The notes below the pieces were generated by a model. That model ran no database searches, had not been told where the DNA came from, and saw only the letters and a list, made by a program, of their open reading frames with translations. This document shows, one piece after another, positions 1 through 64,000 of a stretch of DNA of 64,000 bases. A program made the position numbers and the translations under genes. Origin of the DNA: Microbacterium sp. ProA8 (GTDB lineage Bacteria; Actinomycetota; Actinomycetes; Actinomycetales; Microbacteriaceae). The first letter of the stretch is position 1. Each line of letters begins with the position of its first letter. Location: NCBI RefSeq assembly GCF_039905635.1, contig NZ_CP157000.1, positions 3,410,001 through 3,474,000 of the forward strand. The letters run 5' to 3'.

Positions 1-3000
1 GGGTGCCCGCGGTGTTCGGGTTCTTGTCGCCGTTGACCGCCTCGGTGGACTTCTGGTCGCCGGTCTTGGTGTCCTCGGCCTCGGCGCCTTGAGCACTCGC
101 CTCGACCTTGGTCTCAGTGAAGGTCAGCGAGTCCGCCACGACGGCGACAGAGGCGGCCGACGCGTCGCGGGCGAGCTCGGCGAGCGTGTCCCAGCCGACG
201 ATCGCGTTGATCGCGATGATGGCGCCGACGGCGGCGCTCTTGCCGGCGGCCTTGGCGTTGCCGTCGGTCCGCACCCGCAGGTGGTGCGTGGCCTTCACGC
301 TGAGAGCGCCCGTGATCGCCGTGGCGGTGCCGGATCCGAGCCGTGAGGTGACGTCGTCGTCGACGCTGATGACCAGCGCCACGACCGGCGCGATCGCCGA
401 CGCACCGGTGGAGGCGCTGCCGCCCTCCGCCATGGTGATGAGCTCGCGGAAGCCGAAGGCGTCGATCGTGAGGCCGGTTCCGCCCGTGAGGACGGCGCCG
501 TTCTCGACCTCGGCGCGCACGTCGCTGCCGTCGATGACCTGCAGCACGAAGACGGCCCCGACGCCGGTGGCCTTGCCCACACTCGCCTGCGACGTCGCGG
601 TCGCGGCATCCCTCTCGTTGCTCTCGGCGGTGATGGCGGATGCCGCCGACGAGAGCGTCACCGTCGCACCGGCCGGCAGGAGGGCCTCGGTCTGGTTGCC
701 GAGGACGTTGATCGCGAGGGCTCCGGCCACGCCGACGCTGTCGGCCTTGCTGGCCCCGGCCCGTGCGATCGAGGTGATCTCGTGCTCGAAGAGCCGGAAC
801 AGCTGGTCGTCGGTCGGGGCGGCGGGCAGGCGGTCGCCCGACCCCACGGTCACCGACTGGAGCTCCCACTCGTGGCTGCCGTTGCGCTTGTAGAAGCCGG
901 GGGTGTTCGCGCCGTCCTGCCTGGTGAGCGAGAACCAGTCGCCCTCTTCGAGCTCGTCCTTCGGCAGGTCGTCCTTCTTCGCGTACACGGCGGCCGTCTG
1001 GAACACCCAGATCGTGCCGATGTACTTCCAGACCGAGTTCGCGGGCTGCCCGTCCTTCTCGGCGGTGAGCAGGAACATGTCGCCATCCGACGGCGAAGCC
1101 GGCAGCTCGTCGCCGGCGGTGATCGCGCCGGGCGTCGAGTTGGTCCAGCTCGAACCGTCGAAGGTGTAGATGCCCTCCTGGCCCGATTCCTTGACGTAGG
1201 CGGTGTCGTTCTTCGACGGACCGGGCAGCTGCTCCCCCTCGTCGACGATGACCCAGGCTTTCTTCGCGTCGTCCCAGCGACGAACGACGTCGTCGGTGTC
1301 GCCGTCGAGCATGCCCGCTTCGACGACCAGCCCGGTCGCTGTGATCGTCGACGCGCCTGTCGTGGCCCGCACGGTGATCTCGACCGCCTGGACGGCGACG
1401 CCCGCGCCGATGCCCACCGAGCCCTTCGCCGCGCTGTCGCCGCGGGCGTCGGCCTTCGCGTCGATGTCGGCGAGCGCCCGCAGGCTGACCACGCCGCCCG
1501 AGGAGACCGTGATCCCGTCGGCGAACCAGGCACGTGCGGTGGGCGAGACGACGTTGATCGCGATCGCGCCGGCGATCGAGAGCGAGCTGCCGTTGTTGTC
1601 GTTGGTGGCCGCCTTCGGCGTCGACGTGGTCGACGTCGACCCCGCGCCGTTCTGCTGCTTCGTGGTCTTCGCCTGGCCGAGGTTGGCATCGGCCTTCTGG
1701 TTGACGTCCTTGCCGCCCTGGTCCTTGCCCTCCGAGGGCGCGGCGCCCGACGTCGCCGCCTTGGCGGTCGTCGTGGCGTCGACGCGCTGGTTCGCGGTGA
1801 AGGAGGCTGCCCCGGTGGTCGTGAGGCTGCGGGCACTGCCGGCGGAGGCCACGAGGTCGTCGAGGATCGCAAGGGCGAGGGACACTCCGATGCCCGCGGA
1901 GGTGCCGGCGACCGTCGACCCCTTCGCGGTCGTCGCGGCGGTGACGGTCTGGGTGGCGGTGGCGGCGATGCTCGACGCGGTGAGCGGAGCGGTGCCGGCG
2001 CCGATGGCGGCGGTGGTGTGGACGGTCGCGAGGACGATGGCGACCGCGGGGACGATGGTGACGCTGCCGCCTGCTCCACCGGCTTCCGCATCGGTGGTGA
2101 ACGTCACTGCGTGCGTGGCGGTGATGCTGAGTGCGCCTGCACCGGTGAGCGGGGGTCCGCGCGTGCCGTTGGCCACGAGGGCGATGCCCGCGTACACCTC
2201 GTGGGTCACGAGGTTGAGCCCGAGCGCGGCGCCGATGCCGACCGTGCCGTCGCCGGACTGGTCGGCCTTGCCCGATGCCTTGTCGGTGCTCTTCGAGCCG
2301 GCGGTGAAGCTCGCCGTCCCGCCGGTGAGGATCACGCCCTGCAGCGGCTGGTCGACCGGCTGCGGCGCGGGGTCGTTGCTGGCGTCGAGCACGGCCCGCG
2401 TGTCTTCGTCGATGATGTTCATCGCGAAGGCCCCGGCGATGCCGAGCGTGCCGCCCGCGCCTGTCGCGCCGGCCTGGGCGGTCGCCTCGAACACGTGCGC
2501 GTCGTCGGGCCCGTCCACCTTGACGTTCGCCGTCACGGCGAGTGACTCCGCCTGCAGCGACGCTCCGACCCCGAGGCCCGCCTCGTTGATGAGGCGCACC
2601 TTATTGACGGCGACGGCGGCGCCGATGCCCACGGTGGTCGAGTCTGTTGCGGTGCCCTTGGCGATGGCTGTGGCATCCGTGTTGTTCGAGGCGACGAAGG
2701 TGACCGCGCCGCCCGTGATGAGCGTGGATCCGGCGAGCAGCATCGCGCGAGACACCGACGTGACCAGGTTGATGGCGATCGCCGCCGCCACCGACACCGA
2801 CGTGCCGTCCTCGTTCTTCTGCTCGGGTGTCGCCGTGCCGCCGTCGGCGCCGCCCTTGGTCTTCGCGCCGGCGTCGGCGAGCTTGGTGTCGGACTTCGTC
2901 TTCACGTTGTCGTTCGTCGCGTTGCCGCCCGTGCCCTCGCCCGGTGCGCCCTTGGCGCTCGCCTCGGCGGTCGTGGTGGTCTTCGAGACGGCCTCGGCCG

Positions 3001-6000
3001 TGAGCGACACCGGGCCGCTGGCCGAGACGTCACGGGCGATGGATGCCTCGGCCTCGTGATCGACGCTGGCCAGGGCGAACGAGATCGTCAGCGCGAGCGA
3101 CGAGCCGGTTCCGGCCTTGGTCGCGCCGGTCGCGGACGTCGTCGCCTTCGCGGTCTGCGACGCGGTCGCCGCGAGCGAGGCGAGCGTGAGCGCCGTTCCG
3201 GTGAGGACGCCGGCGAAAGTGCGGACGTTGTGGACGGCGATGCTCGCCACGCCCGTGAGCGTCGCGCTCGTTCCGCCGTCCGAACCGCCGACGGTCTCAG
3301 TGGTCGCGTCGTCAGAACCCGTCGCGGTCAGTGTGAGGGCGCCGATGCCGGTGGGCGTCGCCCCGGCTGCCACCGCGGCGATGATGTCGTCGCGGATCAG
3401 ACTGAGCGCGACCGATGCGCCCGCGCCCACCGCGCTGCCGTTGTCCCCGCCGAGCTCCTGCTTTGCCGTCGCCTTCGCGGTGCTCTTGTGGCTGCCGCGG
3501 GCCGTGACGGCGACGGCGCGGTTCGCGAACGATCCGGCGCCGTCGATCGTCGCCGAGGTCAGCGCGTCGATCTTCGCCAGGGCGAATGAGCCCGCCACGG
3601 CGATCGATCCGCCCGAGGTCTTCTTGCCCGAGACCGCCGTCGCCGTGAACGAGGAGTCCCCGGCGTCCGGCCCCTCGGCGGCGATGGTCAGGCCGCCCGC
3701 GGCATCGAGGGCGCCGCCCTGCACGAAGGCCCTCGTCGCGAGATCCGTGATGAGCAGCGCGACGCCGATGCCGACGCCGTTTCCGCTCGCCCCGCCGGTG
3801 CCGGTCGTGGTGCCGCCGTCGCCGGTGACCGCGATCGTGTTCTTGCCGCGCGCCGTCACCTTCTGCGCGCCGGTCGTCGTGACCTTGGCGCCCACGATGC
3901 GACCGGTCGTGTGGGTGCTCGTCAGCGCCATGCCGAACGCGCCGGCGACGCTGAGCGCGCCGTCGCTCGTGCTCGCCTGGCCGTTGCCGCGGTCGGCGTC
4001 GTTCGGACCCTTGTTGCTGTTGTTCTGCGAGGCGCCTCCCGGGCTCGCCTTGGCGGTCGCCGTGACGGTCGCCGTCTGCGACGCGAGGATGTCGAGCGAT
4101 GCCGCGGAGGTGCCGGTCGCGTTGGTGGAGTCGATCGCGGCATCGGTCGCCTGCACGAGTCGCGCGAACGCGATGCCGGCGCCGCTTCCCGCCTCGTGCG
4201 CGTCACCCACCGCGTTCAGCGTGGCGGTGTTCGCCGCCGCGATCCCGAGCGCTCCCCCGATGATCATCCGGGCGTTGCCCGTCACCTTGCCGATCGCGCT
4301 CGCCGTCACGCTCAGGATCGCCACCGCGGCGTCGAAGCTGCCGCTCACCGGATCCTCGTCCTTGGACGGGTCGGTCTGCGGCGTCGCTCCGACGTCCACT
4401 GTCGAGGTGGCCGAGATCGTCGCCGCGCCGTCGATGTCGACGACCGCGTCGCCGTCGATGGTCGCGGAGGCGTTCGAGGTGACGAACGCGGCGTCGCCAT
4501 AGTCCTTGATGAGGGTCACGGGTCCGACGACCGACGAGGCCGTCGCAATGAAGGCGCCGGTGGCGGTGATGGCCGCGGCCCCGCGCACGGCGACGATCGC
4601 GTCGGCGTTCGCGAGGATGAGGTAGGCGGTGCCCGCGGTGGCATCGGGCACAACGGTGGCCGTCGCCGTCAGCGTGATCCCGCCGGTGGCGGCGCCGCCG
4701 TCACCCGTCGCATGGAGCTGGCCGCCGTCGATGATCACCGAGGCGTCGGCGTCGTGGTCGAGGCATTCGGTGATGCTGAAGTCGTCGAAGTCCGTGCAGT
4801 CGGCCACATTGACCGGGATGCCGTCGGTGTTGCTCTCGGAGGCGGTCAGCGTGATGTCGCCCGCGCTCAGCGAGCCGGTCACCGTGATCGCCTCGAACTC
4901 GGCCACGAACGCCGCGAACCCCAGGATGATGACGTCGACGATGGTCAGCGAGTCGCGCCCGCCGCCGCCCGTGATCTTGAGCACGGTGCCCGTGCCGACC
5001 GGGGCCGCGAACGTCGTCGTCTCGAAGGTGCCGTTGGCGCTGCGCAGCTGCAGCTGTCCGGCGGCGGGTCCCGCCTCGAGGATCGCCTCGTCGTCGTCGT
5101 CGGCGAGCGCGAACTCGACGCCGGCGCCGGGGTCGTTATCGGCGACGATCGGCTCGATGCCGGCGTACTCGACGCGCGTCGCGCCGAAGTGCATCACGCC
5201 GCTCGAGCCGTCCGTCGGCTGCGAGCTGAAGCCGCCGCCGCCGCGGGTGGCGAGCGTGTCGAAGCCTGCCGCACCGTCGAAGCCCACCGTGATCGCGGGG
5301 TTCGCACCGCCGAAGTCGATCGTGAACGTGTCGTCGCCGGAGGTGCCGGTCACGCGGATCTCGGAGATCTCGGACAGCGAGCGGGTGACCCCCTCGAACG
5401 AGACGGTGCCGTCGCCGTGGAAGACCAGTGATGACGCCGTGCCCGACATCGTGAGCACCCACGGGGCGGGTGCCGGCGGCGCTGCAGGTGCCGAGTCGGC
5501 AGGCGCCGGCTCGGACGGCGCGGGGCCGGAGGGCGCGGGATCGGTCGCGGGCGCCGGGTCGACGACCACGGGCTGAGGCGCGGGGTCGGACGGCGCGGGC
5601 TCCGGTGCCGGCGCGGGCGCGGGATCGGGGGCCGGCTCCGGCGCAGGCGGAGGGTCGGCGGGCGCCGGCGTCTCGGCCGGAGCCGTGTCGGCCGGGGCCG
5701 TCTCGGTCGGCGGTGCGACGTCGGTCGCGTCGAACGGCCGCACGTTCAGGGCCGCGGGCTGCCCGATCATCTCGGGTGCCGGGGTGGACGCGCGTCCCTC
5801 GGAGGGCGCCGCAGCGACGAGTGCTGAGGTGGGCGCCGGGTCGGCCTCGCGGGCGAAGGGGGCGGTCGTGGCGGGGGTGGCGTTCGCGTTCGCGGGCACA
5901 CCGAAGGGGATCGCGATGCTCACCGCGACGGCGATCGCCGTCGCGTACGCAAGCATGGCGAACGCCGCGCCCCGAGAGCGCTTCGTCCCCTGTCCCCAAC

Positions 6001-6004
6001 TCAT
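1..6004 (-). CDS. Giant secreted beta-repeat adhesin-like protein (C terminus outside window)
   Basis: The frame opens at ATG 6004 and stays open to the left edge, so about 2,000 residues are visible and the C-terminal anchor is not. Residues 1-42 form a signal peptide: basic start, hydrophobic core at about 13-36, end ANANA. Residues about 45-185 are Pro/Ala/Asp/Glu-rich, a wall-spanning type of linker. From about 190 on it is Gly/Ala/Thr-rich with recurring blocks such as VGIGAALGLNLV and SVAGAIAINVV, alternating with KTKT-like and ATATA-like strands, as in large beta-strand-repeat (LktA-type filamentous) adhesins. Residues about 1587-1742 differ sharply: charged, aromatic-rich repeats of the pattern D-x-LP-x-x-P-x-D/E-G-D. 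A cell-surface adhesin role is inferred from architecture only. Confidence 0.8.
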   Translation of the reverse strand, partial: MSWGQGTKRSRGAAFAMLAYATAIAVAVSIAIPFGVPANANATPATTAPFAREADPAPTSALVAAAPSEGRASTPAPEMIGQPAALNVRPFDATDVAPPTETAPADTAPAETPAPADPPPAPEPAPDPAPAPAPEPAPSDPAPQPVVVDPAPATDPAPSGPAPSEPAPADSAPAAPPAPAPWVLTMSGTASSLVFHGDGTVSFEGVTRSLSEISEIRVTGTSGDDTFTIDFGGANPAITVGFDGAAGFDTLATRGGGGFSSQPTDGSSGVMHFGATRVEYAGIEPIVADNDPGAGVEFALADDDDEAILEAGPAAGQLQLRSANGTFETTTFAAPVGTGTVLKITGGGGRDSLTIVDVIILGFAAFVAEFEAITVTGSLSAGDITLTASESNTDGIPVNVADCTDFDDFSITECLDHDADASVIIDGGQLHATGDGGAATGGITLTATATVVPDATAGTAYLILANADAIVAVRGAAAITATGAFIATASSVVGPVTLIKDYGDAAFVTSNASATIDGDAVVDIDGAATISATSTVDVGATPQTDPSKDEDPVSGSFDAAVAILSVTASAIGKVTGNARMIIGGALGIAAANTATLNAVGDAHEAGSGAGIAFARLVQATDAAIDSTNATGTSAASLDILASQTATVTATAKASPGGASQNNSNKGPNDADRGNGQASTSDGALSVAGAFGMALTSTHTTGRIVGAKVTTTGAQKVTARGKNTIAVTGDGGTTTGTGGASGNGVGIGVALLITDLATRAFVQGGALDAAGGLTIAAEGPDAGDSSFTATAVSGKKTSGGSIAVAGSFALAKIDALTSATIDGAGSFANRAVAVTARGSHKSTAKATAKQELGGDNGSAVGAGASVALSLIRDDIIAAVAAGATPTGIGALTLTATGSDDATTETVGGSDGGTSATLTGVASIAVHNVRTFAGVLTGTALTLASLAATASQTAKATTSATGATKAGTGSSLALTISFALASVDHEAEASIARDVSASGPVSLTAEAVSKTTTTAEASAKGAPGEGTGGNATNDNVKTKSDTKLADAGAKTKGGADGGTATPEQKNEDGTSVSVAAAIAINLVTSVSRAMLLAGSTLITGGAVTFVASNNTDATAIAKGTATDSTTVGIGAAVAVNKVRLINEAGLGVGASLQAESLAVTANVKVDGPDDAHVFEATAQAGATGAGGTLGIAGAFAMNIIDEDTRAVLDASNDPAPQPVDQPLQGVILTGGTASFTAGSKSTDKASGKADQSGDGTVGIGAALGLNLVTHEVYAGIALVANGTRGPPLTGAGALSITATHAVTFTTDAEAGGAGGSVTIVPAVAIVLATVHTTAAIGAGTAPLTASSIAATATQTVTAATTAKGSTVAGTSAGIGVSLALAILDDLVASAGSARSLTTTGAASFTANQRVDATTTAKAATSGAAPSEGKDQGGKDVNQKADANLGQAKTTKQQNGAGSTSTTSTPKAATNDNNGSSLSIAGAIAINVVSPTARAWFADGITVSSGGVVSLRALADIDAKADARGDSAAKGSVGIGAGVAVQAVEITVRATTGASTITATGLVVEAGMLDGDTDDVVRRWDDAKKAWVIVDEGEQLPGPSKNDTAYVKESGQEGIYTFDGSSWTNSTPGAITAGDELPASPSDGDMFLLTAEKDGQPANSVWKYIGTIWVFQTAAVYAKKDDLPKDELEEGDWFSLTRQDGANTPGFYKRNGSHEWELQSVTVGSGDRLPAAPTDDQLFRLFEHEITSIARAGASKADSVGVAGALAINVLGNQTEALLPAGATVTLSSAASAITAESNERDAATATSQASVGKATGVGAVFVLQVIDGSDVRAEVENGAVLTGGTGLTIDAFGFRELITMAEGGSASTGASAIAPVVALVISVDDDVTSRLGSGTATAITGALSVKATHHLRVRTDGNAKAAGKSAAVGAIIAINAIVGWDTLAELARDASAASVAVVADSLTFTETKVEASAQGAEAEDTKTGDQKSTEAVNGDKNPNTAGT

Positions 6005-6210
6005 GACGCGCCTGTCGCTCGAATGACGAAACTGACAACAACGCGCCGGTGCACTCGTTCCGCTTGGCGGCTCCCCCGAACCCCGGCGATGACACATGCA
6101 TCGAACCCCTGCCCGGTCACCGCCTGCGCGCACCCGAGTGCGAAGCGGACGGCGAACCGAACAGGCGCAAAGCTAGCGCCGCCGCGACGACGGCGTCAAG
6201 GGGCTGCGCA

Positions 6211-6249
6211 ACATTCCCCACGCCGCCGTTCATGCCCGCGGGGGAATGT
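6211..6249. repeat. Inverted repeat between ccsB and the adhesin gene
   Basis: ACATTCCCC at 6211-6219 and GGGGAATGT at 6241-6249 are perfect 9-bp arms around a 21-nt spacer. The dyad lies after the end of ccsB and upstream of the adhesin start, both on the minus strand. It could be an intrinsic terminator of the cytochrome operon or an operator for the adhesin. The long spacer and absence of a T-tract leave this open. The rest of 6005-6289 shows no gene. Confidence 0.4.
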
Positions 6250-6289
6250 GGCGCCGATCAGCAATTCGGCGCCGGTGCGACGCCGGCGA

Positions 6290-7372
6290 TCAGCTCAGGC
6301 CGGAGTAGGCGTGGAGGCCCTTGAAGAACATGTTGACGATGGTGAAGTTGAAGATCACAGCGGTGAAGCCGATGATCGAAAGCCACGCCGACCGCGACCC
6401 GCGCCACCCGCGTGTCGCGCGTGCGTGGATGTACCCCGCGTAGAGCACCCAGATCACGAAGGTCCAGACTTCCTTCGTGTCGAAGCCCCAGTAGCGACCC
6501 CACGCGTCGTTGGCCCAGATGGAGCCCGCGATGAGCGTGAACGTCCAGAAGATGAAACCCAGGATCGCGAACCGGTAGGCCAGCGATTCGAGGGCCTCGG
6601 CGCTCGGAAGCGTCTGCAGGAACCGGGGTCCGGTCTTCGCGGTGGACCCGGCAGAGCTGTCGGCCGCGTCCTGAGCGCGGGCTGCCACGGCAATCCTCGC
6701 CTCTCTCCGCGCCTGCATGAGCTGCAGCACCGACAGGCCGAACGCGAGGGCGAACAGGGCGGTCGCGAGGGATGCGACGAAGACGTGGATGACGAGCCAG
6801 ACCGACTTCAGCGGATCCATGAGCGGCACGATGTCGGTGTAGAACCAGATGGCCGTCCCGCCGAGCAGCACGACGACGAGGCCGGTGATGAACGTGCCGA
6901 GGAACCGCAGGTCGTAGCGGAAGAGCACCCCGAGGTACACCGCCACGATCAGCAGCGTCCCGGTGAGCGCGAACTCGTACATGTTCGACCACGGCACCCG
7001 GCCGGCGGCGATGCCACGCGTCACGTCACCGCCGAGATGGAAGAGGAAGCCGAGCACCGTCAGCGACGTGCCGATGCGCGCCCAGACCAGCCGCGAGCGG
7101 CGGCCGACGGGGGCGTTCAGCGCGTCCTCCGACGCCGCCTCCTGCGCACGCATCTGCTCGATGATCCCGGTGCGCGCCGACCCGCCGCCGGCGGCGACGA
7201 GCTCACGGTCGCGCGCCGTCTGGGCCGCGGCATCCTTCGCCTCCACAGCGACGGCACCCCGCCGCGCCAGGTCGACCGCATACGTGATGAACGCCAGGGC
7301 GTAGATGGCGATGGCCGTCCAGACCAGCAGCACCGAGACGGAGTCGAGGGTGAGGGGGGAGGCGTCGGGCAT
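6290..7372 (-). CDS. ccsB: System II cytochrome c biogenesis protein CcsB (CcsA/ResC type)
   Basis: Multi-pass membrane haem handling subunit that works with ResB to export haem and ligate it to apocytochrome c outside the membrane. The 360-residue length fits the family. The diagnostic tryptophan-rich haem motif is present near the C terminus as WGRYWGFDTKE, followed by a last membrane segment with the conserved end NMFFKGLHAYSGL. A cytoplasmic loop at about residues 35-80 is charged and variable. It is the last gene of the operon and starts 5 bp after resB ends. Confidence is high because the motif and the gene order phosphatase-tlpA-ccdA-resB-ccsB agree. Confidence 0.95.
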   Translation of the reverse strand: MPDASPLTLDSVSVLLVWTAIAIYALAFITYAVDLARRGAVAVEAKDAAAQTARDRELVAAGGGSARTGIIEQMRAQEAASEDALNAPVGRRSRLVWARIGTSLTVLGFLFHLGGDVTRGIAAGRVPWSNMYEFALTGTLLIVAVYLGVLFRYDLRFLGTFITGLVVVLLGGTAIWFYTDIVPLMDPLKSVWLVIHVFVASLATALFALAFGLSVLQLMQARREARIAVAARAQDAADSSAGSTAKTGPRFLQTLPSAEALESLAYRFAILGFIFWTFTLIAGSIWANDAWGRYWGFDTKEVWTFVIWVLYAGYIHARATRGWRGSRSAWLSIIGFTAVIFNFTIVNMFFKGLHAYSGLS

Positions 7373-7377
7373 GGTCC

Positions 7378-9183
7378 TCAGTCTACGTCGGGGGTGGTTT
7401 CGGGCCGGGCGGGGCGGGCTCCGGCCGGTTCACGGTCTGCGAGCGACGCGAGATGCCGCTGGGCGAACTGCTCGACGGCGCCGTCGAGCGCGGGGTCCTC
7501 ACCGCGGGCGAGACCGGCGTACTCGAGCTGCACGGTATGGCCCTGCGGCGTCGCGCGCACCCACATCCGCCGACGCGGGATGAACAGCGCGGCGAGGAGG
7601 CCCGCGGTGGCGAGCACCGCGAACACCAGCACCCACGTGGCCGCCGCGTCACGGTGGATCGACAGCGACACGTAGCGCTTGACCGAGTCCTGGAACCCGG
7701 CCGCGCCCTCGGGCGCCTCGTTCTCGAACGTGACGGTCCCGAGCCCGTCGGGCAGGTCGACGGTCTCGCCGGGCTTCAGCTCGAGCGACTCGGCGCCCGA
7801 GTCGCCGCCCGCGAGCTGCGTCATCTCCGCGGGATCGAGCGTGTAGACCGACTTCGGCACGCCGCCGTCGATGCCGAGGTCGCCGGCGTAGACCCAGAAC
7901 GTGAGCATCGGGTACTCGAGGTCGCCGTACACCGACGTGAGGGCGCCGTTGGTGAGCTCCTGGGCCGTCGGATAGAAGAAGCCCACCATGCCGACCTGCT
8001 CGCGCAGCCCGTCGGGCACCTTCACGACGCCCTGCGAGGTCATGTTGTTGTCCTGCGGCAGGAAGGGCACCGGCTCGGAGAAGACCACGTCGCCGTCGCT
8101 GTCACGGACCGTGATGGTCGGGGCGTAGCCGTTGCCCATGAGATAGACCTTGTCACCCGCGATCTGCAGCGGGTGGTTGACGCGCACCTCGCCCGTGCCG
8201 GCGTCGGCGTCCGGGAACTGGGTCGACAGGTGCGCGACGAAGTCGCCCGCCTGGCCCGCACCCTGCTGGCCGGGTGCCACGTACGACAGCGAGAAGTCGT
8301 CGAGAGTGAGCGCGTACGGCGTGAGGGCGTCCTCGTCGACGAACCGGCCCGGGTTGAACGAGGTGTAGTCGAGCATCGTGTTGACCCAGGTGCGGCCCTC
8401 GATGATGACGGTCTGCCCGGTGTAGGTGAACCCGCCGCCGATGCCGACGGCCAGCAGCACGCCCACCAGCGAGGCATGGAAGACGAGGTTGCCGGTCTCG
8501 CGGAGGTAGCCGCGCTCGGCCGAGACCGAGAACGCCCTGCCGCCGTCGTACCTCGCGACGCGGTAGCCGGCCTTGCGCAACTGCTGCTGTGCGGCGTCGA
8601 CGGCCGCCCCCGCGGCGGCTGCGGCATCCTGATCGGCCTGGCACTCGAGGATCTCGGAGCGATGCACGTCCAGCCGCGACAGGCGCGCGGGTGTGCGCGG
8701 CGGCTGCGCGCGCATCGCCTTGTAGTGGTGCTTCGTGCGCGGGATGACGCAGCCGACGAGCGAGACGAACAGCAGGATGTAGATCGCCGAGAACCACGGC
8801 GACGTGTACACGTCGAACAGGCTCAGGTTGTCGAGCACCGGCGCGAGGTCGGGATTGTCGACGAAGTACTGGCGCACGCCGTTCGGGTCGGCGCTGCGCT
8901 GCGGCACGAGCGACCCGGGCACCGCCGCGATGGCGAGCAGCAGCAGGAGCACGAGCGCGGTGCGCATCGAGGTGAGCTGGCGCCAGCCCCACCGCAGCCA
9001 TCCCACGACGCCGAGCGCCGGCTGGGTGATGCCATCGGGGGCGGATGCCGGGTCGGCCGCGTCCGCGTGATCGGCCGGACGCAGCGGGTCGGCCGCCGCC
9101 GACCCGGTCGCCGTGCCGGTCGAAGCGGCGGAGCCGGTCGGGACGTCAGGGCCGGTCGAGGCGTCAGAGCGGGGCCGGGACAC
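7378..9183 (-). CDS. resB: Cytochrome c biogenesis protein ResB
   Basis: Partner of CcsB in System II cytochrome c maturation. About 601 residues from GTG 9183. A disordered Ala/Thr/Asp-rich N terminus (about 60 residues) precedes the first membrane segment (SMRTALVLLLLLAIAAVPG), the typical SADPNGVRQYF region, two further central helices, a large extracytoplasmic domain, and a C-terminal helix near residue 535. GTG 9183 is preferred over the longer in-frame GTG at 9228 because a good Shine-Dalgarno stretch (AGGGGG) lies 8-9 nt upstream and the overlap with ccdA is then only 20 bp. The substrate-binding residues are not obvious from sequence. Confidence 0.93.
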   Translation of the reverse strand: MSRPRSDASTGPDVPTGSAASTGTATGSAAADPLRPADHADAADPASAPDGITQPALGVVGWLRWGWRQLTSMRTALVLLLLLAIAAVPGSLVPQRSADPNGVRQYFVDNPDLAPVLDNLSLFDVYTSPWFSAIYILLFVSLVGCVIPRTKHHYKAMRAQPPRTPARLSRLDVHRSEILECQADQDAAAAAGAAVDAAQQQLRKAGYRVARYDGGRAFSVSAERGYLRETGNLVFHASLVGVLLAVGIGGGFTYTGQTVIIEGRTWVNTMLDYTSFNPGRFVDEDALTPYALTLDDFSLSYVAPGQQGAGQAGDFVAHLSTQFPDADAGTGEVRVNHPLQIAGDKVYLMGNGYAPTITVRDSDGDVVFSEPVPFLPQDNNMTSQGVVKVPDGLREQVGMVGFFYPTAQELTNGALTSVYGDLEYPMLTFWVYAGDLGIDGGVPKSVYTLDPAEMTQLAGGDSGAESLELKPGETVDLPDGLGTVTFENEAPEGAAGFQDSVKRYVSLSIHRDAAATWVLVFAVLATAGLLAALFIPRRRMWVRATPQGHTVQLEYAGLARGEDPALDGAVEQFAQRHLASLADREPAGARPARPETTPDVD

Positions 9184-10060
9184 TGGCGAACACCCCCTGG
9201 AGCTGGGCCATGACGGCGGTCCAGACACCGGTCACCATCAGGAGGCCCAGCACGATGAGCAGCACCCCGCCGATGACGTTCACGGCGCGGATGTGTCGGC
9301 GGACGAACGAGACCGAGCGCGTCGCCCAGCCGAAGCCGAGGGTGAGCAGGAGGAACGGGATGCCGAGCCCCAGCGAGTAGGCCACGCCGAGGAGCGCCGC
9401 GCGCGCCGCCGACCCGGAGTCGAACGCCATCGTGAGGATCACGGCGAGGGTGGGGCCGATGCACGGCGCCCAGCCGATGCCGAGCGCAATGCCCAGCAGC
9501 GGCGCGCCGATCAGCCCGAGGTTGCCGCGCACCTGCGGCCGCGTGATGCGCTGCGCCATGCCGAACCAGCCGATGAAGACGAGGCCCATCGCGATGATGA
9601 CCACACCGAGGATGCGGGTGATGAGGTCGGCGTACTCGAACAGGAAGCGCCCCAGCGTGCCGCCGAGCATCGCCATGCTGACGAAGACGACGGTGAACCC
9701 GGCGATGAACAGCAGCACGCCGAGCACGAGGCGCCCGCGCCCGGGTTCGATGACGTCCGCGGGTTCGGCGCGTTTCGTCTCGGTCGCTGGCGCTCCCTCG
9801 CTCAACGACCCAGGGCTCTCGGTCGTTGAGCGAGCGACGAACGAGCGAGACGAAACGCCTCGGACCTTCGAGGAGCCCTCCGCCGCGGCATCCGTTCCCA
9901 CGCGCACCGGTCGTGGGCTCACCGCGCCGCCGATGAAGCCGAGGTACCCCGGAACCAGCGGAAGCACGCACGGGGAGAGGAACGAGATCGCGCCCGCGAG
10001 GACCGCGATCGGGATCGCGATGAGCAGCGACCCGTCGGCGACCAGCGCGCCGAGGTTCAC
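9164..10060 (-). CDS. ccdA: Cytochrome c biogenesis / thiol-disulfide transporter CcdA
   Basis: Membrane protein that passes reducing equivalents from cytoplasmic thioredoxin to the extracytoplasmic CcmG/TlpA-type protein encoded just upstream. The first helix carries the family signature LSPCVLPLVPGYLGFIGG with the redox cysteine; the partner cysteine is in GIGWAPCIGPTLA. Start is GTG 10060, behind a strong GGAGGAG site and overlapping the tlpA stop. At 298 residues it is longer than the usual ~240. The excess is a hydrophilic loop after helix 1, part of which (residues about 68-97) is encoded by a palindromic genomic repeat, described separately. Confidence 0.93.
   Translation of the reverse strand: MNLGALVADGSLLIAIPIAVLAGAISFLSPCVLPLVPGYLGFIGGAVSPRPVRVGTDAAAEGSSKVRGVSSRSFVARSTTESPGSLSEGAPATETKRAEPADVIEPGRGRLVLGVLLFIAGFTVVFVSMAMLGGTLGRFLFEYADLITRILGVVIIAMGLVFIGWFGMAQRITRPQVRGNLGLIGAPLLGIALGIGWAPCIGPTLAVILTMAFDSGSAARAALLGVAYSLGLGIPFLLLTLGFGWATRSVSFVRRHIRAVNVIGGVLLIVLGLLMVTGVWTAVMAQLQGVFASVPAPL
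9770..9858. repeat. Palindromic repeat (GTTGAGCGAGCG family) inside ccdA
   Basis: An 89-bp inverted repeat. The outer arms are GCGTTTCGTCTCG and its complement; the inner arms are TCGCTCAACGACC and its complement, around a short centre. It is the same element as at 20843-20942 but sits in frame inside ccdA and is translated as a Ser/Arg/Glu-rich loop. Elements of this sequence class are known to be scattered in Microbacteriaceae genomes. Confidence 0.85.
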
Positions 10061-10695
10061 GACTCCTCCAGCGTCTCGCGCACGATGGTCTCGAGGATGG
10101 ACGCGTCTTCGATCTGTCCCACCAGGCGGGCGGCGACCCGGCCGTCCTTGTCGAGCACGAGCGTGACCGGCACGGCGTTCAGCGGGGTCTCACCAGCGAA
10201 CGCGAGTTTGATCGACCCGTCCTCGGTCGCGAGGGCGCTCGGGTAGGAGACGCCGTACGTCTCGGCGAAGGCGCGTGACGCCTCGGCGCCGTCGTAGAGG
10301 TTCACGCCCAGGAACGAGACATCCTGCCCCTCGAACGCCGCGTCGGCGGCGGCGAGCTCGGGCGCCTCGACCCGGCACGGCGCGCAGCCGGCGTACCAGA
10401 AGTTCACGACCAGCACGTCGCCCGCGTAGTCGGCACTCGACGCCGTGCCGCCGGTGTCGAGGACAGCGTCGAACTCGACCGGCTCCGTGCGCTCGTCCGT
10501 CGAGATCTCGTCGACGGCGAAGCCGTCGGCCGCGACGAAGCCCTTGTTGTCACCGGAGCGGTACTGCTCGGCGAGGGGATCGCTCGTGCACGCGGCAAGT
10601 CCCGCGATCAGTCCGACGACGAGCAGAGCGGATGCCGCGGCCTTCGCCCTGCGTCTCGTCCCGCTTCGCCCGCTCAGCGACCGACGCCCGGTCAT
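10057..10695 (-). CDS. TlpA/ResA-like thioredoxin-fold lipoprotein
   Basis: Extracytoplasmic thiol-disulfide reductant that keeps the CXXCH cysteines of apocytochrome c reduced, recharged by CcdA. 212 residues. A basic N terminus and hydrophobic core end in the lipobox LAAC with the modified Cys at about 36. The thioredoxin active site is WYAGCAPC (Cys about 104 and 107), followed by a cis-Pro region (NAVPVTLVLDKDGR). Start ATG 10695 overlaps the upstream phosphatase stop as ATGA, and its own stop overlaps the ccdA GTG start. This coupling supports one operon for the cytochrome c maturation module. Confidence 0.92.
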   Translation of the reverse strand: MTGRRSLSGRSGTRRRAKAAASALLVVGLIAGLAACTSDPLAEQYRSGDNKGFVAADGFAVDEISTDERTEPVEFDAVLDTGGTASSADYAGDVLVVNFWYAGCAPCRVEAPELAAADAAFEGQDVSFLGVNLYDGAEASRAFAETYGVSYPSALATEDGSIKLAFAGETPLNAVPVTLVLDKDGRVAARLVGQIEDASILETIVRETLEES

Positions 10696-11321
10696 ACCGC
10701 CCCCACATCCACGGCGCCGGCCGTCGACGCCGGCTCGGCGTAGGCGATCTCGGTCCACTTCTTGTCGACCATCTCGAAGCTCGTCACGCTCGACAGCGCG
10801 CATCGTCTCTCGCGGGGGTCGTGCCGCAGCGGCAGCGCCGCGACCGCGAGGTGCGTGATCCAGATCGGCAGCTGATGCGACACGATGACCACGTCGCCGG
10901 CGTCCGCGGCATCCCATGCGTGCGTCATGGCCGAGTTCATGCGGCCCACGACGTCCGCGTACGGCTCGCCCCAGCTGGGCAGGGCCGGCTTGCGCAGATG
11001 GCGCCAGTTCCACGGGTTGATGAGGGCGATCGCCATGCGCTTGCCCTCGAAGACGTTGGTCGGCTCGATGACGCGCTCGTCGATGACGGGGTCCAGGCCG
11101 AACATCTCGGCGAACGGCTCGGCGGATTCCTGGGTGCGCTGCAGCGGCGAGCAGACCAGCGTCGAGACCGGTCGCTCGAGCGAAGCGACGTACTCCGCGG
11201 CCTGACGGGCCATGCGGCGGCCGTCCGCGCTGAGGCCGTATCCCGGCAGTCGCCCGTAGAGCACGCGGGCGGGGTTGTGAACCTCCCCGTGGCGCACGAG
11301 ATGAAGGCGAGCTGCGGGCAC
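10692..11321 (-). CDS. Histidine phosphatase (phosphoglycerate mutase-like) family protein
   Basis: 209 residues. The phospho-acceptor histidine lies in LHLVRHGEVHN at the N terminus; the second catalytic His is in VVIVSHQLPIW. This is the histidine phosphatase superfamily fold, but the sequence does not show the full set of glycolytic mutase residues, so a phosphatase of unknown small substrate is more likely than a glycolytic enzyme. It is first in the cytochrome c maturation operon, coupled to the thioredoxin-like gene by an ATGA overlap, an arrangement common in actinobacteria. Start is GTG 11321. Confidence 0.88.
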   Translation of the reverse strand: MPAARLHLVRHGEVHNPARVLYGRLPGYGLSADGRRMARQAAEYVASLERPVSTLVCSPLQRTQESAEPFAEMFGLDPVIDERVIEPTNVFEGKRMAIALINPWNWRHLRKPALPSWGEPYADVVGRMNSAMTHAWDAADAGDVVIVSHQLPIWITHLAVAALPLRHDPRERRCALSSVTSFEMVDKKWTEIAYAEPASTAGAVDVGAV

Positions 11322-11389
11322 CGCCCCAGTCTACGTGGGGCTCGTCTATGGGCCGGCTGAGCGTGCTCCCAGGTTCCGACGCCTCGCAC

Positions 11390-12070
11390 TCAGTCGAGCT
11401 CGGGCTCGCCGCGTCGATCGCGGGAGTCGCGTCCGGCGAGCGCCTCGCGCACGCGCACCCAGACGAACCACGCGAAGGCCGCCGCGGCGACGGCGATCAC
11501 CACGTACTGCAAGATGTCGGCATAGCGCTCGACGATGTGCCAGGACTCGCCGAGGAAGTACCCCGAGAACACGAAGATCGAGTTCCAGAGCAGGCTGCCC
11601 GCCGCCGTCAGCAGGGCGAACCGCCACACCGGCATGCGGGTGATGCCGGCCGGGATGGAGATGAGACTGCGGAAGATCGGGATCATGCGCCCGAAGAACA
11701 CGGCCTTGCCGCCGTGCCGTTCGAACCAGGCGACCGTGCGGTCGATGTCTTCCGGCTTCAGGAGCGGCATCTTCGCCGCGATCGCCCGCAGCCGCGCGAC
11801 GCCCAGCCAGGCGCCGAGGCCGTACAGCAGCAGCGCCCCGATGATCGAACCCGCGGTCGTCCACACGAGGGCCTCGATGACGGTGAACGAGCCACGGCTC
11901 GCGGCCAGTCCCGCCATCGGCAGGATCACCTCGCTGGGCAGCGGCGGGAAGAGGTTCTCCATCGCGATCGCGATGCCCGCACCGGCGGGCCCGATCACAT
12001 CCATGAGCGAGACCGCCCAGTCGGCGAGCGTGCTCAGCCAGGATCCGTCGTTCGTCTTCACGGTCGTCAT
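11390..12070 (-). CDS. DedA family membrane protein
   Basis: 226-residue integral membrane protein of the DedA/SNARE-associated (PF09335) family, members of which act in membrane lipid flipping and homeostasis. The family core is visible: PPLPSEVILPMAGLAASRG near residue 43-60, GALLLYGLGAWLG, and the arginine-containing FFGRMIPIFRSLISIPAG loop near the middle. The C terminus is a short charged tail. It is transcribed toward the cytochrome operon but separated from it by 68 bp, and diverges from aspS. Confidence 0.93.
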   Translation of the reverse strand: MTTVKTNDGSWLSTLADWAVSLMDVIGPAGAGIAIAMENLFPPLPSEVILPMAGLAASRGSFTVIEALVWTTAGSIIGALLLYGLGAWLGVARLRAIAAKMPLLKPEDIDRTVAWFERHGGKAVFFGRMIPIFRSLISIPAGITRMPVWRFALLTAAGSLLWNSIFVFSGYFLGESWHIVERYADILQYVVIAVAAAAFAWFVWVRVREALAGRDSRDRRGEPELD

Positions 12071-12252
12071 TCCGGGTTCCAGATCTGTGGGCGGGCTCGA
12101 GGATGGCGGCGGCCGTGCCGTGAGGGCGACGACTTCTCCACGCTAGGCGGGGCGGGTGAATCGTTCCTGGGTGCCAGCCCCCGAATCCCTCAGGGGGTCG
12201 CCCGCGGGCTCCGGGCATGGGCACGAGATGCCGCGACGTAGACTTGTCGCTC

Positions 12253-13593
12253 GTGACCGAACGCGTTCTCGTCAACCAGCTCAAGGGCCTCTCCGACGGC
12301 CCCGTCTCCGTCTCCGGATGGGTCGAGACCGTCCGGGATCAGAAGAAGGTGCAGTTCGTCATCCTTCGCGACGAGACCGGGGCGGTGCAGCTGGTCAACC
12401 CGGCGACGCGGCCGGCAGAGGACGGGTCGGAACAGGATGCTGCAGCCCTGGCCCTCACGGACCTCATCTCGAACCTCGCCACCGGCACGTTCCTGACGGT
12501 CGCGGGTGAGCTGAAGCACGACGAGCGCGTGAAGCTCGGCGGCGTCGAGATCAAGATCGGCGCACTCGACATCGCGGCCGCCGCTCTCCCCGAGACGCCC
12601 ATCGCCGCCGACAGCGGCATGGACAAGCGCATGGACTGGCGCTTCCTCGACCTCCGCCAGCGCCGAAACAACCTCATCTTCCGCGTGCAGACGACCCTCG
12701 AGCACGCCTTCCGCTCGTATTGGATCGACCGCGACTACATCGAGGTGCACTCGCCGAAGCTCATGGCCTCGGCATCCGAGTCCAACGCGGAGCTGTTCTC
12801 GCTCGAGTACTTCGGAGACCAGACGGCGTACCTCGCGCAGTCGCCGCAGTTCTTCAAGCAGATGGCGCAGGTTGCCGGCTTCGGCAAGATCTTCGAGATC
12901 GCTCCGGCCTTCCGCGCCGACCCGTCGTTCACCTCGCGCCACGCCACGGAGTTCACCTCGGTCGACGCCGAGATCAGCTGGATCGACTCGCACGAGGACG
13001 TCGCCGCGATGCAGGAGGAGCTGCTGCAGACCGCGTTCCAGGCGGTGAAGGACAAGCACGGCGCCGAGATCGAGGAGCTGTTCGGCCTCGAGGTGCAGGT
13101 GCCGGCCATCCCCTTCCCGCGCATCCCGCTCGCCGAGGCGCGCGAGATCGTGAAGAGCCGCGGCTACGAGATCCCGCGCACCGACGGCGACCTCGACCCC
13201 GAGGGCGAGCGTCAGATCTCGGCCCACGTCGAGGAGACGTACGGACACCAGTTCGTGTTCATCACCGACTACCACCCCGAGATCCGCGCGTTCTACCACA
13301 TGCGCGACGAAGAGACCGGCCTGACGAAGTCGTACGACCTGCTGTTCAAGGGCGTCGAGATCACGACGGGCGCGCAGCGCGAGCACCGCGTCGACGTGCT
13401 CATCGAGCAGGCGAAGGAGAAGGGTCTCGGTGCCGAGCACCTCGACTTCTACTTCGACTTCTTCCGCTACGGCGCCCCGCCCCACGGCGGCTTCGGTATG
13501 GGCCTCGCGCGCGTGCTCATGCTGCTGCTCGGCGAGTCGTCGATCCGCGAGGTCACCTACCTCTTCCGCGGTCCGACGCGCCTCGCGCCCTGA
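12253..13593 (+). CDS. aspS: Aspartyl-tRNA synthetase, archaeal-type (probably aspartate--tRNA(Asn/Asp) ligase)
   Basis: Class II synthetase charging tRNA-Asp, and probably also tRNA-Asn for amidation by GatCAB. 446 residues from GTG 12253; the in-frame upstream GTG at 12217 would add a poorly conserved tail. An N-terminal OB-fold anticodon domain (VSVSGWVETVRDQKKVQFVILRD) is followed by the catalytic core with motif 2 (FRADPSFTSRHATEFTSVD) and motif 3 (GGFGMGLARVLMLLLG). It lacks the ~130-residue GAD insertion of bacterial AspRS, so it is the short archaeal/eukaryotic form. Non-discriminating specificity is inferred from the type and not proven by a residue I can read. Confidence 0.92.
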   Translation: MTERVLVNQLKGLSDGPVSVSGWVETVRDQKKVQFVILRDETGAVQLVNPATRPAEDGSEQDAAALALTDLISNLATGTFLTVAGELKHDERVKLGGVEIKIGALDIAAAALPETPIAADSGMDKRMDWRFLDLRQRRNNLIFRVQTTLEHAFRSYWIDRDYIEVHSPKLMASASESNAELFSLEYFGDQTAYLAQSPQFFKQMAQVAGFGKIFEIAPAFRADPSFTSRHATEFTSVDAEISWIDSHEDVAAMQEELLQTAFQAVKDKHGAEIEELFGLEVQVPAIPFPRIPLAEAREIVKSRGYEIPRTDGDLDPEGERQISAHVEETYGHQFVFITDYHPEIRAFYHMRDEETGLTKSYDLLFKGVEITTGAQREHRVDVLIEQAKEKGLGAEHLDFYFDFFRYGAPPHGGFGMGLARVLMLLLGESSIREVTYLFRGPTRLAP

Positions 13594-13678
13594 TCCCGGA
13601 CGCCGGCCCACACCCGCCCCTGACCGGGACGGCGCGGGGCCGACCAGCGCGTACACGCGGATGTGGTAATCCTCGAGA

Positions 13679-14500
13679 GTGACGATCACCCTCGACGGAC
13701 TCCAGAACTTCCGGGACCTCGGCGGCCTCCCCCTCGCAACAGGCGGCAGCGTGCGCCCCACCGTGCTCTACCGCTCCGAGGGGCTCATCGGCCTGACCGA
13801 CGCGGGGGTGGCGGACCTCTCGGCGAGCCCCATCGGCGTGATCGTGGATTTCCGCACGCCGATGGAGCAGGCCGCCGCGCCTGACCGTCTGCCTGCCGAC
13901 CGCGCCCTCGATGTGGTCGAGCTCTCCGTCCTCGAAGGCGCGCTCACCGGCGCTGCCGGCGCCGCGGCGCGGGCCGACGGCCCCATCGACACCGGCATGG
14001 CGAAGCAGATCCTCGCGACCCTCCCCCGCCTCGGCGAGCTCTACGTCCAGATGCTCGAACACGGCGCGACCTCGTTCGCCGAGGCGGCCCGCCGCATCTC
14101 GGCACCCCGACGGAGCGAGGCGCCACAGGACGCGGGGACCGTCGACGGCCACGCGTCCGCGGTCCTGATCCACTGCACCGCCGGCAAGGACCGCACCGGC
14201 GTGGCGGTGGCGCTCATCCTCGACGCGGTCGGCGTCGACCGCGATGCGGTGATCGCCGACTACGCCGTCTCGGAGCGCAACCTCGCCGGCCCATGGGCGG
14301 ACCGCATGCTCGCCGGCATCGAGCAGATGGGCGCGCCGCTGACGCCCGAGATCCGCGAACTGGTCACCGGCACGCCTCCGGCGGCCATCGCCCAGGCGCT
14401 GTCGTGGATCGACGAGCACGGCGGCTCGGCGGCATACCTGCGGTCGGGCGGCCTCACCGGCGCCGAACTCGACGCCCTCCGCACCCGCCTCGCCGGCTGA
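13679..14500 (+). CDS. Protein tyrosine phosphatase (Y_phosphatase3 type)
   Basis: 273 residues. The N terminus NFRDLGGLPLATGG and the P-loop HCTAGKDRTG, with catalytic Cys and Arg near residue 163-169, are diagnostic for the bacterial tyrosine/lipid phosphatase family (MptpB-like, PF13350). A short insertion at residues 140-156 (RRSEAPQDAG) precedes the P-loop. Start is GTG 13679. It follows aspS by 85 bp and may be co-transcribed. The substrate could be phosphotyrosine, phosphoserine or phosphoinositide. Confidence 0.9.
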   Translation: MTITLDGLQNFRDLGGLPLATGGSVRPTVLYRSEGLIGLTDAGVADLSASPIGVIVDFRTPMEQAAAPDRLPADRALDVVELSVLEGALTGAAGAAARADGPIDTGMAKQILATLPRLGELYVQMLEHGATSFAEAARRISAPRRSEAPQDAGTVDGHASAVLIHCTAGKDRTGVAVALILDAVGVDRDAVIADYAVSERNLAGPWADRMLAGIEQMGAPLTPEIRELVTGTPPAAIAQALSWIDEHGGSAAYLRSGGLTGAELDALRTRLAG

Positions 14501-14540
14501 CCCCGCAGCATCCGTAGCGAGCCGTCCTCACCCGCGCCGT

Positions 14541-14669
14541 TCCTCATCTGAGGAGCAAGAGCGGATCGCGCCCCGCGACCTTCTGATCCTCATTCGAGGA
14601 ACAGCCCCGGAATGCGGGCGGCTATCCGGCGGGTCGTCCCGCATCCCGGCTCACGTCCTCAGCTGAGGA
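14541..14669. promoter_or_regulatory. Three 14-bp palindromes TCCTCA-NN-TGAGGA
   Basis: Sites at 14541-14554 (TCCTCATCTGAGGA), 14587-14600 (TCCTCATTCGAGGA) and 14656-14669 (TCCTCAGCTGAGGA). The first and third are perfect 6-bp arms; the second has one mismatch. Sites two and three share the extension AACA. They lie in the 228-bp gap between the 3' ends of the convergent phosphatase and glutaredoxin genes, where a promoter would not be expected. I recognise no regulator for them, and nothing else is visible in the gap. Confidence 0.6.
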
Positions 14670-14728
14670 ACACGGATGCCGCGGCCCCACGCGCCCGCCG
14701 GGACGGTCGTCGCGCGCGAGCAGGGACG

Positions 14729-14980
14729 TCAGCGGGCGGCGGCGAGGGCCGCGCGCAGGCGGTCGGGCGACACACGCCAGTGGCCGTGGAGCTCGCCGTC
14801 GATGAGCACGACGGGGATCTTCTCCCACCACTGCGCGTAGAGCGCGGGGTCGTCGGCGATCGAGAGCTCATCGAGGTCGACGGCGTCCTCGGGGAGTTCG
14901 GCGACGACCGTCTCGACGACCTCTCGGGCGACGTCGCACAGGTGGCAGTCCGGCTTGCCGATGAGGGTGATGGTCGTCAT
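14729..14980 (-). CDS. Glutaredoxin-like thioredoxin-fold protein
   Basis: 83 residues; small redox protein beginning TTITLIGKPDCHLCDVAREVV with a CHLC active site near residues 12-15, as in the glutaredoxin-like DUF836 (PF05768) family. The cis-Pro segment KIPVVLIDGELHGHWR follows. ATG 14980 is chosen because the fold begins immediately there. It lies 43 bp downstream of the rhodanese gene on the same strand and they are probably co-transcribed. In actinobacteria such proteins are commonly small stand-alone thiol oxidoreductases; the partner is unknown. Confidence 0.9.
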   Translation of the reverse strand: MTTITLIGKPDCHLCDVAREVVETVVAELPEDAVDLDELSIADDPALYAQWWEKIPVVLIDGELHGHWRVSPDRLRAALAAAR

Positions 14981-15023
14981 CGCGGCACCGCCGTCACACC
15001 GATCGCCGTCTGGCCCGTCGCCG

Positions 15024-15317
15024 TCACGCCTCGACCGGGTAGCCGGCGGCGATCCACTCGTTCGTGCCGCCGTCGACGTTGGTCGCGTCGTAGCCGCGCG
15101 CCTCGAGCGCCTCGACCACGCGGCCCGAACGGCCGCCGATCGCGCAGATGACGTCGAACGCGCCGTCGGGCAGCTCGTCGAGCCGGCTGCCGATCGCGGA
15201 CATCGGGATGTTGACCGCACCGGGAACGTGCCCGGCGGCGAACTCGTCGACCTCGCGCACGTCGATGAGCGGGGTGCCGGCGCGTTCACGCAGCTGCTGA
15301 ACGGTGATGGACTTCAT
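15024..15317 (-). CDS. Rhodanese-like single-domain protein
   Basis: 97-residue single rhodanese domain: PLIDVREVDEFAAGHVPGAVNIP at the N terminus, then the catalytic loop CAIGGRSGR with the persulfide-forming cysteine, and a C terminus NVDGGTNEWIAAGYPV. It likely carries sulfane sulfur between a donor and cellular acceptors. Start ATG 15317 (TITVQQL follows) matches the domain edge. It shares strand and spacing with the downstream glutaredoxin, suggesting a small sulfur/thiol unit. Confidence 0.92.
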   Translation of the reverse strand: MKSITVQQLRERAGTPLIDVREVDEFAAGHVPGAVNIPMSAIGSRLDELPDGAFDVICAIGGRSGRVVEALEARGYDATNVDGGTNEWIAAGYPVEA

Positions 15318-15366
15318 GTCGGCCTCTCGGGTCGCGGCTCCGCACGGCGGAGCAGGGGCATACACG

Positions 15367-15392
15367 AAGCGCCCGTCCGAAGACAGGCGCTT
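15367..15392 (-). terminator. Intrinsic terminator hairpin of bS22
   Basis: On the minus strand, read after the bS22 stop: AAGCGCC, one unpaired T, GTC, loop TTCG, GAC, one unpaired G, GGCGCTT. A ten-base-pair stem closed by a stable UUCG tetraloop; there is no long U-tract, which is usual for high-GC actinobacteria. Confidence 0.75.
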
Positions 15393-15406
15393 GGTGCGGA
15401 TGCCGC

Positions 15407-15505
15407 TTACTTCTTGTTGCGGCGCTGGTGGCGAGTCTTGCGAAGCAGCTTGCGGTGCTTCTTCTTCGCCATGCGCTTGCGGCGCTTCTTGATGACAGAA
15501 CCCAC
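15407..15505 (-). CDS. 30S ribosomal protein bS22 (AURKAIP1/COX24 domain, 32 residues)
   Basis: GTG 15505 to TAA gives a 32-residue, extremely basic peptide: VGSVIKKRRKRMAKKKH then RKLLRKTRHQRRNKK. This is nearly identical in pattern to the small-subunit protein bS22 of mycobacteria, a component of the actinobacterial ribosome. In mycobacteria this gene sits directly beside a small HTH gene (the Rv0500A/Rv0500B pair). Here the two are pushed apart by the SDR/sigma cassette. A UUCG hairpin terminator follows. Confidence 0.93.
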   Translation of the reverse strand: MGSVIKKRRKRMAKKKHRKLLRKTRHQRRNKK

Positions 15506-15590
15506 GGAAAACCTCACTATGTCGGGGTCTGGGCGCGGCGTGTGCGGCGCCCGGGAACGAGCAGATACGAAAAATGCCTCGGATCAGTCT

Positions 15591-15632
15591 AGCCGACGTC
15601 GGCGATCGGCCGTTGCAGGGCTTCGGTGACGG
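15591..15632. repeat. 42-bp direct repeat, left copy
   Basis: Identical over 42 bp to 17717-17758, the last coding bases of the HTH gene. This copy keeps a stop codon in the same frame (TAG instead of TGA) and lies between bS22 and the SDR gene. It looks like the original 3' end of the HTH gene left behind after insertion. Confidence 0.9.
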
Positions 15633-15642
15633 GGGCCCCGGC

Positions 15643-16371
15643 TCATACTGCCGGTTCGAGCAGCGCCGCATTGGCCCGCTCGAACGCCTTGAGCTGTCCG
15701 TTGTTCCAGCCTTGCTCGAACTGGACCGAGACCGGGTCGGGGAAGATCTCGTCCGCTCCGCGCGCGAGCCCGTCGTAGATCGCCGCGGCCACGACCGACG
15801 GCGCCGTCTTCGGGATATCGAGAGCGCTCGTCATGTCGGTGTCCATCGGTCCGGCGAGCACCGCGTGCACGCGGATGCCCCGCGCAGCCAGCAGTCCGCG
15901 CTGCGCTTGCGACACCGAGAGCAGCGCGGCCTTCGAGACGGAGTACGAGGCCATCACGGGGAGGTTGGCCAGGGCGGCGATCGACCCCACGTTCACGACG
16001 GCGCCGCCGCGGGCCGCGAGCGAGGCGACGAGGGCGTTCGTCAGGCGCACCGGCCCCAGCAGGTTCACGCTCAGGTGCTCCTCGAGCACGCCGGGATCGG
16101 TGAGATCGTCGAACAGACCGAGGGCGGCATTGTTGATCAGGATGTCGACATCGGGGGCCTGCGCGGCGACGTCGTCGATCGAGCCCTGGTCCGCGACGTC
16201 CAATTCCAGGCGCGTCACGCGCGCATCCGGATGCGCGAACACCGTGCGGGAGGCGGCGTACACGCGCGCCGCGCCGCGTTCCAGCGCACCGTCGACGAGC
16301 GCTCGGCCGAGTCCGCGGCTCGCGCCGGTGATGAGCAGGGTCCGCCGTTCGAGAGCGTGTTCATTAGGCAT
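15643..16371 (-). CDS. SDR family NAD(P)-dependent oxidoreductase
   Basis: 242 residues, classical short-chain dehydrogenase. The cofactor motif TGASRGLGRAL is at about residue 15, NNAALGLF near 87, catalytic Ser in VNVGSIAAL and YSVSK near residue 145 supplying Tyr and Lys. An Arg in the first motif and no acidic residue after beta-2 point to NADPH, an inference. It is divergent from the ECF sigma gene with 156 bp between. Oxidoreductase genes next to SnoaL-tailed ECF sigma factors are a recurrent actinobacterial arrangement, so it is probably the sigma factor's target. Confidence 0.88.
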   Translation of the reverse strand: MPNEHALERRTLLITGASRGLGRALVDGALERGAARVYAASRTVFAHPDARVTRLELDVADQGSIDDVAAQAPDVDILINNAALGLFDDLTDPGVLEEHLSVNLLGPVRLTNALVASLAARGGAVVNVGSIAALANLPVMASYSVSKAALLSVSQAQRGLLAARGIRVHAVLAGPMDTDMTSALDIPKTAPSVVAAAIYDGLARGADEIFPDPVSVQFEQGWNNGQLKAFERANAALLEPAV

Positions 16372-16473
16372 CGCAGTCTCCTTCCAGAAACGATTCGCTC
16401 ATGCAGACGCACCGAACGAGTCCAACTGGTCACCGCCCCGGGATGCCGCGCGACCGATTCCCGGCGGTCGCGG

Positions 16474-16501
16474 TGTCGACAAGAGTGTGGAACGGGACGA
16501 T
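16474..16501 (+). promoter_or_regulatory. Possible ECF-type promoter of the sigma factor gene
   Basis: TGTCGAC (16474-16480), 17-nt spacer, CGAT (16498-16501), ending 26 bp before the sigma-factor ATG. This resembles the TGTCACA / CGTC promoters recognised by SnoaL-tailed ECF sigma factors, and would mean autoregulation. The match is partial. Confidence 0.3.
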
Positions 16502-16527
16502 GATCCCGATGGGGAAGGCGAGGCGTC

Positions 16528-17511
16528 ATGACCGATCACCTGCTCAGGGCAGCGCGCGCGGGCGACCGCGCGGCGTTCGACGCACTCGTCGATGAGCATC
16601 GTCGCGAACTGCACGTCCACTGCTATCGCATGCTCGGCTCGGTTCAGGATGCCGAAGACGCGGTCCAGGAGACGCTCCTGAGCGCATGGCTCGGCCTGGC
16701 CGGATTCGAGGGCCGCTCATCGGTGCGCACATGGCTGTACCGCATCGCGACCAACCGCTGTCTCAATCTCTTGCGTGCCGGTCGGCGAGCGCCCCAGCCC
16801 GCCGACCCGGCCGCACTGCCGACGGCGCGCGGCGAGGTGATGTGGCTGCAGCCCTACCCGGATTCCCTGTTCGACGACATCCCCGACGACGCTCCTGGGC
16901 CGGAGACCCGCTACGAGTCGCGGGACGCCATCTCGCTCGCCTTCACGCGGGCGCTGCAGCTCCTGCCTCCGTCGCAGCGCGCGGCGCTGCTCATGCGCGA
17001 TGTGCTCGGGTACCCCGCTGCCGAGGCCGCCGAGTTGCTGGGCGTCTCGGTCGACGCACTGAACGGCTCGCTCAAGAGGGCGCGCGCCGCGCTCGCCACG
17101 ACGCCCGCCCGCAGGGATGCAACCACCCCGGATCCCGAGCTCCTCGAGCGGTTCGTGACCGCCTTCCTGTCCGACGACGTCAGCGCCCTCGTCGCGCTCA
17201 TGACCGACGACGTGTGGGTGCGCATGCCGCCGCTGCCGTACGAGTACCACGGCCCCAGCGCCGCAGCGGCGTTCTTCGGCGCGGTCGCCGACCATCGGCG
17301 CACCATCGAACGGATGGTGCCGACGTCCGCGAACCGTCAGCCTGCCTGGGGCGAGTACGCGCGGGATGCCACCACGGGATGCCTCCGGCTGGTCGGCGTC
17401 CTCGTGATCGGCGTGGCCGGTCGCCGGATCGATGAGCTCACACATTTCGACACGTCGGTCGCTCCCTTGCTCGGGCTGCCGCGGAGTGTCGCGTGGCCTG
17501 AGCGTCAGTGA
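16528..17511 (+). CDS. ECF sigma factor with C-terminal SnoaL-like domain
   Basis: 327 residues. Region 2 (AGDRAAFDALVDEHRRELHVHCYRML; DAEDAVQETLLSAWLGL) and region 4 (LPPSQRAALLMRDVLGYPAAEAAELLGVS...LKRARAAL) give a complete ECF sigma factor. From about residue 205 a SnoaL/NTF2-like extension follows (FVTAFLSDDVSALVALMTDDVWVRMPP, YHGPSAAAAFF), as in SigG/SigJ-like factors, where the extension replaces a separate anti-sigma factor. ATG 16528 has a GAAGGCGAGG site upstream. No anti-sigma gene is adjacent. The likely targets are itself and the divergent SDR. Confidence 0.9.
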   Translation: MTDHLLRAARAGDRAAFDALVDEHRRELHVHCYRMLGSVQDAEDAVQETLLSAWLGLAGFEGRSSVRTWLYRIATNRCLNLLRAGRRAPQPADPAALPTARGEVMWLQPYPDSLFDDIPDDAPGPETRYESRDAISLAFTRALQLLPPSQRAALLMRDVLGYPAAEAAELLGVSVDALNGSLKRARAALATTPARRDATTPDPELLERFVTAFLSDDVSALVALMTDDVWVRMPPLPYEYHGPSAAAAFFGAVADHRRTIERMVPTSANRQPAWGEYARDATTGCLRLVGVLVIGVAGRRIDELTHFDTSVAPLLGLPRSVAWPERQ

Positions 17512-17714
17512 CCTGACGCCTCAAGCGCTTCGCGCATCGCGGCCAGACGTCGATGTCGGGTTCGAGTCGGTCGCCGGTGCACCCCACGTCTTCCGGGCCT
17601 GGGCGGACGGCGCACGGGACGAGGCGGACTCGGCGCTCGGACGGAGCGGGGACATTCCTTCCGCAACGGCTCCTCGCGCGGGCAGGGGCCACCGTCGCAG
17701 ACTGACGGCGGTTC

Positions 17715-17906
17715 TCAGCCGACGTCGGCGATCGGCCGTTGCAGGGCTTCGGTGACGGCGGACTCGGGCACCCGGTAGCTGCGGCCGAAGCGGACCGCGG
17801 GCAGTTCTCCGGAGTGCACGAGGCGGTAGACCGTCATCTTGGACACGCGCATGAGCTCCGCGACCTCGGCGACCGTGAGGAAGCGCACATCGGACAACTC
17901 AGCCAT
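17715..17906 (-). CDS. BldC/MerR-type helix-turn-helix DNA-binding protein
   Basis: 63 residues, a single winged-helix domain: FLTVAEVAELMRVSKMTVYRLVHSGELPAVRFGRSYRVPESAV. This is the small excisionase/BldC-like family conserved across actinobacteria, usually beside the bS22 gene. ATG 17906 has a GGAAGGA ribosome site 6 nt upstream. Its last 42 coding bases are duplicated at 15591-15632. DNA-binding regulator; target unknown. Confidence 0.9.
   Translation of the reverse strand: MAELSDVRFLTVAEVAELMRVSKMTVYRLVHSGELPAVRFGRSYRVPESAVTEALQRPIADVG
17717..17758. repeat. 42-bp direct repeat, right copy (HTH gene 3' end)
   Basis: Forms the live 3' end of the HTH gene (stop TGA at 17715-17717) and matches 15591-15632 base for base. 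Outside the 42 bp the two flanks diverge at once on both sides, so the edges are sharp. Confidence 0.9.
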
Positions 17907-17936
17907 GTCGATTCCTTCCCCAGAAGTACTGCAGTC

Positions 17937-17966
17937 ACTCTAGAACGCGCGGGACCCGTGTGTAAA
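17937..17966 (-). promoter_or_regulatory. Promoter of the HTH gene
   Basis: On the minus strand, TTTACA (17966-17961) is followed after 18 nt by TAGAGT (17942-17937), a good match to the housekeeping actinobacterial promoter. It lies 31 bp upstream of the HTH start codon. An AT-richer stretch surrounds the -35 box, unusual for this sequence. Confidence 0.55.
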
Positions 17967-18015
17967 TACGGTGCCCCTGTGAACTCTGTGACAGCTGGGG
18001 CCGATGTGATCCGCG

Positions 18016-18945
18016 TCAGGACTCGGGGCGCTGGCGGGCCTTGCGGTCGTGCGCCTCGCGCGCCGCCAGGCGCTCGAGCTTGCGCGCGTCGCGCAGGGCC
18101 TTCTCGGCCTGCCGCACGGCTTTCTGCGCCTCGCGGAACTTCTTGTCGTCGGCGATCTCGCCGTCGTCGATCGTGACCCACTTCTTGCGCTCGCCTCGGC
18201 GACCCTCCTCCGCAGCGGCGATGTAGGCGGCGACGCCGTCGAGCCCGCGCTCCAGTGCGAAGGAGAACGGGTCCGAGTCATCCAGAAACGCCCCCGCCTC
18301 GATGGCGGCCCGCAGCGACGGATACGCCTCGGCGGTGATCAGCGCCCGGAACATCGCGTCCTCGTTGCGGGCGATCGTGTCGCTGCCGACGCCCTGCTCG
18401 CGTTCCACGCGGGCATACCCGGCCAGCACCGTGCCGGCCCAGTGCGCCGTGCCCGTGACCAGCAGCATCACGGCCAAGCGCTCCTCGTAGGTCAGCGGGG
18501 TGTCGTCGAGCGCGCTGATCCCGGCATCCATCCACGCGGCGCTGTTGGGCGTGGCCGGAACGCCCGAGATCGGGATGTCGAGCACCCAGGGGTGCCGCAG
18601 GTAGTGCTGCAGCTGCTCGCCGAACAAGGCCTCGAGGCGCTCGCGCCAGCCGCCCGCCTCCCGCGTCGCCTCCGACGGCGAACCGGTCGCCTCCTCCTGC
18701 ATGAGCAGCACGAGGTCTTCCTTCGCGGTGACGTACCGGTACAGCGACATGGGCGTGAAGCCGAGTTTCGCCGCAACCGCCGCCATGGAGACGGCGCCGA
18801 GACCCTCGGCATCCGCGATCTCCATCGCCGCCTCGACGATGCGCTCGACGCTCATCTCGCGCTTGGGACCACGCTGCGGACTGGCGGCGACGCCCCACGC
18901 GAGGGCGATGCCCCGCGGAAGCTCGGGCTCGACGGCGTCGGTCAT
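18016..18945 (-). CDS. TetR/AcrR family transcriptional regulator
   Basis: 309 residues. DNA-binding domain at about residues 32-80: MSVERIVEAAMEIADAEGLGAVSMAAVAAKLGF then TPMSLYRYVTAKEDLV. The ligand domain resembles the TetR_C group linked to drug exporters. The C-terminal ~60 residues form a highly charged Lys/Arg/Glu coiled-coil tail, an unusual addition. It is divergent from an ABC exporter with operator-like repeats between the genes, so it very probably represses that operon and itself. Confidence 0.9.
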   Translation of the reverse strand: MTDAVEPELPRGIALAWGVAASPQRGPKREMSVERIVEAAMEIADAEGLGAVSMAAVAAKLGFTPMSLYRYVTAKEDLVLLMQEEATGSPSEATREAGGWRERLEALFGEQLQHYLRHPWVLDIPISGVPATPNSAAWMDAGISALDDTPLTYEERLAVMLLVTGTAHWAGTVLAGYARVEREQGVGSDTIARNEDAMFRALITAEAYPSLRAAIEAGAFLDDSDPFSFALERGLDGVAAYIAAAEEGRRGERKKWVTIDDGEIADDKKFREAQKAVRQAEKALRDARKLERLAAREAHDRKARQRPES

Positions 18946-18960
18946 CTCGTCAGTCTAGGA

Positions 18961-19000
18961 CTGTTTATCACGTAAACAGTGTGTTACCGTCATAAACAGT
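18961..19000. promoter_or_regulatory. TetR operator region
   Basis: CTGTTTA-TCACG-TAAACAG (18961-18979) has perfect 7-bp arms. A further half-site TAAACAGT follows at 18993-19000. It lies between the divergent TetR start (18945) and ABC transporter start (19051), the expected place for repression of both. Confidence 0.7.
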
Positions 19001-19050
19001 TACTGGCATACACAGTTTCGTCCATACACAGATACATGAGAGGAAGTCCC

Positions 19051-19983
19051 ATGCCCGACCGCACCGCTCCGCCGGTCATCGTCGTCGAGGGCCTGCGAAA
19101 GACGTTCGGCCGCCAACGCGTCCTCGACGGTCTCGACCTCCACGTAGGCCGTGGCGAGGTCTTCGCGCTGCTGGGCCCGAACGGCGCCGGCAAGACCACG
19201 ACCATCAACATCCTCACGACGCTCGTCCACCCCGACGCCGGCACCGCCACGGTCGCGGGCATCGACGTGGCGCGCGATCCCGAGCAGGTCAAGCGCCGCA
19301 TCAGCCTGACCGGCCAGGCCGCCGCCGTCGACGACGTCCTCACCGGCACCGAGAACGTCGTCCTGATGGGCCGTCTGTCGGGGCTCTCCCGGCGCGCGGC
19401 CCGCCGCCGCGCCGCGGAACTGCTCGAACGGTTCGGGTTGACGGATGCCGCATCCCGCCGCGTCGGCACGTACTCGGGGGGCATGCGGCGACGGCTCGAC
19501 CTGGCCCTCAGCTTCGTCGTCGCACCCGAGGTGCTGTTCCTCGACGAGCCGACGACCGGACTCGACACGCGCAGCCGCCGTGAGCTGTGGGACGTCATCC
19601 GCTCGCTCGCCGACGCCGGCACCACGGTCTTCCTCACCACGCAGTACCTCGAGGAGGCCGACCAGCTCGCCGATCGCATCGCCGTGCTCGACCGCGGCAT
19701 CGTGGTCGCCACGGGAACCGCCGCCCAGCTCAAGTCGCGCATCGGCGGCGACACGGTCGAGCTGCACGACGCCCACGGCGACCTCGTGCGGGAGGTCGCC
19801 ACCGACGGCTCGGTGACCGGACTGCGCCGGGCGCTCGACGTGCTCGACGAGTCGGGTGCCGAGGGCGTCGTGACGCTGCGGCGACCGAGTCTCGACGACG
19901 TGTTCCTCGCACTCACCACCCCCGACGCCCGCGGCGAGCGCGCCGACGCGCCCCGGGCCGACACCCTGAAGGAGATCGCATGA
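19051..19983 (+). CDS. ABC exporter ATP-binding protein (DrrA-like)
   Basis: 310 residues. Walker A GPNGAGKTTTIN (about residue 43), Q-loop SLTGQAAAVDDVLTG, signature YSGGMRRRLDLA, Walker B VLFLDEPTTGLD and the switch His region (TTQYLEEADQLADRI). The C terminus carries the extra DrrA-type domain ending PSLDDVFLALT. ATG 19051 is chosen for its GAGAGGAAG site; earlier codons overlap the operator. Family members export anthracycline-like or lipid substrates. It forms an operon with the permease through an ATGA overlap. Confidence 0.93.
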   Translation: MPDRTAPPVIVVEGLRKTFGRQRVLDGLDLHVGRGEVFALLGPNGAGKTTTINILTTLVHPDAGTATVAGIDVARDPEQVKRRISLTGQAAAVDDVLTGTENVVLMGRLSGLSRRAARRRAAELLERFGLTDAASRRVGTYSGGMRRRLDLALSFVVAPEVLFLDEPTTGLDTRSRRELWDVIRSLADAGTTVFLTTQYLEEADQLADRIAVLDRGIVVATGTAAQLKSRIGGDTVELHDAHGDLVREVATDGSVTGLRRALDVLDESGAEGVVTLRRPSLDDVFLALTTPDARGERADAPRADTLKEIA

Positions 19984-20786
19984 CCACCGTGACCGCCTCG
20001 CCGACCGTCCCCGCGCTGCGCCCGCGGGTGGCCGGCCTCACCGCCGAGGGCGTCTTCGTCGGACGCAGCCTCCTGCACTCGCTGCGCGACGGCGAATCGC
20101 TGCTGATGGCGATCCTGCTGCCCGTGATGCTCATGCTGATGTTCACGTGGGTGTTCGGCGGGGCGATCGACCCCACCGGCGACTACGTCAACTACGTCGT
20201 GCCGGGCGTGATCCTCACGTGCGCCGGGTTCGGCGCCGCGTCGACCGCCGTGTACGTGGCCGGCGACATGAAGGCCGGCATCATCGACCGGTTCCGCACG
20301 ATGCCGGTGCGCGCGAACGCCGTGCTCACCGGTCACGTCGTCGCGAGCCTGCTGCGCAACCTCTTCGCGACCGCGATCGTGATCGGCGTCGCGCTGCTCG
20401 TGGGGTTCCGCCCGACGGCAGGCTTCTGGGGCTGGGTCGGCGCGGTCGGGGTGATCGCTCTCTGGATCCTCGCGATCACGTACCTGTTCGCGGCGATCGG
20501 GCTCGCGTCCGGCAGCCCCGAGGGCGCCAACGGCTACGGCTTCATCATCCTGTTCCTGCCGTACCTCTCGAGCGCGTACGTGCCCGTCGAGACGATGCCC
20601 GAGTGGCTCCAGGGCGTCGCGCAGTATCAGCCGGTCACGCCGATCATCGAGACGATCCGCGGGCTCCTGATGGGAACGCCCGTCGATGACACCGTCGGCT
20701 GGGCGATCGCCTGGTGCCTCGGCATCCTCGTCGTGTCGTTCGTGTGGGGTGCCTGGCTGTTCCGCCGCAAGGCCGGCCGCCGGTAG
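19980..20786 (+). CDS. ABC-2 type exporter permease (DrrB-like)
   Basis: 268 residues, six predicted membrane helices. ABC-2 features: N-terminal amphipathic region RSLLHSLRDGESLLMAILLPVMLMLMF, then RFRTMPVRANAVLTGHVVASLL after helix 2, and the C-terminal segment PVTPIIETIRGLLMGTP. ATG 19980 overlaps the ATPase stop. With one ATPase and one permease the pump would be a homodimer of each. The substrate is unknown but is probably a small hydrophobic compound sensed by the divergent TetR protein. Confidence 0.92.
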   Translation: MTTVTASPTVPALRPRVAGLTAEGVFVGRSLLHSLRDGESLLMAILLPVMLMLMFTWVFGGAIDPTGDYVNYVVPGVILTCAGFGAASTAVYVAGDMKAGIIDRFRTMPVRANAVLTGHVVASLLRNLFATAIVIGVALLVGFRPTAGFWGWVGAVGVIALWILAITYLFAAIGLASGSPEGANGYGFIILFLPYLSSAYVPVETMPEWLQGVAQYQPVTPIIETIRGLLMGTPVDDTVGWAIAWCLGILVVSFVWGAWLFRRKAGRR

Positions 20787-20842
20787 GTCGGGTACCGCTC
20801 AGCCGGGGTCCCGCTGCGCGGGGACATCCTCCAGCTGGGTCC

Positions 20843-20942
20843 GGTTGTTGAGCGAGCGAAGCGAGACGAAACGCCCCGAGCCGACGACAAAGGTCGCCTC
20901 AGAGCGTTTCGTCTCGTCGCTGCGCTCCTCGCTCAACGACCG
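20843..20942. repeat. Palindromic repeat (GTTGAGCGAGCG family) between convergent genes
   Basis: 100-bp inverted repeat. The left arm runs from GGTTGTTGAGCGAGCG to GAGACGAAACGC; the right arm is its near complement, from GCGTTTCGTCTCG to CTCAACGACC. It fills the gap between the 3' ends of the ABC permease and the ArsR gene and could act as a bidirectional terminator. Same family as the element inside ccdA. Confidence 0.85.
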
Positions 20943-20951
20943 GACGGCAAG

Positions 20952-21362
20952 TCACCGGCCGGGCAGGCGCTTGAAGGCGTTCTCGAAGGCGTGCTTCGCG
21001 GATGCCGCGGCCCGGCCGACCACCTCGGCCGCGTGGGCGGCGGAGTCGGGCAGCGCCGCAGCGGCCCCTTCGCCGGCATCGCCGGCGTCGCCGTCGAGGA
21101 ACGGCACGAGCCAGTCGTCGACCTCGTCCAGTGGCTCGGCCGAGAGGCTGTAGTAGCGGTGCTGCCCCTCTTCGCGGACCGAGACGAGGTGCGCGTCGCG
21201 CAGCACCTTGAGGTGCTTCGACACCGTCGGCTGGCTCGCGCCGAGCTCCGTGACGATGTGCGACACGCTGGTGCCGCGCTCTCCTGCGGACGATCGATCG
21301 AGCAGCAGTCGCAGGATGTCGCGACGTGTTCCGTCTGCGATCACGTCGAAGATGTCCGCCAT
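20952..21362 (-). CDS. ArsR family winged-helix regulator
   Basis: 136 residues. Winged helix at residues 1-75: FDVIADGTRRDILRLLL, SVSHIVTELGASQPTVSKHLKVLRDAHLVSV, EEGQHRYYSLS. No metal-binding CXC pair is seen in the recognition region, so it is not an obvious metal sensor. The C-terminal ~50 residues are Ala/Asp-rich then helical (SAKHAFENAF). It is divergent from the Trk potassium uptake genes with 85 bp between the two start codons; control of that operon is possible but not shown. Confidence 0.87.
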   Translation of the reverse strand: MADIFDVIADGTRRDILRLLLDRSSAGERGTSVSHIVTELGASQPTVSKHLKVLRDAHLVSVREEGQHRYYSLSAEPLDEVDDWLVPFLDGDAGDAGEGAAAALPDSAAHAAEVVGRAAASAKHAFENAFKRLPGR

Positions 21363-21447
21363 GTGCTCAGATTAGTCGGGAGCCCTGCGGAGTACCATGA
21401 TCACGACCGCCGGCGGTTCAGCCGTTTCGCATCAGGAGGATTCCCGT

Positions 21448-22896
21448 ATGACGGATGGCAGGCGAGCCGCCCCCGTCTCGGGCATGGGCCGCCTGCGTGT
21501 GCTCGGCCACGCGTTCATGGAATTCTTCCGCGACCTGACGCAGCGCTCCCCCGCGCGGTTCGCGATCCTCATCTTCCTCTCGCTGATCCTGCTCTTCACG
21601 GGACTGTTCTCCCTGCCGGTCGCGGCGGCGAGCGGGCAGGTCACTCCCTTCGCCGACGCTTTCTTCACGGCCGTGTCCACCATCTGCGTCACGGGACTGG
21701 CGACCGTCGACATGGCCACGCACTGGTCCGCGTTCGGGCATGTGCTGGTATTCATCGGCGTCCAGATCGGTGCGCTCGGCGTGCTGACGCTCGCCTCCAT
21801 CCTCGGCCTCGTGATCTCACGCCGCCTCGGACTGCGCGCCAAACTCATCGCCGCGAGCGACTCGAACCCGCTCCGCACCCACGGCGGGCCGGTCAACGAG
21901 GGCCAGACGGTGCAGCTCGGCCAGATCGGCAGCCTGCTCGCGACGGTGGCGCTGTCGACCCTCGTCATCGAAGGGATCATCGCGATCCTCCTCTATCCGG
22001 GGCTGCTGCTGGCGGGCGTCCCGTGGAACGTCGCGCTGTGGGAGGCTCCGTTCTACGCCGCGATGTCGTTCACGAACACCGGCTTCACGCCGAACGCCGA
22101 GGGCCTCGAGCCCTTCCGTCACGACTACTTCTTCCTGACGGTGCTCATGGCCGGCGTGTTCCTCGGCTCCATCGGCTTCCCTGTGATCTACACCCTCCTG
22201 CGGCAGCGCTGGCGGGTGCGGCGGTGGTCGCTGCACGCGAAGCTCACCATCATCACCACGGTGGCGCTGTTCTTCCTCGGCGGCGCGGTGTTCCTCGTGC
22301 TCGAGTACGACAACCTCCTCACCCTCGGCACGAACGACGCGTGGGACACCACCTTCCAGGCGTTCTTCCTCTCCGCGATGACGAGATCGGGCGGCTTCGC
22401 GATCCTCGACATCGGCGAGCTGAATCAATCCAGCCTGCTGGTGGCGTGCATGCTCATGTTCGTCGGCGGCGGCTCCGCGTCGACCGCCGGCGGCATCAAG
22501 GTCACCACGCTCGCGGTGATCGCGCTGGCCGTCGTGTCGGAGGCGAAGGGACGCGCGTCCAACCAGGTGTTCGGCCGGCGCATCCCCAGCGATGTGCTGC
22601 GCGTCGCGCTGTCGGTCGTGGCGTGGGGCGCGACGATCGTGGCCGTCGCGACGATCATCATCACCCAGATCACCAAGGCCGATCTCGGTGACGTGCTGTT
22701 CGACGTCATCTCGGGGTTCGCGACCGTCGGCCTGTCGACGGGGCTCACCGCCGAGCTGCCGGATCCAGCGGTTTACGTGCTCGCGATCACGATCGTCATG
22801 GGTCGCGTTGGTACAGTGACTCTCGCCGCGGCCGTGGCCGCGTCATCCCGTTCGCAGCTGTACTCGCTGCCTGTGGAAAGGCCCATCGTTGGTTGA
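21448..22896 (+). CDS. Trk/Ktr potassium uptake membrane subunit (TrkH/KtrB)
   Basis: 482 residues. K+-translocating protein with four pore-loop repeats. The selectivity-filter glycines appear in STICVTGLAT, MSFTNTGFTP, AMTRSGGFAIL and GFATVGLSTGLT, and the gating segment FVGGGSASTAGGIKVTT is also present. The start is ATG 21448, preceded by AGGAGGA; an upstream GTG/ATG extension lacks support. The gene overlaps the regulatory subunit gene that follows by 8 bp. With TrkA/KtrA it forms a sodium-linked or ATP-gated K+ importer. Confidence 0.93.
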   Translation: MTDGRRAAPVSGMGRLRVLGHAFMEFFRDLTQRSPARFAILIFLSLILLFTGLFSLPVAAASGQVTPFADAFFTAVSTICVTGLATVDMATHWSAFGHVLVFIGVQIGALGVLTLASILGLVISRRLGLRAKLIAASDSNPLRTHGGPVNEGQTVQLGQIGSLLATVALSTLVIEGIIAILLYPGLLLAGVPWNVALWEAPFYAAMSFTNTGFTPNAEGLEPFRHDYFFLTVLMAGVFLGSIGFPVIYTLLRQRWRVRRWSLHAKLTIITTVALFFLGGAVFLVLEYDNLLTLGTNDAWDTTFQAFFLSAMTRSGGFAILDIGELNQSSLLVACMLMFVGGGSASTAGGIKVTTLAVIALAVVSEAKGRASNQVFGRRIPSDVLRVALSVVAWGATIVAVATIIITQITKADLGDVLFDVISGFATVGLSTGLTAELPDPAVYVLAITIVMGRVGTVTLAAAVAASSRSQLYSLPVERPIVG

Positions 22897-23560
22897 GCGC
22901 ATCAGGGGCGACGCCCCCGTTCTCGTGATCGGACTGGGGCGCTTCGGCGCTGCCTGCGCGGGAGAGCTCGATCGGCTCGATCGCGAGGTGCTCGCGATCG
23001 ACGACAGCCTCGACCTCGTGCAGAAGTGGTCCGAGCGCGTCACCCACACCGTCCAGGCCGATGCCCGCAACATCGACGCGCTCAAGCAGATCGGCGCGCA
23101 GGACTTCTCGGTGGCCGTCGTCGCCGTCGGCTCGTCGATCGAGGCATCCGTCCTCATCACGGCCAACCTGGTCGACCTGAAGGTGCCGCAGATCTGGGCG
23201 AAGGCGGTGTCGCAGTCGCACGGCAAGATCCTCGCCCGCGTCGGCGCCAACCACGTCATCTATCCCGAGCGCGAGGCCGGCGAGCGCGTCGCCCACCTGG
23301 TCAGCGGCCGCATGCTCGACTTCATCCGCTTCGACGACGATTTCGCCCTCGCCAAGCTGTATCCGCCGAAGTTCATCCGCGGCGTCGGCCTCAACGAGTC
23401 CGGAGTGCGCACCAAATACAACGTCACTGTCGTCGGCGTGAAGAGCCCGGGCAAGCCGTTCCGCTACGCCGAGGCGAACACCGTGGTGACCAACCACGAC
23501 CTCATCATCGTCTCGGGCACGAACTCCGACATCGAGCGGTTCGCCTCGCTCGAGCGCTGA
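22889..23560 (+). CDS. Trk/Ktr potassium uptake regulatory subunit (TrkA/KtrA)
   Basis: 223 residues. An N-terminal RCK/KTN Rossmann domain with nucleotide motif VLVIGLGRFGAACAGEL and acidic residue in VLAIDDS, followed by a C-terminal TrkA-C domain (NVTVVGVKSPGKPFRYAEANTVVTNHDLIIVSG). Start is TTG 22889, weak but in the right place, translationally coupled to the membrane subunit whose TGA lies inside it. It gates the channel in response to bound ATP/ADP or NAD(H). Confidence 0.93.
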   Translation: MVERIRGDAPVLVIGLGRFGAACAGELDRLDREVLAIDDSLDLVQKWSERVTHTVQADARNIDALKQIGAQDFSVAVVAVGSSIEASVLITANLVDLKVPQIWAKAVSQSHGKILARVGANHVIYPEREAGERVAHLVSGRMLDFIRFDDDFALAKLYPPKFIRGVGLNESGVRTKYNVTVVGVKSPGKPFRYAEANTVVTNHDLIIVSGTNSDIERFASLER

Positions 23561-23602
23561 GGCGCTCTGTCGGATGTCCCCGCCGCGCGGCATACTCGCG
23601 GC

Positions 23603-23995
23603 ATGACAGAGCGCAACACGACGGAGGCCGCGGCCCGGCGATGGGTCGAAGCGTACGAGAACGCTTGGAAGACGAACGAGCCCGACGACATCCGGGCCCT
23701 CTTCACCGACGATGCCGCGTACTACACCCAGCCATGGGGTGAACCGTGGGCCGGGGCCGACGCCATCGTGGCCGGCTGGCTCGAAGCGCGTGACGAGTCG
23801 GGCACGTACGAGTTCGAGTGGGAGATCGCCGGCGTCGACGGCGATCGCGTCTTCGTGGACGGGCGAACGGACTACGCGCCGAACGACGAGCTGCCTGACG
23901 GGCGCCGCTACCGCAACCTCTGGGTGATCGACCTCGACGAGGACGGCCGGGCGCGTTCCTTCACCGAGTGGTACATGACGCAGCATCGCGACTGA
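23603..23995 (+). CDS. NTF2/SnoaL-like fold protein
   Basis: 130 residues. Pattern of a small NTF2-like domain: RRWVEAYENAWKTNEPDDIRALFTDDAAYYTQPW, WAGADAIVAGW, then strands ending FTEWYMTQHRD. Conserved aromatic and Asp residues line the cone-shaped pocket in this family, but no catalytic assignment is possible. It stands alone after the potassium genes and is convergent with proC at 15 bp. Confidence 0.8.
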   Translation: MTERNTTEAAARRWVEAYENAWKTNEPDDIRALFTDDAAYYTQPWGEPWAGADAIVAGWLEARDESGTYEFEWEIAGVDGDRVFVDGRTDYAPNDELPDGRRYRNLWVIDLDEDGRARSFTEWYMTQHRD

Positions 23996-24010
23996 TCCGC
24001 CCCCGAGAGC

Positions 24011-24853
24011 TCACCCGCCCTGCGCGAGTTCCCGCGCACGCGCGAGCGCCGCGTCGGTCGCCGCCACGAAGACGTCGTCCAGGCGCGCCTCCTGGAACAC
24101 GGCGATCGCCCGCTCCGTGGTGCCCTTCGGACTCGTCACCCGTCGACGCAGCTCGGCAGGGTCGTCACCGGATGCCTCGAGCAGCGCCGCGGCGCCGATG
24201 AAGGTCTGCTCGGCCATGAGCCGCGCCTCCGCCTCCGAGAACCCCTTGCCGAGCGCGGCCTTCGTGAACTCCTCCACGAGGAGGAAGAAGTAGGCCGGAC
24301 CCGAGCCGGAGATGGTCGAGAGCGCGTCGATCTGCGTCTCCGGCACCTCGATGACGGTCCCCACGGTCTCGAACAGCCGGCGGACGGTGGCGACGGCCGC
24401 CTGGTCGGCGAGCGATCCGGCCGCCAGTCCGGTGACGGCGCGCCCGACGAGCGCGGGCGTGTTGGGCATCGAGCGCAGCACCGCGACGCCCTCGCCGAGG
24501 AGCTCCTCGAACGTCGCGATCGTGACGCCGGCGGCCAGGCTCACGACGATCGCGCCGGGGCGCAGGGCCGGGGCGATCTCCCTGAGGAGGTCGGGGACCA
24601 TCGCCGGCTTGACACCCACCAGCACGACGCCCGCGGCGGCCGCGGCATCCGTGTTTCCCGTCGGGTGCTCTTCGAGGGCGATGCTCGACACGCCCACGAG
24701 ACCATCGAGTTCGGCGGCCTTGGCGCGCGAGCGGTTGGTGGCCGTCACTCCCCCGGCCGCGAGGCCGGAGCGCGACAGGCCGCGGGCGATCGCCCCGCCC
24801 ATCGAGCCGGCGCCGAGGATCGCGATGGGCGGGAGGGCGGGGATGTCCGTCAT
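24011..24853 (-). CDS. proC: Pyrroline-5-carboxylate reductase
   Basis: 280 residues. Reduces delta-1-pyrroline-5-carboxylate to proline with NAD(P)H. N-terminal Rossmann motif ILGAGSMGGAIARGL, NRSRAKAAEL for the phosphate, then RSMPNTPALVGRAVTGLAAG, and the C-terminal family signature ALSTISGSGPAYFFLLVEEF. Its ATG overlaps the stop of the GntR regulator (ATGA), tying it to the catabolic island. It may either be the housekeeping enzyme or reduce a cyclic imine produced by the neighbouring OCD-like enzyme. Confidence 0.93.
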   Translation of the reverse strand: MTDIPALPPIAILGAGSMGGAIARGLSRSGLAAGGVTATNRSRAKAAELDGLVGVSSIALEEHPTGNTDAAAAAGVVLVGVKPAMVPDLLREIAPALRPGAIVVSLAAGVTIATFEELLGEGVAVLRSMPNTPALVGRAVTGLAAGSLADQAAVATVRRLFETVGTVIEVPETQIDALSTISGSGPAYFFLLVEEFTKAALGKGFSEAEARLMAEQTFIGAAALLEASGDDPAELRRRVTSPKGTTERAIAVFQEARLDDVFVAATDAALARARELAQGG

Positions 24854-25560
24854 CCCGCCATCCTAGGAGGCCCCTCGTCGCGCCGGGCGCTGCGCGTGGA
24901 GTCGTCCAGGATGATCGACAACGACGGCTCCCGGCCCTTCTCGATGTGGGAGAACGCCAGGCTCTCGGCCAGCCGATCGTTGCCGGCGGCGATCGCGGCG
25001 AGCAGCTCGTCGTGCTCGTGCGACTGCACCGCCGGATCGCGCCCCGCGCCCGTGAGGTAGAACAGCCACGTCATGCGCCCGAGGACCGCGCGCATGAGCG
25101 CCGAAAGCAGGCTGCTGTCGGCGACGTCGACGATGCTGTCGTGGAACCGCGCATGCGCCTCCGCGATCGCGAGGCGGTCGCCGTCGGCCACGGCGCCGTG
25201 GGCGAAATCGAGCGAGGCGTCGAGCCGCGTCGAGTCGGCTCCGCGCAGGACGTTCTGCGCCGCCCGGCGCGCGGCGAGCGTCTCGAGGCTCAGACGCACG
25301 TCGAACAGCTCGTTGATCGAGCGATCGGTCCAGCCCTCCACGCGCGCACTGCGCCGCGGAGCCGTGCGGACGAACCCGTCGTTGTCGAGCCGTGCGATCG
25401 CCGCGCGGATCGGGATGCGCGAGACCTGCAGCTCGGCGGCGAGCCGATGCTCCTTGAGGGCCGAACCCTCCTCGAACCGCCCCACGATGATGCCGCGGCG
25501 CAGCGTCTGGTACGCCTGCGCCGCCAGAGATTCATCGGTCGCCACGAGCGTGTCGGTCAT
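24850..25560 (-). CDS. GntR family regulator (FCD/FadR subgroup)
   Basis: 236 residues. Winged helix: AYQTLRRGIIVGRFEEGSAL, EHRLAAELQVSRIPIRAAIARLDNDGFV. The all-helical FCD effector domain has the metal/ligand residues in ELFDVRLSLETLAAR, HARFHDSIVDVA and HEHDELLAAIAAG. Start ATG 25560, 16 bp after the OCD stop. It sits in the middle of the OCD-GntR-proC operon and near the divergent importer, so it most likely responds to the imported compound or its product. Two candidate operators lie in the divergent promoter. Confidence 0.9.
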   Translation of the reverse strand: MTDTLVATDESLAAQAYQTLRRGIIVGRFEEGSALKEHRLAAELQVSRIPIRAAIARLDNDGFVRTAPRRSARVEGWTDRSINELFDVRLSLETLAARRAAQNVLRGADSTRLDASLDFAHGAVADGDRLAIAEAHARFHDSIVDVADSSLLSALMRAVLGRMTWLFYLTGAGRDPAVQSHEHDELLAAIAAGNDRLAESLAFSHIEKGREPSLSIILDDSTRSARRDEGPPRMAG

Positions 25561-25576
25561 CGCGCCCTCGATTCGG

Positions 25577-26578
25577 TCATTCGCGGATCGTGACCATCGT
25601 GCCAGCACCTGCGGCGGCGGCGCGCCGCAGGATGTGATCTGCGGCGGCCAGATCCTGCAGACCGATCCCCACCGAATTGAAGATCGTGGTGTGCTCCGGA
25701 GAGGTGCGCCCGGGCACGAGACCCTCCAGCACCTCGCCGATCTCGACGATGTCGGTCTCGGCGAGGGCGCCCGACGCCACGGCGTTGCGCACGTTGCCAG
25801 AGTCCGCCCAGGCCACCTGGCGGCTGTCGACCGCGACGACCGCCGCCCGGGCGAAGACGCCCGGCTCGAGCTCGCTGTAGGCACGTCGCGGCGGGGAGCC
25901 GACGGCGTTCACATGCACTCCCGGCGCCAGCATGCCCGCGCTGAGGATCGGCGAGAGCGAAGGGGTCAGCGTGCAGACGATGTCGGCCTCCCGCACGGCG
26001 TTCGCCGCGGACGCGGCGGCGACGGCCGGGATTCCGAGAGCGCGCAATCCGTCCGTCGCGCTTCGGGCGCGGTCGGCAGAACGGGACCACACCCGGATCT
26101 CGTCGAGCTCGAACGCCCGATGGAGCGCCGCGGCGTGCTCGATCGCCAGGGCGCCCGAGCCGAGCAGGGCCACGGTCCGCGAATCCGGGCGGGCGAGCGC
26201 GCGCGTGGCCATGGCCGTCGCCGCCGCGGTGCGGATCCTCGTGAGCGCCCGGCCGTCGACCATGGCGAGGCACTCCCCCGTGTCGGCGGCATACAGGCTG
26301 ACCGTGGACCGCTGCGCCGGACGCCCGAGTTCGCGGTTGCGCGGGGCGTCTGCCAGCACCTTCACGGCGAACAGCCCGAGGTCGGGAGCGAACGACAGCA
26401 TCGGGACCACGGCCGGCGAATCGGCGGCCGCCGCCGACGGGTCGCGCAGCGGCACGGGGGCGGGCTGAACGGCTCGACCGGTCGCCAGCTCTCGGTGGAC
26501 ACGCTCGAGGGCGGAGAGCAGCCCCTCCCAGTCGACGAGCCGTTCGACGTCGGTGGACGTCAGCGTGCGTGTGCCCAT
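25577..26578 (-). CDS. Ornithine cyclodeaminase / mu-crystallin family protein
   Basis: 333 residues. NAD(P)-binding motif VALLGSGALAIEHAAAL near residue 145; N-terminal substrate region MLSFAPDLGLFAVKVLAD and RTAAATAMATRALAR; later GVHVNAVGSPPR and VDSRQVAWADSGNV. The family includes ornithine cyclodeaminase, alanine dehydrogenase, ketimine reductases and opine-like synthases, and the exact reaction cannot be read. It is first in the minus-strand operon with the GntR regulator and proC, and divergent from the peptide-type importer, which suggests deamination or reduction of an imported amino acid or cyclic imine. Confidence 0.88.
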   Translation of the reverse strand: MGTRTLTSTDVERLVDWEGLLSALERVHRELATGRAVQPAPVPLRDPSAAAADSPAVVPMLSFAPDLGLFAVKVLADAPRNRELGRPAQRSTVSLYAADTGECLAMVDGRALTRIRTAAATAMATRALARPDSRTVALLGSGALAIEHAAALHRAFELDEIRVWSRSADRARSATDGLRALGIPAVAAASAANAVREADIVCTLTPSLSPILSAGMLAPGVHVNAVGSPPRRAYSELEPGVFARAAVVAVDSRQVAWADSGNVRNAVASGALAETDIVEIGEVLEGLVPGRTSPEHTTIFNSVGIGLQDLAAADHILRRAAAAGAGTMVTIRE

Positions 26579-26587
26579 CGAGTTCCT

Positions 26588-26601
26588 TTCTGTATCCCAA
26601 A
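26588..26601. promoter_or_regulatory. Candidate GntR operator next to the OCD start
   Basis: TTCTGTATCCCAAA, 10 bp upstream of the OCD start codon. It matches 12 of 14 positions of the palindromic site at 26796-26809 on the opposite side of the divergent region. Confidence 0.45.
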
Positions 26602-26795
26602 TGGAGCCTGTGCGAACAGGTTAGGGGATGACGAGCGATGACATGCAGCAGCCCTGCGGGCTGGGTGGCCCCCGCAGCGATGACTCTGCGGCCCGTGTTT
26701 TCAAGGAAATACAAGCGCAGGACAGTCGATGAGATGCTCGCAGAGTTTCACCTGTCAGTAACTCCACGTCACGCCGATGAAACATCCATCCCCGA

Positions 26796-26809
26796 TTCTG
26801 TATACCGAA
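26796..26809. promoter_or_regulatory. Candidate GntR operator next to the importer
   Basis: TTCTGTATACCGAA is a palindrome in 12 of 14 positions with core GTATAC, 26 bp upstream of the first importer gene. FCD-type GntR proteins bind short palindromes of this kind. The region is AT-richer than its surroundings. The remaining part of the 257-bp divergent gap shows no gene. Confidence 0.5.
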
Positions 26810-26835
26810 TCGTCCAATCGAGGGAAGGCAGCGGA

Positions 26836-27759
26836 ATGGGAAAGGTGCTCGGGCATCGCGCCGTGCAGTCCCTGGTCACGATCTTCATCGTCGTGACCAT
26901 CGCGTTCCTGCTGGGGCGCCTGAGCGGCAGTCCTGCGGCGCTGCTGCTCGGCGACACGGCGACGACCGAGCAGATCGACGCGCTCGACAGCGAGCTGGGG
27001 TTCGATCTGCCGTTGTGGCAGCAGTACGTCGACTACCTCGCGGGAGTGTTGACCGGCGATTTCGGCGACTCCTACCGGCAGCCCGGCGTGTCGTCCATGG
27101 AGCTGGTGCTCGAGCGTCTTCCCGCATCGCTCCAGCTCGGCGCCGTGGGCCTCGTGCTCGGGGTGCTCCTCGCAGGGTCTGCCGCGGTGCTGATCCAGCT
27201 CACGGCGAGTCGGACGCTGCGCACCACGTTGCTGGGACTCGGCTCCGCTCGGCAGGCGATCCCCGACTTCTTCTTCGGCCTGCTGCTCGTGCTCGTGTTC
27301 TCGGTCGCCCTGGGCTGGCTCCCCTCGCTGGGCAACCGCGACCCGCTGGCGATCGTGATGCCGGCCGCCACGATCGCCACTGCGCAGTTCGTCGTCTACC
27401 TGCGACTGCTCGACAACTCCCTGGGCGAGCAGTTCCAGCTCGACTACGCACGCACGGCCCTCGCCCGTGGCGAGCGTCGCTCGCATGTCGTCCTCGCCGA
27501 ACTGCTCCCCAATGCGGCGCTGCCGGTGCTCACGATCGCCGGCATCAGCCTCGGCGCTTTCCTCGGCGGGCTCGTGATCGTCGAGAACGTCTTCGCCTGG
27601 CCGGGCATGGGGCAGCTCATGCTGAGCGCGGTGTACTCGCGCGACTTCCCCGTCGTGCAGTCGGGGCTCATCGTCGTCGCCCTTCTGTTCATCATCTGCA
27701 ATGCGCTGGTCGACGTGGTCGGCGCGTTGCTCGACCCGAGAGTGAGGCGGGCCGCATGA
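26836..27759 (+). CDS. Dpp/Opp-type ABC importer permease 1 (DppB-like)
   Basis: 307 residues. N-terminal helix (QSLVTIFIVVTIAFLLGRLSG), family segment DSELGFDLPLWQQYVDYLAGVLTGDFG, and the EAA-type ATPase contact loop DYARTALARGERRSHVVLAELLPNAALPVL. ATG 26836 follows AGGGAAGGCAG; an upstream in-frame extension would run into the promoter region. It is first of five tightly coupled genes, with an ATGA overlap to the next. The substrate is peptide-sized or smaller, unknown. Confidence 0.93.
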   Translation: MGKVLGHRAVQSLVTIFIVVTIAFLLGRLSGSPAALLLGDTATTEQIDALDSELGFDLPLWQQYVDYLAGVLTGDFGDSYRQPGVSSMELVLERLPASLQLGAVGLVLGVLLAGSAAVLIQLTASRTLRTTLLGLGSARQAIPDFFFGLLLVLVFSVALGWLPSLGNRDPLAIVMPAATIATAQFVVYLRLLDNSLGEQFQLDYARTALARGERRSHVVLAELLPNAALPVLTIAGISLGAFLGGLVIVENVFAWPGMGQLMLSAVYSRDFPVVQSGLIVVALLFIICNALVDVVGALLDPRVRRAA

Positions 27760-28664
27760 GCACCACGGAGTCCGATCGCATCGCCGCCGTCCCGGCGCCC
27801 GACACCGCCGCACGCTTCCGCTTCCCCACGTTCACCGGGCTCGAGCGTCTGGGGTTCGGGCTGCTGGGGCTGGTCGCCGCCTATCTCTTCGTCGTCCCGC
27901 TGCTGCCCGGCTACGACCCGTACACGCAGGACCTCGGCGCGACGCTCGTGCCGCCGTTCACCGACGCCCAGCACCTGCTCGGCACCGACATGCTCGGCCG
28001 CGACCTCGCGAGCCGCCTCGCCCTCGGCGGGCAGGTGTCGCTCGGGATCGTGATCGTCGTCGTGGTGTTCAACGCGCTGATCGGCATGGCGACCGGCATG
28101 ATCGCCGGCTACGCGGGCGGCCGGCTCGACAACGCCCTCATGGCGTGGGCCGATGTGCAGCTCGCGATGCCCGTCATCCTGGTCCTCATCGCGATGTCGG
28201 CGGCGCTCGGCCCGAGCGTATGGCTCATGATCGTGACGCTGGCCGCGACCTTCTGGGTGGGATACGCCCGTGTCGCCCGCAGCACCGCGATGTCCTTGCG
28301 GGAGCGGGATTTCGTCGTGGCTCCCCGCATCCAGGGAGCGACACCCGTCTGGACCGTCACCACCCACATCGCACCCCACGTCAGCGTGCAGATGCTGATC
28401 CTGGCCTCCGCCGACATCGGCGGGGTGCTGCTGCTGACGTCCTCCTTCGACTATCTGGGCCTCGGCGTCCAGCCGCCCACCCCCTCCTGGGGTCTGCTCA
28501 TCAGCGAGGGCCAGAAGTACGTCCGCGATGCGCCGTACCTCGCGATCGTCCCGGGCATCGCGATCTTCCTCGTCGTGATCGGGACCAACCTCGTGAGCCA
28601 GCGCTTCACGGCCGAGCGAGAACTGCACACGCTCCGCCGCCGCAAGAGAAAGGCCACTCGATGA
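27756..28664 (+). CDS. Dpp/Opp-type ABC importer permease 2 (DppC-like)
   Basis: 302 residues. An N-terminal cytoplasmic extension, a first helix (GLLGLVAAYLFVVPLLPGY), the family signature HLLGTDMLGRDLASRLALGGQVSL read in two parts, and the ATPase contact loop ARSTAMSLRERDFVVAPRIQGA. The PSWGLLISEGQKYV motif near the C terminus is typical of DppC. ATG overlaps the stop of the first permease and its own stop overlaps the next ATG. Confidence 0.93.
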   Translation: MSTTESDRIAAVPAPDTAARFRFPTFTGLERLGFGLLGLVAAYLFVVPLLPGYDPYTQDLGATLVPPFTDAQHLLGTDMLGRDLASRLALGGQVSLGIVIVVVVFNALIGMATGMIAGYAGGRLDNALMAWADVQLAMPVILVLIAMSAALGPSVWLMIVTLAATFWVGYARVARSTAMSLRERDFVVAPRIQGATPVWTVTTHIAPHVSVQMLILASADIGGVLLLTSSFDYLGLGVQPPTPSWGLLISEGQKYVRDAPYLAIVPGIAIFLVVIGTNLVSQRFTAERELHTLRRRKRKATR

Positions 28665-29671
28665 CCACTCGAGAACTGCTGCGCGTCGACGACCTCGTCG
28701 TCGGGACCCGCGGCCGCGACGGCGAAGTCCGCATCGTCGACGGCGTCTCCTTCAGCGTCGGCGAGGGTGAGGTGCTGTGCCTGGTCGGAGAGTCCGGCTC
28801 GGGCAAGAGCCTGACCATGGCCGCCGTGCTCGGCCTTCTGCCGGCCGGCGTGGAGGTGCTGGGCGGGTCGGTCTCGTACCGCGGCCGGGATCTGCTCGGA
28901 ATGCCGGAACGCGAACTACGCGCGCTGCGGGGTGACGAGCTCGCGATGGTCTTCCAAGACCCGATGACCGCGCTGAACCCGGTGAAGCGCGTCGGGGCGC
29001 AGATCGCACGTGCCGTGCGGCTGCACGGAGAGCGGCGGTCGGCGGACCAGGTCGACGAGCGCGTCGAGGAGCTGCTGCGCTCGGTCGGCGTCCCCGATCC
29101 GGCCGAGCGGGCGCGGGCATACCCGCATCAGTGGTCGGGCGGGATGCGCCAGCGCGCCGTCATCGCGATGGCGATCGCCCATGATCCGCGGCTGCTGGTG
29201 GCCGACGAGCCGACGACCGCACTGGACGTCACGATCCAGGCGCAGATCATGCAGCTCCTCGCGGACGCACGTCGGCGCAGCGGCGCCGCGATGGTGCTCA
29301 TCACGCACGACCTCGGTCTGGTCGCACAGACCGCGGACGAGATCTGCATCATGTACTCCGGCCGGATCGTCGAACGCGGCTCCGTGTGGGACATCTTCGA
29401 CAGGCCGCGGCATCCGTACACCGCAGGGCTGCTCGCAAGCCTCCTCGCGGTGGATCGCCGATCGGGCCGCGCGTACGCGATCCCCGGCTCACCACCGGCA
29501 CCCGCCGCTCGCCCGCAGGGCTGCGCATTCGCCCCCCGGTGCGAACTGGCGGCGAAGTCCGAGGAGTGCCTCGGCACGCAGCCCGGTCTGGTCCCCCTCG
29601 CGGACGGACACGCCGCCGCCTGCCACCACGTCGGCAGCGTGGGCGAGTTCGCGCGGGCGGTCGCCTCGTGA
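28661..29671 (+). CDS. Dpp/Opp-type ABC importer ATPase 1 (DppD-like)
   Basis: 336 residues. Walker [12 protein letters not shown]-loop [11 protein letters not shown], signature [15 protein letters not shown], Walker [13 protein letters not shown], switch [10 protein letters not shown]. The C-terminal oligopeptide-transporter extension has the HPYTAGLL motif and four cysteines ([17 protein letters not shown]) that coordinate an iron-sulfur cluster in this family. Linked by ATGA before and GTGA after. Confidence 0.94.
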
Positions 29672-30513
29672 GCGCGCTGCGCTCGGTGGATGCCCCGGTC
29701 CTCGAGATCGACGACCTGCACGTGCACTTCACGCGCCGAACGGGACTGTCGCGCCGGCACGTCGTGAAGGCGGTCGACGGAGTCTCGCTCACCCTCGCCC
29801 GCGGCGAGACGCTGGGGCTGGTCGGCGAGTCCGGCTGCGGCAAGTCCACCCTCGTACGGACGGTCTTCGGCTTGAACACCCCGGTGTCGGGCACCATCCG
29901 GGTGCTGGGCGAGAAGCTCGACGAGCTGCCGCCCGCGCGGCGCCGCGCCGTGCAGAACCGCGTTCAGCTCGTCTTCCAGGACCCGTACTCGTCGCTCGAC
30001 CCGCGTCTGAGCGTCCACGACATCGTGGCCGAGCCGCTGCAGATCGTCGGCGCCTACTCCAAGGACCGCGTCGTCGAGCTGCTGGCCGACGTCGGGATCG
30101 GGGCCGACACCCTGCGGCGCACGCCGGCGCAGTTCTCGGGCGGGCAGCGCCAGCGCATCGGGATCGCCCGCGCGCTCGCCCTGCGGCCGGAGGTGCTCGT
30201 GCTCGATGAGCCGGTGTCGGCGCTCGACGTGTCGGTGCAGGCGCAGGTGATCAACCTCCTGACCGATCTGCAGGAGAAGCACGGCCTGTCGTACCTCTTC
30301 ATCGCCCACGATCTCTCGGTGGTCCGCTATCTGGCCGACCGCGTCGCCGTGATGCGCGAGGGGCGGATCGTCGAGCAGGGCGACACCGACCGCGTCTTCG
30401 AGACGCCGCGGCACGAGTACACGCGGACGCTGCTGTCCGCCATCCCGATCCCCGACCCGCACCTGAGGTCGGACGCTCCACCCGCACCGCACCGCATCGC
30501 CGAGAACAGCTGA
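29668..30513 (+). CDS. Dpp/Opp-type ABC importer ATPase 2 (DppF-like)
   Basis: 281 residues. Walker [12 protein letters not shown]-loop [13 protein letters not shown], signature [15 protein letters not shown], Walker [13 protein letters not shown], switch [15 protein letters not shown]. The C terminus ends shortly after the HEYTRTLL motif and lacks the cysteine cluster of its partner, so it is at the short end for the family. Start GTG 29668. Pairs with the preceding ATPase as a heterodimer. Confidence 0.94.
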
Positions 30514-30524
30514 AAGAGGATCCC

Positions 30525-32063
30525 ATGTCACGCACACCTACGACCCGGCTGCACCGCGCAGCACGAGGCGCCGCGATCGTCGCGGTCGGCGCCCTGGCCC
30601 TGGCGGGCTGCGCCGCGACCGGAGGAACCGGCGCCGCCCCGGGCAACGAGCTGACCATCGGAGTCGTGACCGAGCCCGAGAACTCGCCCGACCCCATCGT
30701 GGACGGCTCGCTCGCGGGCTACAACATCTACTACAACCTGTTCGACCAGCTGACGAAGCTGGACGAGGAGGGTGCCATCCAGCCCTCGCTCGCGACCGAG
30801 TGGTCGTCGAACGACGACTTCACCGAGTGGACCTTCACGATCCGCGACGACGTCGAGTTCCACGACGGCACGCCGCTGACGGCGGAGGACGTCGTCTTCA
30901 CCTACGAGACGGTGCTCGCCACTCCCGACTCCGACAACCTCGGCTACATGGGGATGCTCGAATCCGTCGCTGCGACGGATGCCACGACGGTCGTGTTCAC
31001 GCTCAACTCGCCGTTCTCGCCGTGGCCGTCCATCACGACGGCCCAGTCGATCGTGCCGCAGGAGGTCTATACGGAGCTGGGCTCGGAGGAGTTCGCCCAG
31101 GCACCGGTCGGAAGCGGTCCCTTCTCGTTCGTCAGCTGGACCCGAGGAGTGGACTACGTCCTCGCGGCCAACGACGAGTACTGGGGCGGCGCACCCGAGG
31201 TCGAGACGCTCACCTTCCAGACGGTCGCCGACGAGGAGGCCCGTCTCAACGGCGTCATCTCGGGCAGCCTCGACATCGCCCTCATCTCGCCCAACCAGGT
31301 GTCGGCGATCGAGGGCAGCGGCGTCGACGTCGCCTCCCGCCCCTCCAACGGCGCGACGTTCCTCGGCATCAACTCCACCACCGGACCGCTCGCCGATGCC
31401 CGCATCCGACAGGCCGTCTGGCACGCGATCGACGGCGAGGAACTCGTGAGCGCCGTGCTCGCCGACCGCGCCGTGGCGAACGACCAGATCGTGGCCCCCA
31501 ACGTCACCGGCTACGTCGAAGACGCCGAAGGCCCCGCATTCGACCCGGAGCTCGCCGAGTCCCTCCTCGCCGAGGCGGGGTACGACGGCACCCCGATCGC
31601 ACTGGAGTACGCGACGGACGGACGCATTCCGATGAGCGCCGAGATCGCGCAGGCCGTGGGCGGCTACCTCGAGACGGTCGGCATCACCGTGGAGCTCGTC
31701 GGCATGGACCAGGCGAGCCTCTCCAACCGCATCTACGGCACCGTCGACATGGCCGGGCTCTACCTCAACACGTGGGCGCCTTCGACGATGGACGGCGACA
31801 TGCCGATCACCAACATGTTCGCCGGCGGGCAGAACGACTACGCCAAGAGCCCGGAGACGGCAGCCCTGGTGGCGGAGCAGCGCACCGTCGCCGGCGCGGA
31901 TCGGATCGAAGTGTTCGACCGGCTCGCAGCGGCGAACTTCGCATCGGCATATCTCATCCCGCTGTTCACCCCCGTCGCCGACTACGCCGTCGCCCCCGGC
32001 ATCGACTGGACACCGCGGGTGGACGGCGAGTACTCCCTCGCGGACGTGACCTTCGCCGACTGA
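30525..32063 (+). CDS. Extracellular solute-binding lipoprotein of the Dpp/Opp importer
   Basis: 512 residues, SBP_bac_5 family. The signal peptide ends in lipobox LALAGC (Cys about 28). Family features: NIYYNLFDQLTKLDEEGAI, PSLATEWSSNDDFTEWTFTIRDDVEFHDG split by the WTF core, APVGSGPFSFVSW, and ADARIRQAVWHAIDGEELV. It determines substrate choice for the importer, but pocket residues cannot be assigned by eye. It lies 11 bp after the last ATPase, followed by a strong terminator, so binding protein and pump form one unit. Confidence 0.94.
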   Translation: MSRTPTTRLHRAARGAAIVAVGALALAGCAATGGTGAAPGNELTIGVVTEPENSPDPIVDGSLAGYNIYYNLFDQLTKLDEEGAIQPSLATEWSSNDDFTEWTFTIRDDVEFHDGTPLTAEDVVFTYETVLATPDSDNLGYMGMLESVAATDATTVVFTLNSPFSPWPSITTAQSIVPQEVYTELGSEEFAQAPVGSGPFSFVSWTRGVDYVLAANDEYWGGAPEVETLTFQTVADEEARLNGVISGSLDIALISPNQVSAIEGSGVDVASRPSNGATFLGINSTTGPLADARIRQAVWHAIDGEELVSAVLADRAVANDQIVAPNVTGYVEDAEGPAFDPELAESLLAEAGYDGTPIALEYATDGRIPMSAEIAQAVGGYLETVGITVELVGMDQASLSNRIYGTVDMAGLYLNTWAPSTMDGDMPITNMFAGGQNDYAKSPETAALVAEQRTVAGADRIEVFDRLAAANFASAYLIPLFTPVADYAVAPGIDWTPRVDGEYSLADVTFAD

Positions 32064-32070
32064 CCCGCGC

Positions 32071-32104
32071 AGAGCCGGCCGGCCGCACCCGGCCGGCCGG
32101 CTCT
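32071..32104 (+). terminator. Strong hairpin after the importer operon
   Basis: A perfect 15-bp stem, from AGAGCCGGCCGGCCG through loop CACC to its exact complement, 7 bp after the solute-binding protein stop. It would end or attenuate the importer transcript before the amidohydrolase, which starts 43 bp later. Confidence 0.88.
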
Positions 32105-32147
32105 GCCACGCCCCGACCCCGACCCTCATCCGAGAAGCGAGCGCCCC

Positions 32148-33371
32148 ATGCCGACCACCGTCCTCCGCAACGTCCGCCCCTGGGGCGGCGCTCCCGCCGA
32201 CGTCGTCCTCGACGACAGCAGGATCGTCGACATCGCGCCGGTCTCCTCCGAGACCTTGCCCGCGTCCGCCGAGATCGTCGACGGCCGCGGCGGCATCCTC
32301 CTCCCGTCCTTCAGCGACGTGCACGTGCACCTCGACTCGACCCGGATGGGACTGCCGTTCCGCGAGAACACCGCGGGCGACACGCGCTGGTCCCACATCA
32401 TGAACGACCGCGCGAACTGGCGCACCGCCGAACTGCCGGTCGCGGAGCGCGCCACGTACACGCTCGGGCGCATGATCGCGCAGGGCGTCACGCGCGTCCG
32501 CAGCCACGCACAGATCGACGCCGACTCGGGCCTGGAGAAGTTCGAGGGCGTGCGGGCGGCGCGAGAGGCCCACCGCGAGCGCGCGGACGTGGAGATCGTG
32601 GCGTTCCCCCAGGTCGGCATCCACCTCGAAGAAGGGGTGCCCGATCTCCTCGACGAGGCTCTCCGCGACGGCGCGGATCTCATCGGCGGCATCGACCCGT
32701 GCGAGATCGACCGCGACCCCGTTCGTCATCTCGACACCGTCTTCGACCTCGCCGAGCGACACGGCGTGGGCATCGACATCCATCTGCACGAGGGCGGCTC
32801 GATGGGCCTGTTCTCGCTCGATCTCATCGTGGAGCGCACCCGCGCCCTCGACCTGCGCGGGCGCGTGACCGTCTCGCACGCCTTCTCTCTCGCCTCCGGT
32901 ACGCCCGCGGTCTCCGACGCGATCGACGCCCTGGCTGAGCTCGACATCGCACTGACCACGATCGCGCCGAAGGGCTCGCTAGCCGTCCCCCTGGACCTGC
33001 CCCTGCAGGAGCTCCTCTCGGCGGACGTGCGCGTGGGCCTCGGGATGGACGGGCAGCGGGACTACTGGTCGCCCTGGGGCAACGGCGACATGCTCGAGCG
33101 CACGTGGATGCTGGCGTACACGCAGGGGTACTCGCGCGACGACCTGATCGAGTCCGCGCTCGCCGTCGGCACGTGGGGCGGCGCCGGAGTGATCGACGCC
33201 TCTCTGCGGCGGGTCGGTGCGGACGCCCGGCCCGGCGTCGACGTCGGCGACCCGGCCGAGCTGGTGGTGCTGCGCGGCGAGACGCCGACCGCCGCGGTGA
33301 TGGACCGGTTCGCGGAGCGCACGGTGATCCACCGCGGGCGCGTGGTGGCGGCCGACGGCGAACTGCGATGA
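32148..33371 (+). CDS. Amidohydrolase of the cytosine-deaminase subgroup
   Basis: 407 residues, metal-dependent hydrolase with TIM-barrel fold. Compared with E. coli CodA: metal ligands DVHVHLD (HxH), the region VRSHAQID in place of HVDVSD, IVAFPQVGI matching IVAFPQEGI, IDIHLHEG keeping His and the HxxE catalytic Glu, VTVSHAFSL, and the metal Asp in GLGMDGQRDYWSPWG. The cytosine-specific environment is changed, so the substrate is probably another cyclic amidine, amide or imide. It is coupled by ATGA to the racemase-like gene and follows the importer, so it probably acts on the imported compound. Confidence 0.87.
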   Translation: MPTTVLRNVRPWGGAPADVVLDDSRIVDIAPVSSETLPASAEIVDGRGGILLPSFSDVHVHLDSTRMGLPFRENTAGDTRWSHIMNDRANWRTAELPVAERATYTLGRMIAQGVTRVRSHAQIDADSGLEKFEGVRAAREAHRERADVEIVAFPQVGIHLEEGVPDLLDEALRDGADLIGGIDPCEIDRDPVRHLDTVFDLAERHGVGIDIHLHEGGSMGLFSLDLIVERTRALDLRGRVTVSHAFSLASGTPAVSDAIDALAELDIALTTIAPKGSLAVPLDLPLQELLSADVRVGLGMDGQRDYWSPWGNGDMLERTWMLAYTQGYSRDDLIESALAVGTWGGAGVIDASLRRVGADARPGVDVGDPAELVVLRGETPTAAVMDRFAERTVIHRGRVVAADGELR

Positions 33372-34132
33372 CCACGGCCGCCACCATCCTCGTGGTGAAC
33401 TGCAACACCGACGAGGCGATGACCTCCGCCATCACCGGGATCGCCCGCGACGCGGCCCGCGACGGCACCCGCATCGTCGGCATCGGGCCGTCCTGGGGCC
33501 CGCGGTCGGCCGAGGGATACCTCGAGAGCTTCGCCACGGCGGTGGCCACGATCGATGCGGTGCTGGCGTACGAGCAGCCTTTCGACGCGGTGGTGATGGC
33601 CGGCTACGGAGAGCACGGCCGCGAGGGCATGCGCCAGGCGGTGCGCCAGCCGGTTGTGGACATCACCGAGGCCTCGGCGTATGTCGCGTGCCTCGTCGGA
33701 CACCGGTTCGGGGTCGTCACCACGGTCTCGAGCGCCATCGCCGGCATCGAGGACAGTCTGCGCAGCGCCGGCGTGCGCGATCGGTGCGCGGGGATCATCG
33801 CCAGCGATGTCGCGGTCTCCCACATCGCCGACGAGCCCGAGACCACGAGGTCCGCGCTGCTGCGGGCGGCGCGTGCCGTCGTCGCACGGGGTGCGGACGT
33901 GGTGGTGCTCGGCTGCGCGGGATTCGCCGGCCTCGACGACGAGCTCGAACAGGCGCTGGGGCTCCCCGTCATCGACGGGGTGGCCAGCGCCGTCGCCCTG
34001 GCGGAATCGCTCGTGGCCCTCGGCAAGCGCACGAGCACGGCGGGGCCGTACGCGCCGCCCGACGAGGCAAAGCAATGGCTCGGACCGCGGCCGGGTCGGT
34101 TCCGCGAGCTCCCGTCCGTGGCGGCACAGTGA
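33368..34132 (+). CDS. Asp/Glu/hydantoin racemase family protein with one catalytic Cys missing
   Basis: 254 residues. Family features: ILVVNCNTDEAMT at the N terminus, IGPSWGPRSAEGYLES, second-domain cysteine in VVVLGCAGFAG near residue 181, and GLPVIDGVASAVALAESLV. Hydantoin and allantoin racemases use two cysteines. The first, normally in an ACFGDP-type loop, is here MAGYGEHG, with Gly at the Cys position. It may therefore be a one-base enzyme, an isomerase, a lyase or a non-racemising binder. Coupled to the amidohydrolase by ATGA. Confidence 0.85.
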   Translation: MTTAATILVVNCNTDEAMTSAITGIARDAARDGTRIVGIGPSWGPRSAEGYLESFATAVATIDAVLAYEQPFDAVVMAGYGEHGREGMRQAVRQPVVDITEASAYVACLVGHRFGVVTTVSSAIAGIEDSLRSAGVRDRCAGIIASDVAVSHIADEPETTRSALLRAARAVVARGADVVVLGCAGFAGLDDELEQALGLPVIDGVASAVALAESLVALGKRTSTAGPYAPPDEAKQWLGPRPGRFRELPSVAAQ

Positions 34133-34157
34133 GCGGGCAAGACCTGACATAGCTCTT

Positions 34158-34171
34158 GACTTATATAAGTC
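34158..34171. promoter_or_regulatory. Perfect palindrome overlapping a -35 box upstream of the ArsR/SRPBCC pair
   Basis: GACTTATATAAGTC is a perfect 14-bp palindrome. Its first bases overlap TTGACT (34157-34162), a -35-like box. An AT-rich palindrome this close to the start (34191) in such GC-rich DNA is a strong candidate autoregulatory operator for the ArsR-type protein encoded next. Confidence 0.6.
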
Positions 34172-34190
34172 GTGGAGCAAGTATGGAGTC

Positions 34191-34589
34191 GTGCACGCAC
34201 TCGACATCCTCGGCGATCCGGTTCGCCGGCGCATCCTCGAACTCCTGGCGGAGGGCGAGCGCAGCGCCGGCGAGATCGGCGAGGACGTGCAGCGCGAGTT
34301 CGGCATCTCCCAGCCCGCCGTCTCGCAGCACCTGCGCGTGCTGCGGGAGGCGGGATTCGCGACCGTGCGCCCCGAGGGCGTCCGGCGGCTCTACGCGATC
34401 GCGCCCGAACCCCTCGAGAACGCGGCAGCGTGGTTCGACCCGTTCCGGCGCTTCTGGCAGCCCCACCTCGACGCGCTCGGCACCGAGCTCGCACGGGGCC
34501 GCCGTCAACGGCGGCTCGCGGCCGAGGAGGAGCCGCAGACGGATGCCGAGCCCGATGAATCCGACACGACCGACCCCCAGGAGGAATGA
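34191..34589 (+). CDS. ArsR/SdpR family winged-helix regulator
   Basis: 132 residues from GTG 34191, behind TATGGAG. ALDILGDPVRRRILELLAEGERSAGEI, SQPAVSQHLRVLREAGFATVRPEGVRRLYAI form the winged helix, and AAWFDPFRRFWQPHLDALGTEL is the C-terminal helix typical of regulators paired with AHSA1/SRPBCC proteins. The end is acidic and disordered. It is followed after 1 bp by such an SRPBCC gene. The Cys residues of metal-sensing ArsR proteins are absent. Confidence 0.9.
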   Translation: MHALDILGDPVRRRILELLAEGERSAGEIGEDVQREFGISQPAVSQHLRVLREAGFATVRPEGVRRLYAIAPEPLENAAAWFDPFRRFWQPHLDALGTELARGRRQRRLAAEEEPQTDAEPDESDTTDPQEE

Positions 34590-34590
34590 C

Positions 34591-35265
34591 ATGGTCGACG
34601 TACAGCACCAGCTCGACGCGGTGAGCCGCGAGATCGAGACCGAAGAAATCGACGGCTTCCCGGCGCGCATGCAGACGCTCGCGCAGACGTATCCGTCCCC
34701 CATCGACGACGTGTGGGACGCCGTCACCACCACGGAGCGCATCGCGCGCTGGTTCCAGCCGATCTCGGGCGATCTCGTCCTCGGCGGCCGCTACCAGATC
34801 GAGGGCAACGCGGGCGGCGAGATCCAGGAATGCGCGCCCCCGGCGAACGGCTCGGCCCACTTCAAGGCCACCTGGGAGTACGGCGGGGGCGTGACCTGGC
34901 TCACGGTGCGGCTGACGGCGCAGGGCGAGGACGCGACACGGTTCGAGCTCGAGCACATCGCGCGCACCGACGACGTCCCCGCCGAGTTCTGGGACACGTA
35001 CGGTCCCGGTGCCACCGGTGTCGGGTGGGACGGCGGCCTCCTCGGCCTCGCCCTCCACCTCACCGGCGGCGACGGCCCCTCTCCGCAAGAGGCCGAGGCC
35101 TGGGCGTTCACCGACGAGGGCAGGTCCTTCTACCGCGGCGCCGCCGACGCCTGGGGCACCGCCCACGCCGCCGACGGCACCGACCCTGCGGCAGCCGCCC
35201 GCGCGGCGGACAACACCTACGCGTTCTACACCGGAGAGCCCGCCCCCGCGACGGCCGAGGACTGA
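34591..35265 (+). CDS. SRPBCC (AHSA1-like) domain protein
   Basis: 224 residues, start ATG behind GGAGGA. Core of the helix-grip fold: YPSPIDDVWDAVTTTERIARWFQPISGDLVLGGRYQI in parts, then TWEYGGGVTWLTVRL, ending in helices GVGWDGGLLGLALHL. Such proteins form an SRPBCC-ArsR pair in many actinobacteria, where the ligand-binding cavity may sense or sequester a hydrophobic molecule. The C-terminal ~60 residues (RSFYRGAADAWGTAHAAD) are an extension beyond the fold. Confidence 0.87.
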   Translation: MVDVQHQLDAVSREIETEEIDGFPARMQTLAQTYPSPIDDVWDAVTTTERIARWFQPISGDLVLGGRYQIEGNAGGEIQECAPPANGSAHFKATWEYGGGVTWLTVRLTAQGEDATRFELEHIARTDDVPAEFWDTYGPGATGVGWDGGLLGLALHLTGGDGPSPQEAEAWAFTDEGRSFYRGAADAWGTAHAADGTDPAAAARAADNTYAFYTGEPAPATAED

Positions 35266-35410
35266 GGCGGGCGCCCCGCACGCGCGGGGGTGACGGATGC
35301 CGCGGCTCGCGGCATCCGTCCCCGTTCCGCACGTTCGCCACGGCGGTGACCGGTCTATTCTCGGAGTGCGGGGACGCAGGGGCTCCCGCAGGACGTGGGA
35401 GGCTTCCGAC

Positions 35411-36523
35411 ATGACCCTCTTCGACGGCATCGAAGCGCGCAGCGTGGAGACGCCGGGACTGACCGTCAATGTGCTCGAACGCGCGGGCGACGACCCCGCG
35501 ACCCCGCCGGAGCGGACCGTGGTGCTGATCCACGGCAACGTCTCGTCGGCACTGTTCTGGCAGGAGCTGATGCTCGATCTGCCCACCGACCTGCGGGTCA
35601 TCGCGATCGACCTGCGCGGATACGGCGGCACCGAGCACGCACCCATCGACGCCACGCGCGGGGTGCGCGACTTCAGCGACGACGTCGCCGCCACGCTGCA
35701 GGCGCTCGACATCCCGACCGCGCATCTCGTCGGCTGGTCGATGGGCGCCGGCGTCGTCCTGCAGTACGCACTCGAGCACCCTGCGCTGAGCCTGACCCTG
35801 GAATCCCCCGTCTCGCCGTACGGCGTCGGCGGCACCCGTCGCGATGGGACGCGCCTCACCGACGACGACGCGGGCTGCGGCGGCGGGACGGTGAACCCCG
35901 ACTTCGTGCAGCGCCTGATCGACCACGACACGACGGCCGACTCGCCCACGTCGCCGCGGAGCGTCTTCCGGTCGGGGTATGTGGCTCAGGGGTACCAGAG
36001 CGAGCACGAGGACGTGTGGGTCGAGTCGATGCTGATGACGTCGACCGCCACCGGCAACTATCCGGGCGATGCGGTGGCCAGCGAGAACTGGCCCGGCTTC
36101 GCCGCAGGCCGCATCGGCGTGGTGAACACCATGGCCCCGGGGCATTTCGACGTGTCGGCGATCGTCGATCTGCCGGAGAAGCCGCCGATCCTCTGGATAT
36201 ACGGCACCCTCGATCCGATCATCTCGGACGCGTCGCTGTACGACTACAACAATCTCGGCAAGCTCGGCATCGTGCCGGACTGGCCCGGCGACGAGGTCGC
36301 TCCACCGCAGCCGATGGTGTCGCAGACGCGGGACGTCCTTGCACGCTATGCGGATGCCGGCGGCGAGGTGACCGAGCGGAGCCTCGAGGGCGTCGGCCAC
36401 ACCCCGCACCTCGAGCGGCCGGCCGAGTTCCGCCACGCGCTGCTGGAGGTCATCGGCTACGTGGGTCACCGCCACGATCCCGCGCCTCCGACCGAGGCGA
36501 TCATCCTCCGCTCGTCCGACTGA
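35411..36523 (+). CDS. Alpha/beta-hydrolase fold protein
   Basis: 370 residues. Oxyanion segment VVLIHGNVSSALFWQ, nucleophile elbow GWSMGAG (Ser), acid in WIYGTLDPIISD and His in GVGHTPHLE give a complete triad. An insertion of about 110 residues between strands 6 and 7 forms a large cap. ATG 35411 is preceded by GGGAGG. It could be an esterase, lactonase or epoxide hydrolase; the cap sequence is not one I recognise. It stands alone with 146 bp before and 75 bp after. Confidence 0.85.
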   Translation: MTLFDGIEARSVETPGLTVNVLERAGDDPATPPERTVVLIHGNVSSALFWQELMLDLPTDLRVIAIDLRGYGGTEHAPIDATRGVRDFSDDVAATLQALDIPTAHLVGWSMGAGVVLQYALEHPALSLTLESPVSPYGVGGTRRDGTRLTDDDAGCGGGTVNPDFVQRLIDHDTTADSPTSPRSVFRSGYVAQGYQSEHEDVWVESMLMTSTATGNYPGDAVASENWPGFAAGRIGVVNTMAPGHFDVSAIVDLPEKPPILWIYGTLDPIISDASLYDYNNLGKLGIVPDWPGDEVAPPQPMVSQTRDVLARYADAGGEVTERSLEGVGHTPHLERPAEFRHALLEVIGYVGHRHDPAPPTEAIILRSSD

Positions 36524-36598
36524 CATCGCGAGACGCCACGCACCGGGGCAGCGGAGGCGGCGCACGAGCAGCGCGGCGGCGTCCGTAGACTCGTCGGC

Positions 36599-37570
36599 AT
36601 GAGTGCTTCCGGTGGCAGCAAGGCGATCCTTGCGGCGTTTCTGGCGAACATGGGCATCGCCTTGGCGAAGTTCATCGCCTGGTTCCTCTCGGGCTCGGCC
36701 TCGATGCTCGCGGAGGCGATCCACTCGGTCGCCGATTCGGGCAACCAGCTGCTGCTGATGCTCGGCGGGCGCAAGGCCAAGAAGACGGCCGACCGCGAGC
36801 ACCCCTTCGGCTACGGCCGCGAGCGATACGTCTACGCGTTCGTCGTGTCGATCATCCTGTTCTCGGTCGGCGGCCTGTTCGCCATCTACGAGGGCGTCGA
36901 GAAGCTCACCCACCCGCACGCGCTGGATGAGAGATGGTGGTGGCTGCCGATCGTCGTGCTCGTCGTCGCCATCGGCCTCGAGTCGTTCTCACTGCGCACC
37001 GCCGTACGCGAGAGCAATCATGTGCGCGACCGCGGCCAGTCGTGGGTGTCATTCGTCCGCCACGCGAAGGCCCCTGAGCTTCCCGTCGTCCTCCTCGAAG
37101 ACATCGGCGCGCTCATCGGCCTGGTGTTCGCGCTCTTCGGCGTCGGTCTCACCGTGATCACCGGCAATCCGCTCTTCGACGCGCTGGGCACGCTGATGAT
37201 CGGCACGCTGCTGATCCTCATCGCCATCGTGCTCGGCATCGAGACGAAGAGCCTCCTCGTGGGCGAGGGCGCGACGGATGCCGATCACCAGCGCATCGTC
37301 GCCGCCATCACCAGCGGGCCCGAGGTCAAGAAGCTCATCCACATCAAGACGCTCTATCTCGGCCCCGACGAGCTCCTCGTCGCGGCGAAGCTCGGCCTCG
37401 CCGCCGACGCCACCCTCGAGCGCATCGCCGCCGACATCGACAAGGTCGAGGCGCGGGTGCGGCAGGCGGTGCCGTCGGCCCGGGTGATCTACCTCGAGCC
37501 CGACATCTACCGGCCGGACTCCGACCCCGCGCCGCCCACGTCGCAGTTCGTCATCAGTTCAAGCGACTGA
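36599..37570 (+). CDS. Cation diffusion facilitator family transporter
   Basis: 323 residues. First membrane segment KAILAAFLANMGIALAKFIAW, metal site in MLAEAIHSVADSGNQ (His and Asp), second metal site region LLEDIGALIGLVFAL, then a cytoplasmic ferredoxin-like C-terminal domain (KKLIHIKTLYLGPDELLVAAKLG). The exchange is probably Zn2+ or a related divalent metal for protons. An unusual long loop (REHPFGYGRERYVYAF, VRDRGQSWVSFVRHAK) is typical of the ZnT9-like subgroup. Confidence 0.92.
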   Translation: MSASGGSKAILAAFLANMGIALAKFIAWFLSGSASMLAEAIHSVADSGNQLLLMLGGRKAKKTADREHPFGYGRERYVYAFVVSIILFSVGGLFAIYEGVEKLTHPHALDERWWWLPIVVLVVAIGLESFSLRTAVRESNHVRDRGQSWVSFVRHAKAPELPVVLLEDIGALIGLVFALFGVGLTVITGNPLFDALGTLMIGTLLILIAIVLGIETKSLLVGEGATDADHQRIVAAITSGPEVKKLIHIKTLYLGPDELLVAAKLGLAADATLERIAADIDKVEARVRQAVPSARVIYLEPDIYRPDSDPAPPTSQFVISSSD

Positions 37571-37576
37571 CGCTTC

Positions 37577-37590
37577 CCCCTCCCGAGGGG
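37577..37590 (+). terminator. Hairpin after the CDF gene
   Basis: CCCCTC-CC-GAGGGG immediately after the CDF stop, a 5-6 bp GC stem with a tight loop. It is a possible weak intrinsic terminator; no U-tract follows. Confidence 0.4.
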
Positions 37591-37659
37591 TCCCGTCCGT
37601 CGGGGGAAACACCTCCCGACCGCATCCCTTACACCGCCCGCGAGACAGCACAGGGACCG

Positions 37660-38589
37660 ATCATCGAGTACTGCATCTTCACCGAGCCTCAGCTGGGGGC
37701 CACCTACGCCGACGAGCTCGCCTACGCCCAGACGGCGGAGCGGCTGGGCTTCACCGGGTACTTCCGCTCGGACCACTACCTGAGCGGGATGGGCGACGGC
37801 CTGCCGGGACCGTCGGACGCCTGGACGACGCTGGCGGGCCTCGCTCGCGAGACCTCGCGGATCCGGATCGGCACGCTCGTCTCGCCCGTCACCTTCCGGC
37901 ACCCCGGCTCGCTCGCGATCCAGGTGGCTCAGGTCGACGCGATGTCGGGCGGGCGCGTCGAGCTCGGGCTGGGAGCCGGCTGGTTCGAGCGCGAGCACCA
38001 GGCCTACGGCATCCCGTTCCCCGCCAAGAGATTCGACCTGCTCCAGGAGCAGCTCGAGATCGTGACGGGCCTCTGGGGGACGCCCGTCGGCGGGGCGTAC
38101 AGCTTCAGCGGCGCCAACTACCGCTTGACCGAGGCACCGGCCCTTCCGAAGCCGGTACAGCAGCCGGTGCCCGTCATCATCGGCGGCGGTGGCCCCCGGC
38201 GCACCCCCGACCTCGTCGCGCGCTTCGCCCGCGAGTACAACATCGGCTTTCCCGAAGACCACCAGATCGCGGAGCGCATCGACAACCTGCGCGCCGCCTG
38301 CGAGCGCATCGGCCGCGACCCGGCCACGGTGCGGCTCTCGGTCGCGATGTCGACCTTCGCCGGGCGCGACGACGCCGAGATCGCCGCGCGCGCCGAACGG
38401 ATCGGAAAGACGATCGCCGAGGTGCGGGACGGCACGAACATCGTGGGCGACGCCGCGGAGATCGGCGAGCGCATCGCGCTGTACCGGTCGTTCGGCATCG
38501 AGCGCGTGTACTTCCAGCTGCTCGACCTGCAGGACGTCGCCCACGTCGAGTACCTCGGCGCCGAGGTGCTGCCGCACCTTCCCCGCTGA
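37660..38589 (+). CDS. LLM class (F420-dependent type) oxidoreductase with a non-standard start
   Basis: The protein clearly begins IEYCIFTEPQLGATYADELAY, the beta-1 strand and first helix of the luciferase-like fold, but no ATG, GTG or TTG lies upstream in frame. The only standard start, ATG 37789, would remove this strand and the SDHY residues. AUC at 37660 (or 37663), behind AGGGA, is the best start, giving 309 residues. Later features: RIRIGTLVSPVTFRHPGSLA, GRVELGLGAGWFEREH, PVIIGGGGPRRTPDLVARFA. These are typical of F420-dependent enzymes. Alternatively a point mutation has removed the start. Confidence 0.85.
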   Translation: MIEYCIFTEPQLGATYADELAYAQTAERLGFTGYFRSDHYLSGMGDGLPGPSDAWTTLAGLARETSRIRIGTLVSPVTFRHPGSLAIQVAQVDAMSGGRVELGLGAGWFEREHQAYGIPFPAKRFDLLQEQLEIVTGLWGTPVGGAYSFSGANYRLTEAPALPKPVQQPVPVIIGGGGPRRTPDLVARFAREYNIGFPEDHQIAERIDNLRAACERIGRDPATVRLSVAMSTFAGRDDAEIAARAERIGKTIAEVRDGTNIVGDAAEIGERIALYRSFGIERVYFQLLDLQDVAHVEYLGAEVLPHLPR

Positions 38590-38602
38590 TCCCGCCGCCG
38601 CC

Positions 38603-39322
38603 TCAGACGGGCAGGCGGTACGAGGGCAGCCCGCGGCGACGGATGAGCCATTCCGCGAACACGAGGTTCGGCAGCCAGGCGATGAACGGCACGGCGGCGT
38701 AGGCGTTGGCGAAGTCGGGAGTCTGCCCGAACAGGAGCGGTCCGAACACCAGGAGCGGCAGCCAGATCCGCAGCGTCACGGCGGAGTACGTCAGGGCGTA
38801 GTTGCGGATCATCCACGCCCGGTGAGTGGGCACATCGCCGCGCCGGATGGCGCGGTACGCCCGCCAGCCGGTGACGAGCCACAGCACGGCCAGCGTGCTG
38901 AAGCCGAAGAACCCGACGAAGCCGGCGCTGCTCGTCGGGGCGATCACGAGACCGCCGAGGCTGCCGACGGCCACGCCGACGAGATACACGCGACCGATCC
39001 AGCGGTGCAGGCGTGGCGCACGGGCCCGCAGACCACGCCAGAACTGCAGTGCCCCGAGCACGAGCGCCGTTGCGCCGCCGGCGATGTGCACGTAGAGCGC
39101 CGTCTGGATGAACGGCGGCTTGCCGACGTAGTCCTCGGCGAGCCCGGGGCTTTCCGCGAGCGTCTCGAGCGAGGCGGTGAAGTACGGGACGGCGGCATAC
39201 GCGACGATCGCGATGGCCGTCAGCAGGACGAAGGTCCAGCCGATGCGGGAGCGGATGCCGCCCGGCCGCGCGAGCGCGGGTGCGGTGCGGACGGGTTCGA
39301 TGAGGCGGGTCACGAGCGTCAC
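38603..39322 (-). CDS. DUF2306 family membrane protein
   Basis: 239 residues from GTG 39322 (GTG 39313 also possible). About six to seven membrane helices. The conserved histidines typical of DUF2306 appear in ALYVHIAGGATALVLGALQFW, APRLHRWIGRVYLVGV, and DVPTHRAWMIRNYALTYSAVTLR. Family function is unknown; the histidine pattern suggests haem or quinone contact. Convergent with the LLM gene at 13 bp. Confidence 0.85.
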   Translation of the reverse strand: MTLVTRLIEPVRTAPALARPGGIRSRIGWTFVLLTAIAIVAYAAVPYFTASLETLAESPGLAEDYVGKPPFIQTALYVHIAGGATALVLGALQFWRGLRARAPRLHRWIGRVYLVGVAVGSLGGLVIAPTSSAGFVGFFGFSTLAVLWLVTGWRAYRAIRRGDVPTHRAWMIRNYALTYSAVTLRIWLPLLVFGPLLFGQTPDFANAYAAVPFIAWLPNLVFAEWLIRRRGLPSYRLPV

Positions 39323-39425
39323 GCTAGGCCCGCACGGGCGAGCCGCAGCAGGGTGCTGTCCCCCGCATCCGCCGCGGCTGTCCCCCCGGATCAGCCCGTG
39401 CTCTCCGTCGGGATGCGGGGGCGGG

Positions 39426-39887
39426 TCAGCGTCGGGCGTCGAAGAAGGCGCGCAGGAGAGCGGATGCCTCGGCCTCGCGCACGCCCGCGACGACCTCGGC
39501 CCGATAGGGCAGGCGCCGGTCGCGCACGACGTCGTACACCGATCCGGCCGCGCCGGCCTTCTCGTCCCAGGCGCCGAAGACGAGCCGCGAGACGCGCGAC
39601 TGCAGCACGGCGCCCGCGCACATGACGCACGGCTCCAGCGTGACCACGAGCGTGCAGCCCTCGAGGTTCCAGGCACCGCGCTCCGCGGCCGCGGCCCGCA
39701 GCGCCACCACCTCGGCGTGCGCCGTCGGGTCGTGCTCGAGCTCGCGGAGGTTGCGGCCCTCGGCGATCACCGCGCCCGCGGCATCCGTCACCACCGCACC
39801 GACCGGAACGTCGCCTGCCTCGCCCGCCGCTGCGGCGAGCGCGAGCGCGCGGTCCATGGCGGCGAGATCGGCGGGAGCGGGCTGCAC
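39426..39887 (-). CDS. tadA: tRNA adenosine(34) deaminase
   Basis: 153 residues from GTG 39887. Converts A34 to inosine in tRNA-Arg(ACG). Zinc and catalytic motif HAEVVAL near residue 61 and PCVMCAGA near 90 are complete, with the preceding GAVVTDAAGAVIAEGRN. C terminus ends LLRAFFDARR, typical of TadA. Longer in-frame upstream starts overlap upp's promoter and lack conservation. Divergent from upp with 69 bp between. Confidence 0.93.
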   Translation of the reverse strand: MQPAPADLAAMDRALALAAAAGEAGDVPVGAVVTDAAGAVIAEGRNLRELEHDPTAHAEVVALRAAAAERGAWNLEGCTLVVTLEPCVMCAGAVLQSRVSRLVFGAWDEKAGAAGSVYDVVRDRRLPYRAEVVAGVREAEASALLRAFFDARR

Positions 39888-39944
39888 AGCACGAGCGTAG
39901 CCGCCCTCGCACCACCCGCCCCGGGTTCGGAGGCGACGACGCAC

Positions 39945-39950
39945 TAACCT
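39945..39950 (+). promoter_or_regulatory. -10 box of upp, leaderless start
   Basis: TAACCT ends 6 nt before the upp ATG, so transcription would begin at or next to the start codon and the mRNA would lack a leader. No ribosome site is visible upstream, which agrees. No clear -35 box. Confidence 0.45.
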
Positions 39951-39956
39951 GTCTCT

Positions 39957-40589
39957 ATGCGCCTGCACGTCGCCGACCACCCGCTCATCACCCACAAGCT
40001 CACGGTGCTGCGCGACCAGCGCACCTCATCGCCCGTGTTCCGTCAGCTCACCGAGGAGCTCGTCACGCTCCTCGCGTACGAGGCGACCCGCAATGTCCGC
40101 GTGGCGCCGATCGAGATCCAGACGCCGGTGACCACCACGACCGGCGTGAAGATCAGCGAGCCCCGCCCGCTGGTCGTGCCCATCCTGCGCGCCGGCCTCG
40201 GCATGCTCGAGGGCATGGTCAAGCTCATCCCGACCGCCGAGGTGGGCTTTCTCGGCATGGTGCGCGATCACGAGACGCTCGAGCCGTCGACCTACGCCGA
40301 GCGCCTGCCCGACGACCTGAGCGACCGGCAGTGCTTCGTGCTCGATCCCATGCTCGCGACCGGCGGCTCGCTCGGGGCCGCGATCGAGTTCCTCTTCCAG
40401 CGCGGCGCGCAGGACGTCACCGCGATCTGCATCCTCGGCGCCCCCGAGGGCGTCGCCGCGATCGAGAAGCAGGTGGAGGGCCGCGATGTGACCCTCGTGC
40501 TCGGTGCGATGGACGAGCGGCTCAACGAGCACGGCTACATCGTCCCCGGCCTCGGCGACGCCGGCGACCGGCTGTACGGCACCGTCTGA
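39957..40589 (+). CDS. upp: Uracil phosphoribosyltransferase
   Basis: 210 residues. Salvages uracil to UMP using PRPP. PRPP loop [21 protein letters not shown]-terminal [16 protein letters not shown], and the C-terminal uracil-binding flap [21 protein letters not shown] are all intact, and length is standard. ATG 39957 has no ribosome site but a -10 box just upstream, consistent with leaderless translation. Confidence 0.95.
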
Positions 40590-40598
40590 GCCGAGGCT

Positions 40599-40613
40599 CG
40601 GCCCTTGGGGCCG
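40599..40613 (+). terminator. Hairpin after upp
   Basis: CGGCCC-TTG-GGGCCG, a 6-bp GC stem 10 bp after the upp stop, in the 55-bp gap to the convergent decarboxylase-like gene. A second, weaker hairpin (GTCTG-CGAGT-CAGAC) follows at about 40636-40650. Confidence 0.5.
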
Positions 40614-40644
40614 ATGCGCGCGCCTGGCGACCCCTGTCTGCGAG

Positions 40645-41952
40645 TCAGACGATCGGCACCCGGCGGGCGTCCGATCCCACGACTGCATCGACAGTCGTCC
40701 GTACCGCAGCGGCACCCCGTCCCACCACGGCGACCGGAGTGAAGGGGCGTCCGTTGAACCGCGTCGCCGTGACGGTGGTGTAGGCGCCCATCGTCGGGCT
40801 CACGAGCAGGTCTCCGACGTGCAGCTCGGGCAGCAGCACCTCCCGCGCGATCACGTCCGACGAGTCGCAGGTCGGTCCGGCGAGCGTCGCCCAGCGGTGG
40901 TCGCCCGCGTGTGCGCCGGCGGAGAGCCGACCGGTCCAGGGATCGGTGCTGGTCAGGTCGCGCGCCGCGAACACGAGCGGGTGCACGTCTTCGGTGAGCA
41001 CGTTCGAGTACGAGCCGTAGAGGCCGTCGTCCAGGTAGTACCACCGTCCGTCGCCACGCTCGGCAATGCCCACCACGCTCGTCACGAGGGTCATCGCATC
41101 GGCCACCATGACCCGGCCGGGCTCGGCGATGATGTCGAGCCGGCGAGCGTGCGGGGCGAGCACCGGCCGCAGCACGGCGGCGATGTCGTCGATGGCCGCT
41201 GATTCCGCGTCGTACGAGGCGGGAAACCCTCCGCCGATGTCGAGCGTGTCGAACTGCACGTTGCAGCGCCGTTCCAAGATCCCCATGAGCTCCAGCGTGT
41301 CGGCAGCGGCGGATGCGAACCGGGCCGGATCGTCGAGCTGGCTGCCCACGTGATAGCTGAACCCGGCCACCGTCACGCCGGCGGCGAGCGCGTTCTCGAC
41401 GAGACGCGCGGCCTCGAAGGGGCCGACGCCGAACTTCGTCGACAGATCGCTCTTCGCGTGCGGGCTGCGGTACGCCAGCCGCACCAGCAGCCGCGTGTCA
41501 GCCGGCGCACCTCGGAACTTGTCGATCTCGACCGGGTTGTCGACCACGAACGTGCGCACTCCGGCGGCGAGGGCCTCGGCGATCTCGGCGGGCTTCTTGA
41601 TCGGATGCGTGTGGATGATCCGCGACGCGTCGACGCCGCGGCGGGTCAGCATCCCGAGCTCCTCGCCGGTGGCGATGTCGAACCCGCACCCGGCGTCGTC
41701 GAGCACGTCGAGCACGGCGTCGTGCGCGAGCGCCTTGACCGCGTAGTGGAACCCGACGAACGGGAGAGCCTCGCGCAGCCGCCGATACTGGCGGCGGACC
41801 CGATCCGGCTCGAGCAGCAGGAGCGGTGTGCCGTGCCGGGCGACAGCGGCGCGGGCGGCCACCGACGACAGCAGAGCGGATGCCTCGGCCCGCCGTCGAT
41901 CGCCGAAGGCGGGCGTCGTGCGCGGCTCGCGCCGCAGCGCGGAGAGGTTCAT
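40645..41952 (-). CDS. Fold-III PLP decarboxylase (ornithine/lysine decarboxylase-like)
   Basis: 435 residues. The PLP lysine is in FHYAVKALAHD near residue 73, then FDIATGEEL, IIHTHPIKKP, SYHVGSQ, the phosphate-binding LDIGGGFP, IAEPGR, and the C-terminal catalytic cysteine in GPTCDSSDV. This is the eukaryotic-type ornithine decarboxylase pattern, also found in diaminopimelate and carboxynorspermidine decarboxylases; the PTCDSSD form favours ODC. An N-terminal extension of about 40 residues is present. ATG 41952 overlaps the stop of the upstream membrane protein gene. Confidence 0.85.
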   Translation of the reverse strand: MNLSALRREPRTTPAFGDRRRAEASALLSSVAARAAVARHGTPLLLLEPDRVRRQYRRLREALPFVGFHYAVKALAHDAVLDVLDDAGCGFDIATGEELGMLTRRGVDASRIIHTHPIKKPAEIAEALAAGVRTFVVDNPVEIDKFRGAPADTRLLVRLAYRSPHAKSDLSTKFGVGPFEAARLVENALAAGVTVAGFSYHVGSQLDDPARFASAAADTLELMGILERRCNVQFDTLDIGGGFPASYDAESAAIDDIAAVLRPVLAPHARRLDIIAEPGRVMVADAMTLVTSVVGIAERGDGRWYYLDDGLYGSYSNVLTEDVHPLVFAARDLTSTDPWTGRLSAGAHAGDHRWATLAGPTCDSSDVIAREVLLPELHVGDLLVSPTMGAYTTVTATRFNGRPFTPVAVVGRGAAAVRTTVDAVVGSDARRVPIV

Positions 41953-42506
41953 GTCAGCGCCTCCCTCGTCCGGCGGGTGCGGCGTCCGTCGCGCAGCCCG
42001 GTGCGTGCGGTGATCGTGAACGCCCCCGCGGCCACGGCATAGAACACGGCGTCGGCGGCGACCTTGCCGAGGAGCATCCCCCAGACCGGGTCGGGCACCA
42101 GCCAGAGGCCGAGCATGAGCGCTGCGGGACGAACCAGGAAGGTGTCGAGCAGCTCGGCTGCGCCGAACTCGGCGACCAGCAGCACGCCGGTGCGCCCCAG
42201 GGCGCGGCGGCGCGTCGCCGTGACCGGCAGCTGCTCGACGTAGATGGTGACTGCGAGGACGGCGTAGAAGCCGACGATCTCGCCGAGGAGCGCCGCGAGG
42301 GCGATCAGCGGGGCCGCGTCGGTCCACAGGGTGACGAGCAGGCCCGCGATCACCATCGTCGCCGTGCCGGTGATCTCGGCGGGCAGGTAGCGGGCGATCC
42401 AGAACAGCAGCCCGCGACGGGACTGCACGGCGCCGGCTGACGCAGCCGGATCGGCCGCCGTGGGGGCGATCCCCGCCTGCGCGGCCGGCCGGTCGATCGT
42501 GGTCAT
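41949..42506 (-). CDS. Four-helix membrane protein coupled to the decarboxylase
   Basis: 185 residues from ATG 42506. Four or five hydrophobic segments: EITGTATMVIAGLLVTLW, LIALAALLGEIVGFYAVLAV, LLVAEFGAAELLDTFLV with ALMLGLWLV, and VAADAVFYAVAAGAFTI. I do not recognise the family; topology is like GtrA-type proteins but no diagnostic motif is seen. Its stop overlaps the decarboxylase start (ATGA), so it is likely a membrane partner, such as a substrate or polyamine carrier, which is inference. A hairpin can mask its ribosome site. Confidence 0.65.
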   Translation of the reverse strand: MTTIDRPAAQAGIAPTAADPAASAGAVQSRRGLLFWIARYLPAEITGTATMVIAGLLVTLWTDAAPLIALAALLGEIVGFYAVLAVTIYVEQLPVTATRRRALGRTGVLLVAEFGAAELLDTFLVRPAALMLGLWLVPDPVWGMLLGKVAADAVFYAVAAGAFTITARTGLRDGRRTRRTREALT

Positions 42507-42513
42507 GGCGTCC

Positions 42514-42535
42514 CCCTCCGTCTGACAGAGGAGGG
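42514..42535 (-). promoter_or_regulatory. Hairpin masking the ribosome site of the membrane/decarboxylase operon
   Basis: In the minus-strand RNA, CCCTCC (42535-42530) can pair with GGAGGG (42519-42514), extended by TC/GA across a bulge, with a 5-nt loop. The right arm is the Shine-Dalgarno sequence 7-8 nt before the ATG at 42506, so folding would hide it. Confidence 0.4.
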
Positions 42536-42656
42536 AGCATCGACGATGATACGGCGGGCGGGCGCGACGGCGCCCGACATGGAAACGGCGCGACACCCGC
42601 CCCTCGCCGAACGGATGTCGCGCCTGCACGCCTTCTGGCGCTTGGTAAGGCTACGT

Positions 42657-42711
42657 GGGGTCGGATTCAGACCCCAAAGGGGTTGACATGCTGAGCACGG
42701 CGGACTACTCG
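42657..42711 (+). promoter_or_regulatory. Hairpins followed by an orphan promoter-like signal
   Basis: GGGGTC-GGATTCA-GACCCC (42657-42675) overlaps a second hairpin CCCC-AAA-GGGG (42672-42682). Directly after, TTGACA (42683-42688), 17 nt, and TACTCG (42706-42711) make a promoter-like pair on the plus strand. The next annotated gene on that side is on the opposite strand and is convergent. The first hairpin only superficially resembles a tRNA T-arm. The 239-bp gap holds no other gene. Confidence 0.35.
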
Positions 42712-42745
42712 CGCCCGCGACAGCAGACGGCCGATGGATCGGCGG

Positions 42746-43066
42746 TCAGTCCCCCAGCGGTGGCTCCTGCGGGTTGCGGCGACCCGTCTCGCGCTCCCAG
42801 AACTCGAGCTGCTGGGTGAGCGCCTTGGCGAGCTCGAACACCTGGTCGGGCGGGATCCGGATGCGGCTCACCACGCGGGCCGGCACCACGGTGTGACGCT
42901 GGCCGGTCTCGGCGTCGACCTGCTCCCGCGGCGGCTGCGCGAGGGTGAGGAAGTCCATCACGAACACCGTCGGCGTGTGCCAGACGTTCGCGAAATCGGC
43001 ATAGGCGCCGCCGATGAGCTCAGGTGGGAGGTCGATCTCGAACTGCTGCGCTGCGTCGTCGGCCAT
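42746..43066 (-). CDS. DUF3467 domain protein
   Basis: 106 residues. Pattern of DUF3467: IDLPPELIGGAYADFANVWHTPTVFVMDFLTLA followed by VVPARVVSRIRIPPDQVFELAKALTQQLEFWE. Function of the family is unknown. The protein is small, soluble and acidic. It lies 91 bp downstream of the large nuclease/helicase gene on the same strand and could be its last operon member, though no overlap exists. Confidence 0.85.
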   Translation of the reverse strand: MADDAAQQFEIDLPPELIGGAYADFANVWHTPTVFVMDFLTLAQPPREQVDAETGQRHTVVPARVVSRIRIPPDQVFELAKALTQQLEFWERETGRRNPQEPPLGD

Positions 43067-43157
43067 GCGGGCTCCTGTTCGGGCGGCGTCTCTCGCGGTG
43101 GCCTGCGGGAGAGGCTCGGGCTGTCGTGTGCGACGTGTGCGCGAGTCTACGCGGCGC

Positions 43158-46100
43158 TCAGCCGCGACCGACGAGCCGCGCGAACCCGCTGAGCCGCGCC
43201 ACCCCCTCCGGGGTGTACGGCAGGTCGTCGAGGAGCCCCGGCGAGTACACCAGGAAGGCGGTGTGCATCGCGCGCGAGATCGCCACGTTCAGGCGGTTGC
43301 GCAGGAGCAGGAACTCGAGCCCGCGCGGCGCATCGCGCCCGCTCGAGGCTGCGAGCGAGACGATCGCGACAGCCGCCTCCTTGCCCTGGAACTTGTCGAC
43401 CGTGCCGACCGGAACGTCGGGGAACCCTGCGGCGGCGAGGGCCGCCTCGACCGCCACCTGCTGCGCGTTGTACGGCGTGACGACGATGAGATCGGACTGC
43501 TCCAGCGGCCGCGGCGGCAGCGCGACCGAGGCGCCGTCGCTGTCGTCGGTGGCGGCATCCGTCCATTCGCGGCCGATCAGATCGGTCACCAGCCGCGCCA
43601 CCTCGGCCGCTTCTTCGAGCGACTGGGTCGCGTTGCCGTGGTGACGCAGCGCGATCGGGACGAGCCCGGGGCGGATGCCGTCGAGCCGGCGCAGCGCCGT
43701 CGAGGGGTGGGCCGCCAGCTCGCCGCGGTACGAGAGCGTCGACACCGGCGCGGCGACCTCGGGCCGCATCCGCCGGGTCTCGGCGAGGAAGTAGCCGTAC
43801 TCGGGCGGGATGACGTCGGCGCCGTCCATGACCCAGCCCAGCGCCGACGTGTCGACGGGGGCGGGGTGCGTGCCCTGGCTCACCTGCGGCAGCTGCTGCG
43901 GGTCGCCCAGCAGCAGCAGGCGCGGTGCGGCGAGCGACACCGCGATGGTCGAGGCGAGCGAGAACTGCCCGGCCTCGTCGACGACGAGCAGGTCGAGGCT
44001 GCCGCGCGGGACGCGGCCCTCGTGGCTGAAGTCCCACGCGGTGCCGCCGATGACGAATCCGGCTGCCTCGTGCTCGGCCGTGAACGCCGCGACGCCGTTC
44101 TTCGGGAGCACCGTGAAGGCGTGGGCGGCCGACGGGTCCTTCGGAGCCTTGCCCACCTGCGACGCGGGAACGCCCGCGTCGATCACGCGCTCGAGGAGGT
44201 GCTCGATCGTCGCGTGTCCCTGCGCCACCACGCCGACCTTGTAGCCGTGATCCCGCACGAGCCGCGCGATCACGTGGGAGCCGACGTAGGTCTTGCCCGT
44301 GCCCGGAGGGCCCTGCACGGCGAGGTAGCTGCGGTCGAGCGCGCGCACCGCACGCGCGATGGCCTCGACGGCGTCGTCCCCGGCGACGGGCAGTGTGCTG
44401 CCCTCCGGTGCCGGCGCTCCCGCAGGGCGGAGGACCGGGTGGAGCAGGCGCGGCGGGCGGCGGCACAGGATGTCGGTGGCCGGGTCGGCCGGAAGCTCCG
44501 GCGCGGCGTCGATGACGGCATCCGCCCACGCGTCGATGGCCGCCTGCTGGTTGCCCGCAGCGGGAGGCGCCTGCGGCGTGAGCGCCAGAGGCAGCCGGTC
44601 CCAGGTCTCACCGTTGACGGCGGTCTCTTCGATCACGGCGCCGTCGTCGAGCACCTCGAGCACGGTGACCGAACGGTAGGAGTGGATCCACCGGGGCGAC
44701 GCATCGAATTCGTAGGGCGCCGGCAGCTCGTACAGCGCGAACGGGTTCGTCCCCTCGCTGATGCGGGTGCCCGGCGCGAGGTCGCCGCGCAGCTCGACCA
44801 CACGACGCTCACCGCCTCGGCCGCTCTCGAGGAAGTGCCAGTCCTCGCGGACGCGGCTGCGCGCCGGATCGATCGTCACCACGTCGCGTGTCTCGTCCCA
44901 CAGCGAGACCGGCTCGCGTAGACGCAGGAAGTGCGTCGCCCAGAACGACTTCGCCTCTCGCGGGTAGTAGTCGATGGCGGCCGCGCCGAGCCGCAGCGTC
45001 CGGGCGGGCACCGAGTCCTCCGGGTGCTGCAGCGCCAGGGCGTCGAGGACGGTCGCGCGGGCAGACGGCTCGTAGGCGCGCTCGTCGGGCTCGGGATTCG
45101 GCGAGGGTACGAGGGCCGCTTCGCGGGCACGGTCGACGAGCCAGTCGCGCAGGCGCCGCGTCGACACGCAGTCGTAGCGGTTGTAGTCGGCGAGGTCGTC
45201 GAGCACGAGCGCCGCCTCGGCCACGGCACCGTCGGCCTCGAGCGCCCGGGCCTCGACGTAGCGGACGATCGAGTCGTCGCCCTTCTGCACGTCGCTCGTG
45301 CGCACCTCGTCGCCCATGTAGAGCGGCTCGAGCTTCTTGATCGAGTACGAGCGCGATCCGACCCGCAGCGCGCGGCGCACGATCGGGTACAGGTCGACGA
45401 ACACGCCGTCGCGCAGCAGCCGGTCGACGTCGGCCTCGCGCACCCCGTGCCGTGCCGCCATCGCGAGCAGATGCGAGGGCTCGTACGGCGCGTAGTGGTA
45501 GATGTGCATGCCCGGGAACTGCTGCCGTCGCAGGTTGACGATGTCGAGGAACGTCTCGAGCGCGCGCTTCTCGTCGGCGAAGGAGTGCGCCCACAGCGCG
45601 GTGTACTGCTCGCGCGTGTCGACCCACCCGAAGAGGTAGTCGATGCCCCACTGCGTCGGTTCGCCCGGCACCGGCGGCTCGGTGTGCAGCGGGTCGCCCT
45701 CGAAGTCGAAGAACAGATCGCCGTGATCGGGCCGGGGCAGCGCCCCCAGCGCCTGCGGCGCCACGACCTCGAACACCGGGATCGGCGGCGCCTCGATCGG
45801 CGGCACCTCGGCGAGGAGCACACCGAGGCTGCCGTCCGCGACGGCGGTGTGCGCACCGGCGCCCTCGACCCCCGTGGTGACGTCGGGCGCGATCGCCGCA
45901 TCGACGGTCACCGCGTGCCGGGCGGCCGGCTTCGGAGCCACGAGCGGCGGCGTGCCCGCCGGGCTCTCGAGCTGCAGGCGGGCCTGTGTGCGCAGCGACG
46001 CGAAGACATCGGGGTTCATCCCCACCGGCCCCGCAGACGCCTGCGCGAGCTGCTCGATCGTGTCGATGCCGGCGGCTCGCAGCCGCTCACGCTGCACCGG

Positions 46101-46895
46101 TCGCATGCCCGCGACGAGGAGCAGATCACGGGATGCCACGACCTCCGCGTCGCACGTCGCACAGCGCCCGCAGGCGACGACGCCGAGCTCGCCGCGCGGG
46201 TCGCCCCACGCGATCGGCTCGCCAGCGGCGCCGGACTCGAGACGCCGGTCGGCGATCAGCGCGGCCAGCCGCTCGCGCCGGAGGCGGAAGACGGGAAGGA
46301 GGTCGTCGACCTCGTGCTCGCTGACGCTGCCGTCGCCGAGGAGCAGCTGCACACGATGGGAGCGAGGCACACCGAGGCGGTCGAGCTGGTCGACGTAGGC
46401 CGCGAGCTGCATGAGCGCGGTGACGCGCGCGTGGCGTGCGAGCTTCGTGTCCTGCACGATCCACGGCCGGTCCGCTCCCCCGGACCCCGCCACGGTCGCC
46501 GAGCCTGTCGAAGGGTCGCGGACGAGGAAGTCGGCGAAGCCCACGAACGAGTCGGTCGAGAACGCCGCCTGGTAGACGACCTCCGCGTCCGACGCGAGCG
46601 CCGCGTTCGTTCGCGCGACCGCATCCGCGAGGGCCGCGGCATCGGACGATCTCACCTCGGGGATCTGTGCCACCCGGTCGCCGTACCGCGCGACGTAGTC
46701 GGCGAGCACGTTGCGCTCATGCACGGTGCCGAGGCGTCCCGCGCGCTCGAGGGTGAGGTCCTCGGGCTCTTCGACCGCCGGGACACGCCCCAGCCGCGCG
46801 TCGATCGCACGGAGCCACGCGAACTCGCATTCGGCGGCCGCCTTGAGATCGCTCGCGCTCCAGACGATCCGGCCTTCGTCCTCGATGTATCGCAT
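43158..46895 (-). CDS. TM0106 family RecB-like nuclease fused to SF1 helicase
   Basis: 1,245 residues from ATG 46895 (AAGGAAGGGG site). N-terminal RecB/Cas4-like nuclease region with VQDTKLARHARV and a cysteine cluster (CGRCATC, near residue 242) suited to an Fe-S cluster. Then an RNase H-like domain beginning LFFDFEGDP near 395 and ending YNRYDCVSTRRL. Last, a DNA2/UPF1-like helicase with GPPGTGKT (about 861), VVDEAGQF (about 970), LLLGDPQQLPQ, TPYNAQQVAVEAAL, GTVDKFQGKEA and RLNVAISRA. It probably processes DNA or RNA-DNA ends. A half copy of a genomic repeat is embedded at 46501-46515. Confidence 0.9.
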   Translation of the reverse strand: MRYIEDEGRIVWSASDLKAAAECEFAWLRAIDARLGRVPAVEEPEDLTLERAGRLGTVHERNVLADYVARYGDRVAQIPEVRSSDAAALADAVARTNAALASDAEVVYQAAFSTDSFVGFADFLVRDPSTGSATVAGSGGADRPWIVQDTKLARHARVTALMQLAAYVDQLDRLGVPRSHRVQLLLGDGSVSEHEVDDLLPVFRLRRERLAALIADRRLESGAAGEPIAWGDPRGELGVVACGRCATCDAEVVASRDLLLVAGMRPVQRERLRAAGIDTIEQLAQASAGPVGMNPDVFASLRTQARLQLESPAGTPPLVAPKPAARHAVTVDAAIAPDVTTGVEGAGAHTAVADGSLGVLLAEVPPIEAPPIPVFEVVAPQALGALPRPDHGDLFFDFEGDPLHTEPPVPGEPTQWGIDYLFGWVDTREQYTALWAHSFADEKRALETFLDIVNLRRQQFPGMHIYHYAPYEPSHLLAMAARHGVREADVDRLLRDGVFVDLYPIVRRALRVGSRSYSIKKLEPLYMGDEVRTSDVQKGDDSIVRYVEARALEADGAVAEAALVLDDLADYNRYDCVSTRRLRDWLVDRAREAALVPSPNPEPDERAYEPSARATVLDALALQHPEDSVPARTLRLGAAAIDYYPREAKSFWATHFLRLREPVSLWDETRDVVTIDPARSRVREDWHFLESGRGGERRVVELRGDLAPGTRISEGTNPFALYELPAPYEFDASPRWIHSYRSVTVLEVLDDGAVIEETAVNGETWDRLPLALTPQAPPAAGNQQAAIDAWADAVIDAAPELPADPATDILCRRPPRLLHPVLRPAGAPAPEGSTLPVAGDDAVEAIARAVRALDRSYLAVQGPPGTGKTYVGSHVIARLVRDHGYKVGVVAQGHATIEHLLERVIDAGVPASQVGKAPKDPSAAHAFTVLPKNGVAAFTAEHEAAGFVIGGTAWDFSHEGRVPRGSLDLLVVDEAGQFSLASTIAVSLAAPRLLLLGDPQQLPQVSQGTHPAPVDTSALGWVMDGADVIPPEYGYFLAETRRMRPEVAAPVSTLSYRGELAAHPSTALRRLDGIRPGLVPIALRHHGNATQSLEEAAEVARLVTDLIGREWTDAATDDSDGASVALPPRPLEQSDLIVVTPYNAQQVAVEAALAAAGFPDVPVGTVDKFQGKEAAVAIVSLAASSGRDAPRGLEFLLLRNRLNVAISRAMHTAFLVYSPGLLDDLPYTPEGVARLSGFARLVGRG
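46501..46515. repeat. Half copy of the CTTCGACAGGCTC repeat inside the nuclease gene
   Basis: GAGCCTGTCGAAGGG, identical to one arm of the palindromic repeat at 50978-51036, read in frame within the nuclease domain (protein segment DPSTGSA). No partner arm is nearby. Confidence 0.6.
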
Positions 46896-47050
46896 GCACG
46901 CCCCTTCCTTGACGACCCTAGCCGCGGCATCCGACACCCCTCGAACCGGTTTCGCATCGGCCGACGAGCGCGGATTCACGGCAGGGAGCAGCACCATGCG
47001 AGATCCGGAACCCCGGCGGTCCCCGCGCGCCACCTGCCAGACTGGAGCGC

Positions 47051-49129
47051 ATGAGCCTGCCCTTCGAGAGCGCGTATCGGCACGGGTTCGCCCGTGTCGC
47101 CGCCTGCACGATCCCGGTCTCGATCGCCGATCCCGCGGCCAACGCCGCGGCGGTGCTCGCCGCAGCGCGGGAGTGCGATGCGGATGCCGTGGCCGTCGCG
47201 GTCTTCCCGGAGCTGTGCCTCACCGGCTACGCCATCGACGACCTGGTGATGCAGGACCCCGTGCTCGACGCGGTGATCGCCGCGGTCGAGCGGCTGGTCG
47301 AGGCATCCGCGGATCTTCTGCCGGTACTCGTCGTCGGTGCGCCGCTGCGCCACCGCAACCGCCTCTACAACTGCGCGCTCGTGATCCACCGCGGCGAGCT
47401 GCTGGGCGTCGCGCCGAAGTCGTACCTGCCCACGTACCGCGAGTTCTATGAGCGGCGCTGGTACGCGGCGGGCGACGACCAGGGCGACCAGGACATCCGG
47501 GTGGGCGCCCTGGAGGCGCCCTTCGGGCCCGACCTGCTGTTCGAAGCGCTCGACATCCCCGGCCTCGTCGTGCACGCCGAGGTGTGCGAAGACGTCTGGG
47601 TGCCCATCCCGCCGTCGTCGGGCGCCGCGCTGGCAGGCGCGACCGTGCTGCTCAACCTCAGCGGCAGCCCGATCACGATCGCCCGCGCCGAGGACCGCAA
47701 AGACCTCTGCAAGTCGCAGTCGCTGCGCTGCCTCGCCGCCTATGCGTACGCGGCGGCCGGCGGCGGCGAGTCCACGAACGACGTCTCGTGGGACGGCCAG
47801 ACCATGATCTACGAGGGCGGCAACCTGCTCGTCGAGACCGAGCGCTTCCCCGACGGGCCGCGCCGCTCGGTCGCCGACGTCGACCTCGACCGCCTGCGCC
47901 AGGACCGCCTGCGCCAGGGCACCTTCGACGACAATCGACGGACGACGCACGCGGATGCCGCCTTCCGCACCGTGCACTTCCGGCTCGACCCGCCGGCGAC
48001 CGACGTGGGCCTCCGCCGCAGCCTCGACCGCTTCCCGTTCGTGCCCGACGACCCGGAGCGCCTGGCGCTGGACTGCTACGAGGCCTTCAACATCCAGGTG
48101 TCGGGTCTCGTACAGCGCATGCGCGCCATCGGCGGGCCGAAGCCGGTGATCGGCGTGAGCGGCGGGCTCGACTCGACCCACGCTCTGCTCGTGGTGGCAC
48201 GCGCCATGGACCTCATGGGCCGCCCGCGCAGCGACATCCTCGCCTACACCATGCCCGGGTTCGCGACCAGCGAGCACACCAAGTCCAACGCCATCGCACT
48301 GGCCGAGGCGGTCGGGGCGTCGATCGAGACGATCGACATCCGCCCGCTCGCCATCGAGATGCTCGAGCGCCTGGACCACCCGTTCGCCGACGGCGAGCCG
48401 GTGCACGACATCACCTTCGAGAACGTGCAGGCGGGCCTTCGCACCGACTACCTCTTCCGCCTGGCCAACCACCACGGCGGCATGGTGATCGGCACCTCGG
48501 ACCTCTCGGAGCTGGCGCTCGGCTGGGCCACCTACGGCGTCGGCGATCACATGAGCCACTACGCCGTCAACACGGGCGTTCCCAAGACGCTGATCCAGCA
48601 CGTCATCCGCTGGGTGATCTCGCACCGCGCAGACGAGGGCGGCTCCACCGAGCTCAGCGACCGCGCCCGCGAGGTGCTGCAGTCGGTGCTCGACACCGAG
48701 ATCTCGCCCGAGCTCGTTCCCGCCGGCCAGGACGGCAGGATCCAGTCGACCGAGGACCGCATCGGCCCGTACGCCCTGCACGACTTCACCCTGTACCACG
48801 TGCTCCGGTTCGGCTTCCGCCCGTCGAAGATCGCGTACCTCGCCGCGCACGCCTGGGGCGATCCGGAGGTCGGCGCGTGGCCTCCCGGGTTCCCCGACGA
48901 GGACCGGTACGCCTACGACCTGCCCACCGTCGCGAAGTGGCTCCAGGTGTTCCTCCAGCGCTACTTCGCGTTCGCGCAGTTCAAGCGCTCGGCGATCCCG
49001 AACGGCCCGAAGGTGTCACCGGCGGGCTCGCTGTCGCCGCGGGGCGACTGGCGTGCGCCGTCCGACGGGAACGCGCGTGTGTGGCTCGCCGAGCTCGAGG
49101 CCGCCCTCCCCGAACTCGTCGAGGGCTGA
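47051..49129 (+). CDS. nadE: Glutamine-dependent NAD+ synthetase
   Basis: 692 residues. N-terminal nitrilase-type glutaminase domain with the triad Glu (VFPELCLTGY), Lys (APKSYLPTYREF) and Cys (HAEVCEDVW). The C-terminal synthetase has the ATP PP-loop GVSGGLDSTHALLV near residue 375 and GTSDLSELALGWATYG. It makes NAD+ from deamido-NAD+, with an ammonia tunnel between domains. Length and domain order match the mycobacterial type. Divergent from the nuclease gene; a hairpin terminator follows. Confidence 0.96.
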   Translation: MSLPFESAYRHGFARVAACTIPVSIADPAANAAAVLAAARECDADAVAVAVFPELCLTGYAIDDLVMQDPVLDAVIAAVERLVEASADLLPVLVVGAPLRHRNRLYNCALVIHRGELLGVAPKSYLPTYREFYERRWYAAGDDQGDQDIRVGALEAPFGPDLLFEALDIPGLVVHAEVCEDVWVPIPPSSGAALAGATVLLNLSGSPITIARAEDRKDLCKSQSLRCLAAYAYAAAGGGESTNDVSWDGQTMIYEGGNLLVETERFPDGPRRSVADVDLDRLRQDRLRQGTFDDNRRTTHADAAFRTVHFRLDPPATDVGLRRSLDRFPFVPDDPERLALDCYEAFNIQVSGLVQRMRAIGGPKPVIGVSGGLDSTHALLVVARAMDLMGRPRSDILAYTMPGFATSEHTKSNAIALAEAVGASIETIDIRPLAIEMLERLDHPFADGEPVHDITFENVQAGLRTDYLFRLANHHGGMVIGTSDLSELALGWATYGVGDHMSHYAVNTGVPKTLIQHVIRWVISHRADEGGSTELSDRAREVLQSVLDTEISPELVPAGQDGRIQSTEDRIGPYALHDFTLYHVLRFGFRPSKIAYLAAHAWGDPEVGAWPPGFPDEDRYAYDLPTVAKWLQVFLQRYFAFAQFKRSAIPNGPKVSPAGSLSPRGDWRAPSDGNARVWLAELEAALPELVEG

Positions 49130-49135
49130 GTCGGC

Positions 49136-49158
49136 GGATGCCTCGGCCCGAGGCATCC
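49136..49158 (+). terminator. Hairpin terminator of nadE
   Basis: GGATGCCTCGG and its exact complement around a single base, 7 bp after the nadE stop: a stem of about 10 bp after allowing a minimal loop. The stem is built of the abundant GGATGC/GCATCC word. Confidence 0.7.
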
Positions 49159-49208
49159 GTCACCACCTGGTCGGCCTGTCGCCGGAGCGGCGGCCCGCTT
49201 GCCGAGAT

Positions 49209-49271
49209 CAGGTGATCTGGCGCAGACAGGAGCATCCCGCCGGAATCGGCCTGCGTACGCCGGATCACCTG
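49209..49271. repeat. Imperfect inverted repeat between nadE and the next convergent gene
   Basis: CAGGTGATCTGGCGCAG at 49209 pairs with the complement ending GCCGGATCACCTG at 49271: 22-bp arms with four mismatches. It lies between convergent genes and may serve as a terminator for the minus-strand gene, or be a small repeat element. Confidence 0.55.
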
Positions 49272-49324
49272 TTCCGGGGAAGCCGACGGGGCGCCCCGAG
49301 CCCGGGACGACAGCGGGCGGAGGG

Positions 49325-49903
49325 TCAGGCGGGCGCGTGGGTGTAGGCGAGCGTGATGACCCAGCTGTCCCGCGACAGGTCGGCCAGCTGGTAGAACACC
49401 TTCCGGTCGGGGATCCACCCCTTGGTGAGCGGGGTGTCGAGGCGCACATGGTCGGCCGCGACGCGCGCTCCCCGCCCATCGGCGTCGCGCACCGCCTGCA
49501 CCCGCGTCCAGTGGGCGATGAGCTTGCCGAGATCGCTCTCGTCGAACAGGTGCGAGTGGCGCCTCATCAGGTGCAGCTCGGCGTCGTCGGGGTGCACGTC
49601 GCGCAGGTCGAGCCCGAGCATCACGTCGGGATCGGTGACGGCGACGACGGTGGCTGCGCGGAAGTTGACGTTGCGGATCTTCAGCGGCAGCTCGGCGCCG
49701 CCCACCTCGGCGATGAGCTGGGTGTGGAAGCCGAACGTCCGGGGCGCCTCGCGCTCGACGCGGACGGCCTTCGGTTCGACGCCGAGCTTCGCGGAGACGA
49801 TCTCCTTCGCGAGCAGGCGCTTGCGGTCGTGGTCGGGAAGCTTCGGATCCCAGCCCAGCCGCGCCGTGATCCCCGCCGGAGTGTCGAGAAGCACCGATTG
49901 CAT
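49325..49903 (-). CDS. 4'-phosphopantetheinyl transferase-like superfamily protein
   Basis: 192 residues from ATG 49903, supported by an AGGTGG site 5 nt upstream; ATG 49915 is also in frame. The segment VMLGLDLRDVHPDDAELHLMRRHSHLFDE resembles the Mg-binding GxDxE and following helix of phosphopantetheinyl transferases, though the first acidic pair is not perfect. The rest (FGFHTQLIAEVGGAELPLKIRNV) fits the two-fold superfamily repeat. The target carrier protein is unknown. A true transferase or a degenerate member are both possible. Confidence 0.6.
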   Translation of the reverse strand: MQSVLLDTPAGITARLGWDPKLPDHDRKRLLAKEIVSAKLGVEPKAVRVEREAPRTFGFHTQLIAEVGGAELPLKIRNVNFRAATVVAVTDPDVMLGLDLRDVHPDDAELHLMRRHSHLFDESDLGKLIAHWTRVQAVRDADGRGARVAADHVRLDTPLTKGWIPDRKVFYQLADLSRDSWVITLAYTHAPA

Positions 49904-50115
49904 GATCCACCTCATTCTCCGCGGCCCATCCGCCCCTCCATCCTGTCCCGCAGCCGCGCCGGCAGGAAGATCGCCACGCCTTCGGCTCCCTGCCGGGCGC
50001 GAGGGGCCGGGTCCGTCAAGCCCCTGTCGGCTCCGGCAGGCGGTGGAATCATGAGCCCCATGGCCAGGCGCACGACGGGGACCGGCAGCGGTCCGAAGCA
50101 GGTGAGGCCGAGACC

Positions 50116-51618
50116 GTGAACGGTTTCGCCGCCGTCGACTTCGAGTTCGCCCGCCAGGTGCTGCAGCGAGGCATCGCGGCGCTGTTCGTGGTCGCGTTCG
50201 TGTCGACGCTGAACCAGTTTCGCCCCCTCCTCGGCGAGCACGGGCTGCTTCCCGCGACCGAGCTCCTCGCCTGGGCGCGCTCCTCGAAGCGCGGGCGGCG
50301 GCTGCTGCGTCCCACGCTGTTCCGTCACGTGCGGTACACGGACCGGCGGCTCGTCGCGCTATGCACGGCCGGCATCGTGGTCGCGGCGGCGCTCGTCATC
50401 GGCATCCCTCAGCTCGGTCCGCCGTGGGTGCCGATGGTGTGCTTCCTCGCGCTGTGGCTCGGCTACATGTCGATCACGAGCATCGGCCAGACCTTCTACG
50501 GCTTCGGCTGGGAGATGCTGCTGCTCGAAGCGGGTTTCCTCGCCGCATTCCTCGGCTCGGACTCGCAGCCGCCGCCCACCGTCGTGATCGTGCTCTTCTG
50601 GTGGCTCGTGTTCCGCCTGGAGTTCGGCGCGGGCATGATCAAGATCCGCGGCGGCCGCGAGTGGCGCGACCTCACCGCCCTCATGTACCACCACGAGACG
50701 CAGCCGGTGCCCGGCCCGCTCAGCCGCCAGGCGCACCTGCTCCCGGCGTGGTTCCACCGCGTCGAGGTCGTGGGCAACCACTTCGCCCAGCTCGTCGTGC
50801 CGTGGTTCCTCTTCGCTCCGCTGCTCGGCCTGTGGGTGCCCGGCCCCGTGCCCGCGATCGTCGGCGCGGTCGCGGCGGCCATCGTGATCGCGACGCAGCT
50901 GTGGCTCATCGTCACCGGCAACTTCGCCTGGCTCAACTGGATCACGGTCGTGCTGGCGTTCTCGGCGATCGGCGTGCCCCTTCGACAGGCTCAGGGGCCG
51001 CAGGATCCTTCACCGGTCCCTGAGCCTGTCGAAGGGCCATGGATCATCGACGGGATGCCGCTGTACTGGCTCGTCGTGAGCGGCGCCGTGGGCGTGCTCT
51101 ACCTGGTGCTGAGCTGGCAGCCGCTCCACAACCTCTTCGCGCGCCGCCAGCTCATGAACGCGTCGTTCAACCGCTGGCAGCTCGCGAACGCGTACGGCGC
51201 CTTCGGCACGGTGACCAAGCAGCGGATCGAGATCGTCGTCGAGGGCACGATGGACGAGGATCCGGCAGGCGCGACCTGGCACGAGTACGGATTCAAGGGA
51301 AAGCCGGGCGACCTGCGCCGGATCCCCGGGCAGTACGCCCCGTACCACTTGCGGCTCGACTGGCTCATGTGGTTCCTGCCGCTCGGCCACTCGCTCGACG
51401 ACTGGTTCACGGCGTTCCTGGTGAGGCTGCTGGAAGCGGATGCCCCGACCCTGCGCCTGCTCGCCCACGATCCGTTCGACGGGCAGCGCCCGCGATGGGT
51501 GCGGGCGGTGTCATACCGCTACCGGTTCACCACGCGTGCGGAGTTCCGCGAGACGCGCACGCGGTGGGCGCGCGACCGGCGACGTCCGGTCATGGGGCCG
51601 GTGTCCCTCCGCCGCTGA
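50116..51618 (+). CDS. Lipase maturation factor family membrane protein
   Basis: 500 residues. Multi-span N-terminal region with the family segments LPATELLAWA, TFYGFGWEMLLLEAGFLAAFLG, VFRLEFGAGMIKIRGGREWRDLT and THYH-like LMYHHETQPVPGPLSR. The C-terminal soluble domain has WHEYGFKGKPGDLRRIPGQYAPYHLRLDW. Eukaryotic LMF1 matures lipases; bacterial function is unknown. Start GTG 50116 overlaps the stop of a 22-codon upstream reading frame (ATG 50051). Residues 288-307 are encoded by an embedded palindromic repeat. Confidence 0.88.
   Translation: MNGFAAVDFEFARQVLQRGIAALFVVAFVSTLNQFRPLLGEHGLLPATELLAWARSSKRGRRLLRPTLFRHVRYTDRRLVALCTAGIVVAAALVIGIPQLGPPWVPMVCFLALWLGYMSITSIGQTFYGFGWEMLLLEAGFLAAFLGSDSQPPPTVVIVLFWWLVFRLEFGAGMIKIRGGREWRDLTALMYHHETQPVPGPLSRQAHLLPAWFHRVEVVGNHFAQLVVPWFLFAPLLGLWVPGPVPAIVGAVAAAIVIATQLWLIVTGNFAWLNWITVVLAFSAIGVPLRQAQGPQDPSPVPEPVEGPWIIDGMPLYWLVVSGAVGVLYLVLSWQPLHNLFARRQLMNASFNRWQLANAYGAFGTVTKQRIEIVVEGTMDEDPAGATWHEYGFKGKPGDLRRIPGQYAPYHLRLDWLMWFLPLGHSLDDWFTAFLVRLLEADAPTLRLLAHDPFDGQRPRWVRAVSYRYRFTTRAEFRETRTRWARDRRRPVMGPVSLRR
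50978..51036. repeat. Palindromic repeat inside the lipase maturation factor gene
   Basis: CCCTTCGACAGGCTCAGGG (50978-50996) and its perfect 19-bp complement (51018-51036) around a 21-bp centre. It adds an in-frame segment reading PLRQAQGP...PEPVEG between two membrane helices. Repeats of this sequence are known as dispersed elements in many actinobacteria. Confidence 0.9.
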
Positions 51619-51644
51619 GCGCGCACCGGGCTCGGCGCTCGGGG

Positions 51645-51689
51645 GTCACGACACGCGGCATCGCCCGCCACGTCACCGCGCGTCGTGAC
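51645..51689. terminator. Shared hairpin between convergent genes
   Basis: GTCACGACACGCGG (51645-51658) and CCGCGCGTCGTGAC (51676-51689): 14-bp arms with one mismatch around 17 nt, in the 83-bp gap between the 3' ends of the maturation factor and MFS genes. It suits a bidirectional terminator. Confidence 0.6.
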
Positions 51690-51701
51690 ACCTGCGACGT
51701 T

Positions 51702-53255
51702 CTAGGGCACCGGGGAGTCGGTGGCCGACGAGCGCGAGCCGTTCTTGCGGCGGGCCGTCAGGTCGACGATCGACACGATGAACGCCAGGGCGAGGAAGAG
51801 CGCGACCGACAGCATCCCGAACGCGTACGCGTCGTGGTAGACCACCAGCTCGTCGTGCGTACCGGACTCGCGATAGATGGCCGAGTAGAACAGCGACAGT
51901 GCGACCGCGGTGCCGACGGCCGCGCCGATGCGCTGGCCGAGCTGGCCGACGGAGCCCGCGACGCCGCCCCGCTTGACCGGGATCTCGGCGAGCGTGAGCG
52001 TCTGGTTCGGGGCGATCACGAGGCCGCCGCCGGCGCCGCCGACGGTCATGATCGCGGCCATGAGGTACGGGGTCCACGCAGGCGGGGCATACAGTGCCGC
52101 GAGCATGAGGCCGCCGACGCAGGCGAGCATGCCGACCAGACCCCACACCACCACGACGCGGCCGTGGCTGCTCACCAGGTTTCCGCCGACCCACGACGTG
52201 ACGGCGCTCGCGAGCGCGAAGCCGATGGAGACCATTCCCGCGTACACGGGTTCGAGACCCAGTCCGATCTGGAGGAACAGGGTCGTCACGAGGAACATCG
52301 CCGGCGCCGCGGTGAAGTACGCCGTCTGCAGGAGCGTGCCGTTGCGATACGACGCGATGCGGAACAGCTTGAGCGGGATGAGCGGGCTGCGGCCTCGCCC
52401 CGCATAGTGACGCTCCCAGGCGACGAACGCGGAGACGAACAGGGCGAACGCGACGAGCAGCCACCACCGTGCGGGGTTGTCGGTCGGCGCGCCGGTCGTG
52501 AAGAGGAACGGCCACATCAGCGAGACGACGCTGGCGCCGAACAGCAGCACCCCGACCGGGTCGAGCTGCACACGGCGCTGCGACCGCGTGCGGGTGTCGG
52601 GCAGCAGCCACAGTGCGAGGCCGATGGCGGCGAGACAGAGGGGCACGTTCATCCAGAAGATGAGCCGCCAGCCGTCGGTCGGACCGCCGAGGGCGATGAG
52701 GAGCCCGCCGAGGGTCGGGCCGAAGGCGGTCGCGACGCCGATCGTCGCGCCGAACAGACCGAATGCGCGCGCGCGTTCCCGGCCCTGGAACAGCTCCTGC
52801 GCCATGCCGAGCACCTGCGGCATCTGGATGCCGGCGGCGACGCCCTGCAGCAGCCTGCCGACGAGCAGCACGGTCGCCGTGGGCGCGAGGGCGCAGATCA
52901 CGCTGGTGATCGTGTACAGCGACAGTCCCACGATGAACAGGGTGCGGCGCGAGCGCTGGTCGCCGAGGCGTCCCATGGGCACGAGCACGAGTCCGAAGGT
53001 GAGCACGAACCCCGACACGATCAGCTGCAGCTGCGTCGAGCTCGCCCCGAGCACCTCGCCGATCGACGGCAGGGCGACGTTCACCTTGGTCATGTCGAGG
53101 ATGGTGATCGCCGCCACCGAGACGCAGACCCAGAACGCCCGCCAGCGCGCAGCCGGTGAGATGGGGATGACGGCGGTGGTGGCCGGCACGGCGCGGGCCG
53201 TGCTCGTGGTCTTCGGTGAACGCGACTCAGGCATCTCGTTCAGGCTAGCCGTCAT
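51702..53255 (-). CDS. MFS transporter of the EmrB/QacA (DHA2) type
   Basis: 517 residues from ATG 53255, fourteen predicted helices. Family features: ITILDMTKVNVALPSIG in helix 1, PMGRLGDQRSRRTLFIVGL (loop 2-3 motif), LLVGRLLQGVAAGIQMPQ, FGPTLGGLLIALGGPTDGWRLIFW with motif C-like spacing, and ERHYAGRGRSPLIPLKLF. A proton-driven multidrug or metabolite exporter; substrate unknown. Divergent from the nucleosidase gene, with a 32-bp tandem repeat between. Confidence 0.93.
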   Translation of the reverse strand: MTASLNEMPESRSPKTTSTARAVPATTAVIPISPAARWRAFWVCVSVAAITILDMTKVNVALPSIGEVLGASSTQLQLIVSGFVLTFGLVLVPMGRLGDQRSRRTLFIVGLSLYTITSVICALAPTATVLLVGRLLQGVAAGIQMPQVLGMAQELFQGRERARAFGLFGATIGVATAFGPTLGGLLIALGGPTDGWRLIFWMNVPLCLAAIGLALWLLPDTRTRSQRRVQLDPVGVLLFGASVVSLMWPFLFTTGAPTDNPARWWLLVAFALFVSAFVAWERHYAGRGRSPLIPLKLFRIASYRNGTLLQTAYFTAAPAMFLVTTLFLQIGLGLEPVYAGMVSIGFALASAVTSWVGGNLVSSHGRVVVVWGLVGMLACVGGLMLAALYAPPAWTPYLMAAIMTVGGAGGGLVIAPNQTLTLAEIPVKRGGVAGSVGQLGQRIGAAVGTAVALSLFYSAIYRESGTHDELVVYHDAYAFGMLSVALFLALAFIVSIVDLTARRKNGSRSSATDSPVP

Positions 53256-53283
53256 CCCCCCGGGCGGCGCGGGGCGGGGTTGC

Positions 53284-53362
53284 GGCATCCGTGTCCCGGT
53301 ACGTACGTCGGGCTCGGCATCCGTGTCCCGGTACGTACGTCGGGCTCGGCATCCGTGTCCCG
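53284..53362. repeat. 32-bp tandem repeat (2.5 copies) between divergent genes
   Basis: Two exact 32-bp units (53284-53315, 53316-53347) and the first 15 bp of a third (to 53362). Each unit begins GGCATCCGTGTCCCG and contains GGTACGTACGTCGG, which is nearly self-complementary around GTACGTAC. It lies 29 bp upstream of the MFS start and 75 bp upstream of the nucleosidase start. Confidence 0.9.
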
Positions 53363-53436
53363 ATTTCTCTCGCCGGCGGCACCCCCAGCACTGGTTTCTG
53401 GGACGTGCTCCCAAGAAAGCGGGACATGATGGGACG

Positions 53437-53994
53437 GTGAGACTCCTCGTCGCCGCCCTCGCCTCCGAACTCGTGGCCTTTCCTGATGACCTCGCCGGCT
53501 TCGACCGACTCGTCACCGGCCCCGGCAAGCTGCAGGCCACCTACGCACTCACGCGGGCGCTCGACGCCACCGCGTACGACGAGATCGTGGTGGTCGGCAC
53601 CGCCGGCGCGATCGACGCGCGGCTCGACGCCGACGTGTACGAGATCGCTGCCGCGCTGCAGCACGACGTCACCGACATCGACGGCATCGTCGGCCAGCAT
53701 GTGTCGCTGCCGCCCCGCGTCGAGCTCGACGCGGAGGGCGTCACGATCGCGACCGGCGATCATTTCGTCGACGATGCCGAGGCCGTCGAGGTGATCCGGC
53801 CCCTCGGCGCGGGCCTGGTCGACATGGAGACGTACGCCTACATCTGGGTCGCCCAGCGGTTCGGAGTGCCGATCCGCGTGCTGAAGGCGGTGTCTGATCG
53901 CGCGCAGGACGGCGCGATCACCGACTGGCACGCTGCGGTGACGGCGTGCAGCCACCAGCTGCGCGACCGCGTCCGCGCGGACTACGGCGTCTGA
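53437..53994 (+). CDS. Nucleosidase / nucleoside phosphorylase-like protein
   Basis: 185 residues from GTG 53437. Family features of MTA/SAH nucleosidase-like proteins: LLVAALASELVAF, VTGPGKLQATYALTRAL, VVVGTAGAIDARL, the ribose-binding VDMETYAYIWVAQRFGVP and the acidic catalytic segment VLKAVSDRAQDGA. It is shorter than MtnN (about 230) and probably acts on an adenosine- or nucleoside-type compound. A partial hairpin (TTTCTGGGA ... TCCCAAGAAA) lies at about 53395-53418 upstream. Confidence 0.85.
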   Translation: MRLLVAALASELVAFPDDLAGFDRLVTGPGKLQATYALTRALDATAYDEIVVVGTAGAIDARLDADVYEIAAALQHDVTDIDGIVGQHVSLPPRVELDAEGVTIATGDHFVDDAEAVEVIRPLGAGLVDMETYAYIWVAQRFGVPIRVLKAVSDRAQDGAITDWHAAVTACSHQLRDRVRADYGV

Positions 53995-54107
53995 TCCCGC
54001 GCAGCCGGCGCCGGGTCAGACGCGCCCGGGCTGTGTCCACGACCTCTCCGCTCGCAGCTGAGGCGTCGGGCAGAGCCCAGGGCCCGCATGGGCACGGCCG
54101 CGGCGGC

Positions 54108-54956
54108 TCACGACACCCATTGCGTCTTCTGCCACGTGAGGGCGGCGAGCGTGGCCTGGCCCGACAGCGACGGGTGGAAGTAGTCGCGCGTCGACAGGTC
54201 GGACTTCACGAACGCGTAGTTCGCGACGGCGAACCCGTCGAACCGGCACTTGGCCGTCGCGGCGCACACCTCCGACAGCGCCTGGTTGTACTCGTTCACG
54301 CGCTGCTGCACCGCCGTCCGGCGCTGGACGTCGGCGGTCCTGGTGCTGCTCGGGTTGGCGAGCATCGACTGGCAGGTCTGCAGGATGCCCCACGCGAACC
54401 GCGCCGAGATGCTCGACTTGTTGAGGTCGTAGAGCCGCTGCAGGCTCGGGATGCTCGCGACGAAGATCTCCGGCGACGCCCCGCCGGCCGCCAGCGTGGT
54501 CAGCGCCGTCTGCACGTTCGCCTTGAACGTCGCCGTGGGTGTCATCGCCGCGACCGTCCGGGTGCAGGCGTCGTTGGCGCCGATCTCGATCGTGACGTAC
54601 TGCGCCGCCTGAGCGACGGCGGCCTGCGCCTGCCCGGGCAGCGCGGCCGAGGCGGCACCCGACACCGCGTTGTTGGACGTGACGAGCGCCGTCGCGCCGG
54701 CGGCCCGCAGGCGGAGGAAGTGCGAGTTGACGGACGCCGTCGAGCCGGTGGACCAGCTGTTCGCCGGACACGAGGTCAGGCTCGAGCACGTCATCGCGGC
54801 CTGGGTGATCGAGTCGCCGAGCGCGGCCATGCGCACGAGCTGGGAGGGCGGCGGAGCGGCGTGGGCGGCGGATGCCGTGCCCAGTGAGCCGGCGAGAAGG
54901 AGAGCGGATGCCGCGATCGCGGCGAGGGCGCGGCGCGCCCGGGTGGTGGAACGCAT
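54108..54956 (-). CDS. Secreted SGNH/GDSL hydrolase
   Basis: 282 residues from ATG 54956. The signal peptide (RRALAAIAASALLLAGSLGTASAAHA) ends near residue 32. Catalytic blocks: AALGDSITQA (nucleophile Ser), NNAVSGAASA, EIGANDACT (Asn), and RDYFHPSLSGQ (Asp-x-x-His). Four or more cysteines in the mature part (TCSSLTSC, ICQTCQS-type, EVCAATAKC) suggest disulfides. It is an exported esterase or lipase, resembling streptomycete SGNH lipases. It lies 184 bp downstream of sbcC on the same strand. Confidence 0.9.
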   Translation of the reverse strand: MRSTTRARRALAAIAASALLLAGSLGTASAAHAAPPPSQLVRMAALGDSITQAAMTCSSLTSCPANSWSTGSTASVNSHFLRLRAAGATALVTSNNAVSGAASAALPGQAQAAVAQAAQYVTIEIGANDACTRTVAAMTPTATFKANVQTALTTLAAGGASPEIFVASIPSLQRLYDLNKSSISARFAWGILQTCQSMLANPSSTRTADVQRRTAVQQRVNEYNQALSEVCAATAKCRFDGFAVANYAFVKSDLSTRDYFHPSLSGQATLAALTWQKTQWVS

Positions 54957-55140
54957 GTCGACTCCGTACATCGTGGTGACGGGTGGGCGCGGCGAAGGGC
55001 CGCGGCCGGTCGGAGCCGGCGGTCGGGCAGGACCGCGGAATCCCCCAGGAGTGCGATCTGCCGCGAACGATACACCAGCGCATCGCGCGGGCGACAGTGG
55101 GAGTTTTCCCGCCGGCTCGCGGCGTCGGCGCAGAGCTCGG

Positions 55141-58100
55141 TCAGACGCGGGCGACGTCGTCCTGGGTGATGACGCTCGGGCCCTGGGGCGTGGCTTCGAC
55201 GGCGAGCTGTGCGGGCAGCTGCTCCTTCATCGCGGCGACGTGGCTGATGACGCCGACCATGCGTCCTCCCTGGCGGAGCTCATCGAGCGTGCGCATGGCC
55301 AGGTCGAGGGTCTCCTCGTCGAGCGAGCCGAATCCTTCGTCGACGAACAGCGTGTCGAGACGGATGCCGCCGGCCCGCGCTGTGACCACCTCGGCGAGTC
55401 CGAGCGCCAGTGCGAGCGAGGCCAGGAAGGTCTCACCGCCCGACAGCGACTGCGCGGGGCGTGCCTGACCGGTGAAGGCGTCCATGATCTCGAGGCCGAG
55501 TCCCGAGGCCGCTCCGCGTGCCGCGCGGGCATCGGTGTGCTGCAGCCGGTATCGCCCCGACGACATGTCACCGAGGCGCAGGTTGGCCGCCGCGACGATC
55601 TCTTCGAGCTCGGCGGCGAGCACGAACGTCTCGAGGTCCATCTTCATCGTGTTGGGTGCTCGGCCTGCGACGGTGTCTGCGAGCCGGGCGATCGCCGCGG
55701 CGTCGGCGGCCCGTGACGCCACGCCGGCGTAGGCCTCGTCGATCTGCTGGCCCAGATCGCGCAGGCGCTCGACGACGGTGTGCGCGTCGCGTTCGGCGCG
55801 CAGCGCCGCCGTGCGCGCCGCGTCGGCGGCGTCGAGCGCATCCCGCGACGCGACGGTGTCGACCGGTTCGTCGGGCGCACCCGCCAGTTCGAGTTCGAGC
55901 TCGAGCACCCGCGCCCGTGTCGCCGCGAGCCGGGTGTCGTGCGCCGAGATCTTCTCGGCCAGCGCCTCGGTCTCGGCGGGTCCCATGAGGGCGGCCATCG
56001 CCGCTGCGGCGTCATCGAAGACGGATGCCGCGATCCGCTCGTCCGCGTCGGTCCGCGCCTGTGCGGCCCGCGTCGCAGCCCGTTCGACGTCGGCCCGCGC
56101 GTGGGCGGCGGCTCGCGCCGCGTCCCGAACGGCGGTCGCCTGCGCGACCCGCTCAGCCACGCTCGCGTGATCGCCTCGGGCGGCCTCCACCGCCCGGCGC
56201 GCGGCGTCGACGGTCGAGGTCAGCGCGGCGATCCGGGTGCGCGCCGCGGCGAGGCGGTCCACGAGGTCCGCACGGGACGTCTCTGCTTCGGCGTCGAGCG
56301 CCGCGAGCTCGGCACGACGGGCGGCGAGCGCGTCGCGCCGTCCCACCGCGTGCTCGGCGGCGGCGAGCTCTTCGGCCGCGGTGGCCAGCTGCGCGCGCAG
56401 CGCCTCGGCCGGCTGGCCGCCGGCGCGCGCCGCCGCCGCGGCGTGACGCTCCCGCGCCGCCTTCGCCGCGTCGGCGGCGATGCGTTCGCGTGCCGCGGTC
56501 GTGTCGCGCTCCGCCTCCGCTGCGGTGAGCATGTCGTCGGTCACCGGATCGTCGGCCGGCTCTGCGGGTGCGGGATGCGCGGTCGCGCCGCACACGGCGC
56601 AGGGCTCACCGTCGACAAGCGTCGTCGCGAGCTCGCCCGCATACCCGTCCAGACGGCGCTGCAGCAACCGGGCGACGGCTGCCGCCGCCGCAGCGGCGGC
56701 TGCGGAGGCATCGCGGTGGGCGATCTCGGCTTCGCGCTGCGCGGCCGCCAGCTGCTCCGCCTCGACGGCGGCGGCGAGCCGGCCCGACGTCTCTTCGTGC
56801 CGCACACGCGCCGGGTCACGATGGGCGGCAGCCTCGCGCTCCGCCTCGAGCTCCGCGTCGAGGCGCGCGAGCTCCGCCGGCACCTCGGCACGCTGTGCGT
56901 CGAGCGCGACGATGTCGGTCTCGAGCCGGGCGGCTTCGGCGGAGGCATCCCTGACCCGCTCCTCGCCTTCCACCAGCGCCGTCTCGTGCGCGAGCGCGGC
57001 AGTCCACACAGCGAGTTCCCCGGTGAGGCGCTCGACCACTTCGGACAGGTCGGCGGCGTGCTCGTCGTCGGTGCCGGCCGCCAGGCGCTCCCACGCGTCA
57101 TCCGCCGCAGCGGCCGCAGCGGCGCTCGACACCGCCGCCTGGTCCGCGCTGAGCGCCGCGTCCAGAGGACCCCTCAGCACCTCGGCCGACCGGGCATGCC
57201 GCAGTCGCCGCCGGTCGTCCGCGATCTCGGCGGCGGCCGCCTCGAGCGTCGTGAGGCGCTCGCGCGCTCGACCGAGCTCGGCCTGCGCCTTCGCCAGTGA
57301 CACCCGGTCGGCGTGCGCCGCTTCGGCCGCCGCCCGCGCGTCGTCTGCGGCTGCCCGCTCACGCGCGAGCGTATCGAGGCGGTAGGCGGCGCGCTGCGCG
57401 CCGAGGTCGACCGCGGCACGGCGGGCCGGCAGATCCCGTGCCGGCACCTCATCGTCTCCGTCGAGCGCCGGCTCGTGCGTCGCGATGAGGCGCTCCGCCT
57501 GGTCGAGCAGTGTCCGAGCCCGCTCGCCCAGCGCGTCGAGCTCGTGCTGCGCGGCCTTGCTGCGCTCGCCCAGCTCCCGCGCGTACTCCTCGTAGCGCCG
57601 CGTTCCGAACAGCGCACGGAGCAGCGACTGGCGCTCGGTGCCCGAGGCGAGCAGGAAGCGCGAGAACCGGTTCTGGGCCAGCAGGATGACCTGCTGGAAC
57701 TGCTGGGCGTTGAGGCCGAGCACGTCGTCCAGCAGCAGGCCGACGTCGCGCGGCTTGCCCGCCCGCCCGACCCAGGCGCCGTCGACGAGCTCCTCGAGCT
57801 CGGCCCGGGTGGGCTCGGTGGTGAGTCCCCCGCCCCGGAGGGACGGCCGCAGGTACTCCGGGGCACGGGTGACCCGCCAGCGGCGATCGCCGACCGTGAA
57901 CTCCAGACGCACCTCGGTCGGGTCCCCGGGCTCGCAATGGTCGCTGCGCAGCCGCTTGTCGCCCGACTCGTAGCGGGGCACGCTGCCGTACAGCGCGAAG
58001 CAGACGCCGTCGAGGATGCTCGACTTGCCGGCGCCGGTGCGTCCCGAGATGAGGAAGATGCCGTCGCCCTCGAACGCCTCGAAGTCGACGCTCTGGCGCT

Positions 58101-58146
58101 CGCGGAAGGGCCCGAACCCGGTGAGCTCGAGGCGGTGCAGCCTCAC
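55141..58146 (-). CDS. sbcC: Exonuclease subunit SbcC (Rad50-like ATPase)
   Basis: 1,001 residues. Walker A ISGRTGAGKSSILDG at residue about 34-48, long Ala/Glu/Arg-rich coiled coils, a zinc hook CAVC near 515 (GEPCAVCGATAHP), and C-terminal signature SLSGGETFLASLALALGLAE, Walker B TLFVDEGFGSLDEETL and VISHVAAMK. Works with SbcD to cleave hairpin and other abnormal DNA ends. GTG 58146 overlaps the sbcD stop. The coiled coil is strongly alanine-rich, typical of actinobacterial members. Confidence 0.96.
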   Translation of the reverse strand: MRLHRLELTGFGPFRERQSVDFEAFEGDGIFLISGRTGAGKSSILDGVCFALYGSVPRYESGDKRLRSDHCEPGDPTEVRLEFTVGDRRWRVTRAPEYLRPSLRGGGLTTEPTRAELEELVDGAWVGRAGKPRDVGLLLDDVLGLNAQQFQQVILLAQNRFSRFLLASGTERQSLLRALFGTRRYEEYARELGERSKAAQHELDALGERARTLLDQAERLIATHEPALDGDDEVPARDLPARRAAVDLGAQRAAYRLDTLARERAAADDARAAAEAAHADRVSLAKAQAELGRARERLTTLEAAAAEIADDRRRLRHARSAEVLRGPLDAALSADQAAVSSAAAAAAADDAWERLAAGTDDEHAADLSEVVERLTGELAVWTAALAHETALVEGEERVRDASAEAARLETDIVALDAQRAEVPAELARLDAELEAEREAAAHRDPARVRHEETSGRLAAAVEAEQLAAAQREAEIAHRDASAAAAAAAAAVARLLQRRLDGYAGELATTLVDGEPCAVCGATAHPAPAEPADDPVTDDMLTAAEAERDTTAARERIAADAAKAARERHAAAAARAGGQPAEALRAQLATAAEELAAAEHAVGRRDALAARRAELAALDAEAETSRADLVDRLAAARTRIAALTSTVDAARRAVEAARGDHASVAERVAQATAVRDAARAAAHARADVERAATRAAQARTDADERIAASVFDDAAAAMAALMGPAETEALAEKISAHDTRLAATRARVLELELELAGAPDEPVDTVASRDALDAADAARTAALRAERDAHTVVERLRDLGQQIDEAYAGVASRAADAAAIARLADTVAGRAPNTMKMDLETFVLAAELEEIVAAANLRLGDMSSGRYRLQHTDARAARGAASGLGLEIMDAFTGQARPAQSLSGGETFLASLALALGLAEVVTARAGGIRLDTLFVDEGFGSLDEETLDLAMRTLDELRQGGRMVGVISHVAAMKEQLPAQLAVEATPQGPSVITQDDVARV

Positions 58147-59351
58147 GCCTTCGCCTCCACCCGGGTGCGCTCGTCCAGCAGCTCGCCGACGATCTCGGCC
58201 TCACGCGCCGATGCCCCCTCGCCCTCGCGGACGTGCGTCAGGAACGCGTCGATGAGCTCGGCCTCGTTGCGAGCGGTGCGCACGCGCTGCGCATAGGTGC
58301 GGGCGTCGTCCGTGCGCGGTGCCGCCGGCGCGTGGCGGACTTCGGCGCAGTGGGGGAAGCGCGCGAGCAGCCGGCGCATCGGATCCCGCTGCGGCAGCGG
58401 GTCGGTGTATTCGGCGCGCACCCAGTCGCCGACGTGACCGGCGAAGCGCTCGTCGGCGAGCAGCTCGTCGAGCGTCGCCGTGAGCGTCACGAGCCTCCGG
58501 GGCACCGGCAACGGCAGCCACCCCGCGATACCATCGGTGTCGCCCTCCGGCGCGCCAGCGACGGCGCCCCCATGCCCCTGGCCCTCCGAGACGAGCCCGT
58601 CCGCGCCGAGTTCGACGAGCCACGACCCGCGGGGCTTGTGCCCCTCGTCGAAGCTGTAGTGCAGGGGCGCTCCGGCGTACCGCACGCGGGGCGACAGGCG
58701 CTGGCGGCCATGGATGTGACCGAGCGCCACGTAGTCGACGCCGTCGAAGGTCGACAGCGCCACGACGTCGAGCCCGCCCTGCTGGATGTCGCGCTCGAGG
58801 TGAGGTGTCGGCTCGACCCCCGCCGCGAAGCAGTGCGCGACCGCGATGGACCGGCCGCCGCGGGCCGCGGCATCCGTGCGGATCAGCTCCATCGCGCGGG
58901 CCAGCACATCTGCCTGCGTGCGCACGCCGGGCCAGGCGCTCCGCAGCAGCACCGGCTCGAGATACGGGATGCCGTACACGTGGACCGGCCCGTGCTCGTC
59001 GTGGACCGTGATCGGCGTGCCGATGGTCGCAGGATCCGTGACCACGTGCACGCCGTCCCGCAGGAGCGCCGCCTGGAAGCCGAGTCGTGCCGCCGAGTCG
59101 TGGTTGCCGCTGGTGACGACGACCGTAGCGTCGGCGTCGGCGAGACCGCGCAGCGTCTCGGAGAGGAGCGTGTAGGCGCCGGCGGCGGGCGTCGCCGAGT
59201 CGAACACGTCGCCCGCGACGATGACGAGGTCGACGCGATGCTCGCGCACCTGTGCGACGAGGGCCTCGAGCACACCGCGCAGCGCATCGAGCGTGGCATG
59301 GCCGTGGAACGACCGCCCGATGTGCCAGTCCGAGGTGTGCAGGATCCGCAT
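58143..59351 (-). CDS. sbcD: Exonuclease subunit SbcD (Mre11-like nuclease)
   Basis: 402 residues. Metallophosphatase motifs in order: LHTSDWHIGR, VIVAGDVFDSATP, VTSGNHDSAARL, VAHCFAAG, and ALGHIHGRQ. The nuclease dimer binds two metal ions and pairs with SbcC, to which it is coupled by a GTGA overlap. The C terminus has an SbcD-specific region (RNEAELIDAFLTHVREG) likely contacting the SbcC coil. Standard length, no defect seen. Confidence 0.96.
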   Translation of the reverse strand: MRILHTSDWHIGRSFHGHATLDALRGVLEALVAQVREHRVDLVIVAGDVFDSATPAAGAYTLLSETLRGLADADATVVVTSGNHDSAARLGFQAALLRDGVHVVTDPATIGTPITVHDEHGPVHVYGIPYLEPVLLRSAWPGVRTQADVLARAMELIRTDAAARGGRSIAVAHCFAAGVEPTPHLERDIQQGGLDVVALSTFDGVDYVALGHIHGRQRLSPRVRYAGAPLHYSFDEGHKPRGSWLVELGADGLVSEGQGHGGAVAGAPEGDTDGIAGWLPLPVPRRLVTLTATLDELLADERFAGHVGDWVRAEYTDPLPQRDPMRRLLARFPHCAEVRHAPAAPRTDDARTYAQRVRTARNEAELIDAFLTHVREGEGASAREAEIVGELLDERTRVEAKA

Positions 59352-59471
59352 GCTTCACACGGTACGTTCCGCCCCGGACATCACCGCCGAGGCAGGCCGC
59401 AGACAGCCCACCCCGCGTCTCCCCCGGCGAGGCGCCGCCCCACAGCGGCGACTCCCGACGTATCGTGGAAC

Positions 59472-60032
59472 ATGGCGCACAACGCAGACACCGCTCCCCG
59501 ATCGACCGTGGTGGCCCTCGTCGGAGCGGGCAGCGAAGAACTGCTGACCGGCCTCGCCGACGTTCCGGCACTCGTCGCGCTGTCGCTGCGCGAGGCTCAG
59601 CCGGCCGTCGCGGCCCACCTGGTGGCCTCCGTCTCGACGCCGTACGTGGTGCACGATGCCGATCCGCTCGAGCACGTCGCCGCCGCGTGGGTGGAGCTGT
59701 ACGAGGAGCGCTGCACGCTGGGGTCCCTCGAGACCGAGGTCGACGCGCTGCTGTCGCTCTTCGAGACGGGCGAGGCGGTCATGCCGGACTACTACGTCGT
59801 GGCGGGCCCCGAGGCGATCGAGGGCACCTGGCGGCACTGGTGGCTGGGCGCCCTGGCGCACCATGCCCCGTCGCGCGTGCTGCCGGTGGAGGCGTCGGGT
59901 TCTGCGCTGCGGGCTCGTCTGCGCGCCCTTCCCGCGTCGCGGCCCTGGCCGGAGCCGTCCGCGTGGCTGCCCCGCGTGCACTTCGACATCCCCGATCGGG
60001 TGGGCCTGCGCGATCAGCCGGGCGCCGCCTGA
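59472..60032 (+). CDS. Conserved hypothetical protein, operon with an alpha/beta hydrolase
   Basis: 186 residues from ATG 59472, the first ATG of an open frame whose earlier part is antisense to sbcD. Begins STVVALVGAGSEELLTGLADVPALVALSLRE, continuing HDADPLEHVAAAWVELYEERC and MPDYYVVAGPEAIEGTWRHWWLGALAHHAPSRVLPVE. I recognise no family. It has no signal peptide or membrane segment; the glycine-rich start recalls a nucleotide-binding turn but lacks a Walker motif. The hydrolase gene starts 3 bp after its stop, so they are surely co-translated. Confidence 0.7.
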   Translation: MAHNADTAPRSTVVALVGAGSEELLTGLADVPALVALSLREAQPAVAAHLVASVSTPYVVHDADPLEHVAAAWVELYEERCTLGSLETEVDALLSLFETGEAVMPDYYVVAGPEAIEGTWRHWWLGALAHHAPSRVLPVEASGSALRARLRALPASRPWPEPSAWLPRVHFDIPDRVGLRDQPGAA

Positions 60033-60035
60033 CCG

Positions 60036-60767
60036 ATGCCGGAGGTGGAGGAGTTCGCGCATGCCGGCGCGACGATGATCGCCGAGCGCCGAGGGGCGGG
60101 GCGCCGCGTGTACGTGCTCGTGCACGGCATCGGAATGGGCCGCACCGTCTTCGCCGACCTCGCCCGCCACCTGGGCGACGGCGAGGTCATCGCCCTCGAT
60201 CTTCCCGGATACGGCGAGGCGCCCGAGCCGGCCCGGGTGCTCACGATCGAGCGCATGGCGGATCTCGTGGCCGCGTATCTGCGCGAGCGGGTCGGCGTCC
60301 CCGCCATCGTGATCGGGCATTCGATGGGGGCGCAGATCGCGCTCGAGGTCGGGGTGCGGCATCCGTCCGTCGTCGACCGCATCGTCCTCGTCGGGCCGAC
60401 CGTGGATCCTGCGGCCCGCACGGGCCCGCGGCAGCTGTGGCGGCTGCTGCGTGACATCGCCGTGGAGAGTCCCCGAGTGATCGTCGCGGGCGCACGGGAG
60501 TACGTCCACGCGGGCCCCCGGATCCGCGCGAAGTTCCGCGCCATGCTGTCGCACCGCCCCGAGGACGTCCTGGCCCGGGCCCACGTGCCGGCGCTGGTGC
60601 TGCGGGGCGAGGACGACCTGGTGGCGCCGCCGGAGTGGTGCACCCGCGTCGCCGAGACCCTGCCCGACGGACGGCTGGCGGAGGTGCCGGGGCATGGCCA
60701 CGAGACGATGATCCGGGATGCCGCGCCTGCCGCCCGCCTCATCCGCACCTTCGCCGGAGCCGCCTGA
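60036..60767 (+). CDS. Alpha/beta-hydrolase fold protein
   Basis: 243 residues. VYVLVHGIGMGRTVF (oxyanion region), nucleophile elbow VIGHSMGAQIAL (Ser), acid in LVLRGEDDLVAPPEW, and His in VPGHGHETMI form a full triad. It is compact, with a small cap, like MenH/BphD-type esterases. Start ATG 60036 directly follows the upstream gene. Substrate unknown. Confidence 0.87.
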   Translation: MPEVEEFAHAGATMIAERRGAGRRVYVLVHGIGMGRTVFADLARHLGDGEVIALDLPGYGEAPEPARVLTIERMADLVAAYLRERVGVPAIVIGHSMGAQIALEVGVRHPSVVDRIVLVGPTVDPAARTGPRQLWRLLRDIAVESPRVIVAGAREYVHAGPRIRAKFRAMLSHRPEDVLARAHVPALVLRGEDDLVAPPEWCTRVAETLPDGRLAEVPGHGHETMIRDAAPAARLIRTFAGAA

Positions 60768-60827
60768 CACCCGGCGCGAGACCGCCGCTCTGCGACGGAT
60801 TCCTGCCATCCGGACGCGACCCGGCAA

Positions 60828-60864
60828 TGTCGGAACCCCCGCGTAGGTTCACTCTGTCGGAACC
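60828..60864 (+). promoter_or_regulatory. Repeated TGTCGGAACC, possible ECF promoter
   Basis: TGTCGGAACC occurs at 60828-60837 and 60855-60864, 27 bp apart. GGAACC in the first copy with TGTCGG 17 nt later resembles an ECF -35/-10 pair, placed 14-50 bp upstream of the small gene at 60878. Direct repeats for an activator are an alternative. Confidence 0.3.
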
Positions 60865-60877
60865 AACGGAGGAAACC

Positions 60878-61093
60878 ATGTTCGCTGTATACGCCGCCGA
60901 ACAGCAGTACCGCCACGACACCTGGACGCGGGAGCGCGAGCACGCCCTCATCGCCGCCATTCGCGAGCGGAAGATCGCCGCCGTCGAGCGGATGCCGACA
61001 CCACGTGCCCCGCGCCCCGCACAGGTCGCCTGGCCGCGGCCGATCGGCCTGCACGCGGCCGAGAAGTGCACCACCGCGTGCGCGGTCGCGTAG
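60878..61093 (+). CDS. Small hypothetical protein, 71 residues
   Basis: Starts ATG behind a strong GGAGGAAACC site. The first part is helical and charged (FAVYAAEQQYRHDTWTREREHALIAAIRERK), the second is Pro/Arg-rich, ending EKCTTACAVA with two cysteines. No family recognised. The first half resembles small proteins annotated in many Microbacterium genomes, but this is weak. Convergent with DUF1622 (4 bp). Confidence 0.55.
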   Translation: MFAVYAAEQQYRHDTWTREREHALIAAIRERKIAAVERMPTPRAPRPAQVAWPRPIGLHAAEKCTTACAVA

Positions 61094-61097
61094 GGTC

Positions 61098-61550
61098 CTA
61101 GCCGACGCGCGGGTCCGGGTCCGCGGATCCGCGCGCGGCGGGCGCCTGCCGCCCGGCTTCGCGATCGCGAGCCACCGCGTCGCCGATCATCTGACCGCCG
61201 CTGCGCAGCAGCGCACGACGCCACGGGAGCGTGCCCTCGATCTCGACCTGGATCGAGATCGACAGGACGACGCGGATCAGGACGATCAACCCGAGGATGG
61301 CGGCGTCTTCGAGCGACGGCTTGGAGGTGATGGTGCGGATCAGGTCCGCGGCGACCAGCACCTCGAGGCCGAGCAGGATCGCCCCGCCGAGCGTGGTGCG
61401 CAGCACGGTGAAGGCCGCCTGCCCGCCTTCATGACGTGCGAGCGAGCGGGCCCCGAGAACGAGCGCGATCACCGATCCGACGATCATCGCCGCAGCGCCG
61501 ACCGCCTCGAATCCGACGGCGACGACGGTGAACAGCTCCTCCATCTGCAC
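61098..61550 (-). CDS. DUF1622 family membrane protein
   Basis: 150 residues. Three membrane segments: LFTVVAVGFEAVGAAAMIVGSVIALVLG, VLRTTLGGAILLGLEVLVAADLIRTI, and DAAILGLIVLIRVVLSISIQVEIEG. The second and third are diagnostic of DUF1622. Function unknown. Start either GTG 61550 or ATG 61544. TAGGCT lies 6 nt before the GTG, which would suit a leaderless transcript starting there. The C-terminal tail is charged and disordered. Confidence 0.88.
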   Translation of the reverse strand: MQMEELFTVVAVGFEAVGAAAMIVGSVIALVLGARSLARHEGGQAAFTVLRTTLGGAILLGLEVLVAADLIRTITSKPSLEDAAILGLIVLIRVVLSISIQVEIEGTLPWRRALLRSGGQMIGDAVARDREAGRQAPAARGSADPDPRVG

Positions 61551-61600
61551 GCGCCCAGCCTAGGGCCGGGCGCGTGCGCGACGGAGCGGGAATCGCGGTG

Positions 61601-62290
61601 TCAGGCCGACGGCCCGCGTCCGGAGTCGGCGGGTCCGTCCGCGTCCCCGGTCGAGACCTGGCGCGCCAGCTCTTCGATGTCGTGCTCGGGAAGCTCGACG
61701 CCCGCCTGGGTGAGACGCTGGCGCAGCACCTCGGCGATGCGCTCCAGCGGCTCGCCGCCGACGTCGGAGCGCGTCTGCACGACGATGCCCGCGACCTTGT
61801 CGACGTCGGACGCGTTGTTCTGCGCCATCGCCGGCAGCCGCTGCTCCTGCTCGCTTCCGAGGGCGCCGGGAGTGCGCTGAGCCTCACTCACGGTGAGGGT
61901 GTCGCGACCGGCGTCATGGCCGTGGTGATCCGCCGCATCGACGACGCCGATCCCGACGGCTTCGTGGCTCGGCTCACCGCTGAGCGCTCCCTCCGAGGGC
62001 CCGGTGGCCGCTGCTCCGCCGGCCTGTCCGGCCGCCGGCTGCTCTTGGGCCGCCGCGTCCACTCCCGCTGCCATCGGCGTCTGCCCGGCTGCGGTCTCCT
62101 GCCCCGACGACTCGGTCCACGCCTGAGCCGGCTGGGCGTCCGGCCCCGGCTCACCCATCGCCGGGGCGGTGTCGGTCTGCTGGTCGCGAACGGCGTCGTC
62201 GCTTCCGGGCGTCTCGGTCGCGCCGCCGCCGTCCTCCCGATCCGGGTAGTTCACTCCCGGCTGCTCGTACTCATTGCCTGTCGTGCTCAT
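61601..62290 (-). CDS. Acidic low-complexity protein with a small C-terminal helical domain
   Basis: 229 residues from ATG 62290. Residues 1-150 are Gly/Ala/Glu/Thr/Pro-rich and probably disordered (GNEYEQPGVNYPDREDGGGA). Residues about 160-225 look folded and helical: ASDVDKVAGIVVQTRSDVGGEPLERIAEVLRQRL then ELPEHDIEELARQV. I do not recognise the family. It starts one base after the stop of the preceding 79-residue gene, so translation is coupled. Confidence 0.6.
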   Translation of the reverse strand: MSTTGNEYEQPGVNYPDREDGGGATETPGSDDAVRDQQTDTAPAMGEPGPDAQPAQAWTESSGQETAAGQTPMAAGVDAAAQEQPAAGQAGGAAATGPSEGALSGEPSHEAVGIGVVDAADHHGHDAGRDTLTVSEAQRTPGALGSEQEQRLPAMAQNNASDVDKVAGIVVQTRSDVGGEPLERIAEVLRQRLTQAGVELPEHDIEELARQVSTGDADGPADSGRGPSA

Positions 62291-62291
62291 C

Positions 62292-62531
62292 TCAGGGTTC
62301 CTCTCCTCGTCCGCCGTCGGTCGCCAGGTCGGGGTCGGCGCCCTGCCGGGCCGCCTCCCCCTCCACCGGGTCGTCCGGCTGCAGCGCGGCATCCGTCAGC
62401 AGCTCGGCATCCGTCGTCGCGGCACTGCGCTCGCGGGACTCCTGATCGTCGACGCCCTCCCAGCCACCGGCTGGAGCGGCATTGATGACGCCTTCGGGAA
62501 GCTCCTGGTCGTTCGACCGATCGCGATCCAT
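62292..62531 (-). CDS. Small acidic disordered protein coupled to the next gene
   Basis: 79 residues from ATG 62531, behind GAGAGGAG. Composition is Asp/Glu/Gly/Ala-rich (NDQELPEGVINAAPAGGWEG, DDPVEGEAARQGADPDLATD), no membrane segment, no recognisable domain. The stop TGA is one base before the ATG of the 229-residue acidic protein. A pair of disordered acidic proteins may act in stress tolerance, but this is only a guess from composition. Confidence 0.5.
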   Translation of the reverse strand: MDRDRSNDQELPEGVINAAPAGGWEGVDDQESRERSAATTDAELLTDAALQPDDPVEGEAARQGADPDLATDGGRGEEP

Positions 62532-62644
62532 CGCGGACTCCTCTCGTCTTCCCCCAGCTTCGCCGGGCGGGGTGCGCGGCGGCATGGGCTTGACAAGGGA
62601 TGGACGATGCACGAAGGGCGATCGGCCGGGAGCGGCCGACCGTG

Positions 62645-62944
62645 TCAGGAGCGGGCGCGCAGGATGCCGCGGTGGCGGGGGTTCTCCTCGAACCAGTCCG
62701 CGACGTACCAGCACACCGGCACGACCTCGCGATCGCCGGTCTGCTCGATCTCCCGGACGGCACGGCCGACGAGTTCGCCGGCGTAGCCGTGCCCGCGGAA
62801 GGTGGGGACGGTGTAGGCGCGTGTCATGGCCACGGTGTGTCCGTCGTCGCGGTAGTCGAGGACGCTCACGAGGTCATCGCCCCGGTGCAGGGTGTAGCGC
62901 GACGCGTCCGTCTCTTTGGTGAAGCGCAGCTCGGTCACCCGCAC
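62645..62944 (-). CDS. Short GNAT N-acetyltransferase (YjdJ-like)
   Basis: 99 residues from GTG 62944. Core of the COG2388-type mini-GNAT: LDYRDDGHTVAMTRAYTVPTFRGHGYAGELVGRAVREI with the acetyl-CoA loop RGHGYAGELV, then VPVCWYVADWFEENP. Full family length. The target is unknown; these small enzymes often act as protein or amine acetylators. Alternative start at GTG 62938. Confidence 0.9.
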   Translation of the reverse strand: MRVTELRFTKETDASRYTLHRGDDLVSVLDYRDDGHTVAMTRAYTVPTFRGHGYAGELVGRAVREIEQTGDREVVPVCWYVADWFEENPRHRGILRARS

Positions 62945-63001
62945 AGGCTACGCCCGCCCTCCGCCATCGGGATCAGCCGCTCGCCATGTCGCGGAAAACG
63001 C

Positions 63002-63439
63002 TCAGGCGGCGCCCTGCTGGCCCTCAGGCGGAGGCGCATCGAGAGGTTCGACCCGCAGCAGGCGGAACTCGTGGCGCCGGAGCACAGCGAGCAGGACCCG
63101 CGCCGCGGGACCGAAGGCGCGCCGGCCGCGATCGGTCGGAAAGGGTTCGACGGAGACGATGCGGTACCAGCGACGACGGTGCAGCACCTCGCCGCCGCCG
63201 GCGACGATGTTGCGGTACCAGTTGACGCCCGGTCCATAGGTGAGCTCGGCGACGAGTCCGTCGGCGACATCGGCCAGGATGAGCGGCGTCTCGAACGTCC
63301 TGCCGCTCTTGCGGCCCGCGTGGCGCACCAGCGAGAACGGGCCGCGGCCGGCCCTCGCCATATCGAGGGTCAGCGGGTTGAGGCGTCGCTGGATGACCGA
63401 AAGCCACCAGCGCGTGAGAGCGCTTTGCTGCTGTGCCAC
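63002..63439 (-). CDS. Ddn-like deazaflavin (F420)-dependent oxidoreductase
   Basis: 145 residues from GTG 63439. Family features: FSLVRHAGRKSGRTFETPLILA, with the GRKSGRxxxTPL F420-binding motif, then ELTYGPGVNWYRNIVAGGGEVLHRR. This is the split-barrel nitroreductase family of mycobacteria and related actinobacteria. It reduces an unknown substrate using reduced F420. The LLM enzyme at 37660 suggests the organism does make F420. Confidence 0.92.
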   Translation of the reverse strand: MAQQQSALTRWWLSVIQRRLNPLTLDMARAGRGPFSLVRHAGRKSGRTFETPLILADVADGLVAELTYGPGVNWYRNIVAGGGEVLHRRRWYRIVSVEPFPTDRGRRAFGPAARVLLAVLRRHEFRLLRVEPLDAPPPEGQQGAA

Positions 63440-63542
63440 GTGCCACAGTCAACCGCGCGATCGGCCGGTCGCGAGACCTCCGCGCCGCGGACTGAGCAAT
63501 CTGTCACATTCCGAAACGATCGGGGCTCCGCATCCGTGCGAT

Positions 63543-63572
63543 TTGACGTTTTCCGACAAAGTCCGTCATAAT
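63543..63572 (+). promoter_or_regulatory. Housekeeping-type promoter of the leader peptide
   Basis: TTGACG (63543-63548), 18 nt, CATAAT (63567-63572), then 7 nt to ATG 63580. This is among the best promoter matches in the window. The short distance means a leaderless transcript starting at or next to the ATG. Confidence 0.75.
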
Positions 63573-63579
63573 CGGCCAC

Positions 63580-63681
63580 ATGACTGACAACGCGCTGTAT
63601 CTGTCCGCCCGGGAGGCGAACAGGACTGCCGGCATGATGATGGCCGGTCGCGTTGCCATGTGTTGTCGAATGTGCCACTAG
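63580..63681 (+). CDS. Cysteine-rich leader peptide (candidate attenuator)
   Basis: 33 residues from leaderless ATG to TAG: MTDNALYLSAREANRTAG then MMMAGRVAMCCRMCH. The last seven codons before the stop include Cys-Cys-x-x-Cys, a ribosome-stalling arrangement when cysteinyl-tRNA is scarce. Leaderless short reading frames with cysteine tracts are known cysteine-responsive attenuators upstream of sulfur genes in mycobacteria. Hairpin-forming arms follow (63698-63704 with 63732-63738; 63800-63806 with 63824-63830). The downstream gene starts at 63912. Confidence 0.7.
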   Translation: MTDNALYLSAREANRTAGMMMAGRVAMCCRMCH

Positions 63682-63697
63682 CACGGTGACCCCCGTC

Positions 63698-63830
63698 GGA
63701 CTCCTCCTCCGCTTCTGAAAACGGATTGCACGGAGTCCCCCGAAGCACCGGTTTCGTGCGTCGATCACGCGCACCCGGATCCGCTTCGCACATCGCCCAC
63801 CGTCGGGCACAGGCCTTCATCGGCCGACGG
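63698..63830 (+). promoter_or_regulatory. Hairpins after the leader peptide
   Basis: GGACTCC/GGAGTCC (63698-63704, 63732-63738) and CCGTCGG/CCGACGG (63800-63806, 63824-63830) are perfect 7-bp arms in the 230-bp gap between leader peptide and the next gene. They could be alternative structures of an attenuator. No gene is seen in the gap. Confidence 0.35.
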
Positions 63831-63911
63831 CCTCATCGCCTCCGACGATCCGGGCCGCAGCACATCCAACCCGGTTCCGCTCTCCGGGTTCCTCCCGCAA
63901 GGACCATCATC

Positions 63912-64000
63912 ATGTCGACCACCGCTCTCCTCGACCGTCCCACTCCCGTCCGTCACCTCCGCGCCGTGAACCACCCGGCCGTCGCCGAGACAGCCGAGGC
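63912..64000 (+). CDS. Start of a protein running off the window
   Basis: ATG 63912, preceded by AAGGACC, opens MSTTALLDRPTPVRHLRAV and continues to the right edge (29 codons). Too little is present to name it. Its position behind a cysteine-rich leader peptide suggests sulfur acquisition or metabolism. Confidence 0.6.
   Translation, partial: MSTTALLDRPTPVRHLRAVNHPAVAETAE

Follow-up and report, generated by a model that had tools for sequence, protein, structure and literature searches.

Attachment sites are the usual interpretation of exact repeats that accompany a restored gene end. The repeats used by tyrosine recombinases measure 8–60 bp, and elements that retain such repeats after loss of their integrase (CIMEs) have been described (PMC5704250). 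In ECF41 modules, the gene for a SnoaL-tailed sigma factor stands beside a gene for a carboxymuconolactone decarboxylase, an oxidoreductase or an epimerase (PMC3426412, PMC8999054), and ECF41 sigma factors have been reported to regulate themselves and the neighbouring target gene (PMC3426412). SnoaL_2 tails are found not only in ECF41 but also in ECF groups 205, 294 and 295, and the ECF56 sigma factor SigG1 of Streptomyces tsukubaensis combines sigma2, sigma4 and SnoaL_2 domains (PMC7730460).

The locus analysed here resembles an ECF41-type module in that a SnoaL-tailed sigma factor adjoins an oxidoreductase gene (PMC3426412, PMC8999054), in its divergent gene order, one of several known there, and in the similar motif that precedes both genes. 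However, the SigJ-type model NF007214 gave a score of 100.9 bits, far under its cut-off of 271, which does not place the sigma factor in ECF41, whereas the model score and the SnoaL_2 domain make it a member of the SnoaL-tailed ECF sigma factors of TIGR02960 (Table 1). The motifs also differ, lying near CCRRTT-N13-GYGTC here as against TGTCACA-N16-CGTC in ECF41. The likeness to SigG1, also actinobacterial, lies in the sigma2, sigma4 and SnoaL_2 domains (PMC7730460). As in a CIME, direct repeats occur at a gene 3′ end with no integrase between them (PMC5704250); unlike in a CIME, no integrase-bearing relative was found, and an overlap of gene end and promoter may explain the repeats. No paper on this locus was found, as judged by title or start of abstract, and we make no claim that promoter overlap is new to the literature.

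An exact 42-bp repeat bounds the SDR/sigma pair

Direct comparison of the two copies of the repeat showed identity at 42 of 42 bases, with an offset of 2126 (Table 1). A pattern search of the 4.37-Mb genome found them to be the sole places with three or fewer mismatches, and the reversed pattern, used as a control, gave 0 matches. When 9 bases were added to the repeat, identity fell to 48/51 (94%). The repeat takes in 41 sense bases from the HTH gene and one base, the initial T, of its stop codon. The two remaining stop-codon bases come in each case from the flank, giving TAG on the left (15589–15591) and TGA on the right (17715–17717). The window, by which we mean the whole 64,000-nucleotide stretch analysed, lies within a single-contig 4.37-Mb chromosome, and an assembly error is therefore unlikely as the source of the repeat.

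An initial annotation, made from the sequence of the window, had described an exact duplication of the last 42 bases of the HTH gene, a stop codon in each copy, and nothing but two genes between them. All of this was borne out: only the divergent SDR gene and the SnoaL-tailed ECF sigma gene lie between the copies, together with 205 bp in which no gene was recognised. The SDR stop is 10 bp from the left copy. The 205-bp stretch matched no NCBIfam family in the one frame tried and had no second copy in its own genome; its plasmid matches were short, and none covered 80% of it. Foreign origin by base composition was considered and set aside, as the comparison (GC content of 70.4% versus 71.2%) was uninformative.

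Table 1. Features of the locus, with positions in the window
Feature	Positions	Strand	Basis or remark
bS22 (30S ribosomal protein), 36 aa	15407..15517	-	NCBIfam NF047430, 58.7 bits (cut-off 34)
TAGACT, probable -10 element of bS22, with the stop codon of the old HTH end as its TAG	15586..15591	-	Conservation of TAGACT and the GAGGCATTTT after it at loci whose HTH gene lies apart from them
Left 42-bp copy, the native end of the HTH gene, with a present role probably confined to the upstream promoter region of bS22	15591..15632	-	
SDR-family oxidoreductase, 242 aa	15643..16371	-	Pfam PF00106, 109.5 bits; an ordinary short-chain dehydrogenase
SDR/sigma intergenic stretch	16372-16527		
Candidate ECF promoter before the SDR gene, CCAGTT-N13-GCGTC	16406..16429	-	Motif comparison of divergent pairs
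Candidate ECF promoter before the sigma gene, CCGATT-N13-GTGTC	16454..16477	+	Motif comparison of divergent pairs
ECF sigma factor with SnoaL_2 C-terminal domain, 327 aa	16528..17511	+	TIGR02960, 312.9 bits (cut-off 264.75); SnoaL_2 PF12680, 28.4 (cut-off 27)
205-bp stretch downstream of the sigma gene	17512..17716		No recognised gene
Right 42-bp copy: present HTH gene end	17717..17758	-	
HTH gene (excisionase-family HTH_17), 63 aa, stop TGA	17715..17906	-	TIGR01764, 72.9 bits (cut-off 28.8); PF12728, 63 bits (cut-off 27)

The pair is a lineage-specific insertion

A search of 295 genus genomes recovered the HTH gene from 287, and 149 of the HTH–bS22 junctions were examined. No comparable insert was present in 147 of these. 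The exceptions were this genome (G000) and G158, a draft genome of many contigs and 72% completeness that we treat as a MAG, with an ABC transporter at the junction. The SDR/ECF-sigma pair is therefore a lineage-specific insertion between HTH and bS22. A DNA search with the whole locus over 345 genus genomes (E 1e-30) found the same insert at this site in no other genome. Apart from this genome, the pair was present only in M. salsuginis; sigma-only matches occurred in G090 and G097, and four other genomes gave an 84-bp match at the HTH end.

The HTH end was contiguous with the native following sequence, at the same offset, in 114 of 115 genomes, and this genome alone was displaced, by 2126 bp; the comparison extends as far as GAGGCATTTT, stopping short of bS22, and rests on 120 HTH rows and 115 junction rows taken by hand among the matches listed. 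Locus reading added G226, G019, G223, G129 and 29 further genomes, in which bS22 began 122–683 bp past the HTH stop. For the 58 other genomes read, the distance from HTH stop to bS22 was 122–126 bp in 31, 159–218 bp in 22, 654–683 bp in four that have a small extra ORF, and 2724 bp in G158. The nearest loci by flank among 59 (G100, G051, G226 and G261) were all empty.

At the empty sites, as in the left copy, the sequence is GGCTAGACTG or a near variant. TAG is followed by ACTG or AATG, as in the left copy, in 28 of 30 loci, the two exceptions being G158 and the right copy in this genome. The left copy is thus the old end of the HTH gene, and the new, right copy restored that gene, as had been proposed; the TGA of the right copy is supplied by the insert. 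HTH and bS22 had also been described as usual neighbours, and bS22 lies past the HTH gene in 27 of 29 loci read across the order, these being the best-scoring ones (23 of the 59 genomes searched gave no HTH match at 1e-12).

The HTH gene end is probably also the bS22 promoter

The HTH stop forms part of a TAGACT or TAGAAT element before bS22 in 67 of 97 loci, a proportion that is not a genus frequency, as 40 of the 98 input loci were picked from genomes matching the junction pattern. The set of 97 omits L005 (own locus), L043 (genome of L022), L044 (a chimeric MAG) and the re-fetches L073 and L074; L216 gave no HTH gene. The overlap class was defined strictly, so that L221 and L236, with TAA stops, and L056, with another TAG stop, were counted in the other class. 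The sequence before bS22 is TAGACTG..GAGGCATTTT. At 25 other loci, G158 included, TAGACT (variant in two) with GAGGCATTTT or a near form precedes bS22 apart from the present HTH stop, and in some species TTTGC precedes the TAGACT element, well past the HTH stop TGA. No promoter-like TAGACT element was found before bS22 in L022, L056 or L058. Placement of the HTH stop within the element in the 67 loci, and separation of the two in most other loci read, suggest that the 42 bp probably act both as the end of the HTH gene and as the promoter of bS22. We infer a promoter with the HTH stop inside its -10 element and its upstream part in the last HTH codons.

Codon choice at the HTH gene end differed between the two classes. 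Gln codon 56 was CAA in 50 of 60 overlap loci versus 2 of 22 elsewhere (Fisher 8e-10, with species not independent), and the Gln codons of four neighbouring genes comprised 1 CAA versus 41 CAG. CAA occurred at codon 56 in 27/28 loci of the first sample, which were partly ranked by HTH identity, versus 23/33 in the second. The Arg codon was CGG in 54 of 67 overlap loci versus 4 of 30 others, and codons 62–63 were GTC GGC in all 67. Mean synonymous entropy was 0.11 for the last five codons versus 1.11 for codons 2–49 (1 of 20,000 permutations), as calculated from the 34 full-length rows of the second sample. Over the 97 loci, the entropy of the last five codons was 0.16 in the overlap class versus 0.35 where the promoter stands apart; that it is low in the latter class too counts against promoter overlap. 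The same is true of the weaker second CAA sample, of the distance between the CAA block and TAGACT, which is long at 18–20 bases (manual count), and of the lack of any sigma-70 site in 15400–15720 by a strict consensus scan.

Should gene end and promoter overlap in this way, an insertion would have to double that stretch for both genes to keep functioning, and the repeat would not have to be an attachment site. In two genomes from two other families of the order (L179 and L191), the HTH stop likewise continues into TAGACT. The overlap may, on this observation, have arisen more than once.

The insert of G158, an amino-acid ABC transporter (binding protein, permease and ATPase, named by eye), lies between HTH and bS22 at 8727–11114 of L043. 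The initial annotation had proposed a search for the 42-bp target beside other cargo. No other insert with such a repeat was found among the 149 sites, and that of G158 has only about 7 shared bases, with one mismatch, versus 42 here. The remnant before bS22 in G158 keeps GTCGGCTAGACT, and its HTH end has CAG, GTG and TGA. This arrangement fits an overlap of gene end and promoter.

The pair occurs at other sites and is probably self-regulated

In M. salsuginis the pair occupies another site, beside a DUF1992-like gene, and in Agromyces humi its neighbours are a histidyl-tRNA-synthetase-like gene on one side and enolase on the other (all named by eye from translations). No direct repeats of comparable identity were found around the pair in either genome. 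DNA similarity to these two pairs spans both genes and the intergenic stretch and stops inside the outer gene ends. Common cassette ends or a common att sequence were accordingly rejected. Among 83 loci of sigma relatives, inspected to at most about 5 kb on each side, none had the HTH gene nearby. The proposal of a non-autonomous cassette that integrates at a fixed gene end was thus not upheld. Part of the locus was matched by 42 plasmid records, with a best coverage of 31%, and none of these matched most of it; of the matches listed, most were to the sigma gene and two to part of the SDR gene, and one Microbacterium plasmid belongs to the 42 but not to those listed.

Relatives of the sigma factor at E 1e-110 were found in 3 of 398 family genomes, this one included, and in the other two no SDR gene was present in the roughly 4 kb inspected. 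Across 80 named loci with sigma relatives, an SDR gene adjoined the sigma gene in 14, pointing away from it in 13 and running parallel to it in one, so that the sigma gene and its probable target do occur together in other genomes. The divergent intergenic stretches, 14 with that of this locus and 13 others, were compared for the pattern CC[AGC][AGT]T[TC]-N11..17-[GCA][TCG]GTC, in which the spacer is mostly 13 bp. The motif preceded the SDR gene in 12, the sigma gene in 10 and both genes in 9 of the 14, against Markov expectations of 2.87, 1.00 and 0.22, respectively, a control that flatters a pattern shaped by eye on these same sequences. In an earlier enumeration of common word pairs in the intergenic stretches, any one pair was found in at most 6 of 14. 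The motif before both genes, taken with the precedent described for ECF41 (PMC3426412), supports a putative self-regulated sigma factor with the SDR gene as its target.

Origin of the repeat

The reading that we favour, with a probability of about 0.55, is that a horizontally acquired pair was inserted once beside the HTH end, and that the 42-bp repeat is a stretch of gene end and promoter kept twice. The SDR/ECF-sigma pair would have entered between HTH and bS22 fairly recently. The last HTH bases probably double as bS22 promoter in many species of the genus, and an insertion would be tolerated only if the overlap stretch ended up on both sides: one 42-bp copy would end the HTH frame and the other would stay before bS22. 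Most likely, homologous recombination acted on one side only, within the HTH gene, together with an illegitimate join 42 bp short of the gene end, or else the pair was captured where a break was staggered. The genome contains a Ku gene, which we count in favour of this explanation. Both the promoter and the selection for its duplication are what we infer from sequence comparison. That 42 exact, gene-restoring bases at a gene end are a classic mark of site-specific integration counts against the promoter-overlap explanation. The main rival is a decayed integrative element (CIME). The 42 bp would then represent attL and attR, and the pair the cargo, of a tyrosine-integrase element whose integrase was lost or which was mobilised in trans. 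Such elements are known, the exact 42 bp at the gene end fall within the 8–60 bp range of their direct repeats, and one copy restores the gene 3′ end (PMC5704250); in G158, moreover, a further insert has entered at this gene end. Against this, none of the four Phage_integrase and four Resolvase domain places in the genome falls within the window, in line with the earlier remark that no recombinase is visible. Neither the 42 bp nor the whole locus had a match in phage records, one degenerate exact pattern had none in viral_contigs, and no other insert with such a repeat occurred among the 149 sites; a related integrase-bearing element at the same site was found in none of these three sources. 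The pair in M. salsuginis and Agromyces humi also lacks such ends. We regard an origin of this kind as possible but doubtful.

Alternatively, the insertion might first have taken place in an unsampled species, whose entire occupied locus then arrived here by homologous recombination via the genes on either side. In favour of such a transfer, the flanks are conserved, and their identity to relatives is uneven by side (92% left and 83% right for L007, 89% and 93% for L008). However, no occupied donor was found among the 345 genus genomes, and the explanation merely shifts the origin elsewhere; we consider it unlikely. A recurrent regulatory cassette with a fixed target, the model of the initial annotation, would account for the repeated occurrence of an SDR gene beside the sigma gene, but is very improbable given the different neighbours and lack of common ends in M. 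salsuginis and Agromyces humi, and given that the HTH gene was in none of the 83 loci. Under the favoured reading of a gene end and promoter kept twice, a second cause of exact repeats at restored gene ends becomes plausible, namely that the overlap lets only those insertions survive that double it. If so, island finders could wrongly call such repeats att sites, and this locus would be a small, testable example of an overlap-driven repeat. The SDR/ECF pair itself is an example of a minimal regulator–target unit, found in different places in different actinobacteria with no visible vehicle.

Possible read-through into bS22, and other junctions

A scan of 15400–15720 found no terminator-like site on the minus strand between the SDR stop and bS22 (15517–15643), and read-through from SDR to bS22 is therefore possible. 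It is conceivable, if rather unlikely, that an ECF-driven SDR transcript runs through the left 42-bp copy into bS22. The ribosomal protein would then join the ECF regulon, while the doubled end would keep the housekeeping promoter.

Two further kinds of unusual junction were seen. G239 has two junctions 491 bp apart, the second HTH-end/bS22 junction lying at 3690–3908 of L044. A tandem duplication was rejected, as the second copy starts mid-gene at a contig end in an 81%-complete MAG, which is probably a chimera. In four species (L062, L064, L066 and L070), an ORF of about half a kb, a membrane protein by eye, lies between HTH and bS22; in these species the HTH gene and the bS22 promoter do not overlap. 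Similar HTH ends, without the small ORF, occur in L067–L069, L071 and L072.
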